64,000 nt of DNA from Syntrophus aciditrophicus SB (GTDB lineage: Bacteria; Desulfobacterota; Syntrophia; Syntrophales; Syntrophaceae). This document shows positions 1 through 64,000 of the stretch, one piece after another. The first letter of the stretch is position 1, and the number at the start of each line of letters is the position of its first letter. The position numbers and the translations under genes were made by a program. The stretch spans positions 2,295,001 to 2,359,000 of the forward strand of contig NC_007759.1 of the NCBI RefSeq assembly GCF_000013405.1, given 5' to 3'. The notes under the pieces are model-generated. The model was not told the origin of the DNA. It saw only the letters and a program-made list of their open reading frames with translations, and did not search any database.

Positions 1-282
1 GCTCAACACTGCCGGACGATATCCTAAGTCCTTGAGCAGGCGTGCCAGCAGGATCACCATGGGCGTTTTTCCCGTACCGCCCGCGGTGACGTTCCCCACG
101 CTGATCACCCTGCAGGGCAGTCTGACGGACCTGAAGAGTTCCCGATCATAGAAATCGTTTCTGAGGACAACCCCAACTCGGTAAAACAGGGAAAAGACTT
201 CCAGCAGGAGGGCGAAGGGGCTTCTATCTTTACGGGGCCCGGGATCCTCCCAGAGCCGGCGGCATCGTTCTCGAACATTCAT
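1..282 (-). CDS. lpxK: Tetraacyldisaccharide 4'-kinase LpxK (partial, N-terminal part)
   Basis: LpxK phosphorylates the 4' position of the lipid A disaccharide on the inner face of the cytoplasmic membrane. Only the first 94 codons are present; the gene runs off the left edge, whereas family members are about 330 residues long. Translating the minus strand from the ATG at 282 gives the LpxK P-loop SVGNVTAGGTGKTP at about residues 61-74, preceded by a hydrophobic stretch near residues 24-40, as expected for the membrane-associated N terminus. It starts 15 bases after the msbA stop, so it is the last visible gene of the lipid A operon. Confidence 0.93.
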   Translation of the reverse strand, partial: MNVRERCRRLWEDPGPRKDRSPFALLLEVFSLFYRVGVVLRNDFYDRELFRSVRLPCRVISVGNVTAGGTGKTPMVILLARLLKDLGYRPAVLS

Positions 283-297
283 GTGAATTTCCGTCCA

Positions 298-2052
298 TCA
301 GGAATCGTTCCGCCCAACCTCTTCCCCGACCTTGTCTTCCTTGAATTGCAACTGATGGAGTTTGTAATATTCCCCTCTCCGGGCCAGCAGCGTTTCATGG
401 GCGCCTTCTTCCACAATTTCGCCCTTGACCAGCACGACGATCCGGTCGGCATTGCGGATCGTGGACAGACGATGGGCGATCACCAGGGTCGTCCTCCCCT
501 TCATGAGACGTTCCAGGGCCTCTTGAACTTCCATCTCCGCCTCCGTATCCAGAGACGAGGTGGCTTCATCCAGGATCAGGATAGGGGCATTCTTCAGCAG
601 CGCCCGGGCAATGGAAATCCGTTGACGTTCTCCTCCCGAAAGCTTTGTGCCCAGTTCGCCGATGACCGTATCGTATCCTTCAGGAAGATTCACAATGAAA
701 TCGTGGGCATTGGCCGCTCTGGCCGCCTCGATGATCTCCTTTTCCGAACAGCCCTGGCTGCCGTAAGCGATATTGTTTCTCACCGTATCGTTGAACAGGA
801 TCGTCTGCTGCGTGACGATCCCGATCTGACGGCGCAGCGATATCAGCGAGACATCACGGATGTCATGCCCGTCGATGAGGATCTGCCCGGCAGTCACATC
901 GTAAAAACGAGGGATCAGATTGACCAGCGTCGTTTTTCCGCCGCCGCTCATTCCGACAAAAGCCACCACTTCGCCTGCACGGATGGTCAGATTGATGTTC
1001 CGCAACACCGGTGTATCATCATAGGCAAAGGAGATATTGCGGATTTCGATTTTTTCGGATATCCGGGGAAGCTCCACGGCTTCATCCCGGTCGACAATAT
1101 CGGGAACAAGATCGATGATGCTGAAAACCCGCTGGGCGCCGGCAATCCCCTGCTGAATCGTGTTGTTGACGTTCGTCAGCCGCTTGACCGGTTCGTAAAG
1201 CATGATCAGCGCCGTCAGGAAGGAAAAAAAGGTACCCGGGGTGGAAGACCCCTTGATGACCTGGTAGCCTCCATAAAAAATGATGGCGGCAATGCCGATT
1301 CCACCCAGAAATTCCATGAAGGGACTGGAAAGGGCGTTGATCGAAACAGATTTCAGGGCCAGATGCATCAGCTTCTCGTTTTCCCTGGCAAAGCGCTGAT
1401 TTTCATGGGCTTCCATGCAGAAGGCCCTGACAATGCGCGTCCCGGAAATGGTCTCCTGAAGGAGGGTGGTGAGACTGCCCATGGTCACCTGGGTCCGGGT
1501 GGCGACGCTTCTCATTTTCTGACCGAATTTGGCAATGGGATAAATCGTCAGGGGGAAAACGATCATGGCGATAATAGCCAGCTGCCAGTCCCGGTAGAAG
1601 ATGACGAACACCAGACAGATCAGGGTAAATGAATCTTTCATGAGACTCGTCACCGCGTCGGATACGGTGCCCTGAATGGAATTCACGTCATTGGTGATCC
1701 GCGACATGAGAACGCCCGTGGGATTTTTCGAAAAGAACGACAGAGACTGCTTCTGGATCTGTTCATAGAGCCGGTTCCGCAGATCGGCAACGATCCGCTG
1801 GCCGATGAAACTCATCAGTATGGCCTGGAAATAACTGCATCCCCCCTTGACCAGATAGATCAGGATAATCGCCAGGGGAATCCATTTGAGCATTTCCGCA
1901 TTCCTGTCGAGAAAAATGTCATCCAGGGCCGGCTTGACAAGAAAGGCCAGGGATGACGTTAAAGCCCCCGCGATCAGCATGCAGACCATGGCCACCGCGA
2001 ATCGAGGGGCATGAGGTCTGGCCAGTTTTAAAAGGCGTTTAAAGATATCCAT
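298..2052 (-). CDS. msbA: Lipid A export ABC transporter MsbA
   Basis: A 584-residue half-transporter that flips lipid A-core across the inner membrane using ATP. The N-terminal half carries the transmembrane domain. The C-terminal half is the ATPase, with Walker A GMSGGGKTT near residue 370, signature LSGGERQR near 472 and Walker B LILDEATSSLD near 492. I chose the ATG at 2052 (MDIFKRLLKLARPH) because GAAGG lies just upstream; the frame is open 17 codons further but that part has no conserved features. Position between lpxB and lpxK supports MsbA over a generic exporter. Confidence 0.94.
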   Translation of the reverse strand: MDIFKRLLKLARPHAPRFAVAMVCMLIAGALTSSLAFLVKPALDDIFLDRNAEMLKWIPLAIILIYLVKGGCSYFQAILMSFIGQRIVADLRNRLYEQIQKQSLSFFSKNPTGVLMSRITNDVNSIQGTVSDAVTSLMKDSFTLICLVFVIFYRDWQLAIIAMIVFPLTIYPIAKFGQKMRSVATRTQVTMGSLTTLLQETISGTRIVRAFCMEAHENQRFARENEKLMHLALKSVSINALSSPFMEFLGGIGIAAIIFYGGYQVIKGSSTPGTFFSFLTALIMLYEPVKRLTNVNNTIQQGIAGAQRVFSIIDLVPDIVDRDEAVELPRISEKIEIRNISFAYDDTPVLRNINLTIRAGEVVAFVGMSGGGKTTLVNLIPRFYDVTAGQILIDGHDIRDVSLISLRRQIGIVTQQTILFNDTVRNNIAYGSQGCSEKEIIEAARAANAHDFIVNLPEGYDTVIGELGTKLSGGERQRISIARALLKNAPILILDEATSSLDTEAEMEVQEALERLMKGRTTLVIAHRLSTIRNADRIVVLVKGEIVEEGAHETLLARRGEYYKLHQLQFKEDKVGEEVGRNDS

Positions 2053-2150
2053 TCGTTGATTTCCTTCAAATCTTCTCGGCTTGCAGCCGCGATTTCCCGC
2101 CAAGCCGACCCGACGGTCTATGGCAGAGAGTCCGGGATTCTTTCAGAGTG

Positions 2151-3302
2151 TCAGCAATCTGATTTTTTTATGAGTGTCAAAGCCATAACAGCCGCCCGCT
2201 CAGCCGCTCCCGGCAGTCCCAGTTTGTCGCGAAGATGGGAGAGCTCTTCCTGAATTGCTTTACGTCGGTCGGGTTGGCCGAGGATCGCCAGGATTTCCGC
2301 GGCAATCCGCTCCGGATTGGCAGCGCCCTGAATCAGCTCCGGGGCAACGGTTTTCCCGGCGACAATGTTCACCAGACCGATATGATCGACGGAAATCAGC
2401 ATCCGCCCGATCAGATAGGAAAGCGCCGAGACTTTATAGATGACGATCAGGGGCGTTCCCAGAAGCGCCGTTTCCAGAGTGGCCGTCCCGGAAACCACCA
2501 CCGCCGCATCGGCGGCAGCCACCGCATCGTAAGTCGCTCCGCGAATCAGACGGACCCCAGGTGGATCCGCCTTCGCGATTTGATCTTTCATCCATGTCTC
2601 GTCCAGCGTGTTCGCCATGGGCAGCAGAAACTGCACGGGACAGATATTTTCCGTCAGAATCCGCGCCGCCTTCAACATGACGGGAAGCAATCGCGTGACC
2701 TCTCCCTTACGGCTGCCCGGCAGAAGCGCCACGGTCGTCACGTCCTCCCGCAGCCCGAACATGCGCAGAGTTTCATCCCTTGAAGAGGTTGCCTGAACGA
2801 CGTCCAGCAGTGGGTGGCCGACAAAGGATACATCGACGCCCGCCTGCCGATAAAGCGGCTCTTCAAAGGGCAGAATAACGGCCATGCGGTCAACGAGTCC
2901 GCTGATGGTTCGAAGCCTGCCTTTCCGCCATGCCCAGACCTGGGGAGAGATATAATAAAACACCGGTATGCCGTTTTTCTTTGCCGATCGGGCAAGGGGC
3001 AGATTGAAGTCGGGATAGTCGATGAGAATAACGAGATCAGGCTTCAGGAGTTGCATCGACTTTTTCAGGCGATGCATGACGGTGAGAATTCCCCGCAGTT
3101 TTGACGCCACTTCGGTCAGTCCGACAACTGCCATATCGGCCGCGTCGGCCCACAAATCCACGCCGGCAGTCTTCAGGTTGACGCCTCCGATTCCGTAAAA
3201 GCGAATGCCGGGTTCTCTCTTCACCATCGCCCCGACCAGAGAGGCGCCGTGAAGATCTCCAGAGGCCTCACCCGCCACAATGAGGACAAGTTTTGAATTC
3301 AC
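2151..3302 (-). CDS. lpxB: Lipid-A-disaccharide synthase LpxB
   Basis: GT19-family enzyme of 383 residues joining UDP-2,3-diacylglucosamine and lipid X into the tetraacyl disaccharide of lipid A. The start LVLIVAGEASGDLHGA is the family hallmark. SPQVWAWR in the middle and LLPGSRKGEV after it are further LpxB motifs. Length is normal. The start codon is GTG at 3302, 12 bases after the stop of the oxidoreductase gene, so the two are probably co-transcribed. Confidence 0.95.
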   Translation of the reverse strand: MNSKLVLIVAGEASGDLHGASLVGAMVKREPGIRFYGIGGVNLKTAGVDLWADAADMAVVGLTEVASKLRGILTVMHRLKKSMQLLKPDLVILIDYPDFNLPLARSAKKNGIPVFYYISPQVWAWRKGRLRTISGLVDRMAVILPFEEPLYRQAGVDVSFVGHPLLDVVQATSSRDETLRMFGLREDVTTVALLPGSRKGEVTRLLPVMLKAARILTENICPVQFLLPMANTLDETWMKDQIAKADPPGVRLIRGATYDAVAAADAAVVVSGTATLETALLGTPLIVIYKVSALSYLIGRMLISVDHIGLVNIVAGKTVAPELIQGAANPERIAAEILAILGQPDRRKAIQEELSHLRDKLGLPGAAERAAVMALTLIKKSDC

Positions 3303-3314
3303 CGGAGGCTTTTG

Positions 3315-4265
3315 TTATCCGCCAGAGGCCCGCCTGGCCTCTTGAATGCGATCTACAATTTTCAAGGCCACTTCCAGGGACTGCCGCCCCTCCCTTCCGG
3401 TCACGGGAGGCGGCGATCCGGTCTGTATAGCCTGAACAAAGGACCGGACTTCAGCCTCGAGAGGATCGTGGGAGGGGATGTTCAAAGGAACTTCCGCAAT
3501 CTCGATCCTGCCGTCCGGATGCGTTTTCTTCTGCAGAGACTGAACCTTCCTGGCAGCGCAATCGGCTGAATGATAACCGTTGGTTTCAAAAAACCGGATC
3601 TTCTGCATGGTTTTGGCGGTCACCCTGCTGGCGGTTACATTCGCCACACACCCGTTCGTGAAGGTAAGACGCGCATTGGCAATGTCCACTTTGTCGGAAA
3701 GAACAGACACCCCGACGGCATCAACATGCTTTACGGAAGATTTCACAAAGTGAAGGATGAGATCCAGATCGTGAACCATGAGGTCAAGAACAACGTCAAC
3801 GTCCGTTCCGCGTTCGAAAAAAGGATGGAGACGGTGAGCCTCGATAAAGACCGGCTTTTTCATAACACCTTCCAGAGCGGCAATAGCCGGATTGAAGCGC
3901 TCCACAAATCCGATCTGAAAAACGAGTCCGCCTTTCTCCGCCAGAGCGACCAGTTCATCGGCCTGCGCCAGCGTTTCCGTGATCGGTTTCTCAAGGAGCA
4001 CATGAGCGCCGGCCTCCAGAAAATCACGGGTCACGGAATAATGCGCCCCTGTCGGCACAGCAACGCTCACGGCGTCCACCCGCCCGAGGAGCTGCCGGTG
4101 ATCGTTAAAGGCCTCGCAGCCGAAGAGATCCGCCGCCTTCCGGGCTCGTTCAGGCAGGCTGTCCGATGCCCCGACGATCTCCACATCCTCAATTTTCGCA
4201 TATTTCTGCAGATGATAGTTTCCCAGATGACCGATGCCGACAACGCCCACTCGAATTTTTTTCAT
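3315..4265 (-). CDS. Gfo/Idh/MocA-family NAD-dependent oxidoreductase, possible GnnA-type UDP-GlcNAc 3-dehydrogenase
   Basis: A 316-residue oxidoreductase with an N-terminal Rossmann fold (GIGHLG, residues 10-15) and the family EKPIT motif at 92-96 that places the catalytic Lys. A His-containing segment (MVHDLDLILHF) follows in the C-terminal sugar-binding domain. It sits exactly between lpxA and lpxB, where other bacteria carry lpxI or gnnA/gnnB. GnnA oxidises the 3-OH of UDP-GlcNAc so that GnnB can aminate it, giving amide-linked lipid A. That role is an inference from position; no GnnB-type aminotransferase is adjacent. The family assignment is secure, the substrate is not. Confidence 0.8.
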   Translation of the reverse strand: MKKIRVGVVGIGHLGNYHLQKYAKIEDVEIVGASDSLPERARKAADLFGCEAFNDHRQLLGRVDAVSVAVPTGAHYSVTRDFLEAGAHVLLEKPITETLAQADELVALAEKGGLVFQIGFVERFNPAIAALEGVMKKPVFIEAHRLHPFFERGTDVDVVLDLMVHDLDLILHFVKSSVKHVDAVGVSVLSDKVDIANARLTFTNGCVANVTASRVTAKTMQKIRFFETNGYHSADCAARKVQSLQKKTHPDGRIEIAEVPLNIPSHDPLEAEVRSFVQAIQTGSPPPVTGREGRQSLEVALKIVDRIQEARRASGG

Positions 4266-4289
4266 GATTTCCCTGTCATTTCTTTGTTG

Positions 4290-5066
4290 TTAATGGCAAA
4301 CGCCCCGTTCCGAGGTCTGTATAAAATCAATAAAGTGACGGACTTCAGGTGTATCGGCCACGGTCTGCCGCACTTTTTCCAGGGCGTCTTCACGTCGCAG
4401 TGATGAGGAGCGGAAGATGATTCGATAGGCCTCCTTCAGAGCGGAAATGGTCTCTTTGCTGAATCCCCGGCGCTCCAGTCCGATAAGATTGAGCCCGTAA
4501 AGTTTTGCATGATTGCCCGCCGCGGTCACATAAGGAGGCACATCCTGCGTGACCGCCGATGCCCCTCCGATGATGGAGTGCGCCCCGATCCGCGTAAACT
4601 GGTGAATTCCCACCATGCCGCTGATGATCGCGTAATCATCCACATGAATATGGCCGGCCAGATGGGAACCATTGGAAATCACGATATGGTTTCCCAGTTT
4701 GCAGTTATGGGCCACATGACAGTAGGCCATGATCAGATTGTGGTCCCCAATGATGGTGACGCCGATATCAGCGGATGTCGCCCGGTTCACGGTCACATAT
4801 TCGCGAAGCACGTTATAATTTCCGATAATGACCCGTGTTTTCTCACCTTCATATTTGAGATCCTGAGGATCGCCGCCGAGGGAGCAGAAGGAAGAAATCC
4901 GGCACCCTTCCCCGATATCCGTATCCCGTTCGATAACGACATGAGATCCGAGAAATGTGTTTCTCCCAACGGTTACCCCGGGACCGATGACGCTGTAAGC
5001 TCCAATTTCGACGCCTTGCGCCAGCCGCGCGTCAGGCGATACGATTGCAGTAGGATGAACTGTCAT
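4290..5066 (-). CDS. lpxA: UDP-N-acetylglucosamine acyltransferase LpxA
   Basis: First enzyme of lipid A synthesis: transfers a 3-hydroxyacyl chain from ACP to the 3 position of UDP-GlcNAc (or to a 3-amino analogue). 258 residues of left-handed beta-helix hexapeptide repeats followed by a helical C terminus. The catalytic His is in [13 protein letters not shown] (His120). The segment [19 protein letters not shown] and the QDVPPY that follows match the family. It begins one base after the lpxD stop, leaving no room for fabZ, which commonly lies between lpxD and lpxA. Confidence 0.96.
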
Positions 5067-5067
5067 A

Positions 5068-6159
5068 TTACTTTGTTTCCTCTTTTTCGCGACTTGATTC
5101 CTTTTCTTTCTCGACTTCCTTTTTCATCTCCGAAAGCTTTTCCAGAGTCTCAATCCGCTTTCGAAGATCATTCAGCAGATGACGCATATCCGGCAATCGG
5201 GGCAGACAGGACATCGATCGCAGCCAGTTGCGGTGGGGCTGACAAGGCGAACCGGAAACGACGGAGTTGGCCGGTACGTCTTCATGAACACCACTCTGAG
5301 CGCCGACCATGGCGAAATCACCGATCTGCAGATGGCCCACGAGACCGGCCTGACCGCCTAGGATCACACTTCTTCCCAATCGGGTGCTTCCAGATATACC
5401 GACCTGGGAAACAATGATCGATTTCTCCCCGATAACGACATTATGAGCAATCTGAACCAGATTGTCGATCTTGACCCCCCGCTGGATCCAGGTCCGCCCG
5501 AGTGTCGCCCGATCGATGGTCGTGTTGGCCCCGATCTCTACATCATCATCGATTTGAACAATTCCGATCTGGGGAATTTTGATGTTGTCCCTACCCGGAT
5601 TGGCAAAACCAAACCCATCGCTTCCGACCACGGCGCCGGCATGAAGAATCACCCGTTTACCAATGAGACATCGTCGATATACACAAACGTTGGGATAAAG
5701 AATGGAGTTTTCCCCGATCACGGCATCCCGCCCGACAAAGACTCCGGGGTAAAGAACCACACCAGCGCCTATTCCGGCCCCACTGCTGATATAGACGCCG
5801 GGATAAACCGTCGCTGAAGGGGAAATCTCAGCGCCCTCCTCGACAATCGCCTGCGCGCTGATCCCCGGTTTTTCCCTCTCTTCGGGATAAAAGATCGTCA
5901 GCAGCTTTCCCAGGGACACATAGGGGTCATCGACCTGGATCAACGTCACATTTTCTCCGGGACGTTCCGTGTCTCTGGTAACGAGAACCGCCGAGGCCCC
6001 TGTTTCATTCAGCTTTTTCTCATACTGCGGATTGGCGACAAACGTGATGTCTCCTGGACCGGCTTCATCGATTCCCCGAACCGCTTTAATCAGAATCCCG
6101 CCGTCGCCCACAACCTTACCACCCAGGAAGTCAGCAATTTCATTAATCGATTTTTTCAC
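5068..6159 (-). CDS. lpxD: UDP-3-O-acylglucosamine N-acyltransferase LpxD
   Basis: Adds the N-linked hydroxyacyl chain in lipid A synthesis. 363 residues: an N-terminal uridine-binding domain (about 1-100), hexapeptide-repeat beta-helix with the active-site region [13 protein letters not shown], and GSDGFGFA earlier in the helix. Residues after about 330 form an unusually long Lys/Glu-rich tail, probably a coiled coil extending the usual C-terminal helix. The start codon is GTG at 6159. Gene order ompH > lpxD > lpxA is the usual one. Confidence 0.95.
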
Positions 6160-6216
6160 TGCCAGATTTCTGCCCCTTCTCCTTTCGAGTACGGCTTCCC
6201 ATTCAATCCGCCGTTT

Positions 6217-6747
6217 TTACTTTTTCGGTTTGTAGGTACGGTCGAATTCAGCGAGGACCTGTTTCGTCAGATCTTTTTCCTTTACAAAAAAGAGAGCCGT
6301 TCCGATATCAAAGACCGCCGTATATTTTTCCTTCGCCGCGATTGTGCTGATGACTTTCATGATTTCCGGAATCATGGACCGGGACAGTTCCTGATCCCGC
6401 TTCTGCATATCTTCATTGGCATCCTTGACCATCACCTGGTAGTCATGAAATTTCTTCTGATACGCGCTTTCCTTTTCTTTCAGTGCGGCTTCCTTGAGAA
6501 TGGAACGCTGTTTTTCCAGTTCTTCCCTGAGTTTTTTCAGTTCCGTTTCCTTTGCCTGAATCTGGGTCTTGTTTTTTTCAAAGGTTTTCTTGAATTCTTC
6601 CGAAGCCTTTTTCCCCGCATCGGAATTGACCATGATTTCCCTGACGTCCACGAAACCGATTTTTTCTTCGGCTCCGGCCATCGACACTGAACAGAGAAAC
6701 AACAATCCCAGAACCAAAGGCAATACCCTCAAAATTTTATTTCTCAT
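6217..6747 (-). CDS. OmpH/Skp-family periplasmic chaperone
   Basis: A 176-residue protein with an N-terminal signal peptide (basic start, hydrophobic core, cleavage likely after SMAGA near residue 26). A long charged, Lys/Glu-rich helical segment follows (about 50-130), typical of the tentacle coiled coils of Skp. Skp holds unfolded outer-membrane proteins in the periplasm on the way to BamA. The gene lies between bamA and lpxD, its standard position. Confidence 0.9.
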   Translation of the reverse strand: MRNKILRVLPLVLGLLFLCSVSMAGAEEKIGFVDVREIMVNSDAGKKASEEFKKTFEKNKTQIQAKETELKKLREELEKQRSILKEAALKEKESAYQKKFHDYQVMVKDANEDMQKRDQELSRSMIPEIMKVISTIAAKEKYTAVFDIGTALFFVKEKDLTKQVLAEFDRTYKPKK

Positions 6748-6944
6748 GAAATATCTCCCCCTTACGATCTAAACTGATTTTTTTGTAAACAATCCCGTTG
6801 CATGGCGAAAAAATACCGTTTCCTTCACCAAATTTCAACGGCACTCACAACTTTTCACTTCATTAATCCCATATGGACCAGCGTCGGCAGGATTACAGAC
6901 CGGAGTACAATGATCTTCCATGAGGACATGGCGGCCGATCATTT

Positions 6945-9590
6945 TTACATGAACATCCCAATGGTAAATTCCCAGCGGCTTGCCGATTCGTCGTCCTTGG
7001 GGTCAAGAACGTATCCCCATTCGAGCCGGAGCGGTCCGATGGGCGAATACCAGCGAATGCCGACACCCGCCGTCTGACGCAGATCGTCGAGATGGTAACC
7101 GCTTTCCCAGGCATTGCCGGTATCATAAAAAATAACGCCCTTCATCCCGGCATTCTTGATCAGGGGGAAGATGAAATCCACGTTGACATTGAACATCGTC
7201 GTTCCGCCGATGACATCTCCCGTTACAGGATCCTTGTACCCCACATCCCGCAATCCGCGGAGGGAATTAATCCCCCCGAGGACAAACCGCTCATAGACGG
7301 GAAGCTTTTCGCCGCTGTGAGACTCGATGTATCCGCCCCGGACTCTCGTTCCCAGAACGGTTTCCAGCGGCAGAGGAAAGAACCATGCAGAGGTGATTCC
7401 ATACTTCGTGAATCCCGTGTCTCCCATCAGGGGTCCCCCGGTATATTCCACGGACACGCTGTTTTTCGATCCCCTGGAGGGAAAGATATAATCATCCGTC
7501 GTATCCCGCGTCAGTGTGAGGGTGACGCCGCTCGTCGTCGTCTCGCCTTCCTGGTCCTTCACGATCCATGAGGCATCCTCCTCGATTTCCGTTACATCAT
7601 CTATTGTGAAACGATAGCCCACATAGCCGGTAATGCGATACTTCGGCAGGATGGGATATCCCAGGGTAATTCCGACTCCCTTGGTATCCAGATCGTAAGA
7701 GTCATATTCCCGCGCCGAGTTCCAGAGATCGAACTTGCTCCACAGGGGCATATCCAGCAGATAAGGCTCCACAAAGGATATTTCATAAAGGTTGTACTCG
7801 GATCCCAGGTTGGCCCTGACGCTCAGGGACTGTCCTCGTCCGAACAGGTTCTGCTGGGAGACCTGCGCAGTCAGGATGGCTCCGTCCTGACCGCTGTAGC
7901 CGGCGCCGATGCTGAAGAGACCCGTTGGTTTTTCCTTGACGCGGATGTTAACGTCGGTCTTCGTTTCATCCGGACCTTTTTCCGTCTGAAAATCGATTTC
8001 CTCGAAATATCGCAGTCGATTGAGATTCGCGTAACTCTTCTTCAAATTCGTACTGTTGTACAGGTCCCCTTCGGTGATGGCCAGCTGCCTTCGAATAACC
8101 TTGTCCCGTGTTTTGGTGTTGCCGCTGATCGCGATCCGATTGAAGTAAACATGTTGTCCCTTGGTAATTTCAAAGACGACATCCACAGTCTGGGTTTGTT
8201 CCTGAGGCGCGATCCGCGGATTGACGTCTGCATAGGCATACCCTTCGTCATTGCAGGCCTGGGTCAGATATTCGAGATCCTTCATGATAGCTTCACGATC
8301 GTAATTTTCCTTCTTCGCGATCTTCAGTTTCGCTATCAGATCCTGCCTGGAAACGGTCAGTTCATCGCCGGCGATCTCGACTTTCCCGACCCGGAACCGC
8401 TTCCCCTCGTTGACGGGAATCTTGATATAAATGCCTTTCCGGTCATGGGTGATTTCCGATTCCCCCACCTGGGCGTTCATGAATCCGTTGTTCAGATAAA
8501 AGACGTTCAGCTTGGCGATATCCTGTTTCAACTGTTCTCTCTTGAGAATGCCGGAATCGGTGAAGAAATGAAGGATGCTCTTTTCCGATGTGGACATCAT
8601 GTTGCGAAGCTCTTTATCGCTGTAGGTCTCATTTCCCTCGAAGCTGATCCCCTCGATGAACAGCCGCTCGTTCTCCTTGATCTCATAGACGACCCGCATG
8701 TCCTTGGGGCCGGAACTTTCTATCCGATCCTTGATCTCGGCGTTGTAATACCCTTTGCTGTCATAAAGCTCCCTGATCTTCAGGATATCGGCCTTCACCT
8801 TCTCCGCGTTGAGAATCTGCCGGGGTTTCACGCCCAGCACCGCTTCGATGTCGCTTGTGCCGACGGCCTTGTTTCCTGTAATCTTGACCTCCGCGATCAT
8901 GGCCTTTTCCAGAACGGTGAAGACGAGAATCCGGCCTTCAGGGGAGTCCGTAACTTCCGCCGATACATTACTGAAATATCCCATCCTGTAAATGGCCTTG
9001 ATATCCGCCGAGATATCCCCTTCGGAGAAAAGACCGCCCTTCCGGCTTTTCAGTACCTGCTCGATGGCACTGGCCCCGATCTTGCGATTTCCCTGAATTT
9101 CGACTCCGGCGATGCGCTGTTCCGGCGCGATTTTCAACAGAATTGCCGATTTGACCTCCCCGGCCAGTTTTTCGATCTGAGCCCGTCCCCTTCCCTGGAT
9201 AAAGAGGGGCGGCATGCGCTTCCCCTGACGGATATCCAGAATTCGCACATCGGCGCTGAGGGTTTCCCCGAATTCAGAGAGACTTCCCATAACGACATAG
9301 TCGGCTCCTTTATCGCGGCCGATACGGAAGCCCAGCGCCTCGCTGGCCGCCTGACCGGCCAGGAGATCCGCATACGCGCTTTCCTCAATCAGCACGATCT
9401 TTCCAGATCTCCGAAGCTCACTGGAAAGATTACGGGAAATCACCGCCTGCAATGAGGCTTTATCCGCAGAGGTAAAAACGTCGAAAGGAAAAATTACGAT
9501 ACGTGCCGCCTCCTGGGCCGGAAGGTTCCCCACGGCCAGGAAAAACGCGACAAGTCCGATCAGGCAGATTCTGTGAAACATAAGGTACAT
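6945..9590 (-). CDS. bamA: Outer membrane protein assembly factor BamA with an extra N-terminal domain
   Basis: Core of the machinery that folds beta-barrel proteins into the outer membrane. About 881 residues: signal peptide, an extra alpha/beta domain (about 25-160, starting ARIVIFPFDVF), five POTRA-like repeats (about 165-510), then the Omp85 barrel. The barrel includes the VRGY/I-type motif region with GGINSLRGLRDVGYKDP, and the chain ends in EFTIGMFM with a C-terminal aromatic-hydrophobic signature. The frame is open from a GTG at 9602 that overlaps lolD; I prefer the ATG at 9590, and the ATG at 9581 is also possible. The extra domain makes it longer than the roughly 810 residues of E. 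coli BamA. Confidence 0.94.
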   Translation of the reverse strand: MYLMFHRICLIGLVAFFLAVGNLPAQEAARIVIFPFDVFTSADKASLQAVISRNLSSELRRSGKIVLIEESAYADLLAGQAASEALGFRIGRDKGADYVVMGSLSEFGETLSADVRILDIRQGKRMPPLFIQGRGRAQIEKLAGEVKSAILLKIAPEQRIAGVEIQGNRKIGASAIEQVLKSRKGGLFSEGDISADIKAIYRMGYFSNVSAEVTDSPEGRILVFTVLEKAMIAEVKITGNKAVGTSDIEAVLGVKPRQILNAEKVKADILKIRELYDSKGYYNAEIKDRIESSGPKDMRVVYEIKENERLFIEGISFEGNETYSDKELRNMMSTSEKSILHFFTDSGILKREQLKQDIAKLNVFYLNNGFMNAQVGESEITHDRKGIYIKIPVNEGKRFRVGKVEIAGDELTVSRQDLIAKLKIAKKENYDREAIMKDLEYLTQACNDEGYAYADVNPRIAPQEQTQTVDVVFEITKGQHVYFNRIAISGNTKTRDKVIRRQLAITEGDLYNSTNLKKSYANLNRLRYFEEIDFQTEKGPDETKTDVNIRVKEKPTGLFSIGAGYSGQDGAILTAQVSQQNLFGRGQSLSVRANLGSEYNLYEISFVEPYLLDMPLWSKFDLWNSAREYDSYDLDTKGVGITLGYPILPKYRITGYVGYRFTIDDVTEIEEDASWIVKDQEGETTTSGVTLTLTRDTTDDYIFPSRGSKNSVSVEYTGGPLMGDTGFTKYGITSAWFFPLPLETVLGTRVRGGYIESHSGEKLPVYERFVLGGINSLRGLRDVGYKDPVTGDVIGGTTMFNVNVDFIFPLIKNAGMKGVIFYDTGNAWESGYHLDDLRQTAGVGIRWYSPIGPLRLEWGYVLDPKDDESASRWEFTIGMFM

Positions 9591-9594
9591 TCTT

Positions 9595-10266
9595 TTATGC
9601 ACAGGTCACTATTTCTCCATCCCGCAAGCCGATGCTTCGCGACATTCTACCGGCTAAAGACTGATTATGGGTCACCACGATCAGGGTAATCCCCTTTTGC
9701 CGGTTAAGTTCCAAAAGAATATCCTCTATTTTCCGACCGGTTTCCGTATCAAGATTTCCCGTGGGCTCATCGGCGAGAAGAATTTCCGGTTCCATGACCA
9801 ACGCCCGGGCTACGGCAACCCGCTGCTGCTCTCCTCCGGAAAGCTCCGAAGGCTTGTGCGTCATCCTATCACCAAGACCCACATCATGCAATAATGTTTC
9901 CGCTCTTTCGAGGGCGTTTCGCCTGGGCATGCCGCTGATCAGGGCCGGCATCATCGTATTTTCAAGGCTGCTGAACTCTGGAAGCAGATTGTGAAACTGA
10001 AACACAAACCCGATGGTCCGATTCCGGAAAGAAGCCAGCTTTTTTTCCGGCCAGTTGAAGACATCCAGACCATTGAAAAGGACTTCTCCTGAAGTCGGAT
10101 GATCCAGCGTTCCCAGGATATGGACGAACGTCGTTTTACCGGCTCCGGAAACCCCGAGAATAGCCAGCGAAGTCCCGTCTTCAATTTTCAGATCCAGCCC
10201 TCGCAGCACTTCGATCCGGTTGCCGTCTTTGATGAACGTCTTCTTGAGATTCCTGACCTGGATCAC
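9595..10266 (-). CDS. lolD: Lipoprotein-releasing system ATPase LolD
   Basis: ATP-binding subunit (223 residues) of the LolCDE transporter that extracts outer-membrane lipoproteins from the inner membrane. Walker A is GVSGAGKTT (about residue 38), the signature is LSGGEQQRVAVARAL and Walker B is ILLADEPTGNLD. The LolD-type segment FVFQFHNLLPEFSSLENTMMPAL is intact (split here: FVFQFHNLLPEF then SSLENTMMPAL). Start is GTG at 10266 behind a GGAGGG ribosome site. It directly follows lolC and its end overlaps the open frame of bamA. Confidence 0.93.
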   Translation of the reverse strand: MIQVRNLKKTFIKDGNRIEVLRGLDLKIEDGTSLAILGVSGAGKTTFVHILGTLDHPTSGEVLFNGLDVFNWPEKKLASFRNRTIGFVFQFHNLLPEFSSLENTMMPALISGMPRRNALERAETLLHDVGLGDRMTHKPSELSGGEQQRVAVARALVMEPEILLADEPTGNLDTETGRKIEDILLELNRQKGITLIVVTHNQSLAGRMSRSIGLRDGEIVTCA

Positions 10267-10290
10267 AAAGCCGCCCTCCGGAATAGAAAC

Positions 10291-11568
10291 TTATTCATTG
10301 CGCAGCGCCTCCGCCGGATCGAGCCGCGCCGCCCTGCGGGACGGATAGAGTGTGGACAGGAATGAAATGAGAATCGATCCAGCTACAATGATCGCCACAT
10401 CCGTATAATCCACACGGGAGGGCAGTTCACTGAGATAATAGACATCCCCCGGCAGGATCTTGAATCCGAAGAGGTTCTCGACAAAAACGGACAGGCCGGA
10501 CAGATTATGCGCCACAGCCAGTCCCGCGATGCACCCCAGGGCCGTTCCGATCGTCCCGATGGTCAATCCCTGGAAAACGAAGATCTTCATGATGCTGCCC
10601 GATGTGGCCCCCATGGATTTCAGGATCGCGATGTCCTTGTTCTTTTCCATGACCACCATGATCAGGGTGCTGATGATGTTGAAGGCGGCAACCAGCACGA
10701 TCAGACTGAGAATAATGAACATGACCCTCTTTTCCAGTTTCAGCGCGGCGAAAAGATTCTTGTTCATCTCCATCCAGTGCCTTGCCCAGTAGGGATAGCC
10801 GAGTTTTTTCTCTATCGTCCGGGCGATGGTATCCGCGCGATAGATATCGTTGACCTTGATCTCCAGCCCGGAAGCCACATCATCCAGATTCAGGAAGGCC
10901 TGGCAATCCCTGAGGGAAAGATAGGCCAGCGTGGAATCATACTCATAAAACCCCGAATCGAAGATGCCGACCACCACGAATTTTTTCATCCGGGGTACGT
11001 ACCCCATCGGGGTGGAGATCCCCATGGGCGTAATGATGTAAACGGAGTCATGAAGGATCAGCCCGAGATTTTTCGCCAGCTCCCTGCCGATGACAATTCC
11101 GGGAAGAACTTCCGGCTCCCCTTCGGTCGCGCCATCCCGGCGCACCGGTTCGGCAAGGGCCTGGACACTGCCGGCATGCATCCGCCCGAGATCGATGACC
11201 CCGAAGGCGTCTTTTAAAGAGAGCCCCCTCAGGACAACGCCGCTCATGCCGTTTTCACTCTTCAGCATGGCCTGACTGTATATGAAGGGAGTGGTGGCCA
11301 CAACCCCCGGCACCTCTTTCACCTCCTGCATGACCTGGACATAGTTTTTCATCATGCCCTGGTATTCCATGAGAACAATGTGCGAATTGATTCCCAGGAT
11401 TTTGTTGCGCAGATCCGTCTCAAAACCGTTCATCACGGCAAGAACGATGATCAGCGCCGCCACTCCCAGGAAGATGCCCGCAATGGAAATGAAGGTGATG
11501 ATGGAAACGAAAACCTGCTTCCGCTTTGCCCGGAGATAACGAAGGTTTATGAAAAATTCATAGGACAT
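10291..11568 (-). CDS. lolC: Lipoprotein-releasing system permease LolC/LolE
   Basis: Membrane subunit (425 residues) of the Lol lipoprotein export complex. One transmembrane helix lies near residues 20-45 (the region with FISIAGIFLGVAALIIVLAV). A large periplasmic domain follows, then three more helices in the last 160 residues, the MacB/FtsX-like layout. Only one permease gene is present next to lolD, so a homodimeric LolC-type complex (sometimes named LolF) is likely rather than the LolC/LolE pair. The last visible codons are LDPAEALRNE, as in the family. Confidence 0.92.
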   Translation of the reverse strand: MSYEFFINLRYLRAKRKQVFVSIITFISIAGIFLGVAALIIVLAVMNGFETDLRNKILGINSHIVLMEYQGMMKNYVQVMQEVKEVPGVVATTPFIYSQAMLKSENGMSGVVLRGLSLKDAFGVIDLGRMHAGSVQALAEPVRRDGATEGEPEVLPGIVIGRELAKNLGLILHDSVYIITPMGISTPMGYVPRMKKFVVVGIFDSGFYEYDSTLAYLSLRDCQAFLNLDDVASGLEIKVNDIYRADTIARTIEKKLGYPYWARHWMEMNKNLFAALKLEKRVMFIILSLIVLVAAFNIISTLIMVVMEKNKDIAILKSMGATSGSIMKIFVFQGLTIGTIGTALGCIAGLAVAHNLSGLSVFVENLFGFKILPGDVYYLSELPSRVDYTDVAIIVAGSILISFLSTLYPSRRAARLDPAEALRNE

Positions 11569-11625
11569 GTTTTATAAACGCGCTGACTTAAATGGATTTT
11601 CGGTCCGGAATCTGCCGTCGGATTC

Positions 11626-13116
11626 TCAGTCCGTTTCCTTATCCCGCTTCCGCATGTGGGGGAACAGGATGACATCCCTGATGGACGGTGAATCCGTGAA
11701 CAGCATGACCAGCCGGTCAATCCCGATCCCCTCGCCGGCCGTCGGCGGCATGGCGTATTCAAGGACGCGGACATAATCCTCATCCATGACGTGCGTTTCC
11801 TCATTCCCCTCTTCCCTTTCCCTGGCCTGCATCAGGAAACGCTCCCGTTGATCCTGAGGATCATTCAACTCGGAAAAGGCATTGGCGATTTCTCTGCCGG
11901 CTATGTAAAGTTCGAAGCGGTCGGTCAGGGAAGGATCTTTCCCGTTGCGCCGGGAAAGCGGAGAAACCTCGACCGGATAAAGAGTAACGAACGTGGGTTG
12001 CACAAGCTCTTTTTCCACGACCTCTTCGAAGATGGCGGTTACGAGTTTTCCCAGCGGTTCCGTCTTTCGAACTTCAAGTCCCAGTTTGCAGGCATAGGCA
12101 TAGGCCTTCTCCTGATCCTCCAGCACGTCGGGATCGATGTCATGATGCCGCAGAATCGACTCCTTGACCGATATACGGGGCCACGGCGGGGTCAGGTCGA
12201 TATCCATTCCCTGATACTGGAATTTCAGGCCGCCGAAAATTTTCATTGCAACAGAAGCAAACAGTTCTTCTGTCATATCCATCAGGTCCTCATAAGTCGC
12301 ATAGGCCTGATAGAATTCCATCATCGTAAATTCGGGATTGTGGAATGTGGATATCCCTTCATTACGGAAGTTCCGGTTTATTTCGTAAACCCGTTCCATC
12401 CCGCCGGTAATGAGACGTTTCAGATACAGTTCGGGGGCGATACGGAGATAAAGATCCATCCCCAGGGCGTTGTGATGCGTCTCGAAAGGGCGCGCCGTGG
12501 CGCCGCCAGCCTTGGGCTGCATCATGGGCGTCTCCACTTCCAGAAAATCCCGCTCATCCATGAACTGACGGATGGCATTGATGATCCTGCTCCGGGTAAT
12601 AAAGACCTCCCGCACCTTCGGATTGACGATGAGATCCACATGACGCTGCCGATACCGGGTTTCGACATCCGTCAGACCGTGCCATTTTTCCGGCAGAGGC
12701 CGGATGGCCTTGGACAGAAGCATGAATTCATCAGCCTCAATGGTCAGTTCCCCGGTTTTGGTCCGGATGGGCCTGCCGCCTATGAAGACGATGTCCCCCA
12801 CGTCCAGGCGCTTGAAAAGCGCGTAACTCGCATCCCCGATGCTGTTCCGGTGAAGATAGGCCTGGATTCGTCCCTTTCTGTCCTGAATATTGATGAAGGC
12901 CGCTTTTCCGAAATTCCGGATGGCCATCATTCTTCCCGCCAGAGTAAACCGTTCGTTGAGCCCCGCCAGAGCCTCATTATCGGCATCCTTGAAGCGTTCC
13001 AGAATCGACTCGGTTGTAACGCCGACACAGACGCCATTGGGATACAGATCAACCCCCTCTGCTTTCAGGGCGCTTATCTTTTCAATCCGTTTCCGTAAAA
13101 GTTCACTTTCTTCCAT
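11626..13116 (-). CDS. lysS: Lysyl-tRNA synthetase (class II)
   Basis: Charges tRNA-Lys with lysine. 496 residues: N-terminal OB-fold anticodon-binding domain (about 55-150, with MAIRNFGKAAFINIQDRKG-type strands) and the class II catalytic core. The core carries FLEVETPMM, the motif 2 region RNFRNEGISTFHNPEFT, and motif 3 PPTAGEGIGIDRLVMLFT near the end. I chose the ATG at 13116 (MEESELLRKRIEKI), which has GGTGG just upstream; the frame is open 46 codons further but with no family similarity. It heads the envelope gene run, 57 bases before lolC. Confidence 0.96.
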   Translation of the reverse strand: MEESELLRKRIEKISALKAEGVDLYPNGVCVGVTTESILERFKDADNEALAGLNERFTLAGRMMAIRNFGKAAFINIQDRKGRIQAYLHRNSIGDASYALFKRLDVGDIVFIGGRPIRTKTGELTIEADEFMLLSKAIRPLPEKWHGLTDVETRYRQRHVDLIVNPKVREVFITRSRIINAIRQFMDERDFLEVETPMMQPKAGGATARPFETHHNALGMDLYLRIAPELYLKRLITGGMERVYEINRNFRNEGISTFHNPEFTMMEFYQAYATYEDLMDMTEELFASVAMKIFGGLKFQYQGMDIDLTPPWPRISVKESILRHHDIDPDVLEDQEKAYAYACKLGLEVRKTEPLGKLVTAIFEEVVEKELVQPTFVTLYPVEVSPLSRRNGKDPSLTDRFELYIAGREIANAFSELNDPQDQRERFLMQAREREEGNEETHVMDEDYVRVLEYAMPPTAGEGIGIDRLVMLFTDSPSIRDVILFPHMRKRDKETD

Positions 13117-13150
13117 AATTTCCACCCTTACGCTTTTTAGAAGGCGAACT

Positions 13151-13179
13151 TCACTATCTTTTTTTTCCCCATTAGTCAA
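13151..13179 (-). promoter_or_regulatory. Candidate sigma-70 promoter for lysS and downstream envelope genes
   Basis: On the minus strand, TTGACT (13179-13174), a 17-base spacer, then TAGTGA (13156-13151), about 35 bases before the chosen lysS ATG. The -35 box is one base from consensus; the -10 box is weak. Spacing and position fit. Confidence 0.5.
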
Positions 13180-13180
13180 G

Positions 13181-13198
13181 AGGGTTTTGGAAAACCCT
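13181..13198. promoter_or_regulatory. 8-bp inverted repeat in the lysS/ssb divergent region (possible operator)
   Basis: AGGGTTTT, two bases, AAAACCCT: a perfect 8-bp dyad. It abuts the -35 box proposed for lysS and lies about 50 bases upstream of the proposed ssb -35. No regulator is known for it; it is a candidate repressor or activator site. Confidence 0.4.
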
Positions 13199-13247
13199 GA
13201 ATGTCCGGTGGCCCCGGTCTTCTTCCAACGAAAATCCCTTTCCGAGA

Positions 13248-13276
13248 TTGCCAATCCGGAATGATTTGTGTATAGG
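13248..13276 (+). promoter_or_regulatory. Candidate sigma-70 promoter for ssb
   Basis: TTGCCA (13248-13253), 17-base spacer, TATAGG (13271-13276), 48 bases before the ssb ATG. Four to five of six bases match consensus in each box, with ideal spacing. Confidence 0.55.
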
Positions 13277-13323
13277 GAAAAGGATCGGCATTAAATTCAA
13301 AAAAGGAGGATAACGAAAATTCC

Positions 13324-13743
13324 ATGATTAATAAAGCGATCCTGATCGGCAGACTGGGAAAAGACCCTGAAGTGCGCTACACGCCTGACGGCGCCATGGT
13401 TACAAGTTTCAGTCTGGCCACGGACAGGCAGTGGAAAGATAAAAACGGGGAGAGAGCACAGGAAACGGAGTGGCACAACATCGTTGTCTTCGGCAAGCTG
13501 GCGGAGATCTGCGGAAATTATCTTGCCAAGGGACTTCTGGTTTATATCGAAGGCCGGATCAGGAGCCGTTCCTGGGAAGGAAAGGACGGCGTTAAGCGCT
13601 ATACGACTGAAATCATCGCTCAGGACATGAAAATGCTCAGCCCGAAAGGGGCTGATCGCGGGGAGGTCCGAACGCAGGCTGAAGGACACTTCTCGCCTTT
13701 CAATGATTTACCGCCGCTTCCTGAAGATGACGTCCCCTTCTGA
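13324..13743 (+). CDS. ssb: Single-stranded DNA-binding protein
   Basis: Coats single-stranded DNA in replication, repair and recombination. 139 residues. The OB fold occupies about 1-105, starting [21 protein letters not shown] short linker leads to the acidic tip EDDVPF, the peptide that recruits partner proteins (canonical DDIPF). It is shorter than E. coli SSB mainly in the linker. A strong AAAGGAGG ribosome site precedes the ATG. It is transcribed divergently from lysS. Confidence 0.96.
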
Positions 13744-13884
13744 TGTCAGGCCGCCTTACACAGACTGACAGAGCGCGTCGACTTCTTCCTGCCGTCCCGT
13801 TATCCTCTATATAAAACACAAACGGGTATAAGGCGGAGGGAAGCCATACATTGATTCCGAATGTAAAATGAAATTTCCGGATAT

Positions 13885-13952
13885 CCGGCAGCGGGGCCTT
13901 TACGCCGTTCGCCTCGCTGCCGGAAGGGACAGGGCCCCACGCGGCGAACGGC
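13885..13952. repeat. Overlapping inverted repeats between ssb and tatA
   Basis: CCGGCAGCG (13885-13893) pairs with CGCTGCCGG (13915-13923), and GCCGTTCGCC (13904-13913) pairs with GGCGAACGGC (13943-13952). The left arm of the second stem lies in the loop of the first, so the stems could form a pseudoknot or switch. A third pairing, GGGGCC with GGCCCC (13893-13898 and 13933-13938), is also possible. The region lies between convergent genes and has no U-tract. Confidence 0.6.
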
Positions 13953-13970
13953 ATTCTTCAAAAGGCTCTT

Positions 13971-14156
13971 CTATTTCGGCTCGATCTTCTTGGGACGGGA
14001 GTTTTCGTCGATCTCTTCAGATTCATTTGATGCTTTCTTGAAGTTCTTGATTCCCTTACCGATGGCGCCCCCGATTTCCGGAAGTTTACCGGCGCCGAAG
14101 ATGATCAGAATGATCACCAGGATGATCAGCATTTCAGGCATACCGATTCCAAACAT
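13971..14156 (-). CDS. tatA: Twin-arginine translocase subunit TatA/TatE
   Basis: Pore-forming subunit of the Tat system that exports folded proteins. 61 residues: one N-terminal membrane helix (about 7-20, [18 protein letters not shown]), then the amphipathic helix with [14 protein letters not shown], and a short charged tail. The FG-x-KLPE pattern is diagnostic. No tatB or tatC is adjacent in the window. A good GGAG-type site lies upstream. It is convergent with ssb. Confidence 0.93.
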
Positions 14157-14305
14157 AAATCTCTTTCTCCTTTGCGCTTGCGCGATCTTTCATGAAATGA
14201 AGCGAATCTGCACGATTCTTCTCATTTTGTCTGCCACCATAAAATAACATTCTGTTCTTGTCAAACAGATCGTTGAGGCTGCAATCTCCTGCTGCGTCAC
14301 CGATT

Positions 14306-15208
14306 TCAGGGAAGACGGAGGTGGGCCACCTGCCCCCGCTTGCCCAGATTTTCCAACTTTCGCCCCTGAAACGAAACACTGACTCCAGCCGCGTTTCCGA
14401 TATCCAGTATAAAGTGCTCCCGAGCTGTACGGTTTATCCGTTCCCCCGGATTCAATATCACCTGAGACGCCGCTCCGTCATCGGCACGAATCTGCAGCCA
14501 CGTCCTTTCTTTCGCCTCGATAACGAGTTGGTAACGTCCCGAATTTTCTTCAGCTTTTTGTTCAGAATCAGGAATACTAGCAGAAATCCGAGGGTAGACA
14601 TCCTGAACGGTTGATTGCTGCAGATTGACCGGCCGGGCGATCTCGGGCCGCAAAGCATCGGGCAGTGTCCGGGAAGACGCTGCCGGAATAAAAAGACCTT
14701 TGTCGCTGTTAACCGCGCCATCGTCCCGGTTCGGCAACTTAACCTGAGGGATTGGTCCCTCATCATTTTTTTCACCGATGAATGAACTGATTGCGGAATT
14801 GCCGGCGTACCAGCAGGAATTCAAAGACCAGACCAGAACACCGATCAGAATCAGAGCGACGGCACCTATGGCAAAGACCTTCCAATACCGCCTGTGATTG
14901 ACAGCGGAAATGTCCGCATCGTCTTTTTGAAGAACCGGCGGCGCAGTCTGTTCCCTTTCCTTCGTGAAGTGATCCAGGAGCTCCTGACTGTCGACACCGA
15001 GAAAATCGGCATAGGTTCGAATAAAGTTACGGGTATACACCCCCGGCGGCAAAAGATGAAACCTGTCGTTTTCAATCGCATCCAGAATCGAGACGCTGAT
15101 CCGCGTCTTTTCGTTCACATCCTTCAAGGACAATCCTTTGGATTCCCTCGCGGTTTTCAATCCGGAGCCCAGCGTTTTCAGATCTTCGTTATCCTGTTCT
15201 GAACCCAT
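14306..15208 (-). CDS. RodZ-like helix-turn-helix membrane protein
   Basis: 300 residues. The N-terminal HTH domain of the RodZ/YmfM type spans about 12-80 (LGSGLKTARESKGLSLKDV, then TRISVSILDAIE and GVYTRNFIRTYADFLG). One transmembrane helix lies near 112-132 (FAIGAVALILIGVLVWSL), then a linker, then a C-terminal DUF4115-type beta domain (about 225-300). RodZ links MreB to the cell-wall elongation machinery in rods. The architecture is secure; the exact role is by family. It is divergent from the IMPase-family gene. Confidence 0.82.
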   Translation of the reverse strand: MGSEQDNEDLKTLGSGLKTARESKGLSLKDVNEKTRISVSILDAIENDRFHLLPPGVYTRNFIRTYADFLGVDSQELLDHFTKEREQTAPPVLQKDDADISAVNHRRYWKVFAIGAVALILIGVLVWSLNSCWYAGNSAISSFIGEKNDEGPIPQVKLPNRDDGAVNSDKGLFIPAASSRTLPDALRPEIARPVNLQQSTVQDVYPRISASIPDSEQKAEENSGRYQLVIEAKERTWLQIRADDGAASQVILNPGERINRTAREHFILDIGNAAGVSVSFQGRKLENLGKRGQVAHLRLP

Positions 15209-15240
15209 GATCCTCCTTTCTCTCCCCCGGCCTTCTTCCT

Positions 15241-15269
15241 TTCATAAAGGCTTTTCTGATTAACATCAA
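15241..15269 (-). promoter_or_regulatory. Candidate promoter for the RodZ-like gene
   Basis: Minus strand TTGATG (15269-15264), 17-base spacer, TATGAA (15246-15241), about 33 bases upstream of the ATG, followed by an AAAGGAGG ribosome site. Modest matches with good spacing. Confidence 0.4.
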
Positions 15270-15368
15270 TTCGCAGGCTCCGCAACACAAAGTTATTCCA
15301 ATTCCGCATCAGAGATGGTATCAGGACAGCAAGACCTTCAAGAATTTCTGCACAGGAGACTTCACGGA

Positions 15369-16145
15369 ATGAATGCGTTTACCGAATTTGCCGTTTCGAC
15401 AGCGAAGGAAGCAGGACAGCTTCTCAAAAGCCGGCTGAACACCCCCCATACCATCAATTACAAAGGGGTCATCAACCTGGTCACGGAAGCGGACAGGATG
15501 TCTGAAACCCTCATCCTGGAACGTCTTCAGAAGCGGTTCCCCGACCATTCATTCCTGACGGAAGAATCACCAGCCGGCGACAAAGATCCGGAATGCCGCT
15601 GGATCATCGATCCCCTGGACGGAACCACAAACTACGCCCACGGCTATCCCGTCTTCTGTGTTTCCATTGCGCTGGAACGTAGAAAACGCATCGTTACCGG
15701 GGTCGTCTACAATCCCATGATGGATGAACTGTTTTTTGCGGAAGAGGGGCAGGGGGCCTGGCTGAACGGCCAACGGATTTCGGTATCGCACATATCCGAT
15801 CTTTCCCGTAGCCTCCTCGCCACGGGATTTCCCTACGACATCCGGGAAAGTGAATTCAACAACCTGAACTATTTCAATTCCCTGGCCAAACAGGCCCAGG
15901 CTGTTCGGCGCGCCGGTTCCGCCGCCCTGGATATGGCTTATGTCGCTGCAGGCCGGTTTGACGGCTTCTGGGAATTGAAACTGATGCCCTGGGATACCGC
16001 CGCGGCCTCTTTGTTGATCATGGAAGCGGGCGGCATCGTTTCCGATCTCTCCGGCCTGGAGTTTTCCCCCGGCTCCCCTCATGTGCTGGCGTCCAACGGA
16101 AAAATCCATCGGCAACTGATTGACGCCCTTCAAAAAACACCCTGA
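15369..16145 (+). CDS. suhB: Inositol-1-monophosphatase family phosphatase (SuhB-like)
   Basis: 258 residues of the Mg-dependent, Li-sensitive phosphatase family. Metal-binding motifs are visible: the TEES glutamates near residue 67, WIIDPLDGTTNYAHG near 79-93, and WDTAAASLLIMEAGG near 205. Members dephosphorylate myo-inositol phosphate or related sugar phosphates; SuhB also assists rRNA transcription in E. coli. I chose the ATG at 15369 (MNAFTEFAVSTAKEAG), the normal family start; the frame is open 18 codons upstream. It ends just before the convergent kinase gene. Confidence 0.88.
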   Translation: MNAFTEFAVSTAKEAGQLLKSRLNTPHTINYKGVINLVTEADRMSETLILERLQKRFPDHSFLTEESPAGDKDPECRWIIDPLDGTTNYAHGYPVFCVSIALERRKRIVTGVVYNPMMDELFFAEEGQGAWLNGQRISVSHISDLSRSLLATGFPYDIRESEFNNLNYFNSLAKQAQAVRRAGSAALDMAYVAAGRFDGFWELKLMPWDTAAASLLIMEAGGIVSDLSGLEFSPGSPHVLASNGKIHRQLIDALQKTP

Positions 16146-16162
16146 ATCCCTGATTACCCGAT

Positions 16163-17638
16163 TCAAGCGGCACCATAAGGGAGTGAAGCCCGGTCTGTGC
16201 CGCATAAGCCACATTCAAAGACATCCCGTATCACCGCTCTCAGGGTCGTCAGTGTAAACGGTTTGGTGATCGCCCCGCTGAATCCATACTTTCGAAAGGA
16301 TTGCACCACGGGATCATTGGAATAACCGGTCGCGATCAAGGCTTGGACATGGGGATCGATCTCGCGCATTTTCAGGAGTGCCTGTTTCCCGCCCATGCCG
16401 CCCCGAACGGTCAGATCGAGGATGACCAGGTCGAAAGGCCGTCCGGCGTCCAGGGCTTCCCGATGCAAATTGATGGCGGTTTCTCCGTCGGCAGCCGCAG
16501 CGACGTCATAACCCAGATAAGACAGGATCTGTTCCATCACCTGCCGGACCATTTCCTCATCATCCATGACCAGGATTCTTCCCTTGGCTTCTTTCGATGC
16601 CGGATGGATATCTTCACAGGACAGGATTTTCTCCTCGGGAGAGGCGGGGAGATAAACGGTAAACACTGAACCTTTCCCGACTTCGCTCCGGCATGATATC
16701 AGCCCGTCATGTTTTTTGACAATGGAATGGCAGATGGCCAGCCCCAAGCCCATCCCCTTGAGGTTGCCCAGCGGCTTGGTCGTAAAATAGGGATCAAAGA
16801 TCCGGGAGCAATGTTCTTCCGAAATGCCCCATCCCTGATCCTCCACCGACCATTTAACATATGCACCCGCCTTGAGCCCAAGATTTCCCTTTTCCGGAAC
16901 GCGGACATTTTCCGCGCGAACACCTGCTTCTCCTCCATCAGGCATGGCCTCCCGGGCGTTCCGCACCAATTGGAGTATAACCTGCTGGATCTGGTTCTCA
17001 TCAACAAGGACAGGCCACAGGTTTCCCGGCAGGTCAAAGGCACAGCGCACCCTGGAACCGCTCAGTGCGATGCCGACCGATTCCTTCAGCAGGCGATCCA
17101 GTTGATGGATTTTCTTCAGGGGACCACCCCCTTCGGAGAAGGTGATCAGCCGAGAGGTCAGCTCCCTGGCCTGGATACAGGCCGCCTCCGCCCGACTCAG
17201 CTCTTCGAAGATCTGTTCATCCTCTCTGGCAGAAATTTTTGCCAGGGTGATCGTCCCCATGACAATAGCCAGCAGGTTATTGAAATCATGGGCAATACCT
17301 CCGGCAAGAACACCTATGGATTCCAGTTTGCGGGTACGGATGAGTTCCTCTTCCATCAGCTTCTGCTTCCGGATTTCTTCAGACAGAGCCAGGTTGGACT
17401 TTTCCAGTTCGAACGTCCGTTCCCGCACCCTCTGCTCGAGATTTGTTTTCAGCAGTTCCAGTTCAGCATTTTTCCTGCGCAATTCTTCGAGAATTTCCAT
17501 ATAATTCAATATGGCATCCTCATACTCCTCTTTAGCCAGGAAATAATCGTTTTCCAGATGTTTCAACCGGATAGCCATGTCCTCGATCTGACTGTTCAAC
17601 CTTCGGGCTTTGGAATCCTTCAGCAGGTCTTCGTTCAT
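16163..17638 (-). CDS. Hybrid sensor histidine kinase with C-terminal receiver domain
   Basis: 491 residues. Residues about 10-100 form a coiled coil with no recognisable sensor and no membrane segment. The HisKA dimer domain has the phospho-acceptor in GGIAHDFNNLLAI (His near 117). The HATPase domain (about 215-330) has DQGWGISEEH and the G-boxes LKGMGLGLAICHS. The receiver domain (about 360-480) has a phospho-accepting Asp408 in VILDLTV and a conserved Lys in ITKPF. It is probably cytoplasmic and driven by a partner protein. It starts one base after the HDOD gene stop, so the two are likely one signalling unit. Confidence 0.9.
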   Translation of the reverse strand: MNEDLLKDSKARRLNSQIEDMAIRLKHLENDYFLAKEEYEDAILNYMEILEELRRKNAELELLKTNLEQRVRERTFELEKSNLALSEEIRKQKLMEEELIRTRKLESIGVLAGGIAHDFNNLLAIVMGTITLAKISAREDEQIFEELSRAEAACIQARELTSRLITFSEGGGPLKKIHQLDRLLKESVGIALSGSRVRCAFDLPGNLWPVLVDENQIQQVILQLVRNAREAMPDGGEAGVRAENVRVPEKGNLGLKAGAYVKWSVEDQGWGISEEHCSRIFDPYFTTKPLGNLKGMGLGLAICHSIVKKHDGLISCRSEVGKGSVFTVYLPASPEEKILSCEDIHPASKEAKGRILVMDDEEMVRQVMEQILSYLGYDVAAAADGETAINLHREALDAGRPFDLVILDLTVRGGMGGKQALLKMREIDPHVQALIATGYSNDPVVQSFRKYGFSGAITKPFTLTTLRAVIRDVFECGLCGTDRASLPYGAA

Positions 17639-17639
17639 A

Positions 17640-18503
17640 TCAGAACCATCCGTCGTTTTTCATCAGGGCAATCTGGGCGTTTACTTCATCCATAATAAAA
17701 TCCAGTGCCCGCTCTTTGATCCGGAGCCGGTTCAGGCAGTCCTCATAAGCCGGTCGATCCAGCCTGCCGAGCTCCGAAAATCCCACTTTACGCAGTTGAC
17801 AGGCACAATTGGCGACATAAAGCGTATCCGCGAGAAGGAGACGGGGTCCTTCACTCGTCTCCGGACGCTCCGCCTCTCCGAGCACCAGGCATAGTTCCTC
17901 GGGAAAGTTCCAGTCCTCCGCCAGCCTCTTCCCGATATCCTCGTGGCAGTAACCCAGGACATCGGCTTCCGCCGAATGCAGATCCCGTTCGTGCTCTTCC
18001 TTATCGGCCAGGATGGAAAGCAATTCCGCATGCAGAAACTGGTCTTCCACGATAATGCCGATGTCGTGGATCAGACCGGCCGTATACATATCTCCCCCGT
18101 TTTTCCGAAATTCCCGCCGATAGATGAGCTTTCCGCAGAGGGCCACTCCGATGGAATGTTCCCAAAGCACCCTCCGGGAATAGCCGTGGATTTCCACACC
18201 GTTCTTCTGGAAAAGCTCAAAAAATTTCTGGTTGAGCGTCAGCTCTTTAACGGCGTCGAACCCGATAAAGATAATGGCGTCCATAATGCTGTGAATTCCG
18301 CGGCGCATGCCGTAGAAGGCGGAATTGGCCCGGCGGAGCACGTTGGCAGCCAGGGGAGGATCGATTTCGATCAGGTTTTTCAGATCCATGACGCTGGATT
18401 CGGGATTATGGATGACTTCGATGATCTTGCTCAGGGTGGCTTTTATGGAAGCGATTTCCGAATGATTGACAAGCGAAAGCAGCTGATCGAGAGACTTGGA
18501 CAT
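17640..18503 (-). CDS. HDOD domain signalling protein
   Basis: 287 residues. The HDOD domain (a catalytically degenerate HD-type fold) occupies about 15-210. LIEIDPPLAANVLRRANSA and the AGLIHDIGIIV segment retain part of the HD signature. A C-terminal helical region completes it. HDOD proteins act as non-enzymatic adaptors in bacterial signalling, often beside kinases or c-di-GMP enzymes. The start is the ATG at 18503; a TTG six codons upstream is an alternative. It is immediately upstream of the hybrid kinase with a one-base gap. Confidence 0.85.
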   Translation of the reverse strand: MSKSLDQLLSLVNHSEIASIKATLSKIIEVIHNPESSVMDLKNLIEIDPPLAANVLRRANSAFYGMRRGIHSIMDAIIFIGFDAVKELTLNQKFFELFQKNGVEIHGYSRRVLWEHSIGVALCGKLIYRREFRKNGGDMYTAGLIHDIGIIVEDQFLHAELLSILADKEEHERDLHSAEADVLGYCHEDIGKRLAEDWNFPEELCLVLGEAERPETSEGPRLLLADTLYVANCACQLRKVGFSELGRLDRPAYEDCLNRLRIKERALDFIMDEVNAQIALMKNDGWF

Positions 18504-18649
18504 AGAATTCAACAACTCCAACCGGGCTCACATGAGATAATTTTTTACCGACAAAGGAACCTAAACGAAAGCCGTCTTGTTTTCAAGAGAAATTATCCAC
18601 ATTGATCTTTATTATTCATGACTTCATGCTTTTTTTCTCATTATTGATC

Positions 18650-18679
18650 TTGATTGTTTCAACTTATTAACGATATATT
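18650..18679 (+). promoter_or_regulatory. Candidate promoter for the transglutaminase-like gene
   Basis: TTGATT (18650-18655), 18-base spacer, TATATT (18674-18679), about 50 bases before the proposed GTG start, in an AT-rich stretch. Reasonable but unproven. Confidence 0.4.
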
Positions 18680-18730
18680 GCAGCATTTTGATAATTGGCG
18701 ACTTCTTTTCAACAACCCGGGAGGACAAAG

Positions 18731-20461
18731 GTGAAGGATATGGAAATGATCAAAAGAACTGTTCTGTCTGCTCTGCCGGCTCTTGGCATATTGCTGATTT
18801 TCGCGTTGTCCGCCAGGGCGGAAAATTACACGGTAACGGGTGATATGTCCTCCCGCATCCATTATGAACTTCAGCACTCGATCACGGTGGGGGATGACAT
18901 CAAACAACTCATGCTGAGTTTTGTCCTTCCTCAGAATTTCCAGTCGTCCACCTACCGGCAGGTGGTCAGGAACGCCGATTTGGCCTTCGCGCCGGAACCT
19001 CAGGAAAAGAAGCGTCATAAGGACAGCAGGGGAAATGACATCATCGTCGCCACATGGAATTCCGCCCCACCGCTCATTACGGCCCGTCTGACTTTCCAGG
19101 CCACGAACAGCACCCGTCTGCAGAAACAGGAAACCCGGAGTCCCTTCCCTCTTCCCCCACCTCCCATCGAAATTGCTCCCTATCTGAAAGCAACCGCTCA
19201 GATTCAATCAGAATCTTCGGAAATCCGGAATCTGTCCCTGGAGTTGACCCGGAACGTGAAAACCGAATTCGATGCCGTGCAGCGAGTGATGTCCTGGGTG
19301 GTGGATCATGTGCGCTATGTCAATCCTCCCCCCCGGTACGATGCCCTGTTCACTCTGGAGTCCGGCAGGGGGAACTGCCAGAATTTTTCGCATCTCAGCG
19401 CCGCCCTCCTGCGAGCCGTCGGTATTCCCGTCCGGATCGTCAACGGCGTCACTCTGAATCAGCCCTTTGACATCGCCCTGCAGAAGGGGACGCTGACCTT
19501 CAAGATGGGACAGGGCCGCCATTCCTGGATCGAAATCTGGTTTCCCGATCAGGGCTGGATCCCCTATGATCCGCAGAACACCCAGCTCTTCGTTTCAAAT
19601 CGTTTTGTCCGGATTGAGGTCGGTGTGGACAACAATGAAACAAAGAATGACGGCCTCCTTCGCTGGTTTCGGGGCCGGAACGCAACAGTCTCCCCGAAAC
19701 TGCAGGAGACCATCGGCGCCTCCCTGAGCAGCGACTCGGTCGCCGTCAAGGGCAGCCGGCAATCCTACGGCCCCCGGAATCTCCTGCTTACTCCTGAAGT
19801 CCGGGCGGAATTCAAACCCGTCGAGATCAAGCCGTCCCCTCCTCCACCGGTCATCCCGGAAGAAAAGAAAAAGGAACTGCGGTATGACGTCCCCTTCCTT
19901 TTCGGCAATCTGGAATTTCCTGGGAATGTGGATTTCGCCTTTCCCCGGGAAACCATGGCAGCCGGTAAAAACGCCTTTGAAATGACCCGTAATTTTCTCG
20001 TGGAAACGGCAGAGTACGTCACGACTCAGGTGACCCAGTATGCCCAGGTTTTCGTCCTGAACAAACCGGTCAGGCTGGAGCGGGTGGGGCTGGCTCTGCA
20101 CCGTTTCGGCGGTGACGGCTGGTTGTGGGTGGATATTCATGAAGACAAAGACGGGAAGCCGGGACGTCTTATTTCTGCCAGCGCCATCGTCAACGCAGAG
20201 GATCTTTCGTTGAACCCCGGATACCGCTGGGCGGATTTCAGCTTCAGCGTGAGTCAGCCGGTCCTCATGCCCGGCCGATACTGGATCGCCCTGGGGTTCA
20301 CGGGAAGCCCCATCGTGAACTGGTTTTTCACTTATGGGAAGCCGGTGGGACCCGTCGACGGCACCCGCTATAAGGGCATCTTCCAGGAAGACTGGAGCGG
20401 CGCGCTGAATTACGAATTCAACTACCGCATCGGGGGATTGACTTCAAATCAGGAAACGTAA
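18731..20461 (+). CDS. Exported transglutaminase-like protein
   Basis: About 576 residues. A signal peptide (hydrophobic core LSALPALGILLIFALSARA) leads to a beta-rich region, then a transglutaminase-like papain-fold domain with a complete triad: Cys216 in GRGNCQNFSHLSAALL, His264 in GRHSWIEIW and Asp280 in WIPYDPQ. The C-terminal third (about 390-576) looks like a beta-sandwich carbohydrate or protein binding domain. Such proteins are usually periplasmic proteases or peptide cross-link enzymes; the substrate is unknown. GTG at 18731 follows GGGAGGAC; ATG at 18740 is an alternative. Confidence 0.82.
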   Translation: MKDMEMIKRTVLSALPALGILLIFALSARAENYTVTGDMSSRIHYELQHSITVGDDIKQLMLSFVLPQNFQSSTYRQVVRNADLAFAPEPQEKKRHKDSRGNDIIVATWNSAPPLITARLTFQATNSTRLQKQETRSPFPLPPPPIEIAPYLKATAQIQSESSEIRNLSLELTRNVKTEFDAVQRVMSWVVDHVRYVNPPPRYDALFTLESGRGNCQNFSHLSAALLRAVGIPVRIVNGVTLNQPFDIALQKGTLTFKMGQGRHSWIEIWFPDQGWIPYDPQNTQLFVSNRFVRIEVGVDNNETKNDGLLRWFRGRNATVSPKLQETIGASLSSDSVAVKGSRQSYGPRNLLLTPEVRAEFKPVEIKPSPPPPVIPEEKKKELRYDVPFLFGNLEFPGNVDFAFPRETMAAGKNAFEMTRNFLVETAEYVTTQVTQYAQVFVLNKPVRLERVGLALHRFGGDGWLWVDIHEDKDGKPGRLISASAIVNAEDLSLNPGYRWADFSFSVSQPVLMPGRYWIALGFTGSPIVNWFFTYGKPVGPVDGTRYKGIFQEDWSGALNYEFNYRIGGLTSNQET

Positions 20462-20489
20462 GCACGGAAATCGGGGAATTGCCGGATTT

Positions 20490-20702
20490 TCAGAGGGGAA
20501 GCGAAAGCTGCCGCCAGCGCGCAAGACAACGGCGGCAGTGAGGCATGGTGTTGGAGCGGGCCACACAGGCCTCCACATCGATAAAATAGCCGTGCTTTTC
20601 ACACCACCGGTTTTCCCTGAGGGGGGTCTGTGGTTCCGGCTCGGTTTTGGATCGCTTCCTTCTTCTCTTCATTCTGAGGTCACCGTGCATGGTCATTCTC
20701 AT
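20490..20702 (-). CDS. Small Cys/His-rich hypothetical protein (possible zinc ribbon)
   Basis: 70 residues, not recognised. A very basic N terminus (MKRRRKRSK at 11-19) is followed by C-E-K-H near 34-37, a lone Cys near 45, and HCRRC near 54-58, which together could bind one zinc ion. The upstream ribosome site is weak, and ATG codons 1, 3, 5 and 11 are all possible starts. It is encoded convergently with the transglutaminase-like gene. The regular Cys/His spacing argues for a real gene; it could also be chance. Confidence 0.45.
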   Translation of the reverse strand: MRMTMHGDLRMKRRRKRSKTEPEPQTPLRENRWCEKHGYFIDVEACVARSNTMPHCRRCLARWRQLSLPL

Positions 20703-20861
20703 TAAAGTTCGCCACTCTCACGTCAGGTTGCCTTCCATGAGGATAACCGGGCAATGATCTCGTTCAAAACGGACGAGGTGTTTATCTACATGATGCCTCA
20801 CAAATTCGCAACCCATTGTGTTCTTCTGCCGGAAGAATTTTCTCCGAGCGAGGATACTTCC

Positions 20862-20891
20862 TTGACAGGATTTGCGTAACTGTTGTATCTC
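20862..20891 (+). promoter_or_regulatory. Candidate promoter for the first cupin and polysaccharide genes
   Basis: Perfect TTGACA (20862-20867), 18-base spacer, TATCTC (20886-20891), 25 bases before the cupin ATG. The -10 box is weak. It would give a short leader containing the GGGAGAG ribosome site. Confidence 0.45.
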
Positions 20892-20916
20892 ACGGCATTC
20901 TGAAGGGAGAGTAGGC

Positions 20917-21258
20917 ATGATCGTCAGAAATCTCAACGACCCCGAGGTAATCGCAACCACGTACCGCGCCCACGGCGGCGGCATCGCCCGCATGGTCCTG
21001 ACCAGCCAGTTTATGGAAGGCATCGAATTCCTTGCTTATGCTTTTCTGCCGCAGGGGAATACGCTGGAGGCACATATCGATCCTGTTGAAGAAATCTACT
21101 TCATCCTGCAGGGTGGCGGCCTCATGAGAGTCGGAGATGAGGAAAATGACGTCAAGGCGGGTGACGCTGTCTGGATTCCGGCGGGTGATCTCCACAGCCT
21201 GACTAACAATACCCAGGAACAGACCGTTGTATTGGTCATTGCCGCTTATCCGCGGTGA
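20917..21258 (+). CDS. Cupin-domain protein
   Basis: 113 residues forming a single small cupin barrel. Metal-ligand motif 1 is partly visible as GNTLEAHIDPVEEIYFILQGGG; read in two parts it has the H-x3-4-E pattern (AHIDPVEE). Motif 2 is DAVWIPAGDLHSLTN. Cupins of this size include sugar isomerases and small-molecule sensors, and the function here is not assignable. The ATG at 20917 follows GGAGAG. It opens the polysaccharide locus, 43 bases before a glycosyltransferase gene. Confidence 0.82.
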   Translation: MIVRNLNDPEVIATTYRAHGGGIARMVLTSQFMEGIEFLAYAFLPQGNTLEAHIDPVEEIYFILQGGGLMRVGDEENDVKAGDAVWIPAGDLHSLTNNTQEQTVVLVIAAYPR

Positions 21259-21301
21259 ACATTGTGGCTGACATGGGCATCCGATCCCTGAAATTTTTCC
21301 T

Positions 21302-22228
21302 ATGAAGTCGTTTTTACGCCCCGACATCAGCATCATCATCCCGGCGCATAACGAAGCAGCCAGCATCGGCGATATTGTCCGACGCGCCGGAAGCGTCATG
21401 GATTCCCTGAAATGTTTTTATGATATCAATGTGATCGACGACGGCTCCGAAGACCAGACCGCGGAAATCGCCGGAGCTGCCGGGGCCTCGGTTATCCGCC
21501 ACCCTTACACGATAGGGAACGGCGCCGCCGTCAAAACGGGCATCCGCCACGCCCGGGGAAACATTCTGGTCATGCTCGACGGGGACGGCCAGCACTCCCC
21601 GGAAGACATCCCCCGCCTGCTGGAAATGATGAATACCTTCGATATGGCAGTGGGCGCCCGGAACCATCAGTCAGCTACTTACCTGCACCGCGATATCGCC
21701 AACGCCGTTTACAACCGGTTTGCCTCCTATATCTGCAAGCGGAAAATTGATGACCTGACCTCCGGTTTCCGCGCCATCAAAGCGATCATTGCCCGGGAAT
21801 TCGTCTCAATGCTGCCCAACACCTTTTCCTATCCGACCACGCTGACCCTGGCCGTTGTCCGTTCCGGCTACAGCCTCACTTATGTCCCCATCGCCACTTC
21901 CCGGCGCATCGGAAAAAGCAAGATTCATCTTCTCCGGGACGGCGCCCGCTTCCTCCTGATTCTCCTGAAAATTTCCACCCTCTTCTCCCCCATGCGGGTC
22001 TTTCTGCCGGTTAGTTTTCTTATGTTTGCGGCAGGACTGGGATACGGTCTTTTCCGGATCTGCACCCTGAATGACAGCTATGGGCCCACCTCCGCCATGC
22101 TGATGACCATGTCCGTCGTCGTCTTTATGGTCGGCCTGGTCTCGGAGCAGGTGGCCCAGCTCCGGTACGAACGGACGAATCAGCAATACGCTGCATCATG
22201 GAATAAGGATACTGAAAAGGAAGAATAA
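21302..22228 (+). CDS. Family 2 glycosyltransferase with two C-terminal membrane helices
   Basis: 308 residues. GT-A domain at about 8-215: ISIIIPAHNEAASIGDIV start, a nucleotide-binding VIDDGSEDQTAEIA and the metal-binding MLDGDGQHSPED (DxD type). Two hydrophobic helices near 228-285 anchor it in the membrane. This layout matches polyprenyl-phosphate sugar transferases (dolichol-phosphate mannose synthase, GtrB type), which charge a lipid carrier with a sugar. The donor sugar is unknown. It ends one base before the second cupin. Confidence 0.88.
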   Translation: MKSFLRPDISIIIPAHNEAASIGDIVRRAGSVMDSLKCFYDINVIDDGSEDQTAEIAGAAGASVIRHPYTIGNGAAVKTGIRHARGNILVMLDGDGQHSPEDIPRLLEMMNTFDMAVGARNHQSATYLHRDIANAVYNRFASYICKRKIDDLTSGFRAIKAIIAREFVSMLPNTFSYPTTLTLAVVRSGYSLTYVPIATSRRIGKSKIHLLRDGARFLLILLKISTLFSPMRVFLPVSFLMFAAGLGYGLFRICTLNDSYGPTSAMLMTMSVVVFMVGLVSEQVAQLRYERTNQQYAASWNKDTEKEE

Positions 22229-22229
22229 A

Positions 22230-22673
22230 ATGAGTATGCACGGTACGATCACCGACCTTATTGAAACCATCACCCACGAACTGGAGCCTCTGGCTTTGAT
22301 CATTCGGGCAGACTACGACGAACCGGGCATCCGCTTCTTCACGCCGCCCAACTTTTCCCAGCAGGTGGCCTGCATGCGTCATCCGGCTGGTCATAAGATT
22401 GCGCCCCATATCCACAACTTCCTGTTCCGTCAGGTCATGTATACCCAGGAAGTCCTGATCATCCGCCGCGGCCGGGCAAAGGTAAATCTTTACTCTTCCA
22501 ACCGGGACTTCGTCACATCCCGAATTCTGGAAAGCGGCGATCTCATCCTGCTGTGCGGCGGTGGACATTCCTTTGAAATGCTGGAGGAAACCTCGATGAT
22601 CGAAGTCAAGCAGGGGCCCTATACCGGCGAGGGCGATAAGACTCGTTTTGATGACCAGGAGCCGGACGAGTGA
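22230..22673 (+). CDS. Cupin-domain protein in the polysaccharide locus
   Basis: 147 residues with a single cupin barrel. GHKIAPHIHNFLFR gives the paired His of motif 1, QEVLIIRRGRAKVNLY follows, and motif 2 is GDLILLCGGGHSFEML. Its position between a glycosyltransferase and an aminotransferase suggests a role in sugar modification, but no specific reaction can be read. Its stop overlaps the aminotransferase GTG start (GTGA), so the two are translationally coupled. It is not closely similar to the cupin at 20917. Confidence 0.8.
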   Translation: MSMHGTITDLIETITHELEPLALIIRADYDEPGIRFFTPPNFSQQVACMRHPAGHKIAPHIHNFLFRQVMYTQEVLIIRRGRAKVNLYSSNRDFVTSRILESGDLILLCGGGHSFEMLEETSMIEVKQGPYTGEGDKTRFDDQEPDE

Positions 22674-23827
22674 TTCCCGTCAACGAACCCCTGATCGGAG
22701 AACGGGAAGAGGACTATGTCCGGGAATGCCTCCGCAGCGGCTGGATTTCCTCATCCGGCCGTTTTATTGAAGACTTTGAAGAGAAATGGGCGGGCTATTG
22801 CGGCAGGAAATTCGGGATCGCCGTCAGCAGCGGTACGGCAGCCCTGCAGGTGGCTTTGGGCTGCATCGGCCTGGAACCGGGGGATCGGGTCATTCTCCCG
22901 ACCTTCACCATTATATCCTGCGCGCTGGCTGTCATTTATAACGGCGGCGTTCCTGTCCTGGCGGATTGCGACCCGCGAACCTGGTGCCTGTCTCCCGAAG
23001 GGGTAAAAGATGCCATCCAACGGGAAGTCCAAAAGGGGCATGGCAAGGAGTTGAAGGCTGTTATGCCCGTTCACATTTACGGCCACCCTGTGGATATGGA
23101 CTCTCTTCTGGAACTGGCGGACGCTTATTCCCTCACAGTCATTGAAGACGCGGCTGAAGCCCACGGCGCGGAGTATCTTACGGGTCGTTCCGGAAGCAAT
23201 CCGTCATGGAAGCGATGCGGCGGACTGGGAGACCTGGGGGTGTTCAGCTTTTACGCCAACAAGGCGATTACGACCGGGGAAGGCGGCATGGTGGTTACCG
23301 ACGACGCGATGTTCGCCGAAAAGGCCCGCAGCCTGCGCAATCTCTGCTTTCGCCCGGAACAGCGATTTCTGCATACCGAAGCAGGTCATAACTTCCGCAT
23401 GACCAACATCCAGGCAGCCATCGGGCTGGCCCAACTGGAGCGGATCGAGGCCATCCTGGAGAAAAAAAGGGCTATTGGAAAAGCTTACAAGGAACGCCTG
23501 AGAGATCTGCCCGGCATGCAGCTGCCCGCGGAAGAAGCCTGGGCAAGATCGATTTACTGGATGTTCGGCATCGTGCTGGAGGAAATTACCGGCATGAACG
23601 CCGCCCAACTGGCAGAGCGGTTGCGGGACCAGGGCATTGATACCCGGCCGTTTTTTCTCGGAATGCACGAACAGCCCGTTTTTCAATCAATGGGACTTTT
23701 CCGGAATGAAACCTATCCAGTGGCGGAAAGGCTGTCCCGTCAGGGACTTTATCTCCCCTCAGGACTGACGTTGACGGAATCACAGATTGACGAGGTTGCA
23801 GAGGCGGTAAAGAATGCCTTGTGTTGA
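22670..23827 (+). CDS. DegT/DnrJ/EryC1-family sugar aminotransferase
   Basis: 385-residue PLP enzyme converting keto-sugar nucleotides to amino sugars. Visible motifs: AVSSGTAALQVALG for cofactor phosphate binding, VIEDAAEAHGAEY with the Asp that holds the PLP ring nitrogen, and FSFYANKAITTGEGGMV with the Lys that carries PLP. Overall it looks like GDP-perosamine-synthase (PerA/RfbE) types, but substrate specificity is a guess. It starts at GTG 22670 overlapping the cupin stop. It presumably makes an amino sugar for the O-antigen. Confidence 0.9.
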   Translation: MIPVNEPLIGEREEDYVRECLRSGWISSSGRFIEDFEEKWAGYCGRKFGIAVSSGTAALQVALGCIGLEPGDRVILPTFTIISCALAVIYNGGVPVLADCDPRTWCLSPEGVKDAIQREVQKGHGKELKAVMPVHIYGHPVDMDSLLELADAYSLTVIEDAAEAHGAEYLTGRSGSNPSWKRCGGLGDLGVFSFYANKAITTGEGGMVVTDDAMFAEKARSLRNLCFRPEQRFLHTEAGHNFRMTNIQAAIGLAQLERIEAILEKKRAIGKAYKERLRDLPGMQLPAEEAWARSIYWMFGIVLEEITGMNAAQLAERLRDQGIDTRPFFLGMHEQPVFQSMGLFRNETYPVAERLSRQGLYLPSGLTLTESQIDEVAEAVKNALC

Positions 23828-23899
23828 AAGCTAATCTGATCCACGCGGGGAAGAAAACCGGCACCAGAAATAATCTTTCGAAATTCTTGTTTAATTTTT

Positions 23900-24685
23900 A
23901 TGGTTGATACACCTTTTCAGAAACAATACGCAGAAGCCTATGATTTCCTGTATCAGGACAAGGATTATGCGGTGGAATGCGATCTCATCGAGGATATCTT
24001 CAGAAAATTTGCCACCGCCCAGGTACGAACCATCCTCGATCTCGGCTGTGGTACGGGCAACCACACCATCCCGCTGGCCTATCGGGGATATCAGGTAACG
24101 GGCGTCGATCTGGCGGAAGATATGCTGAATCAGGCCAGGTCAAAAGCGGTTTCCCTTTCGAAAGAACAAATTGTTTTTCATCAAGGGGATCTGCGCCGGT
24201 TTTCCATCCTGTATGATTTTGACGCGGTGCTGATGATGTTCGCAGTTCTGGGTTATCAAACGACCAATGAAGACGTTCTGGCCGCCCTGAACACCGTCAG
24301 CCGTCACCTGAAACCCGGTGGGCTGTTTATCTTTGATGTCTGGTATGGCCCTGCCGTTCTGAAGCAGAGACCGGGAGAGAAGGAGAAAACAATCCGGACG
24401 GCGGAAGGTGATATCATCCGGAATGCATCTGGCACCCTGGATGTTTTCCGGCATCTGTGTGAAGTCCGTTATCACCTGAAATATTTGAAAGGTCATAAAA
24501 TTATTAAGGATACAGAAGAAATACATAATATGCGTTATTTCTTCCCTCAGGAACTGGCCTTTTTCATGCACCAGGCGGAATTGGAGCTAATCCACATCAG
24601 CGACGTCGGGGATTTATCCCGTCCGCCGACGGAAGAGACCTGGAATGTGATTGTGGCTGGCAGGAAAATTATAAATGCCCGCTGA
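23900..24685 (+). CDS. SAM-dependent class I methyltransferase
   Basis: 261 residues. The SAM-binding motif I TILDLGCGTGNHTIPLA lies near residues 45-60 and acidic motif II VTGVDLAEDML follows. The middle and C-terminal parts resemble small-molecule or sugar methyltransferases with an inserted beta domain (about 165-240). Between a sugar aminotransferase and the O-antigen exporter, it may N- or O-methylate a sugar or cap the chain. The ATG at 23900 has no strong ribosome site. Confidence 0.85.
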   Translation: MVDTPFQKQYAEAYDFLYQDKDYAVECDLIEDIFRKFATAQVRTILDLGCGTGNHTIPLAYRGYQVTGVDLAEDMLNQARSKAVSLSKEQIVFHQGDLRRFSILYDFDAVLMMFAVLGYQTTNEDVLAALNTVSRHLKPGGLFIFDVWYGPAVLKQRPGEKEKTIRTAEGDIIRNASGTLDVFRHLCEVRYHLKYLKGHKIIKDTEEIHNMRYFFPQELAFFMHQAELELIHISDVGDLSRPPTEETWNVIVAGRKIINAR

Positions 24686-24703
24686 TAAAGAATTCGTAAA
24701 AAC

Positions 24704-25525
24704 ATGAGTAAAATTATTATTGAGGCAGGTCACACAGAGAAAAACTACTGGACCGATCTCTGGCGTTATCGGGAGCTTTTTCTGGTTCTGGCATGGCGGG
24801 ATGTCGCTGTGCGCTATAAACAAACTGCTATTGGAATTCTCTGGGCAATCCTTCGCCCTTTGCTGACGATGATCGTTTTCACCATCATTTTTGGCCGAAT
24901 TGCCAAACTTCCCAGCGATGGAAGCTCACCTTACGCCGTGATGGTCCTTGCCGCCATGCTCCCCTGGTCTCTTTTCTCAAATTCTCTGATGGATTCATCT
25001 AATAGCCTGATTGGCAACGCGAATCTGATCAGCAAAGTTTATTTTCCAAGAATGATTATTCCCGCAGCAACCGTCGTAACCGCTTTCATAGATTTTCTTA
25101 TCAGCTTTGTCATCCTGATAGGAATCATGGTCTACTATCAATTTGCACCAGGTTGGCATATGCTGTTGCTGCCGATTTTCACAATCCTGGCCTTGCTCGC
25201 CAGTTTAGGACCCGGCCTCTGGATTACGGCACTGAATGTGAAGTATCGCGATTTCCGCTACGTCATCCCGTTTGTGGTCCAGTTGGGACTTTATGTTTCC
25301 CCGGTAGGATTCAGCAGTAAAGTCGTCCCTGAAAAATGGCGACTGATTTACAGCCTCAACCCTATGGTGGGAGTCATAGACGGTTTCCGCTGGTGTATCC
25401 TGGGAGGCGCCAGTCCTGTATATATGCCCGGTTTCCTGCTCAGCGTCGTGATTACAGTCTTTTTCCTCTGGCTTGGTGTGTCCCGATTCCGCAAGACGGA
25501 AAAGTCCTTTGCAGATCTGATTTAG
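24704..25525 (+). CDS. wzm: O-antigen/polysaccharide ABC transporter permease (Wzm)
   Basis: 273 residues of the ABC-2 permease family. The N-terminal cytoplasmic segment RELFLVLAWRDVAVRYKQT is the typical interface helix, followed by six hydrophobic segments. It would form the channel that moves lipid-linked polysaccharide across the inner membrane. It lies 12 bases before the ATPase gene wzt, and the pair defines an ABC-dependent (not Wzy-dependent) export locus. Confidence 0.92.
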   Translation: MSKIIIEAGHTEKNYWTDLWRYRELFLVLAWRDVAVRYKQTAIGILWAILRPLLTMIVFTIIFGRIAKLPSDGSSPYAVMVLAAMLPWSLFSNSLMDSSNSLIGNANLISKVYFPRMIIPAATVVTAFIDFLISFVILIGIMVYYQFAPGWHMLLLPIFTILALLASLGPGLWITALNVKYRDFRYVIPFVVQLGLYVSPVGFSSKVVPEKWRLIYSLNPMVGVIDGFRWCILGGASPVYMPGFLLSVVITVFFLWLGVSRFRKTEKSFADLI

Positions 25526-25537
25526 GAAAAGGGAATC

Positions 25538-26824
25538 ATGTCTGATATCGTCATCAAAGCTGAAAACCTTGGTAAAAAATATATCATCGGCCACCAGGCA
25601 GAAAACGGCCGATATCAGGCTTTGCGTGACGTACTGATGCATAATGCGCAGACTCTCTGGAACAAAACGAAAGACCTTGCCAAGGGCAATCCTCTCATTC
25701 ATGGCGATACGCTGGAAGAGGTATGGGCTCTCAAAGATGTCAGTTTTGAAATCCGCCGAGGTGAAGCAGTGGGCATCATTGGCCGTAACGGTGCCGGAAA
25801 AAGTACGCTGTTGAAGATTTTAAGCCGCATTACGGATCCTTCAGCCGGACGGGTAACCATAGATGGCCGGGTTGCCAGCCTGCTGGAAGTGGGGACGGGC
25901 TTTCATCCGGAACTTAGCGGCCGTGAAAATATATATCTGAATGGCACCATCTTGGGCATGTCCCGGAAAGAAATAAATCAGAAATTCGATGAGATAGTGG
26001 ACTTTGCTGGGATTGAGAAATACTTGGATACACCGGTCAAGCGGTACTCCAGCGGGATGTATGTACGCTTGGCGTTTGCCGTCGCAGCTCATCTTGAACC
26101 AGAAATCCTGGTGGTGGATGAGGTGCTGGCGGTTGGTGATGCTGAATTTCAGAAAAAGTGTTTGGGAAAAATGGGAGATGTGACAAAAGAAGGACGAACC
26201 GTGCTGTTTGTAAGCCATAATATGGTTGCATTGTCTGCACTCTGTTTTCGTTCGATTAATTTAGACTCTGGAAAAATCATCTATAACGGGCATGTTGACA
26301 CTGGTGTTCTTATATATATGAATGGATTGTCAAATATTGATAATCCAATATCTTACAAAACTAGATCAGCCACAGGCACTGGAGAAATGAAAATTATAAA
26401 TTCATTTTTATTAAGAAATGGCAAACCAACATTATCAAACGTAGCTTGCGGCGACAAAGTGGATATTTGCATTGAGTTTGAATGTTGCACAGAAAAACCC
26501 CGATTCCACTTTGCACTTGATATATACAATTCCAAAGGAAACCGCATTGCTTATTGTAATTCTCTTTATACTATGGGTGTAAGTTGGGTTCAGTTGCCCA
26601 AGATATTTCTGGCTAAATGTTCTTTTCCAAAGTTACCATTCTTCCCAGATGAATACAGAGTTGATATATCTATTCATTGTAATGATGAGCGAGCGGACTA
26701 TCTGCAAGGTGCGCTGTCTTTAAAAGTTTATGAAGGAGATTTTTATGGTAGCGGGAAAATACCACCTATCAGTGGTGCCTCACCCATCATGCTACTCGAA
26801 CACAAATGGACAATCGACAATTAA
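25538..26824 (+). CDS. wzt: O-antigen ABC transporter ATPase with C-terminal carbohydrate-binding domain (Wzt)
   Basis: 428 residues. The ATPase domain (about 1-235) has Walker A GRNGAGKSTLLK, the signature YSSGMYVRLAFA and Walker B LVVDEVLAVGD. The C-terminal domain (about 255-425) is a beta-sandwich of the Wzt type that in known systems binds the O-antigen cap and gates export. The 5' part is about 55% GC and the 3' part about 33% GC, with the change near 26220 at the domain border. That implies the specificity domain was exchanged by recombination. Confidence 0.93.
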   Translation: MSDIVIKAENLGKKYIIGHQAENGRYQALRDVLMHNAQTLWNKTKDLAKGNPLIHGDTLEEVWALKDVSFEIRRGEAVGIIGRNGAGKSTLLKILSRITDPSAGRVTIDGRVASLLEVGTGFHPELSGRENIYLNGTILGMSRKEINQKFDEIVDFAGIEKYLDTPVKRYSSGMYVRLAFAVAAHLEPEILVVDEVLAVGDAEFQKKCLGKMGDVTKEGRTVLFVSHNMVALSALCFRSINLDSGKIIYNGHVDTGVLIYMNGLSNIDNPISYKTRSATGTGEMKIINSFLLRNGKPTLSNVACGDKVDICIEFECCTEKPRFHFALDIYNSKGNRIAYCNSLYTMGVSWVQLPKIFLAKCSFPKLPFFPDEYRVDISIHCNDERADYLQGALSLKVYEGDFYGSGKIPPISGASPIMLLEHKWTIDN

Positions 26825-26890
26825 AAAGCAAAGCATTGCGATTAAAAAAATTTGGCTCACGTTTAGAGTTTCTTGAAATTAGGAATTACG

Positions 26891-28093
26891 ATGAGAGTCG
26901 CTTTTTTTATCCATTACGCTGAACTTTACGGCGCTAACAGATCGCTGCTTAACCTGATTGATGGCCTGAAGTCGTTTGGAGTCGAAGCATTCGTTGTTGC
27001 TCCGCACGAAGGAGACATGACGATTGCCCTACGCAGGCGTACAGTACCGATTTTAAGAGTACCCTTCCAGTGGTGGTCAACTGAATACACAACAACAAAA
27101 AAAGATTTTGCGAGAAAAATTTTAAAGTATTTTTCATGGCGTAGAGGTGCCATTTCCAGACTGGAAACAAATCTACGCATCACACCGCAGGTAATTAAAC
27201 AAATAAAAGATTGGAATATTGATATCCTGTATACAAACTCTTCCGTCATTCCCATAGGAGCCATAGTGGGAATGTGGATGATGAAGCCACATGTATGGCA
27301 CCTCAGGGAATTCGGAACATTGGATTACAGCCTAACCCTTGATTGGCATATGCCGTTATTCAAATTTTTCTTGCAAAAAGCGGATGCTCAAATATGCGTG
27401 TCACAGGCCATACGCTCCTTTTACAGAAATGCTTTAACTGCTGAGAAAAGCTACGTGGTATACAATGGAGTAGCAACAAAAGAGCAGATTGAAAAAATAT
27501 ATGAGGCGGAAGGTCGTTCTAATGACACTAAAGGATATTTTGTTTTTGCAATAATCGGCTTAATTCATAAGAATAAGGCACAAGATACTGCCATTCGCGC
27601 ATTAGCCCTTCTTAAAGATTCTTTCCCAATGGCACGTCTCATCATTGCCGGTGGTGATGATAGACAAGGTCTCGATATTAAGAAACTTCAAAAACTTGCG
27701 GCATCCCTCGGAGTCAAGGATCAGGTAACATTTCTAGGTTATGTCACAGATCCTTATGAAGTCTATTGCCAAGCAGACGCAGTTTTGATGTGTTCGAAAC
27801 ATGAAGCGATGGGAAGGGTTACAGTTGAAGCAATGACGGCCGGCAAGCCGGTCATTGGGTTAGACTCCGGGGGCACACCTGAAATTATCAAACATGAAGA
27901 AAATGGTCTTCTTTATAAAGGAGGGGCTGAAAAACTTGCTTATTGCATGCGCCGGTTTGTTGAAAATCCAATGTTGGCCCGTCACCTGGGAGAAAAAGGC
28001 TGGCGTATGGCGAAAGAGAAGTATTCCATTGAAGCATATGCGGGAAGCATTTATGAAATACTCTCGTCCATAATGAAGGGCAGTAAAAAATGA
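26891..28093 (+). CDS. Family 4 glycosyltransferase
   Basis: 400 residues with a GT-B fold. The N-terminal domain begins MRVAFFIHYAELYGANRSL, typical for retaining GT4 enzymes. The C-terminal domain has the donor-site EAMTAGKPVIGLDSGGTPE with the conserved E-x7-E spacing. It probably adds one sugar of the O-antigen repeat in the cytoplasm. The ATG at 26891 follows AGGAATT; the frame is open six codons upstream. Composition is AT-rich like the end of wzt. Confidence 0.88.
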   Translation: MRVAFFIHYAELYGANRSLLNLIDGLKSFGVEAFVVAPHEGDMTIALRRRTVPILRVPFQWWSTEYTTTKKDFARKILKYFSWRRGAISRLETNLRITPQVIKQIKDWNIDILYTNSSVIPIGAIVGMWMMKPHVWHLREFGTLDYSLTLDWHMPLFKFFLQKADAQICVSQAIRSFYRNALTAEKSYVVYNGVATKEQIEKIYEAEGRSNDTKGYFVFAIIGLIHKNKAQDTAIRALALLKDSFPMARLIIAGGDDRQGLDIKKLQKLAASLGVKDQVTFLGYVTDPYEVYCQADAVLMCSKHEAMGRVTVEAMTAGKPVIGLDSGGTPEIIKHEENGLLYKGGAEKLAYCMRRFVENPMLARHLGEKGWRMAKEKYSIEAYAGSIYEILSSIMKGSKK

Positions 28094-28136
28094 CGGAATC
28101 GTTGAGAGCTAAAAAGGTTTTTCGAAAAGGGGCAGT

Positions 28137-28928
28137 ATGCTAAGCATCATAACCCCAGTGTTCAACGGGATACGCTTCATCGAGTTCTGTATTGCGAATG
28201 TCATTGAACAGAGGTGTCCTGACTTGGAACACCTCATCATCGATGGCGGCTCCACCGACGGGACCGTTGAAATCATCAAATCCCACGCGGGACGCCACAA
28301 TCACATCAGATGGCTGTCAGAGAAGGACGAGGGACAGTCCGACGCCATGAACAAGGGCATTCAAATGGCCAAAGGCGATATCGTGGGGTTCCTTAATGTG
28401 GACGATTATTACTCTCCGAGGGCTTTACTCGAGGCGGTTAATTTTATGAAACCCCTCCCCGAACCTTCACTGTTGGTTGGAAACTGTAACGTTTGGGACA
28501 ATAACGGCAAACTTTGGTTCATCAGCAGACCAGCCAAAATTGGTCTCAATAATTTATTGCTTGGGAGGTTCATGGAAGCATTTCCCATGAACCCTTCTGC
28601 ATATTTTTTCCACAAATCTTTACATGACCGAATTGGCCAATATGAGATAGATGAACATTATGGGATGGATGTGCATTTTATCTTTAAGGCAGTACAGCAG
28701 GCCTCTGTCACCTATGTGGATAGAACTTGGGGTAACTATAGATATCTTGAGGGAACTAAAACTTACAAGGATGACAAGAGTGGTGGCAATGCAGCTAGAG
28801 TAAAAGGAATTACTGAATACTATAGGAGAAAGCAAAAGACATATTATCAAATATATCTGACCATTCTCGATACTTATTTAAAAACCACAAAATTTTTTAA
28901 CAACCTTCTGATCCCACGAAAGCAATAG
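28137..28928 (+). CDS. Family 2 glycosyltransferase
   Basis: 263 residues, single GT-A domain: MLSIITPVFNGIRFIEFCI, the nucleotide site LIIDGGSTDGTVEII and the DxD-like FLNVDDYYSP. The family is typified by WcaA/WbbD-like transferases. No membrane segment. Its stop codon is followed directly by the ATG of the next transferase, so they are co-translated. Donor and acceptor are unknown. Confidence 0.87.
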   Translation: MLSIITPVFNGIRFIEFCIANVIEQRCPDLEHLIIDGGSTDGTVEIIKSHAGRHNHIRWLSEKDEGQSDAMNKGIQMAKGDIVGFLNVDDYYSPRALLEAVNFMKPLPEPSLLVGNCNVWDNNGKLWFISRPAKIGLNNLLLGRFMEAFPMNPSAYFFHKSLHDRIGQYEIDEHYGMDVHFIFKAVQQASVTYVDRTWGNYRYLEGTKTYKDDKSGGNAARVKGITEYYRRKQKTYYQIYLTILDTYLKTTKFFNNLLIPRKQ

Positions 28929-29927
28929 ATGGGCTATTCCTCTTTCATATCGATTATAATCCCAACCTACAACCGGGCACAGATGCTGCCGTTGACTCTG
29001 GACAGTTTTCTTGCCCAAGATTACCCGAGTGACCGTTATGAAATCATCGTGGTGGACAACAATTCAACTGATGAAACACCGGAGATCGCAGCGCGATATG
29101 TCGACAACTCGACTGTATCTGTTAAATACTACTTTGAACAGCGTCAGGGCGTTCACTATGCGCGGAACAGCGCAGCAAAACAGGCCAGAGGTGACATCTT
29201 ATACTTTACTGACGATGATATGATTGCTGATCGAGCACTGTTGAGTGAATTGGTCAGGGTATTCGACCTGTTTCCTGAAGTCGGTTGTGCCACCGGTCTC
29301 ATTCTTCCTCTGTTCGAAAAAGAACCGCCGGTCTGGGTTACTCGTTATCTGTGGAATCACTATCTCAGCTTAACGGAAAAGGATAGGCCGGAGGAATTGA
29401 TCGTCTCAAGAAATGATCTGGTGTACAGTTGTCACCAGGCTATTCGCCGGGCCGTCTTCTTCCAGACAGGCGGATTTAATCCTGAAAATACGGCCGGTAC
29501 CTGGATCGGTGATGGGGAAACAGGCTTAAATATTAAAATAAAAAGCTTAGGCTATAAATTTGCGTACAGCTCCAAATCAGTTATTTATCACATGATTCCT
29601 CAAAACAGGACAACCCTCAAATACCTGATCAAAAGGATTGGAAACCAAGGATTTTGTGATTCTTATACTGATTACAGGAAACATAAAGATAGATCTAAAA
29701 TTATTCCATCAATGCTCAGAAGGAATACAATCGATCTTGTAAAAATTTTATGTGTCACACTTGTAAAAATAGCCATGGGTAACCTTTCATGGCATTTTAT
29801 ACCTGCCAAAATCATGTATTTTCACAAAAGAAATGTTTATGATTTGAAATTATATAAAAATGAGCGTTTTAGGAAAGCAGCAGACCTTGATGATTGGATC
29901 AATAGAAATTTCTCCTGCATCCAGTAA
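28929..29927 (+). CDS. Family 2 glycosyltransferase
   Basis: 332 residues. GT-A domain with SFISIIIPTYNRAQMLPLTL, VVDNNSTDETPEIA and the metal site FTDDDMIADRALL. A C-terminal extension (about 235-332) is rich in basic and aromatic residues and may bind the membrane or acceptor. It belongs to the low-GC part of the locus. Specific sugar not assignable. Confidence 0.87.
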   Translation: MGYSSFISIIIPTYNRAQMLPLTLDSFLAQDYPSDRYEIIVVDNNSTDETPEIAARYVDNSTVSVKYYFEQRQGVHYARNSAAKQARGDILYFTDDDMIADRALLSELVRVFDLFPEVGCATGLILPLFEKEPPVWVTRYLWNHYLSLTEKDRPEELIVSRNDLVYSCHQAIRRAVFFQTGGFNPENTAGTWIGDGETGLNIKIKSLGYKFAYSSKSVIYHMIPQNRTTLKYLIKRIGNQGFCDSYTDYRKHKDRSKIIPSMLRRNTIDLVKILCVTLVKIAMGNLSWHFIPAKIMYFHKRNVYDLKLYKNERFRKAADLDDWINRNFSCIQ

Positions 29928-29969
29928 ATCGATTTACCATTCATAAATGATCAGGGGAGAGCAAAACTA

Positions 29970-31163
29970 TTGAGAACCAAAATTGGCATATACCTTAGTT
30001 CTGAACCGGAATCAGGGGGGATGTTTCAGTATGGTCTTTCAATATTGGATGCCGCGGCTTCCTTGCCGAGAGACCGCTACCAAACAACTGTTGCTTTCAT
30101 TTCAGAACGTTGGAATGAGCATCTTAAATTCCGGAACCTTGAGCATTTTCAGATATCGCCAAACTTCTTATGGCGTATCTTTAAAGGAAAGGGGTGGCTT
30201 CTTTTAAATCTTCCGATTTCCTTTTGGCGATGGATCTTAATAAATCTCAATCCTTTTTTTTACAAACGCCTGATTCAAGAAGGTTGTGATTTATGGCTAT
30301 TCCCTTCACAAGATACATGGACTTACTTGCTTCGATTAAATTCTTTGGGGGTTGTTCATGACCTGATGCATCGATATGAGAAAAAATTTTCAGAGGTTGC
30401 TGCTCCGTTTGAATATCGCCGCAGGGAAAGGCACTATCGGGCAATGTGTGAATATTCCAAAGGTATCCTTGTCGACTCCAATTATGGGAAAAGACAGGTT
30501 TTGGAATCTTATGATGCTAAGCCAGATTTTATCCATGTTCTTCCTTACGTCCCCCCCGAATATATAAATATAAAAAATGCTCCTATAGACTTCGACTCAA
30601 GATATAACCTCCCTCGCAAATTTCTTTTTTACCCGGCTCAGTTCTGGGAACATAAAAACCATCACAATTTACTTGCCGCTTTAGCCCATTTAAAACGCGA
30701 GTTAAGAGATATCCATGTCGTATTGGTTGGATCAAAAAAAAATGCCTATAAAAAAACGCTGGGATATATTAATTCGATGAATCTTTCCGATCATGTGATC
30801 ATCCTTGGTTATGTTCCAAATGAAGACATGGCCGAATTTTATCGCCGGGCACGTGCACTCGTTTTTCCGTCATTTTTCGGGCCAACCAATATTCCCCCGT
30901 TAGAAGCATGCGCCGCGGGTTGCCCTCTTGCCGTTTCAAATATCTACGGAATGCCGGAACAATTAGGAGACGCTGCCCTGTTTTTCAATCCGCATTCGGT
31001 TGAAGAAATCCATTTGGCCATGAAAAGATTATGGATTGACGACGCTTTATGCAGGCAGCTAAGCATGAACGGAAAAAAATGGGCAAAAGCATGGAATCAA
31101 AACTCATTCAACAGGCAATTCCAAGTCATTATTGAGGAAGTATTGAAGAACCCTAATACATGA
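29970..31163 (+). CDS. Family 4 glycosyltransferase
   Basis: 397 residues, GT-B fold. The C-terminal donor domain contains LFYPAQFWEHKNHHNL, then VILGYVPNEDMAEFYRRA and FPSFFGPTNIPPLEACAAG, the GT4 signature with E-x7-E. The start codon is probably TTG at 29970, placed 7 bases after GGGGAGA. The 3' end overlaps the next gene by four bases (ATGA). Strongly AT-rich. Confidence 0.86.
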   Translation: MRTKIGIYLSSEPESGGMFQYGLSILDAAASLPRDRYQTTVAFISERWNEHLKFRNLEHFQISPNFLWRIFKGKGWLLLNLPISFWRWILINLNPFFYKRLIQEGCDLWLFPSQDTWTYLLRLNSLGVVHDLMHRYEKKFSEVAAPFEYRRRERHYRAMCEYSKGILVDSNYGKRQVLESYDAKPDFIHVLPYVPPEYINIKNAPIDFDSRYNLPRKFLFYPAQFWEHKNHHNLLAALAHLKRELRDIHVVLVGSKKNAYKKTLGYINSMNLSDHVIILGYVPNEDMAEFYRRARALVFPSFFGPTNIPPLEACAAGCPLAVSNIYGMPEQLGDAALFFNPHSVEEIHLAMKRLWIDDALCRQLSMNGKKWAKAWNQNSFNRQFQVIIEEVLKNPNT

Positions 31164-31954
31164 AACTAGATTCTCTCTTCTTCAGCATTATCACCGCTTC
31201 GCTTAATTGCGTCGATACGATTCGGGAAACGATAGATTCTGTTGCAGAGCAGACATTCCCTTATGTAGAGCATATCGTCATTGATGGGGGATCAACGGAC
31301 GGCACGGTGGATGTAATTCAGGATGCTACTCTGCACAATCAAAGTCATAAAATCTATTGCTTTTCCGAAAGTGATGAAGGCATCGCTGATGCTCTAAACA
31401 AAGGATTATACAAGGCAAAGGGAAAATATATTCTTGTACTGCAGGCAGACGACAGGCTTATCGACCATGACATTCTTAAAAAGGTCTATGCTGTAATTGG
31501 CGATGAAACTTACGACATCGTCAGTTTCCCGGTTTTGAAAATGAACAGTAACGGGAAAAGAATTCCTTTCAATCCCATAAAGTTACCTTGGTGGTATCAT
31601 TTTAAAACCGTATTTCCGCATCAGGGAGCGTTTGTTCACAGCAGGCTATTTGAACAAACAGGAAGCTTTAAAAAAGAATTGACGATTGCTCTGGATTACG
31701 ATTTCTTTTATCGGGCGCTGGATTCGACAGGTTGTTCTGTACTGATTCAGTCAATGCCAGTTGCTGTCTCAGGTTGTGATGGTATCAGCAGTAATCCAAA
31801 CTATCTTAAGAAAAGACTCCTGGAAGAATGTCTGATCCAGGAAACGAACGAGAAAAAGCTCAGATGGAAAATAATGCAGAGGATATTCAGAAGAATATAT
31901 GTCCCCTACAAACTGTTCTCAACCGGTTTAAAGGTACACTTCCTTTTAAAATAA
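31160..31954 (+). CDS. Family 2 glycosyltransferase
   Basis: 264 residues, GT-A domain: FFSIITASLNCVDTIRETI, VIDGGSTDGTVDVI and LQADDRLIDHDIL as the DxD-type site. It is similar in size and layout to the transferase at 28137, so the two may be distant paralogues. Starts within the stop of the preceding GT4 gene. Confidence 0.86.
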   Translation: MKLDSLFFSIITASLNCVDTIRETIDSVAEQTFPYVEHIVIDGGSTDGTVDVIQDATLHNQSHKIYCFSESDEGIADALNKGLYKAKGKYILVLQADDRLIDHDILKKVYAVIGDETYDIVSFPVLKMNSNGKRIPFNPIKLPWWYHFKTVFPHQGAFVHSRLFEQTGSFKKELTIALDYDFFYRALDSTGCSVLIQSMPVAVSGCDGISSNPNYLKKRLLEECLIQETNEKKLRWKIMQRIFRRIYVPYKLFSTGLKVHFLLK

Positions 31955-31961
31955 AATTTTT

Positions 31962-32960
31962 ATGATTCTCAGCCCTATGCCCACAGGTAACGGCGCCTTT
32001 GTCCTGCACAAAATAATCGAAGCAGGCATTAAAGGGTACCGCGTTCTCCCTTACTCGCCATACCGGGAGTTTTTCCCCGCCAGTCTCCCCTTTTTATTAT
32101 GTGGTCAAAAGCCTTCTCTGATTCACACCACAGCGGATTATGGGATATGCTTTCACCGTCGGGGAATTCCACTGGTGCTCACCCTTCACGGATTCTTCCT
32201 CGATAGTATGATTCAGCGTTACAGCACTTTCATCCAGCGCATTCACTATAAAACAGATCTGCGGTGGTTTACCCTTGCATCATTAAAAACAGCCGATGTT
32301 GTCACCAGTGTCAGTCGTTTCATAGCGGAGACCGCTCAGCAGGAACTTGGACTTTCCCGAAAAATTAGGGTAATTTACAATGGAATTGACACAACCGCCT
32401 TTTTTTCTTCCAAAAATAAAACAAACGGTAAGTTCCTACGAGTGCTTTATGCGGGCAATTTGAGAAGGCGGAAAGGCGCTTTCCTTATTCCGGTAATTGC
32501 CCAGCATCTGAACCCTGGCATAACCATCGAGTATACACGCGGTTTAAGAGTAATATCCTCTCTTCCTTCGGCTCCCAATCTTATTGACATTGGCAATATC
32601 CCGAAAAAAGACATGCCTGAACTTTACCGGCAATACGATTTGTTCCTGTTCCCTTCAGTCCGGGAAGGATTTGGTCTGGTGATTGCCGAAGCAATGGCCT
32701 GCGGATTGCCGGTTGTCGCAACAAACGCTTCAGCAATCCCGGAGCTGGTCATTCACGGCAAAGGGGGCTTCTTGTGTGAGATTGGCAATGCCACTGATTT
32801 CGCTGAAAAGATAAATTTACTCGCCGAAGCGCCGGATTTGCGGCGGGAAATGGGAGAATTCAACCGCGCCAGAGTAGAAAAATATTTCACTCAGGAGCGC
32901 ATGATTCGGGAATATTCCGAATTATTTGAAAAAACACTTGACCATGCCGTTGAAGATTAG
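31962..32960 (+). CDS. Family 4 glycosyltransferase
   Basis: 332 residues, GT-B fold. VLYAGNLRRRKGAFLIPVIA opens the C-terminal domain, and LFLFPSVREGFGLVIAEAMA with the following CGLPVVATNASAIPE is the donor-site signature. It is the last plus-strand gene of the locus and faces the minus-strand transferase at 33037. GC rises again towards the genome average in its second half. Confidence 0.87.
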   Translation: MILSPMPTGNGAFVLHKIIEAGIKGYRVLPYSPYREFFPASLPFLLCGQKPSLIHTTADYGICFHRRGIPLVLTLHGFFLDSMIQRYSTFIQRIHYKTDLRWFTLASLKTADVVTSVSRFIAETAQQELGLSRKIRVIYNGIDTTAFFSSKNKTNGKFLRVLYAGNLRRRKGAFLIPVIAQHLNPGITIEYTRGLRVISSLPSAPNLIDIGNIPKKDMPELYRQYDLFLFPSVREGFGLVIAEAMACGLPVVATNASAIPELVIHGKGGFLCEIGNATDFAEKINLLAEAPDLRREMGEFNRARVEKYFTQERMIREYSELFEKTLDHAVED

Positions 32961-33036
32961 GGTAGAGATTTTATAAGCACAGCGGCAGGAGTTCTGAAAC
33001 CTTGATGCAAAGAGCAGCCGGGACATTGAGATATCT

Positions 33037-34284
33037 TTATAAAATCGTGGAAATCTGCACATGCGGATGTTTCGATGCCATAACCTTCTCGATCATTTCC
33101 CGATAACGCTCCGCGATAATATCCCAATCGTACCTTTCCGACACAAAAACCCGACCTGCACGTCCCAGTTCTGAACGGACATCGGCTTGATCTAATAGAT
33201 AGATAATCTTTGCCGCCAGTGCGGCTTCATCCTGCTGGGGAACAATGAGACCGGTTTTCCCGTCGAGGATGATATCCCGGATGGCCGGCAGATCCGTCGC
33301 CACAACCCCGCACCGGCAACCCAATGCCTCCACCTGAACCAGTCCGAACCCTTCCTGATCTCCATCAGCGGCAGTGATCGATGGGAAAACGACAATTTCC
33401 GATGATTGATAAAGCTCCGGCAATCTGCTGTTTTCAATCGCCCCCAGGAATGACACATTGGCACGCAGATTTAAGCGCCCTGTTTCCTCCATAAGAGCTT
33501 TCTCTTCGGGTCCGCTACCGGCAATCAACAGACGGACCTCTGGATGGACCCGCAGGATCGTAGGCATAGCGCGAATCAGATAGATCAATCCCTTCTTTTC
33601 CACCAGGCGCCCGACAAACAGCAACTGTCCCGATCTCCTGACTGTTGTATTCGGGGGTGGCACAAAAACCTTTTTCAGATCCACTCCCATGGGAATGACA
33701 TCGGTCATGATATTACGACTCCCCAGTCGTAGCGTCTCTTCCCTCATCGCCCGGCTTACGACCGTCAGGCCATCTATTCTTGAAAGAACAAAACGCTTCA
33801 GGTTTCGAACCAGTTTTCCTTTTAATGCAAACAGATCCCCACCATGAGACGTACACAGAATCGGGAGGCGTGTCCCGGAAAAAATCAAGGCAAGAACCGC
33901 AACAAGCCCCTGCGGAATGAGCCAGTGGGCGTGCACAATGTCGTAACGCCCGGATTTGAGGAGATGAATCAGCGCGGCCAGTTCCCCCAAAAGAAAAAAA
34001 GGCACCAAGAAAAAACGCCACGGATATTGCTTCAGATTGGCAAGGATGCCGCCGTCATAAGCCAGCTTTTCTCCATCCTCCCAGAAATATCGGAACCGGA
34101 ATACCCGTATGCCGTCCATGTCCTCAATATCTTTGGTACCTAGTGCATGGGGGGCAAGAACATGGACGGTAAAATTACGGGTCATCCGCCGGGACAACTC
34201 AAAGACAAAGGGAGGTTCTCGATCACCATGCCAGCGGGGAAAGGTGGAGGTCACGATAAGAAGAGTGGGACGAATACTTTGCAT
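33037..34284 (-). CDS. Family 4 glycosyltransferase
   Basis: 415 residues, GT-B fold. The N-terminal domain has LIVTSTFPRWHGDREPPFV and HAHWLIPQG, typical of GT4 enzymes acting on membrane-linked glycans. The C-terminal domain has LLFVGRLVEKKGLIYLI and the donor-site region EGFGLVQVEALGC. Normal GC, unlike the plus-strand GT cluster it converges with. Its ATG overlaps the stop of the upstream pilin-like gene by one base. Confidence 0.88.
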   Translation of the reverse strand: MQSIRPTLLIVTSTFPRWHGDREPPFVFELSRRMTRNFTVHVLAPHALGTKDIEDMDGIRVFRFRYFWEDGEKLAYDGGILANLKQYPWRFFLVPFFLLGELAALIHLLKSGRYDIVHAHWLIPQGLVAVLALIFSGTRLPILCTSHGGDLFALKGKLVRNLKRFVLSRIDGLTVVSRAMREETLRLGSRNIMTDVIPMGVDLKKVFVPPPNTTVRRSGQLLFVGRLVEKKGLIYLIRAMPTILRVHPEVRLLIAGSGPEEKALMEETGRLNLRANVSFLGAIENSRLPELYQSSEIVVFPSITAADGDQEGFGLVQVEALGCRCGVVATDLPAIRDIILDGKTGLIVPQQDEAALAAKIIYLLDQADVRSELGRAGRVFVSERYDWDIIAERYREMIEKVMASKHPHVQISTIL

Positions 34285-34667
34285 TAACTTCCAGTTATGG
34301 AAATATTCCCATTATTATCAAGAGCATAGGTTTTTGTGCCATTGGGATGTTTAAAAGCCGCGTTGCATGTAACAGTTCCCGTTGCCGCCACATAGATAAA
34401 GGAACCTGAGAAAGGAGTGGTTCCATGATAGCCGGATGGAAGAGGATTTGGGTAACTGAACGTCTTGTCTACAGAAGTTTGGTTAATATCAACAAGACAG
34501 GAGGAATAAAAATTTTTGGCATCTGAGTTAGCTTGAATATTATAGCCACGGATGCGATACGCTTGTAACTGAGGAAGAGCGATTGCAGCCAGGATCCCAA
34601 TGATCGCGATCACGATCATCAATTCTATTAGTGTAAACCCCTTGTTGCCCTTTCTGGTCAACTTCAT
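34284..34667 (-). CDS. Type IV pilin-like protein
   Basis: 127 residues. Short basic leader ending KGNKG, then the prepilin peptidase site and N-methylated helix start [20 protein letters not shown]. Glu5 of the mature protein, needed for assembly, is present. The globular part has two Cys (in YSSCLVDI and TVTCNAAF) that could form the C-terminal disulfide loop. It differs from the second pilin at 36692 after the first 35 mature residues. It could be a major pilin variant or a minor pilin. Confidence 0.88.
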
Positions 34668-34745
34668 TTCACACCTCTCTTCTAAGATCTTTTGTTAAAC
34701 ATGGAATTAAACGGATAGTCAAAATTAGTTATTACTCCACCCTTG

Positions 34746-36425
34746 TTACTCAATCTTATAAACTGCATATCCATTAGCCTCATACAGCAAAAAAGTATCA
34801 TTATTAAATGATCTCGCAAATTTACTGATCTGCAATTCTGAAAAATTATTCATAAGATATTGCTCGAATAAATCCATACGTATCATTAAATGTGAATAGT
34901 TCTGTCTTTTAAAATATCCTTTTAATGAATTACCATCAACTGATGCCTTGACCATTTCATCAATTACCGACATACCAAAATTACGGTCATGAATGTAAGG
35001 ACGATCAAGGTAATATCCCCTTCTGCCCATAAAAATGAAGCGAACACAGGAATCATCGGACAAATTATCATTAACATATTTGATTGACTGATAGTTTCCC
35101 AAATGACGGGATAAATACTGATCTCTTGTCTCATGATTCAATATATAGGGCATCGGATCAACTGATTTGAAATAATTTTTCAGGTAGATTGCATTCATTG
35201 CGAGACATAGTATCAGAACAGAATAAACAGTAATCTTCGATATATGCTGAAGAGGGAAAGACCTGTTCCACTCGAGGCTCAGAAGATTCCTCATACCATA
35301 CACACACATTATCACCAGGAAAGGCACCACAGGTAGAATGTAACGGGTCCTTATTGCCTCAGTAAAAAAAGCTACAATGATAAAAAATCCTGCAAAGATC
35401 GAAAATAAAACAGCCTCTTTACGAAACTGTTGATTTATAAACGAAAAAAGTAAAAATACAATAAGAATTGGATTCAGAACTCCGTCGAAATATTGAGGTG
35501 AATTATCTCTACCCTGAAAAAAAATTCTTAGTGGTATCAGAACTGTTTCCCAGAAACCTTCTCCATAGTTGAGGAATCTTGTTTGAAAGAGGCCATGAGT
35601 TGCATTGTCCCGGATGGAATTTAGGATTTGTCCCTTAAAATCTGAAGCATTATCATAGGCTCTAAATAATCCATCAAAAAGCGGATATATTGGATTCCCT
35701 GTCGTAACATAATTCATCATATACCACGGCAAAGCGAAGAGCAGGCTGATCGCACAAAATATTATCCCATATTTTAATGCCTTCCACTGCCTTCCTGTAT
35801 CTCTGGCATAGATAAACGCAACAATCATAGTCAGGAAGAAAAAGGCAATCAGCGCATTATACTTGGAACCCAAGGCAAGCCCCATACAAAGGGAAGAACA
35901 ATAAAACCATTTACCTCCTTTAAATTGAGTTTCTCGCCATTTTATAAATGCCAATAGACTACCGGTGAGGAAAAAAGTCATTCCAAGATCAATATAAGCC
36001 GTTGTTGTAAGACGGATGATAATTGGCGTACTGATAAAAATCAGCCCTCCCAGCAATCCCCAGAGTTCGCCGATTTTCACCCGCAAATGTAAATAGATAA
36101 GTAAGCCTGTGCAACAGCCGAATAGTAAATGAATATAACTGGGAATAATATCATTATGGAAATAAAGCGGAATGCTATAAAGCAGTTCAATGTTCATTGG
36201 ATAGTAAGAGAATTCCGCCCATGGAATATGTAAAAATTTACCCTGCATTAGCCATAGCTTCGGAAGAGCGAGATGATGAATCAAAGCATCCCGTGCGGTT
36301 GGTGGCACAGAACTCAATAAAATCAAAAAAATTAAAAAACATACGATGGCAGTGAATAGTAGAATTTTAATAATTCTATTTTTTGATATTTCAGAACTAT
36401 CTAAAAAATTAAATTTATCATTCAT
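34746..36425 (-). CDS. Multi-pass membrane glycosyltransferase-like protein (GT-C type)
   Basis: 559 residues with about ten or more hydrophobic segments and a soluble C-terminal part (about 445-559). The first extracytoplasmic loop has an acidic motif, TARDALIHHLALPK, like the catalytic Asp loop of ArnT/PMT (GT39 and related) enzymes that use polyprenyl-phosphate sugars. Between two pilin genes it may glycosylate pilin, or it may serve the O-antigen locus. Family level only. Composition is AT-rich, suggesting transfer. Confidence 0.68.
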   Translation of the reverse strand: MNDKFNFLDSSEISKNRIIKILLFTAIVCFLIFLILLSSVPPTARDALIHHLALPKLWLMQGKFLHIPWAEFSYYPMNIELLYSIPLYFHNDIIPSYIHLLFGCCTGLLIYLHLRVKIGELWGLLGGLIFISTPIIIRLTTTAYIDLGMTFFLTGSLLAFIKWRETQFKGGKWFYCSSLCMGLALGSKYNALIAFFFLTMIVAFIYARDTGRQWKALKYGIIFCAISLLFALPWYMMNYVTTGNPIYPLFDGLFRAYDNASDFKGQILNSIRDNATHGLFQTRFLNYGEGFWETVLIPLRIFFQGRDNSPQYFDGVLNPILIVFLLFSFINQQFRKEAVLFSIFAGFFIIVAFFTEAIRTRYILPVVPFLVIMCVYGMRNLLSLEWNRSFPLQHISKITVYSVLILCLAMNAIYLKNYFKSVDPMPYILNHETRDQYLSRHLGNYQSIKYVNDNLSDDSCVRFIFMGRRGYYLDRPYIHDRNFGMSVIDEMVKASVDGNSLKGYFKRQNYSHLMIRMDLFEQYLMNNFSELQISKFARSFNNDTFLLYEANGYAVYKIE

Positions 36426-36631
36426 TTCATCTTGATAAATACTAATAATTACGGAATTTTAAATCCCTTGCCCCAATCGAAAGGACCTTCTATCTGGTTC
36501 TTATCAATCAGCTTACGGATTTACACCAAGTCCCCATGTTTAATCGACACCATTTAACCACGCTGTGTTCGTTATGATAACCGAAGTTAGATCACGACAT
36601 AACTGCACTAGCAAACTCAAGCTGGCACACT

Positions 36632-36664
36632 AAAAAAGGGGCAAGGAAAAGTCTTCCATGCCCC
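36632..36664 (-). terminator. Rho-independent terminator after the major-type pilin gene
   Basis: On the minus strand GGGGCA(T)GGAA, a short loop, then TTCC(T)TGCCCC followed by six T. It lies about 28 bases beyond the pilin stop and isolates it from the membrane protein gene downstream. Confidence 0.75.
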
Positions 36665-36691
36665 TTCGAAAAAATAAATATCGGTTTATTA

Positions 36692-37063
36692 TTATGGGGT
36701 AATAGTGCCTTGGCTATCTACCTGATATGTAGTATCACTTGCACTATGTTTGGCGGTTATAGCGAGACCGTCCATATCACCAGCAGCCGTTGTGGTTACA
36801 TCTGCGCTTGCCTTGAATCCGTAATTCGCCAAATCAGTAATTGATGAAATTGTAACAGATGGGTGATCGCTGAAATAAGCCTGGGCAGCCGTATAGGCAT
36901 TCTTGGCATCTGCTTTCGCTGCGGTATTGTAGCCTCTTGTCCTGTACTGCTGAAACTGCGGGATGGCGATGGCCGCCAGGATGCCGATGATCGCGATGAC
37001 GATCATGAGTTCGATCAATGTGAAACCTTTCTGGCCTCTTTTCTTATTCAACTTTCTCAACAT
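36692..37063 (-). CDS. pilA: Type IV pilin (PilA-like, Geobacter-type aromatic pattern)
   Basis: 123 residues; 13-residue basic leader ending RGQKG, then the mature N terminus [20 protein letters not shown] with Glu5. Aromatics fall at mature positions 1, 24, 27, 32 and 51, the same positions as in Geobacter sulfurreducens PilA, with additional Tyr44 and Tyr50. It has no Cys, so no disulfide loop. The C-terminal region beyond residue 60 is small and Thr/Ala-rich. A GGAG site precedes the ATG and a terminator follows, so it is likely a highly expressed single gene. Confidence 0.92.
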
Positions 37064-37249
37064 GAATCCAATCTCCTTTTCTTTTTAAAATGATTTTTTA
37101 TTTATATTGCTGAACAGCTTATTTATATCATCTGTCTTTCGTACCCTGGCACCACCCCCCTGATCCTGTTCAATGGTTCATCAAATATTATTAAAACAAA
37201 TCTAATCAATACGGCTTGCCTTAAGAGCAATAAAAATGCCACGATTACA

Positions 37250-37275
37250 ATTTTATCCTGAATTTAAGATAAAAT
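37250..37275. repeat. AT-rich 8-bp inverted repeat upstream of pilA
   Basis: ATTTTATC (37250-37257) and GATAAAAT (37268-37275) separated by ten bases, about 190-210 bases upstream of the pilA ATG. It could be a regulator site; chance is possible in such AT-rich DNA. Confidence 0.35.
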
Positions 37276-37374
37276 ATTTATTAACAGACAATAATTACAG
37301 ATAGTTATATTTCACGAAAAATTAATTAAACCTTCTCAACTCTTTTTCCAATTCTCCATTAAATCCGTCAAAAA

Positions 37375-37402
37375 CAAAAAAGACCGGTGATTTTCACCGG
37401 TC
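37375..37402 (-). terminator. Rho-independent terminator after the lipoprotein gene
   Basis: Minus strand GACCGGTGA, a three-base loop, TCACCGGTC: a perfect 9-bp stem followed by TTTTTTG and more T. It ends the M16C peptidase-lipoprotein transcript 39 bases after the stop codon. Confidence 0.85.
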
Positions 37403-37441
37403 TTTGGGGATTTTCCTCACACTTCCCCTGATTCTTCCCTT

Positions 37442-37939
37442 TCAGAGGCCCAGTCCCCATTCTTTATCTTCGAACTTGTCATAGGTATTCAGATCCGGGG
37501 TATAGATGATCACCCGGTTATCTTCCTTCATATGGAAGGCCGTTGTGGCTGACAGGATGGAATACCAGATCCCCAGAACGTCACCCTGCGGGTCAAGCAG
37601 GACAAAACCGTGAAGACTCTGCCCTACCATCGACGTTCTCGCCTTCATGCCGGTAACGAGTTCCTTCAGGCGGTCGGGGGTCATCTCGACTCTTTTCCAC
37701 AGCGTGGATTCCAGCATATAGCGCTTGTCCAGCCCCAGAAGGGCGTTGGGATGGACATCGGAACCACTCATGTAATAGTTCATGCCCGGGTTTACCTGAT
37801 AACGTTCAAAAGCTTCCGTCGCGCCCCGATCCGGAGAAAACCGGCCGAAGTTTCTGTAAGATAGCGTCACGCAGCCTTGCAGAACGATAAAAAGACCCAC
37901 CAGGGCAACACTCCAGATGATCATCGCGAATCGTTTCAT
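37442..37939 (-). CDS. Predicted lipoprotein of unknown function
   Basis: 165 residues, not recognised. It starts MKRFAMIIWSVALVGLF and has a lipobox IVLQGC, so the Cys near residue 23 would be lipidated. The rest is a compact soluble domain with a central HGFVLLDPQGDVLGIWYSIL strand pair. The ATG at 37939 follows AAGGAGG; the longer open frame upstream overlaps the peptidase gene and is unlikely. It lies 28 bases after the M16C gene and precedes a strong terminator, so it probably shares that transcript. Confidence 0.8.
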   Translation of the reverse strand: MKRFAMIIWSVALVGLFIVLQGCVTLSYRNFGRFSPDRGATEAFERYQVNPGMNYYMSGSDVHPNALLGLDKRYMLESTLWKRVEMTPDRLKELVTGMKARTSMVGQSLHGFVLLDPQGDVLGIWYSILSATTAFHMKEDNRVIIYTPDLNTYDKFEDKEWGLGL

Positions 37940-37967
37940 CTCATTGACCTCCTTCTTCGACAACTCT

Positions 37968-40943
37968 CTAAACGAGCGGCTCAATATCCAGTTTCCGTGG
38001 AAGGCGCGCATTGGCAGCGGACAGGGAATCCTCCGAGGCATAAACGGCAACGCCCTCTTCCTTCTTCATCCTTCCGAAATACTCGATCGCGGCTTCCTGC
38101 AGGCTGCCCGTTGACGCATCCAGAATGGCCTCCCGGAATCTCCGGCGATCGTCGTCGGTTATACCGGCCAGTTCACGCATCATGGCCACCGTTCCCCGAC
38201 TGGACGGATCCAGGGGTCTGTCCAGTCCGCCTATTGTGCCGATAATCGCTTTTTCCATTTCTTCCGGCGCCAGTTTTCTCTCGGTAATGAAGGCCATGGC
38301 CTCCTGATAAATCTCCAGGGTCTCCACGATGCGGGGATCCCGATAAGACAGGAAGGAAAACAGACCGCCTGCGGGATCGAACAGGCACATCCCCCCATAA
38401 GCGCCCCCCTGAACCCGGATGTGCTTGTAAAGATAGCCATTGGACAGGTGACGAGCCAGTACAAGCAGGACTGGTGTAAGGGGATGCTTGAAGTTCGGAG
38501 CAGTCATGACCCGGGCGACGTAAGACACCTGCGCGGGGATCGTGATGCCGGCATAAACCGACTTTTTCCCACGGAGGTTTCCGGGTTGCTCCTTGACGCC
38601 TGTTGTCAGGCGATTGACGAGGGGTTTGATGTGTTCGCTCAGCATAGAAAGCCCTTCCTCATCCCCCGTCAGATTGATCAGCAATCTGTCGCGACAGAAA
38701 ACCAGGGACCGGAGACAGGCCAGCTTTTCCTGGAGTTCCGAGGGCTTCTCGTGAAATTCTTCCGCCATGCGGCTGACAAAACGAAGCTGCGTGCGGCCGT
38801 GCCATTGTTCATCACGCCAGGCTGGCAGGGAAAGGCCCGCTCCCGCCGCCATCCGGGCGAAGGCATGGCCGGATGGCACAACGGCGGCATGGAGGCCATT
38901 CTTCTTCTCCGCAAGCAGATCGCGCATCCGGGTTTCATGACTGAGATCACCATCCGTCAGCAGATCCCTCATTATACCGATCGCGTCCGGTACATTCCGG
39001 TGAAGAGCGCAAACACCGAAAATCATCCGCTGCCAGGAGCCCCGGCCGTCGGCCGTCATCCCGGTGCTCAGGGAACAGCCGACGCCACCGGTCTTCAGCG
39101 TGATCCGCTTGGCCATCTCCTCATAGGAAAAACCAGCCGCCCCCATGTTGTTCGTGATCTTGCCCAGCAGGGGCAGATAAGGCTGAAGCTCCTCGGGGAT
39201 CGCGGAAATGTCGAAGGCCAGTTCTGCATAGGCGATCCCGTTGGTGAAGAGATCGTGAAGCAGGGCGGGGACGCCTTCAAGGGAACTTTTTTCTGTGGGG
39301 ATTGTTTCAATGCCCCGCTCCAGATCGGCCACCTTGAGCTTGGGCAGGGAAGCCGCCGCCTCCGGAGTGTCCGGCTCGCTCTGGAACTCACGGAGACTCC
39401 GCGCGTTGTCCCCAATTTCTTCCAGCTTCCGATCGGACAGGCCGGCTTTCATGACGGCCATTTTTTCCCGGAATTCAGCCTCCTGCTCCTCGGCAACCGT
39501 CCGGCTGGGCTCCAGAACAGCCAGCACGCAGTGAGGATTATCGAGCAGCCAGGTATGCGCCAGGCGTTCAAAGAGATCCGGCTGGGCCGCCCATTTTTTG
39601 CGGATGTTTTCAATAATCCTGGGGAAGTTCAGCCCGGAAAGGGGATCGCCATCATAGAGCCAGGTGTGGTAAGCCCGCCCCATCAGTACGATCCCGTAAG
39701 GATAGGAACTGCGGACGATTTCCTTGCCCTGGAATTCGATCTGATGCAGAACGCCTTCAATCAGTTCCCGATCAAACCCTTCCTTCACCGTTTCCTTCAG
39801 CGTGTTCAGGATGCAGGCTTCAACGGCCTCTGCCTTCACCGGATCGCTTCCCCGCAGGCCCACGGCAAACATCAGCTGTCGCAAATCCCTTTCAATACCC
39901 GTGACGGGAGAAAGATCCTCCCCCAGCCCGGAATCGATGAGCGCCTTGCGCAGCGGCGCGGCCGCGCTGCCGATCAGAATCCCCGACAGGACTTCCAGGA
40001 GGATGGCCGTTTCGTCATCGGTATTTTCCGTCAGCATCCAGGCCATATTGATGGAGGTTTTGCCGGCCAGTGGCTCTTCCCTCCCGATGGGGTAAACTTG
40101 ATGGACGCGCGATGGAGCGGTCCAGCGGGGCTGGCTGCTCACCTCAGAATTCACCGGAGTCCGGTCAAACCCGGCCAGCATCTCTTCCAGGAAGGCAAGA
40201 TGCTCCGCCGTCGGAATATTCCCGTAGAGGAAAAAGCGGGCATTGGACGGCGAATAATAGAGGCGGTGAAAGGCTTTGAACTCTTCGTAGGTCAGGGCTG
40301 GAATATTTTCGGGATTCCCCCCGGAGTCGAAGGCATACGTCGTATCCGGATAGAGGCTTTCCTGGAGCTCTTTGAACATGAGCGTTTCAGGCGAAGAATA
40401 GGCCCCTTTCATTTCGTTGTACACGATGCCGGAGATGGTCAACTCACTGTTGATGTCCTCGGGATCGACAAACTCCAGATGATGGCCTTCCTGATAAAAA
40501 GTCTCCTTCAGCAGGCGGGGATGAAGAACCAGATCGGTGTAAACGCGGGCGAGATTGAAAAAGTCGGCCTTGACCTGGCTGGCCACGGGATAGATGGTCT
40601 TGTCCGGATAGGTGAAGGCATTGATGAAGGTTTGCAGGGTTCCCCGGACCAGTTCGTTGAAGGCATCCTTGAGCGGATACTTTTCCGAACCAGCCAGGAC
40701 GGAATGTTCCAGAATATGAGGCACGCCGGTGGAATTGTTCGGCGGCGTGCGGAAACCGATGGAGAAAAGATTTTCCCTGTCCGTGCTGTGCAGATGGAGC
40801 ACTTTTGCCCCGGTTTTTTCATGCTCGATCTCGTAAGCCGTCACCCGAAGATCGCTGATCTGCTCAACCCTCAGCACTCGAAAACCATGAAGCCTGTCCC
40901 CGGCTTTCAGAGTCGTCTCCGGACATTTTTCTGTCTCATGCAT
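37968..40943 (-). CDS. M16C-family zinc metalloprotease (presequence protease-like)
   Basis: 991 residues. The inverted zinc motif is intact: H76-I-L-E79-H80 in VPHILEHSVLAGSEKYPLK-type context, with the downstream Glu about 75 residues later in the NEMKGAYSSPE region. The M16C family (plant PreP, yeast Cym1, Plasmodium falcilysin) encloses and degrades peptides of up to about 65 residues. Two M16 halves are joined by a helical hinge, and the length fits. No signal peptide, so probably cytoplasmic. I start at ATG 40943 (MHETEKCPETTLKAGDRL); the frame is open upstream to 41054. Confidence 0.9.
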   Translation of the reverse strand: MHETEKCPETTLKAGDRLHGFRVLRVEQISDLRVTAYEIEHEKTGAKVLHLHSTDRENLFSIGFRTPPNNSTGVPHILEHSVLAGSEKYPLKDAFNELVRGTLQTFINAFTYPDKTIYPVASQVKADFFNLARVYTDLVLHPRLLKETFYQEGHHLEFVDPEDINSELTISGIVYNEMKGAYSSPETLMFKELQESLYPDTTYAFDSGGNPENIPALTYEEFKAFHRLYYSPSNARFFLYGNIPTAEHLAFLEEMLAGFDRTPVNSEVSSQPRWTAPSRVHQVYPIGREEPLAGKTSINMAWMLTENTDDETAILLEVLSGILIGSAAAPLRKALIDSGLGEDLSPVTGIERDLRQLMFAVGLRGSDPVKAEAVEACILNTLKETVKEGFDRELIEGVLHQIEFQGKEIVRSSYPYGIVLMGRAYHTWLYDGDPLSGLNFPRIIENIRKKWAAQPDLFERLAHTWLLDNPHCVLAVLEPSRTVAEEQEAEFREKMAVMKAGLSDRKLEEIGDNARSLREFQSEPDTPEAAASLPKLKVADLERGIETIPTEKSSLEGVPALLHDLFTNGIAYAELAFDISAIPEELQPYLPLLGKITNNMGAAGFSYEEMAKRITLKTGGVGCSLSTGMTADGRGSWQRMIFGVCALHRNVPDAIGIMRDLLTDGDLSHETRMRDLLAEKKNGLHAAVVPSGHAFARMAAGAGLSLPAWRDEQWHGRTQLRFVSRMAEEFHEKPSELQEKLACLRSLVFCRDRLLINLTGDEEGLSMLSEHIKPLVNRLTTGVKEQPGNLRGKKSVYAGITIPAQVSYVARVMTAPNFKHPLTPVLLVLARHLSNGYLYKHIRVQGGAYGGMCLFDPAGGLFSFLSYRDPRIVETLEIYQEAMAFITERKLAPEEMEKAIIGTIGGLDRPLDPSSRGTVAMMRELAGITDDDRRRFREAILDASTGSLQEAAIEYFGRMKKEEGVAVYASEDSLSAANARLPRKLDIEPLV

Positions 40944-41122
40944 CGTCGCTGTATCCTCTGTTCTGTATTTTTTCTGAAATTTGCCTTGGTTAAATCTTTT
41001 TGAACCGACCGTCAAGGAAAAACACAGAAGGGAGAATGGCTGGAAAATCGTCAAAAGATTCGGGAAAGCCCGATCGGCGATAAACGTGCCTCCCCGCCTT
41101 TTCTATTCTGCTTCTGACGGAT

Positions 41123-41593
41123 CTAAGACATGAAGTAAAAACCAAGCTGCTGCGAAGTCCAATGGTCCTGGTTCCTGAATTCGCCTCCTACCAGCTGACC
41201 GTTGACCCATTTCACCTCGACGGTCTGATTGATGTTTGTCTTCTTCGCATCATCAAGGGAAAAGGAAAGCTTTAAAAGATAGCCGGGCTTGAAATCAAAC
41301 TTCACTCGGGTTTTGAACCTGACCCCGGTCTTCGAGATATCCAGAATCTCGATCCTGCCGGCGTAGTCTTCCCTGGGTTGCTGCTGGATGAAGACCCCGT
41401 TGAGGTGGACTTCTTTTCTGTACGATTTCCTGAATTCACAAGCCACATCAAACTCGGCATCACATTTTACGCATTTGTAACGGATAAAAGGAGCGCGATC
41501 GCTGAGCCGGCTTACGTCTATCCCTGACGTATGGCTGCATTTTTCGCATGTGATCCACGCCATGCCTTTTTCATTGACCAGAACTTTCTGCAT
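41123..41593 (-). CDS. Zinc-ribbon and PilZ domain protein
   Basis: 156 residues. A four-Cys zinc ribbon (ITCEKC near 14 and YKCVKC near 42) precedes a PilZ domain. The PilZ part has both c-di-GMP motifs: RKSYR (R-x3-R) and DISKTG (D-x-S-x2-G). It is therefore likely a cytoplasmic c-di-GMP receptor whose ribbon may contact DNA or a protein partner. The ATG at 41593 follows GAGG; the open frame reaches 41704 without similarity. A second PilZ gene lies 258 bases upstream. Confidence 0.85.
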   Translation of the reverse strand: MQKVLVNEKGMAWITCEKCSHTSGIDVSRLSDRAPFIRYKCVKCDAEFDVACEFRKSYRKEVHLNGVFIQQQPREDYAGRIEILDISKTGVRFKTRVKFDFKPGYLLKLSFSLDDAKKTNINQTVEVKWVNGQLVGGEFRNQDHWTSQQLGFYFMS

Positions 41594-41851
41594 TTCCTCT
41601 ACCGCCCCTCCCTGAAAGATAAAAGAAATTCCTGTCGCATTTCTGTTGTCGCTCAGCCCGTTTAAAGAAGCCAATGTCGCACAATATAAGGTCTTCGCCG
41701 GCAATCATTGAAAACAGATCGTTTTAACATGATCCTCAATTGCAAAAGACGCACGGCTAATGTCACAAGCTACTTTATTATTTAAGATTTATTCTTTCGG
41801 GTTTGATTGTGCAGAGGTTCCGGAAAAGCGGCTTCTCCTCAATATCAAATC

Positions 41852-42157
41852 TTATATCTTACGCAGGACATTGAGTTTATAATTTTTCGATAAATCGATC
41901 GCCACGGACCAGTTTTTTTCCATCCGGTTTGCGCGAACGACTTTACCAATCAAGTCGATGCGTCCCCGATTTCCCAAATTCACTGTAATACTGATAAAAT
42001 CCCCAACATCGTAAGATTTTTCTGAAAGAACGCACAAACCGCCAAGCGAGAAATCCACAAGGCGCACCGGCACCCCATCAAAATGAACTTCAACCTGCAA
42101 AGCATCTCTCTCCTCATCACTGAGAGTGTAACGCTGATAGAATCTTCTTTCTTTCAT
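41852..42157 (-). CDS. Stand-alone PilZ domain protein
   Basis: 101 residues, one PilZ domain. Motifs for c-di-GMP are present: R5-x3-R9 in RRFYQRY and VDFSLGGL (D-x-S-x-G-G). Single-domain PilZ proteins commonly act as c-di-GMP adaptors for pili, flagella or polysaccharide export, all plausible here given the pilin and O-antigen genes nearby. Clear start at 42157. Confidence 0.9.
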   Translation of the reverse strand: MKERRFYQRYTLSDEERDALQVEVHFDGVPVRLVDFSLGGLCVLSEKSYDVGDFISITVNLGNRGRIDLIGKVVRANRMEKNWSVAIDLSKNYKLNVLRKI

Positions 42158-42610
42158 GAATCCCCTGTTGAAGACAACTATGTGATATGACGGATATCAA
42201 GCTTCCACAACGAACAACGAACGCGAACACGAGAAAAAAAGGATGTCATCGTCCCTTGTGCACAAGCACCGCAACAGCAGGCCCAATCACACGCAATAAC
42301 GGATATCCGCATTTAAAGAACGGATTGGATGGAGTGAAATGTCTTAATTCCGATTGAGATAAAACGGAATGCGTAAATTAAAACAGAGTTTCATGATGGG
42401 TCAATACCTGAAAATCTGTATTATCATCTAAGGAATTGGCGTAAAGTCACGAACGCGACAAGCGAAATCCATCACCCTTTTCCGGTGAAAATAAATGAAT
42501 TATATCACTTTGTTTCTCTTGAATATAACGACGGGTCAAAATAAAATAACAACAGTAATTGAATAACCGTAAGTTGATTTCGAGTTCATTTTTCTTATTG
42601 AGGTGAAGAA
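42158..42610. other. Intergenic region upstream of a 41-codon gene
   Basis: 453 bases between the divergent PilZ gene and the small gene at 42611. AT-rich, with no larger open frame that looks coding. It contains the promoter at 42519-42547 and a weak hairpin (ATTCCG/CGGAAT) near 42338-42369. Confidence 0.55.
42519..42547 (+). promoter_or_regulatory. Candidate sigma-70 promoter for the small membrane protein gene
   Basis: TTGAAT (42519-42524), 17-base spacer, TAAAAT (42542-42547), about 64 bases before the ATG at 42611. Good matches and ideal spacing. Confidence 0.5.
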
Positions 42611-42736
42611 ATGAGAACAACGGGAGAGATTGTCAACACGATAATTCTCTATTGGAACAGTATTCCTGACTGGACGCTGTATTTGACGGCAATCATCGTC
42701 GGCATGCTTATCGTCAAACGTTATCTCCAGCTGTAA
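42611..42736 (+). CDS. Putative 41-residue membrane peptide
   Basis: Short gene: 41 codons plus TAA. The N terminus is polar (MRTTGEIVNTII), the middle carries WNSIPDW, and a single hydrophobic helix spans about 21-37 (TLYLTAIIVGMLIV). The C terminus is basic (KRYLQL). Ribosome site GAGGTGAAGAA precedes the ATG and a good promoter lies upstream. No family is recognised. Single-helix peptides of this kind often bind larger membrane proteins. Evidence is structural only. Confidence 0.55.
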   Translation: MRTTGEIVNTIILYWNSIPDWTLYLTAIIVGMLIVKRYLQL

Positions 42737-43098
42737 ACGGGCATTCGTATCTTTTCAAATTCCAGAACAGCTCCCGGCAGGTCACTCTGTCTCACAGGAA
42801 GGAATTCACATTGTCATACTGTCTTCTTTATAGCCGCACTTTTATTGCCGGCCAATCACAACCTGTCTTTGAGATATCTGCCTGAATACGGGCTTTTGAT
42901 TTCTATTAAAAATATCCCTCTACGCGGAAATTGAAAACCCGCTCTGGCGAAAGACAGGGAATTTCGTCTTGAACACCCGCTCATGATCCATTAGAATAGT
43001 CGAAAATTATTCGTTAATTTAGAAGCAGCGGAAGCCCGGAAGAAAAGGTTGGACTGGCAGACGATGTGTTGAAGACCATAAATGAAAGGAGACAAGCA
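42737..43098. other. Intergenic region upstream of uspA
   Basis: 362 bases. No coding frame with typical features seen. It carries the uspA promoter candidate at 42969-42997 and a leader of about 95 bases. Confidence 0.6.
42969..42997 (+). promoter_or_regulatory. Candidate sigma-70 promoter for the universal stress protein gene
   Basis: TTGAAC (42969-42974), 17-base spacer, TAGAAT (42992-42997), about 100 bases upstream of the ATG. One -10 mismatch and two -35 mismatches. Confidence 0.55.
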
Positions 43099-43575
43099 AT
43101 GGCAAAGAAATTTCTGGTGGCATTGGATAAATCGAGCAACTCCTTGAGAGCGGTAAAATTCGTAGCTGACAACATAAACTGTGCCGCACAGATCACACTG
43201 ATGAGCATCGTTCCGGATATCGCGGCGGCTTGCGAGCTGCGCGATCCTTCGGAAGTGCACCCCCTGCTGAAGGAGAACATCAAGGATCTGTGCGTTATCG
43301 AGGAAGCAAAAACAGCGGCCATGGAAGGCTTCCTGGATGAGGCAAAAAAAGCCCTTGTCAACGCAGGATTTCCATCCGAAAACATCACCGTTTGCCTTCG
43401 CAGACAGCAGACTGACGTCGCGGGTGATATTCTCATGGAGGCAGGGGAAGGAGGATATGACACCATCGTTGCAGGGAGACGGGGCGTCTCGGGAGTCAAA
43501 CAGTTCATGTTCGGCAGCGTTTCCAGTAAGATAATCAATCACGCGGAAAATGTGTCAGTCATCGTTGTCGACTGA
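43099..43575 (+). CDS. Universal stress protein (UspA family)
   Basis: 158 residues, one UspA domain: KKFLVALDKSSNSLRAVKFV opening strand and helix, and the C-terminal nucleotide-binding signature VAGRRGVSGVKQFMFGSVSS. The GRRG-x2-G-x9-GS pattern suggests ATP binding. Such proteins accumulate in stress or growth arrest. The ATG at 43099 follows AAAGGAGA. Monocistronic: own promoter and a strong terminator. Confidence 0.93.
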   Translation: MAKKFLVALDKSSNSLRAVKFVADNINCAAQITLMSIVPDIAAACELRDPSEVHPLLKENIKDLCVIEEAKTAAMEGFLDEAKKALVNAGFPSENITVCLRRQQTDVAGDILMEAGEGGYDTIVAGRRGVSGVKQFMFGSVSSKIINHAENVSVIVVD

Positions 43576-43611
43576 CAGGAAAGAATTTTCACTTAAGAAG
43601 CCATAGTGGGG

Positions 43612-43647
43612 AAAAAACCGGGAAAGAGTTCGACTTCCCGGTTTTTT
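43612..43647 (+). terminator. Rho-independent terminator after uspA (bidirectional)
   Basis: AAAAAACCGGGAA, ten-base loop, TTCCCGGTTTTTT: a perfect 13-bp stem with A and T tracts on both sides. It can end the uspA transcript and, from the other strand, the glycine-reductase-type operon. Confidence 0.88.
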
Positions 43648-43715
43648 CGCTCTGTGGCTCCTTTTTCAGAAGACATGTCTTAAAATGACGGCCGGAATTT
43701 CCGATTCCGGAAACC

Positions 43716-44018
43716 CTACGTCTTGATAGTCGAGACCAGATTCACGAAACGGTCCCATGGTGTGGCGATCCAGGTCTCCGTTGTCGCGTGACCGAATGAG
43801 CGGACGATCAGGGCGACCTTTGTCGCTGAATCCGCATCGGGAGCCTCAAAGAAATCGATGTAGTCGACTCCCCCGAGAACCGCGTAATTGGCAATCCACT
43901 TCACCTCGGGGCACTCTTTTTTAATGCGGCTTTCAACCTGCTCATTGAGTTCGGTCAACGACTGCGGTCTGGCTACGGCCTCAGGCGACAACCTCGTCAA
44001 CATGACATACGTACCCAT
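43716..44018 (-). CDS. GYD domain protein
   Basis: 100 residues of the GYD family (MGTYVMLTRLSPEAVARP start; GYD-type VLGGVDYIDFFEAPD; end TETWIATPWDRFVNLV). The family has a ferredoxin-like alpha/beta fold and no assigned reaction. It follows grdA by 73 bases on the same strand with its own AAGGAGG ribosome site and precedes the terminator, so it is likely the last gene of the reductase operon. Function unknown. Confidence 0.82.
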   Translation of the reverse strand: MGTYVMLTRLSPEAVARPQSLTELNEQVESRIKKECPEVKWIANYAVLGGVDYIDFFEAPDADSATKVALIVRSFGHATTETWIATPWDRFVNLVSTIKT

Positions 44019-44091
44019 GGTTTCCTCCTTTCATTGACTGCGCCATTTTTAAAATCAGACCGGAAATATCTTCAACATAAGGGAGCGCCCA

Positions 44092-44565
44092 TCAGACCAT
44101 TCCGATCTTGCCCCTTATTTCCTTGAATCTTTTACCGATCTCCTCCGTGTCGGCCACCAGTTCCAGAAATCCAGCCTGTTCGTCGTAAATATCATGAGGA
44201 ATGGCCTGCTTCACCTCCGGTTCCAGAATATGATAGACGGGGAGTCTCAACGAGACCCCTGCCAGTGGACCGGCAAAACTCGGATCGCCGAACGTGACCG
44301 TTTCCGCCGTAACCTGAGCCACCTCCGCATCGGCTGCCCCGATGACCACCACCAGATCGCTGGTTCCCAGATCATCCACCAGTTTTTTGATCGTGGCCTG
44401 CATCTCCATGTCCACTGCACCCGCCGAAGTTCAGACGAAACATTCCGTTGCAACCATCACCACTTCTGCTCCGGCTGCCCTCATGCACGCCGCGATGGCG
44501 GGACCGGGAACCCCATCCCTGTCCCCGAAGACGATCACTCTTTTTCCCTTGAACATGATTTTCAT
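44092..44565 (-). CDS. grdA: Glycine/sarcosine/betaine reductase component A, selenoprotein GrdA
   Basis: 157 residues when TGA at 44433-44431 is read as selenocysteine. Component A is the small redox selenoprotein that takes the carboxymethyl group from component B as a selenoether and passes it to component C. The start [18 protein letters not shown], the active site ECFVU (Cys42-x2-Sec45) followed by [11 protein letters not shown], and [17 protein letters not shown] all match GrdA. The ATG at 44565 overlaps the grdC stop (ATGA) and has GGAAGG upstream. A caller that treats TGA as stop sees only residues 49-157. Confidence 0.95.
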
Positions 44566-46034
44566 CCCTTCCTTTCTGAACGTGTCGATTTCTGCTTCCC
44601 GGGATTCTTTTCGATGAAAAAGGACAGGCCGTCCGAAAGCTGGGTCATCCTTCCCAAAAAGAGACTGCCCCGGGCTATAAACATGGCATTGTTCATTTCC
44701 CCCCGCTTGATGGCGTCAACGGCATGCCCCAGGAAAGGGACAGCCGCCGGAATATGCCCCTGAGTAGGGGAAAAACCCGGCATGCCGTGTTTCAGCACAA
44801 ATCGGTCGATATCCCCGCGCTGGATTTCATTCCTCAAGACTGCCAGGGCGCCGATCATCCGGTAGTTGGTCAGGGGCACATTGCCGCTTCCCGCGGAAAC
44901 GGTCACTTCCGGATTCTGCAGTTCAACGGCATACCTGTCCACAGCGGTGATCTTCTTCCCCATCCGGTCGAGCGGCTTCAGAACCAGCGATTCCATGATG
45001 TTCTGCTGAGACGAACCGGAACCGATGTCGTGCTTGCCGATGCCATCCAGACGGACCAGGGGGCTCTCGCCGTCATCACCGGTCACGAGAAAGGCGATTC
45101 CTCCCAGGACATCTTCCAGGATGGGCATGCCTTTGGCGACGTGCCCCTTGAATTTCATCCCCAGCTTGGCCATCGATCCTCCTCCCACCACGGCGACCCG
45201 CTGAAACACACGCGCCTTGACCAGGCTGAACGCGTAAAGAAGGGCATAGAGCGGACCGACACAGAAAGCCTTGATGTCGCAGCCTGTGGCGGAAACGCAT
45301 CCACACAGCTCGCCGATGGCCTTGGCCATGCCGCCTCCGCCTCGGTTATACCGGTCCCCTGCAGCCTCTTCGGAACAGTTGAGCAGAAGTTCGACGTTTT
45401 TCGCCGGAAGATCCGCCTTTTTCAGGAGATGTTTCAACGCCAGAGCCCCTGAAGCCTTGGCCATGAGATTTTCCATCAGGACCTGGGCCTTGAGGGTGTC
45501 GTCCTGATCGTGATGCCTGTGGATGCAGCCGGCAATCCTTCCGCGAAAATAGAGAGGAAGCGAGCCCTTATTTTCAATCCGCTCATGGATGTGTTCCATA
45601 TCAACGCCACCGTCGATTTTTCCCAAATCCGAATCCTTCCAGAATGGGTGAGACTGAAGCGCCCCTCTAAGCAGCGGGGCGGCTTCTCTCTCAAGCCATA
45701 TCAGGTCGAAGTCATCGGCGAGCTTCATCAGGCCGAGAAATTCTTCCTGCGGCATGATCTCGCCATAGACGCCATAGCGGGAGGCGTCGGAAAGAGGATG
45801 GCGGTACCAGGGCTGCTCGATGCCGTTCAGGCTATCGGGGTGGAGATTGCCGATAAAAACCTGATTAGGGGGATAGGCCACCGCGTCTTCATAAATCCGG
45901 AGATGGTTTTCAAGAACGGACAGGGCAGCGCCGGGACTGTCGGCGATTTCCCTGCTGGGTTTCGATCCGTAGCGGACAAAGCCGGGCACATGGACGAGAA
46001 TATAGGAACAGGCCTGAATCACGGGATCGGGCAT
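44562..46034 (-). CDS. grdC: Glycine/sarcosine/betaine reductase component C subunit beta, GrdC
   Basis: 490 residues. GrdC has a thiolase/KAS III-like fold. The first part carries [18 protein letters not shown], the second the nucleophile region [19 protein letters not shown] with the likely acyl-accepting Cys, and [19 protein letters not shown] holds the His. In the known pathway the GrdC/GrdD pair forms an acetyl thioester and releases acetyl phosphate. I start at ATG 46034 behind GAGGAAAG, 11 bases after the grdB stop; the upstream open frame is antisense-like reading of grdB. No grdD is adjacent, which is unusual. Confidence 0.92.
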
Positions 46035-46044
46035 CGCTTTCCTC

Positions 46045-47352
46045 TCAAAAAACCGTCTGCTCTTCGATTTCTGTTTCCAGCGCCCGCAGGGCTTTCTCAA
46101 CCAGAGCCCTCCGCAGGGCCTTTTCTTCTTCCCGGGACCTGGCGGGATCGCCCAGGGGATGGGGAATGGCAACGGCGGGAACGATCCGGTTCGCCCCCAC
46201 CGTCCTGGAAATGGGTACAATCGTGCAGATATGGACGGCGGGGATTCCCGCTCTTTCGATCTCCTTGACCATCGTTGCCCCGCAACGCGTGCACGTCCCT
46301 CAGGTGGATGTAAGAAGAACGGCCCGGACGCCGTCCCGGATAAGGTCTCCAGCGATCTCACGGGCAAACTGCACCGCCCTGGCCACTGATGTGCCGTTTC
46401 CCACCGTCGCGAAATAGTAAGGATAGAGCCTGCCGATTCTCCCTTCCCGTTCGAGGTCTCTCGCCACGTCGAGAGGCAGAACCCGATTCGGGTCCGCGTT
46501 GGCATAGGTGGGATCATACCCCCCGTGGGCGGTTTCATGGGTTTCCGGTGTCAACCGCGATCGCTCACTGATATCGTATTTTCCGTATTTTGTTGCACTG
46601 GAGGATTCCAAGCGGTCCGGATTTCCTTTGGGCACAATCCCGCCGCTGGTCACCAGGGCGAGGACAGCTTCACCTGTCTTTTCCACGGGAGGCGGTGGCC
46701 TGACCCGGTCGAAAACGGGCATGGGATATTCCGTGGAAAAAGACTCCCCCTTCAATTTTTTCAGGAGCATCGACACCGCCCGCACAGCCCCGGTCTCGCC
46801 GGCAAAAAAATTCCGGCGAATCCCCCGGGAGAAATATCCCTCTGCTTCGGGAGAGCCAAGAGGCTCCCGTTTTACCAGTTTCAGGACGAGTCGGCTCATT
46901 TTGAGCGCCGCTTCCCTCATCCCCGCCGTCGTGCCCTTCGTTTCCACGATATAAACGGTTTTCCGATAAGCGTCCACGCCGGGATTTTCGGGATGCATCC
47001 CCGCCACGGCGGGAATGCCCAGCCGATCGACCACGGCCGCGCAGACCGATCCACAGGCAATTCCATATCTCCCCGCATTGAACGCCGGACCCGCAACAAC
47101 GATAGCCGGGTTGAAGCCCTTGATCAGGGAAAGCACTCTCTCCGTGGCTTCATCGATGTGTTCGCCGAAATAATTGTCACCACAGACGACCGTTGCCGCG
47201 ATCTCCACTTCTGCGCCGAGAAGCTCCTGAAAAAGGACGCCTGGGCCCACAGGGCCGCTTTTGACGAGCGGTTCCGTGCCGGCCTTGTCCTCTCCCCCGA
47301 TCTGACCGAAAAACTGATTCAGATAGTGAACCGCTTTCCGTCTCTCCGCCAT
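46045..47352 (-). CDS. grdB: Glycine/sarcosine/betaine reductase component B, selenoprotein GrdB
   Basis: 435 residues when TGA at 46302-46300 is read as selenocysteine (Sec351). Component B activates the substrate amino group. The Sec sits in LLTSTUGTCTRCGATMV (U-x2-C-x2-C), and the following HICTIVPISRTVGANRIVP and AIPHPLGDP match GrdB. N-terminal family motifs HYLNQFFGQIGGEDKAG and PGVLFQELLGAEVEI are present. ATG at 47352 follows AGGAG, 9 bases after grdE. The GrdF/GrdH paralogues serve sarcosine and betaine, so the substrate is not fixed by sequence alone. A 6-bp hairpin beginning 13 bases after the UGA fits a bacterial SECIS. Confidence 0.95.
46273..46287 (-). promoter_or_regulatory. 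Putative SECIS hairpin in grdB
   Basis: On the coding strand CGTTGC, GGG, GCAACG: a perfect 6-bp stem with a small G-rich loop, 12 bases separating it from the selenocysteine UGA. Bacterial SECIS elements lie just downstream of the UGA with G in the apical loop; distance and loop fit. Not tested by folding software. Confidence 0.6.
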
Positions 47353-47361
47353 GACAGTCTC

Positions 47362-48648
47362 CTATTCCCCACGCGCGGACAGCGTCCCGAATCCCAGTTC
47401 GTTCGTGGCGCCGACAATAGCCTGCAGTTCGACCCGGATTCCTTCCCGGGAAAGACTTCCGCTCTTACCCCCTGCCATTTTTTCAATGACCGGAATATCG
47501 CCGATCACCTTATCCATGTTCGGGAGCAAAATCCGCTCATTCGCGTTGCCCACGCTCACCACGGCATCGGCGTGAGGGGTCGCATCGGCCAGCGACTGGG
47601 ACGCGCCGTCAACTCCGGCGAACTCATCGGTGATCATGACGGTCCGTATCCCCTTTTCCTCCAGTCCGGAGCATATCATCATGGCATCGGCATCGGGATT
47701 CCCGAACCCCTCCTTGGAGAGGATCACACCCTCGGCGCCAAGCAATTCAACAAGTTTGACGGCATAGTCCGCGGAGCGCGTCTTGTCCCGGAGCGTGACG
47801 TTGCTGTTGCTGACGACGACTCCCAGAAAACGGAAATCGATGCCGTCCCGACGAAGAAGCTCGGAAATGATGGGATTGTTCTGATGATGATATGTTGTGT
47901 TCTTGTCACAGGCGGAAACGCAGTTTCCACTGACGACAGCCCCGTCCATGACTTCCGTGGGCTGAATAAGAGTGGGCAGGAGGGTTTTCACGTCGCGCCC
48001 GTAGAGGTAGGTATCATGGAGCAGGCCCTGACTCAACAGCATATAGAGATAAACCACGCCTGGCAGATCGGAGGCGCAGCCCGGCCGTTGAAACAGCCGG
48101 CGCGGTTCAAACCGGTCTATACGGTCCGGGCGGATACCGCGACCCGCCTCTCCCAGATAGACGGCGGCGCGCAAACCGGCCAGACGCAGGGCTTCCTCGT
48201 GCTGATGCGGTGAGATCCCGGCGATGACGTCGATGGACAGAACGACATTGAGAAATCGGGAAAAGGAAGAATATCGGGCTCCCGGACCGCTCATGTCGAT
48301 CAGCCCCTCCTGAAAGCCCACGATCTGCCCAGCCGTGACCACGGAGCACCCCCGGAGCGCATGGGTCCGCCCGGTTCCCACGGTCTCGACACCGGAAATC
48401 AAGCCGGGGAACTCTCCTCCCTTCCCCTCGACCTTGACCCGGGGTTCAACGACATCCTTGACGGGAATGATACGCACACTCTCGTCGGGCCGGGCCAGAT
48501 CCGCCCTGACGGAGGCGATGCGGTAATCGTCCCCTTTTGTTTCTTCGATAAGCTCTTCCCTTGAAATTTGAAGGACTTTGCCTTCAATGAGGGTCTTGCG
48601 CCCCCAGGCAATTTCTTCGATGGGTATGTGGCCCAGTTCGAGAAACAC
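47362..48648 (-). CDS. grdE: Glycine/sarcosine/betaine reductase component B precursor GrdE
   Basis: 428 residues. GrdE-type proproteins cleave themselves at an internal Cys to give two subunits, the downstream one starting with a pyruvoyl group that binds the substrate amine. The cleavage-site sequence VVSGNCVSACDKNTTYHH is present (Cys243). MFLELGHIPIEEIAWG at the start and EGFGNPDADAMMICSGLEEK later also match. Start is GTG at 48648, placed after GGGAGA. It is the first gene of the operon. Relatives GrdG and GrdI take sarcosine and betaine, so substrate is open. Confidence 0.93.
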   Translation of the reverse strand: MFLELGHIPIEEIAWGRKTLIEGKVLQISREELIEETKGDDYRIASVRADLARPDESVRIIPVKDVVEPRVKVEGKGGEFPGLISGVETVGTGRTHALRGCSVVTAGQIVGFQEGLIDMSGPGARYSSFSRFLNVVLSIDVIAGISPHQHEEALRLAGLRAAVYLGEAGRGIRPDRIDRFEPRRLFQRPGCASDLPGVVYLYMLLSQGLLHDTYLYGRDVKTLLPTLIQPTEVMDGAVVSGNCVSACDKNTTYHHQNNPIISELLRRDGIDFRFLGVVVSNSNVTLRDKTRSADYAVKLVELLGAEGVILSKEGFGNPDADAMMICSGLEEKGIRTVMITDEFAGVDGASQSLADATPHADAVVSVGNANERILLPNMDKVIGDIPVIEKMAGGKSGSLSREGIRVELQAIVGATNELGFGTLSARGE

Positions 48649-49072
48649 GATGAAATCTCCCTTTTTTCAAAAAAACGGGAAGCTTCGGAACGTCCCTCAA
48701 TTCCGTGAACATCAGGTTACCCTTTCCCTCGGGTACGGCGGTAAGGAAATCGCCTCCCTGCCTTTGCTGGCGCGAGCCTTTTTCCTGTCCCCTGATTTCA
48801 CGATACGGCCGGTAAGATTTAAAACCAGAATAAGGTACGGCGGCAGATGTGTCAAGATGTAAAGAATTACGAAATACAGATACATAAAAGATCTCCACCG
48901 GGAAAGGAAGGATGGTGAATGAGGTGGAAAAAAACGGGACTTTTCCCTGGCGAGGCTCCAGATATTGGCGAAAAAGAGATGTATGTGCTAAGAGGGGGCG
49001 GATAAGAGTTCGTTGGGCAATAAGCCTAAAAATTTTTTGTTCGAAACAGAAAGAAAGGATGATACGGCAGCC
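48649..49072. other. Divergent intergenic region upstream of the reductase operon
   Basis: 424 bases between grdE (minus) and the small hydrolase (plus). It must hold the operon promoter, but I found no convincing boxes and no glycine-riboswitch core sequence. A ten-base direct repeat GGTACGGCGG occurs near 48732 and 48835. Confidence 0.5.
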
Positions 49073-49546
49073 ATGAAACACGTTTTCATTCACGGACTGG
49101 AAAGCAGCGGTCAGGGCGATAAAGGCCGCTACTTCCGGGAGCGTTATCCCGACATGATCATCGGCGATTACACAGGTTCCCTCCAGGAGAGAATGCAGAC
49201 CCTGTATAAACGACTGGAGGGCGAATCTGATCTGATCCTGGTGGGATCGAGTTACGGAGGACTCATGGCCGCCATTTTCGCCTGCGAACAGGAAACAAGG
49301 GTCAGGAAGCTTGTTCTTCTGGCGCCGGCACTGAGTCTCCCCGATTTCGATCCGTATTTAGCCCGGCACCTTCCCATCCCGACAGCCGTCTTTCACGGCA
49401 GCGGCGATGAGGTTGTCCCCCCGGAACCCGTCCGGAAGATCGCCGAACAGGTTTTTCTCAACCTGGCCTATCACCGAGTCGATGACGACCATTCCCTGCA
49501 TGGAACCTTTTCCACGATGGATTGGGATGCCCTTCTCGAGGTGTAG
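49073..49546 (+). CDS. Small alpha/beta hydrolase (YqiA/UPF0227-like)
   Basis: 157 residues. MKHVFIHGLESSGQGDKG gives the oxyanion-side HG motif. GSSYGGLMAA carries the nucleophile Ser, GSGDEVVPPE the Asp, and DDDHSLHG the catalytic His. This compact size fits the YqiA-type esterase group; substrate unknown. I start at ATG 49073, in line with homologues. Stands alone between two operons. Confidence 0.85.
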   Translation: MKHVFIHGLESSGQGDKGRYFRERYPDMIIGDYTGSLQERMQTLYKRLEGESDLILVGSSYGGLMAAIFACEQETRVRKLVLLAPALSLPDFDPYLARHLPIPTAVFHGSGDEVVPPEPVRKIAEQVFLNLAYHRVDDDHSLHGTFSTMDWDALLEV

Positions 49547-49702
49547 GAAAGGACCGGCATCAAAATTTCTTTTTTTTCAGGATTAAAAGCGAGCATTGCC
49601 GGCTCGGGGCAATCATCCCCAACCCGGCAATGATTCTCTTGACAGAATCAGGGAATTATTCAATAAAGCAATCCACTTCAAATTCAGGAGAGACGCGGGG
49701 AC

Positions 49703-50116
49703 ATGTATTCCAAGAAGGTTATCATCCGATATTCCGCCGGCGTGGTCGATCAGCCGATCATCTATCAACTGGTCAAGAAATATGACCTTGTATTCAATAT
49801 TCTCAAGGCCAGGATCTTTCCCCGTCGGGAGGGCGTCATCGTTCTGGAACTGAGCGGAGAAAAAGAAAACTTTGATCAGGGGATAAGCTTTCTGCAGGAA
49901 AAGGGACTGCGCGTCGAGCCCCTTTCCAAAAGCGTGAGCCGGAATACGGACAAATGCGTGCACTGCGGCGCCTGTACCGCTTTCTGCCCCACCGATGCCC
50001 TGCATATGGACAGGGAAACGATGAAGGTCGTTTTTGATCCGGAATTGTGCAACGGCTGCGGGATCTGTGTCACCGCCTGCCCGGCAAGGGCCATGGAGAT
50101 CAACCTGGGATTCTGA
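49703..50116 (+). CDS. NIL domain ferredoxin with two [4Fe-4S] clusters
   Basis: 137 residues. An N-terminal NIL domain (about 5-75, as found at the end of MetN-type ATPases) is fused to a bacterial ferredoxin with CVHCGACTAFCPTDA and CNGCGICVTACPARA, each C-x2-C-x2-C-x3-C-P. Such NIL-ferredoxins occur in anaerobes and have been linked to sulfur transfer for methionine or tRNA thiolation. It lies about 500 bases before mnmA, a tRNA thiolase, but a 4-gene link is not proven. Convergent with the next small gene. Confidence 0.9.
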   Translation: MYSKKVIIRYSAGVVDQPIIYQLVKKYDLVFNILKARIFPRREGVIVLELSGEKENFDQGISFLQEKGLRVEPLSKSVSRNTDKCVHCGACTAFCPTDALHMDRETMKVVFDPELCNGCGICVTACPARAMEINLGF

Positions 50117-50139
50117 ATGCGGCCCTGAAATCCCGATTC

Positions 50140-50487
50140 TTATTCCGATTGTTTGCCTGATTCTTTTCCCATCAGCGAATCCAGACTGTCGGAGAATTTC
50201 ATCCCTTTCTGATAGACATCCTTTCCTTTCTCGTAGGTTTTTCTGCCGGTCTCTACGACCTTGACCGTTGAGGTCCTGGTCTTCCGCCAGGCTTCGTCAA
50301 CGTCTTTCCACGTTCTCCCCGGCTGTTTCAGATAAAAATACCCGGCAACCCCCAGAGCCGCCAGAGAACAGAGCAGGGCCAGTTTCATCAGCCTTTTGAA
50401 GATAAAATAAGCGATCATCACGGCAACCGCAATCACCAGCATCAGAACGATGTTATGAGTTGAAAGCCAGGCAATCAAGGTATCCAT
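50140..50487 (-). CDS. Small membrane protein of unknown function
   Basis: 115 residues, not recognised. Two hydrophobic helices (about 10-28 and 34-53) are followed by a charged tail rich in Lys, Thr and Tyr with a repeated G-R/K-K-x-Y-x-K-G-K pattern (ETGRKTYEKGKDVYQKG). The ribosome site GAGGAGG is strong. It lies between the ferredoxin (convergent) and mnmA (divergent). Confidence 0.75.
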   Translation of the reverse strand: MDTLIAWLSTHNIVLMLVIAVAVMIAYFIFKRLMKLALLCSLAALGVAGYFYLKQPGRTWKDVDEAWRKTRTSTVKVVETGRKTYEKGKDVYQKGMKFSDSLDSLMGKESGKQSE

Positions 50488-50605
50488 GGAAGCCTCCTCG
50501 ATAAATGTCGTTTTTCCTTATCCTGCTTTTCGATTAAAATCCAGTCCTCCTTTCGTCTTGACAAACCGTTTCAGGATGATAAGAGTGCCCACGAAAAGGA
50601 TCTGC

Positions 50606-50624
50606 AAGGAGGATAAAATCCATT
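50606..50624 (+). promoter_or_regulatory. mnmA: Ribosome binding site and AUU start of mnmA
   Basis: AAGGAGG (50606-50612) is followed by nine bases and then ATT at 50622-50624 in the mnmA frame. In-frame stop TAA is at 50580-50582 and no ATG, GTG or TTG occurs in frame before 50709, which is past the PP-loop. ATT is the only codon with correct spacing. Confidence 0.65.
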
Positions 50625-51737
50625 ACCCGTTTCAAGGCACTCGTCGGACTCAGCGGAGGGATAGACAGCACCATAGCCGCTGCGGCTCTTTTAGATCGTG
50701 GTTTTACGGTGGAAGGGCTCCATATCTTCAATGGCTTTTCCGGTTCATCGGAAGCCCGCGCCCGGCATGCCGCCCACCAGCTGGGCATTCCCCTCCATGT
50801 TGCCGATGTGACCGAAACCTTCGACGAAGAAATCGTTCAGTATCTGACCCGGGAATATCTGGTGGCCAGGACCCCCAATCCCTGCGTTGTCTGCAATCGG
50901 AAAATCAAGTTCAAAACCCTGCTGTACTATGCCGACCGCCTGGCCTGCCATTTTGTGGCCACGGGGCATTACGCGCGGGTTTTTCATAACCGGCAGACAG
51001 GACGGTATGCCCTTCTGCGTGGTCTGGATCAGGCCAAAGATCAATCCTATTTTCTCTTTCTGCTGGGACAGGAACAACTGAGCCGAATTCTTTTCCCTCT
51101 GGGAGAACTGACCAAGAAGGAGGTCAGGTCTGTGGCGCTGACCATGGGAGTGGAAGCCGTCAGAGAGAAGGAAAGTCAGGAAATCTGCTTCATTCCCGAT
51201 GATGATTATAAGACCTTTATCGAAAGGCATATGGGCTCCTCCCCTGCAATCCCCGGCGACATCGTGGACCGGAGCGGCCGGCTCCTGGGCAGCCACAACG
51301 GGATTCACAGCTTTACGATCGGACAGAGGAAAGGGCTGCACATCGCCGCGCCCCGCCCGTACTATGTTCTGGCCATAGACCGGGAAAAGAACCGGGTCGT
51401 CGTCGGCCATGAGGAAGAACAAGGTTTTTCAGGTCTGATCGTTTCCGGCGTATCCTGGATTGATGGAGAAAGTCCCCGGGAAGAAGTTTTTGAAACTCTT
51501 GTTCGGATCCGATACCGCCATCGCGGCGTTTCTTCGGTCGTTTGCCCCCTTTCCGCCGGGGATGAAATCTGCCCGGCAACCGGTCGGCCGGCCGATCATG
51601 AAGAAGCCGGAGACAAGCTGATAATCCGCTTTCAGGAACCTCAGCGGGCTGTCGCACCGGGCCAGGCCGCCGTATTCTATTCCGATGACCGGGTTATTGG
51701 AGGAGGATGGATTGAACAGGGAATCCCTCTCGATTAA
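50622..51737 (+). CDS. mnmA: tRNA-specific 2-thiouridylase MnmA (probable AUU start)
   Basis: Thiolates U34 of tRNA-Lys, -Glu and -Gln. From the ATT at 50622 it is 371 residues. The PP-loop S11-G-G-I-D-S16 that binds ATP lies upstream of the first conventional start (GTG 50709), so that shorter form would be inactive. Catalytic Cys88 is in NPCVVCNRKIKFK and Cys189 in SQEICFIPDDD. SFTIGQRKGL and the C-terminal beta barrel are normal. The spacing from start to SGG matches other MnmA proteins. It overlaps mtaB. Confidence 0.92.
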   Translation: MTRFKALVGLSGGIDSTIAAAALLDRGFTVEGLHIFNGFSGSSEARARHAAHQLGIPLHVADVTETFDEEIVQYLTREYLVARTPNPCVVCNRKIKFKTLLYYADRLACHFVATGHYARVFHNRQTGRYALLRGLDQAKDQSYFLFLLGQEQLSRILFPLGELTKKEVRSVALTMGVEAVREKESQEICFIPDDDYKTFIERHMGSSPAIPGDIVDRSGRLLGSHNGIHSFTIGQRKGLHIAAPRPYYVLAIDREKNRVVVGHEEEQGFSGLIVSGVSWIDGESPREEVFETLVRIRYRHRGVSSVVCPLSAGDEICPATGRPADHEEAGDKLIIRFQEPQRAVAPGQAAVFYSDDRVIGGGWIEQGIPLD

Positions 51738-53040
51738 GGCAGCGATCGCCACACTGGGATGCAAAGTCAACCAGTATGAATCGGAGGGTCTCGGGGAGGC
51801 CCTCACCAGAAGGGGCTACACGATGGTTCCCTTCTCCTCGGTAGCGGACTGCTACATCATCAACACGTGCACCGTTACGGCCAGGACCAATTATCAGTCC
51901 CGGCAGATTATCCGAAAGGCGATTCGGAATAACCCGGAAGCCGTCATTGTTGTAACGGGGTGCTACGCCCAGACCGCCCCCGCGGAAATCGCCGGAATTC
52001 CTGGAGTCACCCTCATTGCCGGACACGCGGAAAAAGATCAGATTCCCGATCTGATTGCCCGCCTGCTGAAAGAACGGCTGGAAATCCGGGTTGGAGACAT
52101 CGGGCAGACCCGGCAATTCTCTTCCCTGGCGGCGACCCGTTTTAAGGACCATACCCGGGCCTTTCTGAAAATTCAGGACGGCTGCAATGCCTGGTGCAGC
52201 TACTGCATCATCCCATCCGCCCGGGGAAGAAGCCGGAGCCTCGCGGAAGGCAGCGTCCTGGAGCAGCTCGCCCACATGGGCCGGACCGGCTACCGGGAGG
52301 TCGTTCTTACGGGAATTCACCTCGGCGCCTATGGACAGGATTTTTCTCCGCAGTCCTCCCTCGTCGATCTCCTGAGAAAAGTGGAGGAACAGCATCCTGT
52401 GGAGCGGCTCCGCCTGAGCTCCATCGAGCCAACGGAGATTTCAGACGACTTCATCGCCCTGCTGCGGCAATCCGCTCTGCTCTGTCCGCACCTGCACATC
52501 CCGCTCCAGAGTGGCGATGACTCCATTCTGACTCGCATGAAGCGGCATTACACAACCTCTTTCTTCAAGGACCTGCTTGAAAAGCTTTGCCGGGCGATCC
52601 CGGATCTGGCGATCGGCATCGACGTGATTGCCGGTTTTCCCGGAGAAGGCGAGGCTGCTTTTGAGCGCACGGTCGAGCTCATCGAGTCCCTTCCCGTGGC
52701 CTATCTTCATGTCTTTCCCTATTCAGTGCGTCCAGGCACCCCGGCCGCCGCCATGCCGGACCAGGTCTCCCCGGACGAGAAGAAAAAGCGTGCGGAAATT
52801 CTTCGAACGCTGGGAACCCGCAAAAGGGAAGCCTTCGCCCGACGGTTTCACGGCCGCAGCCTGCGTGTTCTTGTGGAGGAGCGCAGAGAGCGGAGCAGTG
52901 GCCTGAGAAAAGGATTTTCCGGCAATTACCTACCCATTCTCATGACCAATGCCGACGCCTCGCAGGTCAATCAACTGGTGCAGGTCCAGATTGAAAACAT
53001 CGATGGCACAAGAATTTCTGGAAGGATCATGACCCCATGA
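51712..53040 (+). CDS. mtaB: tRNA t6A37 methylthiotransferase MtaB
   Basis: Radical SAM methylthiotransferase that converts t6A to ms2t6A at position 37 of tRNA. 442 residues from TTG 51712, which follows AGGAGG by five bases; the ATG at 51685 in the same frame has no ribosome site. The UPF0004 domain opens with ATLGCKVNQYESE, INTCTVT and VTGCYAQ. The radical SAM core has the cluster motif IQDGCNAWCSYCIIPSARGR. A TRAM domain ends it. The gene overlaps mnmA by 26 bases, and both modify anticodon-loop bases. Confidence 0.92.
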   Translation: MNRESLSIKAAIATLGCKVNQYESEGLGEALTRRGYTMVPFSSVADCYIINTCTVTARTNYQSRQIIRKAIRNNPEAVIVVTGCYAQTAPAEIAGIPGVTLIAGHAEKDQIPDLIARLLKERLEIRVGDIGQTRQFSSLAATRFKDHTRAFLKIQDGCNAWCSYCIIPSARGRSRSLAEGSVLEQLAHMGRTGYREVVLTGIHLGAYGQDFSPQSSLVDLLRKVEEQHPVERLRLSSIEPTEISDDFIALLRQSALLCPHLHIPLQSGDDSILTRMKRHYTTSFFKDLLEKLCRAIPDLAIGIDVIAGFPGEGEAAFERTVELIESLPVAYLHVFPYSVRPGTPAAAMPDQVSPDEKKKRAEILRTLGTRKREAFARRFHGRSLRVLVEERRERSSGLRKGFSGNYLPILMTNADASQVNQLVQVQIENIDGTRISGRIMTP

Positions 53041-53759
53041 CGGAAGAACGACAAACGGCCCTGAAGAAACTGGAATCACATCTTTCCTGTGCGTTCCGCG
53101 ACATCACTCTGCTTGATAACGCCCTGGTCCATCGCTCCTATGTCAATGAGAATCCATCCTTGTCCTTCGCGGACAATGAAAGGCTGGAATTCCTGGGAGA
53201 CGCTGTTCTCGAACTGTGCATCAGCGACCTGCTCATGAAGGCTTTTCCGGATTATTCTGAAGGGCAGTTGTCCAAGCTGAGGGCCTCTGTCGTCAACGAA
53301 CAGCCTCTAGCCGAACTGGCCAAAAAATGCCGAATCGGCAGTTTTATTCTCCTGGGAAAAGGGGAAGAAAGTTCCGGCGGCCGTTCCAAACCATCGATCC
53401 TTGCCAATACGATGGAAGCCATCACGGCCGCGGTGTTCCTGGACGGTGGGTTTGACCGGGCCTACGAATTCGTCCGTCGCCTTTTCACCCCCCTCATCGA
53501 GGAAGGAAACCGCAGCGCCACCTATAAGGATTACAAAACGACCCTCCAGGAGCTCAGCCAGAACCGTTTCAGGGAAATTCCCCGATACAGGCTGATCGGC
53601 GAATACGGCCCCGACCATGACAAACTCTTCGAAAGCGGCCTTTCCATTCCCGGGATCATCGAAACAACCGGAAAAGGAAAGAGCAAAAAAGAAGCGGAAC
53701 AGCACGCGGCACACAAAGCGCTGGACGAACTGCTGAAGAATACCCATGAAGGAGAGTGA
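53037..53759 (+). CDS. rnc: Ribonuclease III
   Basis: Double-strand-specific endonuclease for rRNA and mRNA processing. 240 residues: nuclease domain with NERLEFLGDAVLELCISD (catalytic signature) and a second acidic cluster TMEAITAAVFLDGG, then a double-stranded RNA binding domain (about 160-235, DYKTTLQELSQ to KSKKEAEQHAAHKALDEL). ATG overlaps the mtaB stop (ATGA). Confidence 0.96.
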   Translation: MTEERQTALKKLESHLSCAFRDITLLDNALVHRSYVNENPSLSFADNERLEFLGDAVLELCISDLLMKAFPDYSEGQLSKLRASVVNEQPLAELAKKCRIGSFILLGKGEESSGGRSKPSILANTMEAITAAVFLDGGFDRAYEFVRRLFTPLIEEGNRSATYKDYKTTLQELSQNRFREIPRYRLIGEYGPDHDKLFESGLSIPGIIETTGKGKSKKEAEQHAAHKALDELLKNTHEGE

Positions 53760-54837
53760 ATTTTCCGTGGCATCCCCCCTGATTATCCCCGTTTTTCTGC
53801 CCTGGCAGGGCTGTCGGCAACGCTGCATCTTCTGCAACGAAAGCATTACCACGGGAACATTCCCGGCTGCGTTCAGCGAGGCTGCTTTCGAAAAAACCGT
53901 GACACTTTATTCGGAAAATCAGAAACGGGGGAAAAGCCCGGTTCAGATCGCATTTTACGGCGGGACCTTTACCGGCATGGACCGGAAGGAACAGACCAGG
54001 CTCCTGCAGTTGGCCGAGCCATACATCAGAGAAGGACGAGTCGACAGCCTCCGGATTTCCACAAGGCCGGATGAGATTGACGAAGACCTTCTGGATTTCC
54101 TGCGGCGCCACGGGGTCAGGACTGTGGAACTGGGTGCTCAGTCGCTTGTGGAGGAAGTCCTGCGGCATTCCCGGCGGGGCCATACCGTGGGAGATGTGTT
54201 CTCCGCGGTGGAACGGCTGCGGAGAAAAGGTTTTGAAGTCGGGATCCATCTGATGATGGGACTTCCCGGCGACAGTCCACAATTTTTTGCCGCCACCATC
54301 GACCGGACTCTCGATCTTCAGCCCGACACGGTCAGGCTTCACCCGACCCTGGTCTTCCGGAACACGGTCCTCGCGACCCTTTACGCCAGGGGACAATATT
54401 CCCCCCTCTCGCTGAATGAAGCCGTGGGACTGTCACGGTACGCCCTGCTCCGTCTGGAAAAGGGGGGAATCCCCGTCATCAGACTCGGCCTTCAGAGCAC
54501 CCCGGAAATGGAACTGCCGGGAAATATCGTCGCCGGCCCTTATCATCCGGCCTTCCGCTCACTGGTCAACGCCGCCATCTTTCGGGACATGGCCACAACC
54601 CTGCTCTCCGAAGCAAGGTCTGAAGGGCGGGCGGTTTCTTTTTTCCTGTCACCGCGGGATGTGTCGGACTTCCGTGGGCATAAAGGGGAAAACCTCTCCT
54701 TACTTGCAGAACGCTTCCGCCCCCTGAAGATCGAGGTCACCAACGATCCGGATTATACACGGGGATGGCTGACACTACGGATCGGAGACCGCAGCATCTC
54801 CATGCATCGCACCGGTCTCCGCCCCATCCTTTCATGA
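53746..54837 (+). CDS. Elp3/HemN-like radical SAM protein
   Basis: 363 residues. The [4Fe-4S] motif is CRQRCIFC (C23-x3-C27-x2-C30). AFYGGTFTGMD and ISTRPDEIDEDLL follow, and GIHLMMGLPGDSP is the later SAM-binding part. The group is Elp3-related and often next to rnc; its substrate is not known to me. It lacks the acetyltransferase domain of true Elp3. The ATG at 53746 overlaps rnc. A GTG at 53767 has a better ribosome site (AAGGAG) and may be the real start. Confidence 0.84.
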   Translation: MKESEFSVASPLIIPVFLPWQGCRQRCIFCNESITTGTFPAAFSEAAFEKTVTLYSENQKRGKSPVQIAFYGGTFTGMDRKEQTRLLQLAEPYIREGRVDSLRISTRPDEIDEDLLDFLRRHGVRTVELGAQSLVEEVLRHSRRGHTVGDVFSAVERLRRKGFEVGIHLMMGLPGDSPQFFAATIDRTLDLQPDTVRLHPTLVFRNTVLATLYARGQYSPLSLNEAVGLSRYALLRLEKGGIPVIRLGLQSTPEMELPGNIVAGPYHPAFRSLVNAAIFRDMATTLLSEARSEGRAVSFFLSPRDVSDFRGHKGENLSLLAERFRPLKIEVTNDPDYTRGWLTLRIGDRSISMHRTGLRPILS

Positions 54838-55398
54838 ATGGTCCGGCCGTTTCTGGTAAACCTGCGAGTGGGCACGGTGGCGCTCCCAATTGTCCAGATA
54901 CTGACTGGCGATCCCCGGCTCCCGGATAATAAGCAGGTTTTCCGCGTTTTTTTCCTCTGCCGCCCTGGTGAAATTGAAACTCCCGGTGATGACCGTTTCC
55001 TGATCGATAATCATAATCTTGTTGTGCGCGATGGAATGCTGATCGTCGATAAATGTCGGGATGCCTCTGTTGACGGTAAAATCGGCGGCGCCGTATTTCG
55101 GGGACACGTTGGATTTGTCCAGGATGACGTCCACCTTCACGCCGCGTCTGTGCGCGTTCAGCAACGCTCCGGCAATCGGCCGGGACGTAAAGGAATAGGC
55201 CTGCACCTTGATCTCTCTGGATGCCCGATCCAGCTCCTGAACGATCGCCTCGGTGCCCCCCCCGCCGGGACTGAAGTAAACGCGGATCGCGGCTTTGTCA
55301 ACACTCTGTTCCGCTTCCGGCTGACCGCAGGCGGCGATTCCGATCAGAATGGCTGCAATCAGAAAAAGCCCCGCTGAAATTCTCCAACCTCTGAACAT
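54832..55398 (-). CDS. Phospholipase D-like nuclease/lipoprotein
   Basis: 188 residues. An N-terminal hydrophobic helix ends in a lipobox-like IGIAACG, so it may be an exported lipoprotein. One HKD motif is present, HNKIMIIDQETVITGSFN (H-x-K-x4-D). A single HKD per chain is typical of the dimeric Nuc-type endonucleases. I start at ATG 55398, which follows GGAGG; the open frame continues to 55563. Its stop overlaps that of the convergent radical SAM gene by six bases. Confidence 0.86.
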   Translation of the reverse strand: MFRGWRISAGLFLIAAILIGIAACGQPEAEQSVDKAAIRVYFSPGGGGTEAIVQELDRASREIKVQAYSFTSRPIAGALLNAHRRGVKVDVILDKSNVSPKYGAADFTVNRGIPTFIDDQHSIAHNKIMIIDQETVITGSFNFTRAAEEKNAENLLIIREPGIASQYLDNWERHRAHSQVYQKRPDHS

Positions 55399-55744
55399 CA
55401 ATAAATCCTCCAGATGAAAAACGGGCTGATTCCCCTTCCATGTCACCAGGACGCGATCATCGTCGGATCCGCAGCCGGCATCTCGGCCGTCGCTCCGGGC
55501 AGGCCTGCGTTGTCTCTGTCTTTCCGCCTCGATATCGCCTCTGATCCGGAACTGGAATTCCATGCCCTATACATATGACAACGGCCTTCTACATCCGCCG
55601 GATTTTTTCGTCAAGTCCGGGAAAATTTTTTAATTTTGCCTGCCCGGATTATCGCGCGATCCTGTATGGCCATCGTATTGTTCCGGTTGCAGCTCCGGTG
55701 AAATCCATGTTATGGACAGAAAAAGTTCAGGAGGTTGCTCCATC
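55399..55744. other. Divergent intergenic region between the PLD-like gene and era
   Basis: 346 bases. An AT-rich stretch near 55610-55640 may hold the era promoter; no clear box pair. Nothing else recognised. Confidence 0.5.
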
Positions 55745-56632
55745 ATGTTCAAGTCCGGTTTCATCGGAATCATCGGCAGACCCAATGTAGGAAAATCAAC
55801 ACTTCTCAACGGTATTCTGGGCGAGAAACTGGCCATCATCACCCACAAGCCCCAAACCACACGGAATCGGATCATGGGGATAAGAAACGCGGACAACGCC
55901 CAGTTTATCTTTGTGGATACCCCGGGGATTCATTCGGCCAGCACTCCCCTGAACCGGCTCATGGTCCGCACGGCCACGGAAACCTTCACCGATTCCGATA
56001 TCCTTCTTCTCGTTGTGGAAGCGGGACAGGCGGTCCACCCGGAAGACCTTCCCATTATCGAGTCCCTGAAAGAGAGCGGGACCATCTCCTTTCTGATTCT
56101 CAACAAAATCGATCTGATCCGGAAGGAGCAGCTTCTGCCGCTGATGGACGCCTACCGCAATCTGCATTCCTTTGCCGAACTGATCCCGATTTCCGCTTTG
56201 ACGGGAGAGGGAATTCCCCTTCTTCTGGATGAACTCTGGAAATACCTGCCTGAAGGCCCCCAATATTTTCCCGACGACATGATGACCGATCAGAGCGAAC
56301 GATTTCTTGCCGCGGAGATCATCCGGGAAAAGATTCTCCTGCTCACCCACAAGGAAATCCCCTATTCTTCCGCCGTCGTCGTCGATGCCTTCAAGGAGGA
56401 TGAAGCCAGAAATCTCATCCGAATTTCGGCCACGATCAACGTGGAAAAGGAATCACAAAAGGGAATCATCATCGGCAAAAAGGGAACCATGCTGAAAGAG
56501 ATCGGTACAAGGGCACGGGTGGATATGGAAAAGTTCTTCGCGACCCGGATTTTCCTGGAATTGTTTGTGCGGGTCAGAAAAGACTGGACAAAGGATCCCA
56601 GAATGCTGCGGGAATTCGGGTATAACGAGTAG
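55745..56632 (+). CDS. era: GTPase Era
   Basis: Ribosome-assembly GTPase acting on 16S rRNA. 295 residues: G domain with GRPNVGKSTLLN (about 10-21), DTPGIHSA and NKID, and a C-terminal KH domain with KGIIIGKKGTMLKEIG (GxxG type). ATG 55745 follows CAGGAGG. Located after rnc/radical SAM as in many bacteria, here separated by the PLD-like gene. Confidence 0.96.
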   Translation: MFKSGFIGIIGRPNVGKSTLLNGILGEKLAIITHKPQTTRNRIMGIRNADNAQFIFVDTPGIHSASTPLNRLMVRTATETFTDSDILLLVVEAGQAVHPEDLPIIESLKESGTISFLILNKIDLIRKEQLLPLMDAYRNLHSFAELIPISALTGEGIPLLLDELWKYLPEGPQYFPDDMMTDQSERFLAAEIIREKILLLTHKEIPYSSAVVVDAFKEDEARNLIRISATINVEKESQKGIIIGKKGTMLKEIGTRARVDMEKFFATRIFLELFVRVRKDWTKDPRMLREFGYNE

Positions 56633-56844
56633 GCATGATTTCACGGGAAAACTTTTTCCTTGAAATGGATAAAAAGTTGTGACAGACAGCCGCTTACTCA
56701 AAGAGTCCGGAAACGCAGATCAATATCAAAATTTGCATTTTTTCTTCCCGTCCGTTTCGTTCAGCAAGAAGCCCTGTTTCACGGGACATTCCCCTTCCAC
56801 CCTTAACAGGAACTGCTGGATGAATCGTTCATAAGGAGTATTTT

Positions 56845-58188
56845 TTGGAAAGAAACACGATAGTTGCCATTGTTGGACGACCCAACGTGGGCAAATCAAC
56901 ATTGTTCAACCGACTGTCACAGAAAAGCAAGGCAATCGTCATTGACGTGCCGGGAGCCACGCGGGACCGGAATTATGCGGACTGCACCTGGCATGGACGA
57001 CGATACACCCTCATCGACACGGGAGGATTTGAACCGGCATCCACGGAAACCATTCTCATTCAGATGAGGGAACAGACTCATCTGGCCATTGAAGAAGCCG
57101 ACATCATCATCTTCCTGATGGATGGACGGGACGGTCTGACCCCTGCCGATATTGAAATCGTGCAATTGTTGCGCGAAGGAGGGAAAAAGGTTTTTTATGC
57201 CGTCAACAAGGTGGACGGTCCCCGGCATGAGGGCCTCCTGCCGGAATTCTACCGTCTTGGAGTCTCCCGTATCCATGACATCTCAGCCCAGCATGGCCTG
57301 GGCATCGATGAACTGATGGAGGACCTGTCGGCCTGTCTCCCTGAGGAAGCAGCGTCTGCCGGCGAAGAAGGAGAAGAGGAGGACCGGATCCGGATCGCCC
57401 TGATCGGCAAGCCCAATGTGGGCAAGTCATCACTGCTCAATAAAATCCTGGGCTACGAACGGACCATCGCCAATCCCACGCCGGGCACCACGCGGGATGC
57501 CATCGACACCCCCTTTGAATTCGACGGTCACAGGTATCTGCTGATCGACACAGCCGGCATCCGCAAAAAGAGCCGGATCAGCCTGAGTCTCGAAAAATAC
57601 AGCGTCATTCAGGCACTGAAGACCCTGGACCGATGTGATATCGCCCTGCTGCTCATCGACGCGGAAGAGGGAATCACCGATCAGGACACCAAAATCGCCG
57701 GGCTGGCCTTTGAAAAGGGCAGAGCCGTCATTATCGTGGTGAACAAATGGGACCTCGTCGCCAAGGACAACAGCACGGTGGGACGTTACGTGCGGGACAT
57801 TAAGGATCGGCTGAAATTCATGGATTTTTCCCCCATCATCTTTGTCTCCGCCCTGTCCGGTCAGCGGGTGACGCGGATTTTCGCTCTGGTGCAGGAGGTT
57901 TATCGTCAGTACACGACCCGGATCAGCACGGGGGAGCTGAACCGGAAAGTGATGGAGATTGTGTCCAAAAATCCGCCGCCCCAGTATCAGCAAAAGGCGC
58001 ATCCCTTCAATTATGTTACCCAGGTGTCCATCAAGCCTCCCACCTTTGCCTTTTTTGTCGGCAAGCCTGCTGAAATCCATTTTTCCTACGAACGTTACCT
58101 GATTAACTCCCTGAGGGAAGCCTTAGGTTTCACTACGGTTCCCATAAGGCTCGTCTTCCGGAGAAAGCATCGTAATATCGGTTCATGA
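56845..58188 (+). CDS. der: Ribosome-associated GTPase Der (EngA)
   Basis: 447 residues with the two tandem G domains unique to Der: GRPNVGKSTLFNRL (about 11-24) and GKPNVGKSSLLNKI (about 188-201), followed by a KH-like C-terminal domain. It matures the 50S ribosomal subunit. The start codon is TTG at 56845, six bases after AAGGAG. It lies 212 bases beyond era with no feature between; the IS element is inserted 75 bases after its stop. Confidence 0.96.
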   Translation: MERNTIVAIVGRPNVGKSTLFNRLSQKSKAIVIDVPGATRDRNYADCTWHGRRYTLIDTGGFEPASTETILIQMREQTHLAIEEADIIIFLMDGRDGLTPADIEIVQLLREGGKKVFYAVNKVDGPRHEGLLPEFYRLGVSRIHDISAQHGLGIDELMEDLSACLPEEAASAGEEGEEEDRIRIALIGKPNVGKSSLLNKILGYERTIANPTPGTTRDAIDTPFEFDGHRYLLIDTAGIRKKSRISLSLEKYSVIQALKTLDRCDIALLLIDAEEGITDQDTKIAGLAFEKGRAVIIVVNKWDLVAKDNSTVGRYVRDIKDRLKFMDFSPIIFVSALSGQRVTRIFALVQEVYRQYTTRISTGELNRKVMEIVSKNPPPQYQQKAHPFNYVTQVSIKPPTFAFFVGKPAEIHFSYERYLINSLREALGFTTVPIRLVFRRKHRNIGS

Positions 58189-58257
58189 TTACCGTTCCGG
58201 ATCAGGAATGATCTCAAGACGCCCGGCCTGTTTTCATCTTGACACCCCCTGACTTTT

Positions 58258-58263
58258 TAAGTA
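58258..58263. repeat. Left target-site duplication of the IS element
   Basis: TAAGTA, identical to the six bases at 59859-59864 beyond the right end. Confidence 0.7.
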
Positions 58264-59858
58264 GTCCGTCCTGAAAAATAGGATGTGAAAAATTTTTTGG
58301 TTGATCGATTCTTTGAAAACTGAAGATGATTGCGGCTAAAGAAGAGATTTTCTGAATGATTTTCTCTACACTGTCTGTCGATTCCCTCTAAGGCTTGCTT
58401 TTATCCCATTTGCCCATGCAGTTGGACAATCTTTTTCATGTTCCAGGCGAGGGTGGCCCATACAACATTGACGGTATCTCCTGCCGCTCCCTTGTACCGA
58501 CAGCGATTCATGCGATGATCGCTTTTGAGATGACCGATAACGGGTTCAATCTTGACTCTTTGCTTCAAGGCTTTTCTGAACCAGGATTCTTTGCTGTCCG
58601 GATGAGGCGTCTTTCCCTTCTTTGGAATGGCGATTCTTTTGATGCCCCACCGTCTGCGGCAGTTTTCCTGTTTTTTGAGGGATTGATCGAATCCCCGATC
58701 CGCCGCAACTTCTCGTGGTCGTTGTCCCACATTGGTCTTGATTCCGGTGATCACCCGTCCCAAGGTCTTCACATCGGCGACGTTATGCTGATATTCCACA
58801 TGGGACAGGATCAAACCGTCATCGTTTTTTGCAAGAGCAATAAGTGCTCCAAACTCAGTGTCGGGGTGGCTCTTTCCTTTCCTGATCACGGCCACATTCG
58901 GCTCATGAAGGGAGTAAATCCGCTTTCGAGGAAGGTGGCCGGAGAGAACCTCCTCCGTTTGATTGACGATTTTCTTCCCGAGAGAAACCAGACGATTGAG
59001 TTTCCGTCCCGATTCCTTGAGCCCTCGACGGTAAAGACTGCTTACCACCCTTCCGGTCTTTTCGACCACATGACGGGTCATCTCTTTGAGTTTTTTGATC
59101 TCCTCTTTCCTGCCTTCCGGATTTTTTCGGTGGAACTTCTTGATTCCGAGGAGGAGTTTTTTACCAGATCGATTGAAGGTGCGAAAGGGCTTCCGAAGGG
59201 TTACCTCCTCACGAACCCTTTGGACTTGCTTGACGATCTTCTCTCTAATCCGGTAAAGGAGATCGGCGTCCGTCGGATAGGCGATGTTCTTGGGTTGAGC
59301 AGTGGTATCGACCGCCACCCGTCTGGCTTTTACCAAGCCCATCTCGGACCAGGTCTTGAGCAACGCCGCCTCTATCTCTTTCATCCCTTCCGTGCCGATT
59401 CGATTCCGAAACTTCACCAGGGATGTGGCTTCCATAATCTGTCCACGCTGAAAGCTGTTGAATCCGCAAAAGCACTGCCAGTAGGCGTTTTCATGCAGCA
59501 TTTCAACCGCTCGTTCGTCGGAACAGTTATAGCGATGTTTCAAAATGTGTATGCCGACCATCAGTCGAATGGATTTCCCCTGGCGACCCCGGAGGCTATA
59601 GTAAGCAGACAGTGTATCATGGATGTTGTCCCAATCGATCAAGCGTGCGGCACGAAGTAACTCATGCTCCGGGTTGAGGACATCCGAAAACTGCGTCTCG
59701 AACATAAGAAGTTGCCTTTCTGGAATATGTACTTTCATATCAGCCACTTATAGTACATTTTCAGAGTAGAAACAACTGCAAATCCACAATTTTCTTCAGT
59801 TTTCAAAGAACAGTTTCATTATTTATGCGGGTTGCAGCCCGTATTTTTCAGGACGGAC
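58264..59858 (-). mobile_element. Complete insertion sequence (IS4/IS5-like, 1595 bp)
   Basis: The ends are perfect 17-bp inverted repeats: GTCCGTCCTGAAAAATA at 58264-58280 and its complement at 59842-59858. It is flanked by 6-bp direct repeats TAAGTA. A second 17-bp inverted pair lies inside, TTCTTTGAAAACTGAAG (58309-58325) and its complement (59794-59810), 45 and 48 bases from the tips. One full-length transposase gene fills the rest. Intact ends and gene suggest recent, possibly still active, insertion between der and livJ. Confidence 0.92.
58401..59738 (-). CDS. IS transposase (DDE type, IS4/IS5-like)
   Basis: 445 residues. The N-terminal DUF772-type domain (about 15-110) has LMVGIHILKHRYNCSDERAV. 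The DDE catalytic core follows with VAVDTTAQPKNIAYPTDADLL carrying the first Asp; the two halves are VAVDTTAQPKNIAYP and TDADLL. EVAADRGFD holds the second Asp and RVKIEPVIGHLKSDHRMNR the Glu. ATG 59738 is my choice; a GTG three codons upstream is equally possible. No frameshift or stop seen. Confidence 0.92.
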   Translation of the reverse strand: MKVHIPERQLLMFETQFSDVLNPEHELLRAARLIDWDNIHDTLSAYYSLRGRQGKSIRLMVGIHILKHRYNCSDERAVEMLHENAYWQCFCGFNSFQRGQIMEATSLVKFRNRIGTEGMKEIEAALLKTWSEMGLVKARRVAVDTTAQPKNIAYPTDADLLYRIREKIVKQVQRVREEVTLRKPFRTFNRSGKKLLLGIKKFHRKNPEGRKEEIKKLKEMTRHVVEKTGRVVSSLYRRGLKESGRKLNRLVSLGKKIVNQTEEVLSGHLPRKRIYSLHEPNVAVIRKGKSHPDTEFGALIALAKNDDGLILSHVEYQHNVADVKTLGRVITGIKTNVGQRPREVAADRGFDQSLKKQENCRRRWGIKRIAIPKKGKTPHPDSKESWFRKALKQRVKIEPVIGHLKSDHRMNRCRYKGAAGDTVNVVWATLAWNMKKIVQLHGQMG

Positions 59859-59864
59859 TAAGTA
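59859..59864. repeat. Right target-site duplication of the IS element
   Basis: TAAGTA, the copy matching 58258-58263. Confidence 0.7.
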
Positions 59865-59946
59865 GTAAGGATAGATTTCAAAACAGGAATCGACGGACAA
59901 TCGCCATTACACATCAAACTCATAGAATATGTTTCAGGAGGGCAGA

Positions 59947-61131
59947 ATGAGTCGTTTCAGAAAATTTCATTCTTTCAGACTTTTATTTTCAGGATTGCTG
60001 ATCCTGTTTTTCATTGTTTCGTTTGCAGGATGCGGTAAAGACCAGGGGAAAGCGCCTGCGGGAGGAGAAAAGAAAGAAACCGCGGCAGGAGCCATCCGGA
60101 TCGGCGTCGCCGGCTCTCACAGCGGCGATCTGGCCTCCTACGGGCTGCCCACGGTCAAGGCGGCGGAACTGGTGGTTAAGGGCATCAATGCCAAAGGCGG
60201 CATTCTGGGCCGAAAGGTTGAACTGCTTGTCGAAGACGATGCCTGCAAACCGGAAATGGCGGCCAACATCGCGGCGAAACTGGTCTCCTCGAAGGTCGAC
60301 GCCGTCATCGGTCACATCTGCAGCGGCGCGACGAAAGCAGCCATCGGCATATACAAGGATGCCGGGATCATTGCCATATCCCCCTCGGCAACCCACCCGG
60401 AGCTGACCCAGAGCGGGCAGTACCCGAACTTTTTCCGGACCATCGCCCCGGATGACGCCCAGGCGAGGCTGCAGGTGGATTTTGCCATCAACAGTCTGAA
60501 GGCCCGCAGGATCGCGGTTCTCCATGATAAGGGCGATTACGGCAAGGGCCTGGCCGAATACGCCAGAAAATTCATCGAGTCATCGAACGCGGCTCAGGTT
60601 GTCCTCTTCGAAGGCGTAACCCCGGGGGCGGTGGACTATTCAGCAGTCGTTCAGAAGATCAAAGGATCTGACGCCGATGCCGTTATTTATGGCGGCTATC
60701 ACCCGGAGGCGTCATCCATTGTCATGCAGATGCGCAAGAAAAACATGAAAACCTGGTTCATCTCCGATGACGGGGTTAAGGACATCACATTCATCAAGGT
60801 AGCCGGCTCCTATGCCGAGGGCGTCTATGCCACCGGTCCCAGGGACACATCCTCCAATCCCCTGGCCATTGCCGCCAATGAAGCACACAAGAAAGCCTAT
60901 GGTTCCGATCCCGGAGCCTTCTATCTGAATGCCTATGCGGCGACCCAGGCGCTGCTCAACGCCATCGAGAAGGCCGGCTCCACGGATTCTGAAAAGATTA
61001 AACAGACCCTGCGTTCTCAGGACGTGGATACCCCCCTGGGGAAGATCCGCTTTGACGAACGTGGGGATGCCCTGGGCGTGGGTTTTGCCATGTATCAAGT
61101 AAAAAACGGAGCCTACGTCGAGGTTAAATAA
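59947..61131 (+). CDS. livJ: Branched-chain amino acid ABC transporter substrate-binding lipoprotein
   Basis: 394 residues. Signal sequence with lipobox SFAGC (Cys near 29), then a Thr/Gly/Lys linker, then a type I periplasmic binding fold starting IRIGVAGSHSGDLASYG. LVVKGINAKGGILGRKVEL is a family signature. It delivers Leu/Ile/Val or a related compound to LivHMGF. ATG 59947 follows AGGAGGG; an in-frame ATG at 59929 is less likely. The upstream IS may have altered its promoter. Confidence 0.93.
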   Translation: MSRFRKFHSFRLLFSGLLILFFIVSFAGCGKDQGKAPAGGEKKETAAGAIRIGVAGSHSGDLASYGLPTVKAAELVVKGINAKGGILGRKVELLVEDDACKPEMAANIAAKLVSSKVDAVIGHICSGATKAAIGIYKDAGIIAISPSATHPELTQSGQYPNFFRTIAPDDAQARLQVDFAINSLKARRIAVLHDKGDYGKGLAEYARKFIESSNAAQVVLFEGVTPGAVDYSAVVQKIKGSDADAVIYGGYHPEASSIVMQMRKKNMKTWFISDDGVKDITFIKVAGSYAEGVYATGPRDTSSNPLAIAANEAHKKAYGSDPGAFYLNAYAATQALLNAIEKAGSTDSEKIKQTLRSQDVDTPLGKIRFDERGDALGVGFAMYQVKNGAYVEVK

Positions 61132-61150
61132 GTTCAATCAGTCAGGTAAA

Positions 61151-62053
61151 ATGGACTATTTTCTGGAGCTTCTGGTCGGGGGGCTGACCCGCGGCAGTAT
61201 TTACGCCCTCATCGCCCTCGGCTACACGATGGTGTACGGCATCATCGAATTGATCAATTTCGCTCACGGCGAGATTTACATGATCGGGGCCTTCACGGCG
61301 CTGATCGTCGCCGGCGTGCTCACCCTTAATGGATTTTCAGGAATTTCCGTTCTGATCCTGGCGGCGGTCTTTGCCGTGGTTTACGCCTCCGCCTACGGGT
61401 TTACCGTGGAAAAAATCGCCTATAAGCCGCTGCGTCAGGCGCCACGGCTTTCGCCGTTGATCAGCGCCATCGGGATGTCCATTTTTCTTCAGAATTACGT
61501 CCTCCTTGCCCAGACCTCCGATTTCCTCCCCTTCCCCAATCTTTTGCCCCAGTTTGACTTCATGGCCCCCTATGCTCACATCATGGGTTCGACCGAACTG
61601 TTCATCGTCGCCACGACAGCTTTGATCATGATCTTCCTCACCCTGCTGATCAAATTTACACGGATGGGAAAGGCGATGCGCGCCACCGCCCAGGACCGCA
61701 CGATGGCCATGCTCACCGGCGTCAACGTCAACCGCGTGATCTCCAACACCTTCATCCTGGGTTCCGCCCTGGCCGCTATCGGAGGCGTGCTCATCGCTTC
61801 CCACATCGGCCGGATCAATTTCTACATCGGTTTTATCGCCGGGATCAAGGCGTTTACCGCGGCTGTGCTGGGCGGAATCGGCAGCATCCCGGGCGCCGTC
61901 CTCGGCGGACTGGTTCTGGGATGGACGGAAAGCTTCGCCACGGGTTATGTCTCCAGCGATTACGAAGATGTCTTTGCGTTCCTGCTGCTGGTGCTCGTTT
62001 TGATTTTCCGACCCGCCGGCCTTCTGGGGCGATCTCCAACCCGCAAGGTATAA
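61151..62053 (+). CDS. livH: Branched-chain amino acid ABC transporter permease LivH
   Basis: 300 residues, about eight membrane helices. GLTRGSIYALIALGYTMVYG at the start and the cytoplasmic coupling-loop sequence GKAMRATAQDRTMAMLTGVN are typical of LivH. GSALAAIGGVLIA and AAVLGGIGSIPGAVLGGL follow. It begins 19 bases after livJ. Confidence 0.95.
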   Translation: MDYFLELLVGGLTRGSIYALIALGYTMVYGIIELINFAHGEIYMIGAFTALIVAGVLTLNGFSGISVLILAAVFAVVYASAYGFTVEKIAYKPLRQAPRLSPLISAIGMSIFLQNYVLLAQTSDFLPFPNLLPQFDFMAPYAHIMGSTELFIVATTALIMIFLTLLIKFTRMGKAMRATAQDRTMAMLTGVNVNRVISNTFILGSALAAIGGVLIASHIGRINFYIGFIAGIKAFTAAVLGGIGSIPGAVLGGLVLGWTESFATGYVSSDYEDVFAFLLLVLVLIFRPAGLLGRSPTRKV

Positions 62054-62056
62054 GTC

Positions 62057-63259
62057 ATGAAGAAGGTAAAGAATGCCGTCCTGACCTCCCTCTGGTTCAT
62101 GTTTCTCACGTTTCCTCTACTGGCGATCCGGGTGAACACGATCGAAAACATTGTGGAATGGCGTTGGAAAAACATGATTATCGTCGGAATCGGCACCTTC
62201 GTTATGTCGCTTCTCTGGCAATACATGCAGGCCAGAAAGGGATCAGGTCCGGGACCGGCTGAAAAGAAAAATGAATACCTGCATTTTTTTTCCCGAAAAA
62301 TTCTCGATGAACCGTTGATTTACAAGTCGATCCTTGTTTCCGGTGGACTGTTCGCCCTTGTTTTTCCCTTTCTTTTCTCCAGTTATCAGACCAGCATCAT
62401 GACGACGGCTCTTCTTTACATCGTTCTCGGACTGGGACTGAACATCGTCGTGGGACTTGCGGGCCTGCTCGATCTAGGCTATGTGGCCTTTTATGCCGTA
62501 GGCGCTTACACCTATGCCCTTCTCAATGTCCACTTCGGCGTGGGATTCTGGACCGCGCTGCCCATCGGCGCCCTGCTCGCCGCCTGTTTCGGCGTTATCC
62601 TCGGCTTTCCCGTCCTGAGGCTCCGGGGGGATTATCTGGCAATCGTAACCCTGGGATTCGGAGAAATCATCCGTCTCATTCTCGAAAACTGGAATGCCTT
62701 TTCTTTTGGCCCCAGCGGTATTTCCAACATTCCTCGCCCTGGCTTCTTCGGCATCGAACTCAGCCTGCAAAACGCCACAATTTATATCTATTATCTCATG
62801 ATCGCCCTCTGCCTCTTCACCATTCTGGTGGTTAACCGCCTCCAGCATTCGCGTATCGGCCGGGCCTGGATCGCTCTTCGGGAGGATGAACTGGCCTGCG
62901 AAGCCATGGGGGTTGACAAAACTCGAACGAAACTGACCGCTTTTGCCCTGGGAGCCACCTGGGCCGGCATGGCCGGGGTGATCCTGGCCGCCAAGACCAC
63001 CTTCATCAATCCGGCGAGCTTCACCTTTCTGGAATCGGCCATGATTCTATCCATCGTTGTGCTGGGAGGCATGGGTTCAATCCCCGGCGTGATTCTGGGC
63101 GCCCTGCTGTTGATGCTTCTTCCGGAATACCTGAGGGTCTTCAAGGATTACAGGATGCTCCTCTTCGGAGCCACCATGGTGCTGATGATGGTCTTCCGGC
63201 CACAGGGCATGATCACGGCCGTCCGGCGGACCTATCAGTACAAGGAGAACGATTCGTGA
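62057..63259 (+). CDS. livM: Branched-chain amino acid ABC transporter permease LivM
   Basis: 400 residues. A longer N-terminal part with extra hydrophobic segments (about 1-75) precedes the LivM core (YIVLGLGLNIVVGLAGLLDL, then the coupling loop GRAWIALREDELACEAMGV). The second half has LGGMGSIPGVILGALLLMLL. Its stop overlaps the livG GTG start (GTGA). Confidence 0.95.
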   Translation: MKKVKNAVLTSLWFMFLTFPLLAIRVNTIENIVEWRWKNMIIVGIGTFVMSLLWQYMQARKGSGPGPAEKKNEYLHFFSRKILDEPLIYKSILVSGGLFALVFPFLFSSYQTSIMTTALLYIVLGLGLNIVVGLAGLLDLGYVAFYAVGAYTYALLNVHFGVGFWTALPIGALLAACFGVILGFPVLRLRGDYLAIVTLGFGEIIRLILENWNAFSFGPSGISNIPRPGFFGIELSLQNATIYIYYLMIALCLFTILVVNRLQHSRIGRAWIALREDELACEAMGVDKTRTKLTAFALGATWAGMAGVILAAKTTFINPASFTFLESAMILSIVVLGGMGSIPGVILGALLLMLLPEYLRVFKDYRMLLFGATMVLMMVFRPQGMITAVRRTYQYKENDS

Positions 63260-64000
63260 CTTCCGAAACGCCCTATCCCGCCCTGGAGGTTCTTGACCTG
63301 ACGATGGATTTCGGCGGTCTGCGCGCCCTCAACGCTGCCACACTTCATGTCAAGGGGGGGGAAATCGTCGCCCTGATCGGACCCAACGGCGCCGGCAAGA
63401 CGACCTTCTTCAACTGCATCACGGGCCTGTACCATCCAACAGAAGGCGATATCTTCATCTGCCCGCCCGGCAAACAAAGGGAACGGATCAACGGTTTGAA
63501 AATCAATGCCGTGACCGAGCGCGGGTTGGCCCGCACCTTCCAGAACATCCGCCTTTTTCAGAACATGACGGTTCTGGAAAACGTCATGCTGGCCCGCCAT
63601 TGCCGAAGTTCCTCCGGAATTCTGGGTGCAGTGCTCCGAAACAGAAAGACCCGACTTGAAGAAAGGGACATCGTGCGCACCAGTTTTGCCATCCTGGAAA
63701 AGATCGGCCTCGCCGATGTGGTCAATCTGCCGGCGAAGAATCTTCCTTACGGGGCGCAGCGGCGTCTGGAGATAGCCCGGGCCATGGCCACGGAACCATT
63801 TCTTCTCCTGTTGGACGAACCCGCCGCTGGAATGAATCCTCAAGAAACACGAGAACTTGAAGGCTTGATCCGGCAGATCCGGGATCAGGAGGGGATCTCC
63901 ATCCTGTTGATCGAACATGACATGAAGCTGGTTATGAGCCTTTGCGACCGGGTGACGGTTCTCGATTACGGCCAGAAAATCGCCGAGGGAACGCCCCGGG
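63256..64000 (+). CDS. livG: Branched-chain amino acid ABC transporter ATPase LivG (partial)
   Basis: First 248 codons; the gene continues past the right edge and family members have about 255-260 residues. GTG start overlaps livM. Walker A GPNGAGKTTFFN (about residue 42), the LivG-type RTFQNIRLFQNMTVLENVM, Walker B LLLDEPAAGMNPQET and the switch His in LLIEHDM are all present. The signature reads LPYGAQRRLEIARAMA, as in LivG. Confidence 0.95.
   Translation, partial: MTSETPYPALEVLDLTMDFGGLRALNAATLHVKGGEIVALIGPNGAGKTTFFNCITGLYHPTEGDIFICPPGKQRERINGLKINAVTERGLARTFQNIRLFQNMTVLENVMLARHCRSSSGILGAVLRNRKTRLEERDIVRTSFAILEKIGLADVVNLPAKNLPYGAQRRLEIARAMATEPFLLLLDEPAAGMNPQETRELEGLIRQIRDQEGISILLIEHDMKLVMSLCDRVTVLDYGQKIAEGTPR

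Follow-up and report, generated by a model that had tools for sequence, protein, structure and literature searches.

In the clostridial glycine reductase (GrdABCDE with TrxAB; Peptoclostridium acidaminophilum, Clostridium sticklandii), the reaction is established to run from component B through component A to component C. Acetyl phosphate is known to be released by GrdD, the alpha subunit of component C, and acetyl phosphate formation by component C has been treated as integral to glycine reductase, whether in Stickland fermentation or in the reductive glycine pathway. The reductases for sarcosine (GrdFG) and betaine (GrdHI) belong to the same B-component superfamily and have components A and C in common. 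In fluoroacetate reductase, FarEB is likewise a GrdE/GrdB-like pair that feeds the Grd system (PMC10838667). A member of the same enzyme family from a related bacterial group, the glycine reductase of Desulfovibrio desulfuricans, has both component C subunits along with thioredoxin and thioredoxin reductase, and operates together with acetate kinase (Ack), Pta and the glycine cleavage system (PMC7547702).

The grd unit of Syntrophus aciditrophicus and its substrate

We analyzed a grd locus in a 64,000-nucleotide stretch (the window, whose positions are used throughout) of the S. aciditrophicus SB genome, which is closed and consists of one contig of 3,179,300 bp. As an earlier note on this DNA had claimed, four grd genes lie in one minus-strand run: grdE (47362-48648), grdB (46045-47352), grdC (44562-46034) and grdA (44095-44565, the coding part, which a stop codon follows) form a tightly packed unit in the order E-B-C-A, with a 4-base overlap between grdC and grdA. 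All four products score far above chance level against their families, GrdE as the proprotein of component B (PF09338, E=1.5e-187), GrdB as selenoprotein B (TIGR01918, 3.7e-197), GrdC as the beta subunit of component C (NF040746, E=1.8e-196; 653 bits, cut-off 450) and GrdA as selenoprotein A (NF040748, 4.4e-61; 205 bits, cut-off 130). The locus resembles clostridial glycine reductase in having GrdE, GrdB, GrdC and GrdA, both selenocysteine (Sec) motifs and the pyruvoyl motif, but differs from it in lacking GrdD, in its gene order, in the absence of trxAB from the operon, with no thioredoxin pair adjoining this grd copy, and in a host genome that has no Ack match over the family cut-off.

Upstream of grdE, a consensus scan placed a putative minus-strand promoter, TTGACA-17-TATTCT, at 48827-48855 (10/12 matches). 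At the other end, a minus-strand gene for a GYD-domain protein (43716-44018; PF08734, 3.4e-24) is the last gene before a terminator-like hairpin on the same strand (43692-43710, a consensus match only). The interval of the earlier note spans this gene without mentioning it. No GYD-domain gene was found beside related grd loci, and its membership in the operon is uncertain.

GrdE carries the pyruvoyl-precursor motif SGNC-VSACDKN with Cys243 (SGNCVSACDKNTTY). The SGNC motif, common to glycine- and sarcosine-type GrdE and absent from betaine-type loci, would be expected to fit primary- or secondary-amine substrates. GrdB scores 648 bits against TIGR01917 (glycine reductase selenoprotein B, cut-off 602.2) and 647.6 bits, below the cut-off of 800, against the GrdF (sarcosine) model; given these near-equal scores, passing TIGR01917 does not fix the substrate, which, judging from sequence, would be glycine or possibly sarcosine. 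Measured by the NCBIfam models for GrdF, GrdG and GrdH, the S. aciditrophicus proteins stay under the cut-offs. A betaine reductase is unlikely because the pyruvoyl motif, which argues against betaine, is present and the GrdH score is well under its cut-off. A fluoroacetate reductase was ruled out because GrdE reaches only 177 bits against FarE, far under the cut-off of 675; FarE is reported without the processing cysteines that the S. aciditrophicus protein has (PMC10838667).

Selenocysteine codons and the machinery to read them

Both grdB and grdA are interrupted on the minus strand by an in-frame TGA at a known Sec position, as the earlier note had also stated. Translation as Sec gives STUGTCTRC, a UxxC motif, at codon 351 of grdB (46300-46302) and ECFVUTS, a CxxU motif, at codon 45 of grdA (44431-44433). 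An in-frame stop occurs at the same position in every match spanning the site among the related loci inspected; in those close relatives for which the codon itself was read, this stop is TGA. In grdB, 33 synonymous and 12 non-synonymous codon changes follow the TGA, and 126 and 88 precede it (comparison with locus L004); compared with Syntrophus sp. and Desulforhabdus, the synonymous bias downstream of the TGAs is the same as upstream. These comparisons indicate that the frames beyond both TGAs are under purifying selection. The grdB TGA is followed immediately on its 3′ side by a match to the SECIS_4 element (46262-46299, minus strand; Rfam RF01990, 44.3 bits, gathering threshold 38), and no Rfam SECIS element was found 3′ of the grdA TGA. 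In minimum-free-energy folding, neither post-TGA stretch outdid its shuffled sequences, so that folding lends no support to a SECIS element after the grdA TGA. The conserved stops, the synonymous-biased change and the SECIS match leave virtually no chance that the TGAs are sequencing errors or signs of decaying genes, and we ruled this explanation out.

The genome encodes selA, selB, selD and tRNA-Sec, a set whose absence the earlier note had named as grounds for rejecting its proposal. Gene families, Sec codons and Sec machinery support the reading of the locus as a selenoprotein operon for a reductase of the glycine/sarcosine/betaine kind. The operon was not hidden, however, as that note had it: the GrdA and GrdB selenoproteins of S. 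aciditrophicus are already known, having been listed in 2006 (PMC1794560).

Absence of GrdD and the GrdC clade

Genomes were searched family by family with profiles, and the closed S. aciditrophicus genome yielded no match to the GrdD profile NF040747 at E<=0.001, a point overlooked in the earlier note. The same profile scored over its cut-off in 13/13 GrdD-bearing control genomes and in 0/19 GrdD-less genomes; among further GrdC-bearing genomes of the same phylum, 5/19 had GrdD over the cut-off. Without GrdD, the acetyl group must leave by another way. Acetate kinase occurs in 18/18 GrdD-bearing genomes versus 8/30 GrdD-less genomes, and its frequency in GrdD-less genomes is close to the phylum background (4/15 vs 121/375, p=0.78). 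The link is therefore that GrdD is found only where Ack is, not that GrdD-less systems avoid Ack, and the idea that loss of GrdD follows loss of acetate kinase was dropped. In S. aciditrophicus itself, no protein reached the acetate kinase family cut-off in the profile search; two matches to the family below that value fit its reported butyrate kinases.

In a tree of GrdC, the 29 GrdD-less rows form a single clade (support 100/99) that spans three phyla, with members from Desulfobacterota, Actinomycetota and a Brevibacillus, and includes the S. aciditrophicus protein. A Synergistales locus (L059) was left out of the GrdD-less count on account of its long branch and the lack of GrdB and GrdE in the locus. 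The GrdD-bearing systems found in the phylum lie outside this clade and are accompanied by Ack. The GrdD-less lineage is a branch of the Grd family that has seemingly not been described before. No gene of its neighborhoods qualified as a substitute for GrdD, given that none recurs across loci apart from a thioredoxin-like gene.

Cys220, Cys258 and His427 are invariant in GrdC. Cys258 is conserved in 29/29 GrdD-less and 47/47 GrdD-bearing rows, and because it and His427 are equally kept where GrdD is present, sequence singles out no gain of CoA use. A Cys-His-His triad special to GrdD-less GrdC was considered and dropped: His437, found in 29/29 GrdD-less rows, also occurs in 14/47 GrdD-bearing rows. 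The AlphaFold model of GrdC (pLDDT 91.8) has PqsBC, OleA, KAS III and thiolases as its best structural matches (Z about 22), which predicts a thiolase/KAS III fold with the conserved cysteine in the KAS III nucleophile region. These enzymes carry the acyl group on a cysteine, and most of them use CoA. GrdC differs from them in that identity is only 10-17%, the sequence match to KAS III is marginal, and its C-terminal part contains DUF5940; we know of no condensing activity of GrdC. No solved structure matched GrdB by sequence.

Fate of the acetyl group

We consider the chances about even that the locus encodes a working Sec-dependent glycine (or sarcosine) reductase in which the thiolase-fold GrdC hands the acetyl group not to phosphate but to a different acceptor, with CoA the likeliest. 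GrdE and GrdB would hold the amine substrate via the pyruvoyl group, and the carboxymethyl group would move from them to the GrdA selenol, to be reduced by the CxxU motif of GrdA together with thiols. The resulting acetyl (ketene-level) group would form a thioester on what we infer to be the acting residue of GrdC, Cys258. Because there is no GrdD to phosphorolyse this thioester, we propose that GrdC itself passes the acetyl group to CoA. The acetyl-CoA would join the cell pool, including the route to ATP through AMP-forming Acs1; S. aciditrophicus is reported to have no Ack/Pta homologues and an AMP-forming Acs1 that acts on acetyl-CoA (PMC4992975).

Acetyl phosphate might nevertheless still be formed, by GrdC alone or with the phosphate acetyl- or butyryltransferases of the cell, and yield ATP via butyrate kinase. 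S. aciditrophicus is published as having two butyrate kinase/phosphate acyltransferase clusters, in principle able to handle acetyl phosphate, and its reported genes number two for butyrate kinase and four for phosphate acetyl-/butyryltransferase (PMC4992975). The two sub-cut-off matches described above fit these kinases, but the kinase and transferase proteins are reportedly of very low abundance (PMC4992975). The GrdD-less state, moreover, is a property of the GrdC clade in many genomes rather than a local replacement, and we regard this route as unlikely. The known acetyl-phosphate-forming thiol also sits in GrdD, where Kohlstock et al. in 2001 reportedly assigned it to Cys359.

Mere hydrolysis of the acetyl-enzyme to acetate, making the system an electron sink that deaminates glycine and conserves no energy, would agree with the background rate of Ack among GrdD-less genomes and with the absence of a linked dedicated acyl acceptor gene from every GrdD-less locus examined. 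Loss of a thioester would be costly, however, near the thermodynamic equilibrium at which the organism lives, and GrdC has retained its acyl-transfer fold and conserved cysteine; we judge this outcome quite improbable.

The earlier note had envisaged accessory energy conservation or electron disposal. An electron sink is possible, and so is a supply of acetyl-CoA to the AMP-forming Acs route. Energy conservation in the clostridial sense is unsupported because it runs from GrdD through acetyl phosphate to acetate kinase, and the genome has neither grdD nor an acetate kinase over the cut-off; although the gene families and Sec sites match those of clostridia, the searches of the closed genome and the published absence of Ack/Pta homologues (PMC4992975) make that scheme very improbable, short of a non-homologous substitute for the missing genes. 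A role in fixing CO2 through the reductive glycine pathway, in which D. desulfuricans uses its glycine reductase (PMC7547702), is hardly credible and was discarded, as S. aciditrophicus has no match to the glycine decarboxylase P-protein (PF02347, matched in 10/14 control genomes), and the GrdD-bearing systems of the phylum are Ack-associated and fall outside the clade. S. aciditrophicus also differs from D. desulfuricans in having no detectable GrdD or Ack.

Transfer by GrdC to CoA would define, next to the form with GrdD, a further kind of glycine/sarcosine/betaine reductase that lacks this subunit, is independent of acetate kinase and has acetyl-CoA as its product, a generalization that we advance tentatively, at somewhat less than even confidence. 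The existence of a coherent lineage without GrdD would make it unsafe to conclude from GrdA, GrdB and GrdC alone that glycine reductase means acetyl phosphate and ATP via acetate kinase. Where GrdD is naturally missing, the chemistry of GrdC becomes testable. If the CoA reading is true, amino-acid reduction would give acetyl-CoA rather than acetyl phosphate, in an organism that is in cultivation.

Operon layout and selenocysteine codons

The earlier note had described grdE, grdB, grdC and grdA as a single minus-strand run, which both coordinates and family models bear out. The four genes (grdE, 48648-47362; grdB, 47352-46045; grdC, 46034-44562; grdA, 44565-44095) are consecutive; neighbours are separated by some 10 bases or overlap by 4, and all were assigned by curated family models with scores far over the thresholds; the sarcosine- and betaine-type "exception" models scored under cut-off for these genes. 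grdE is preceded, at about 180 bases, by a sigma-70-like site. Since a terminator-like hairpin is found downstream of the GYD-domain gene that follows grdA (43716-44018), this gene may be co-transcribed with the operon; no counterpart was seen next to the related grd operons. No functional link to grd was seen for the flanking genes (universal stress protein, alpha/beta hydrolase, NIL-ferredoxin and peptidase). Elsewhere in the window, a 448-aa open frame (58401-59747) looks like an insertion-sequence transposase, and on the strand opposite a peptidase-family gene an open frame of 860 aa (38421-41003) is probably a chance product of base composition.

The in-frame TGA codons of grdB (46302-46300, codon 351) and grdA (44433-44431, codon 45), both on the minus strand, occupy known selenocysteine positions. 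Related loci were inspected in Desulfobacterota, Bacillota and Actinomycetota: at both sites, wherever the match spans the site, an in-frame stop occurs and family sequence resumes after it; the stop is TGA in close relatives whose codon could be read. Changes after the TGA between S. aciditrophicus and its relatives are mostly synonymous, and in grdB this bias is at least as strong as before the TGA. Immediately after the grdB TGA there is a match to the Rfam model SECIS_4 (44.3 bits; gathering score, 38). No SECIS model matched downstream of the grdA TGA, which is weak evidence in either direction because bacterial SECIS elements are diverse. Related-locus stops, synonymous bias and the grdB element together uphold the note's reading of both codons as selenocysteine, which we regard as safe.

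The machinery that the note had proposed to search for was found in full: selA (615 bits; cut-off, 268), selB (374 bits; cut-off, 242), tRNA-Sec (77 bits; gathering score, 47) and selD (1086624-1087553, locus L116). The last carries one in-frame TGA, which probably makes selenophosphate synthetase another selenoprotein. These results agree with the published S. aciditrophicus selenoproteome, in which SelD, GrdA and GrdB are three of 19 selenoproteins (PMC1794560). The note's observation is correct, and its selenoprotein part was already known. In the related locus L105, a GrdA-like frame (12399-12842, minus strand) has a Cys-rich QCSLCC replacing ECFVU, with a Sec-containing GrdA on the same contig; Cys homologues of GrdA were not known in a 2006 survey (PMC1794560).

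A GrdC lineage without GrdD

A profile search of the closed S. aciditrophicus genome gave no match to the GrdD model NF040747; in a control search, all 13 genomes picked as GrdD-bearing, and none of 19 picked as GrdD-less, scored over cut-off for GrdD. Component C of clostridial glycine reductase pairs a beta subunit, GrdC, with an alpha subunit, GrdD, and Kohlstock et al. (2001) reportedly placed the acetyl phosphate-forming thiol at Cys359 of GrdD. Among 395 genomes drawn evenly from Desulfobacterota, GrdC was over cut-off in 20, five with GrdD and 15, S. aciditrophicus included, without it. None of the 15 other sampled Syntrophales genomes had GrdC; the operon is therefore patchy in distribution and may have spread horizontally.

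A maximum-likelihood tree built from 79 GrdC sequences groups 29 GrdD-less rows in one clade (support, 100/99), whose members are Desulfobacterota, eight Actinomycetota and Brevibacillus massiliensis. Outside it fall the GrdD-bearing rows, from Bacillota, a Synergistaceae, a Cloacimonadota and five Desulfobacterota; one Synergistales row with a long branch and no GrdB/E was left aside. The GrdD-less and GrdD-bearing labels likewise cluster in a quicker GrdA tree. Syntrophus sp. PtaB.Bin001 is among the closest relatives that carry a name. GrdC proteins without a GrdD partner belong to a single lineage. The usual gene order of their loci is E-B-(TrxA)-C-A in Desulfobacterota, and for Actinomycetota it is E-B-C-(TrxA)-A. 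In GrdD-bearing loci GrdC adjoins GrdD and is sometimes fused to it, as single frames of about 860-900 aa in L015 (9998-12568) and in G027 and G031 (the genomes of loci L026 and L064), all GrdD-bearing.

The clade has no fixed type of B component: S. aciditrophicus GrdB exceeds the cut-off of the glycine model (648 against 602.2), and that of Brevibacillus comes nearest to the betaine model, with 740.6 bits where the cut-off is 775. Because GrdB type varies within the clade, the GrdD-less trait concerns the acetyl-releasing rather than the substrate end. The B. massiliensis operon (L009, 5828-11758) combines betaine-type GrdB with trxAB, and its genome has no acetate kinase over cut-off.

The GrdD-less branch is the new part of the finding, and its novelty is provisional because literature coverage is partial. 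The openly accessible literature found on grdD or on Syntrophus with glycine reductase indicated no such system. A 2026 Desulfobacterota study analysed all five glycine reductase subunits and found the complex unsupported in the common ancestor; the passages available from it make no mention of a GrdD-less type (PMC12827605).

Substrate and predicted fate of the acetyl group

S. aciditrophicus GrdE has an SGNC motif, whose Cys is the pyruvoyl precursor and which is missing in betaine-type and Actinomycetota loci. This motif points to glycine or sarcosine as the substrate, two types that the family models separate only uncleanly for these proteins. Actinomycetota MAGs of Acidimicrobiia type (L040, L051-L057, L063) carry GrdD-less operons whose GrdA and GrdB both have Sec sites; where read, their GrdE lacks the pyruvoyl motif, so the substrate there is probably not glycine. 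The glycine decarboxylase P-protein is absent from the S. aciditrophicus genome, which contradicts a reductive glycine pathway and makes glycine reduction plausible as a disposal route for glycine.

A GrdC structure predicted from 45 aligned sequences, own and related (mean pLDDT, 91.8), matches condensing and acyl-transfer enzymes of the thiolase superfamily (PqsBC, OleA, KAS III, HMG-CoA synthase and PhlABC; Z about 22). Cys258, which aligns to the KAS III nucleophile region, is invariant in GrdD-less and GrdD-bearing rows alike, as are Cys220 and His427; clade-specific substitutions, from GrdD-bearing to GrdD-less, are N229Y, R255K, N294K, D297G and G454A.

Scored by TIGR00016 over cut-off, acetate kinase occurs in 18 of 18 GrdD-bearing but 8 of 30 GrdD-less genomes (within Desulfobacterota, 5/5 and 4/15), counts drawn from genomes that are not phylogenetically independent and in some cases incomplete. 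The phylum background is 130/395, so GrdD-less genomes are not depleted in acetate kinase; rather, GrdD was found only where acetate kinase is present among the genomes counted. On the best reading, GrdC would hand the acetyl group to an acceptor other than phosphate, and for this final step we infer CoA as the most likely one. S. aciditrophicus is reported to have no homologues of acetate kinase and phosphate acetyltransferase and to use AMP-forming Acs1 on acetyl-CoA (PMC4992975). A glycine reductase making acetyl phosphate would be poorly placed there, and one making acetyl-CoA would fit. What the S. aciditrophicus operon usefully adds to earlier knowledge is a GrdD-less branch of the glycine reductase family, of which it is a representative.
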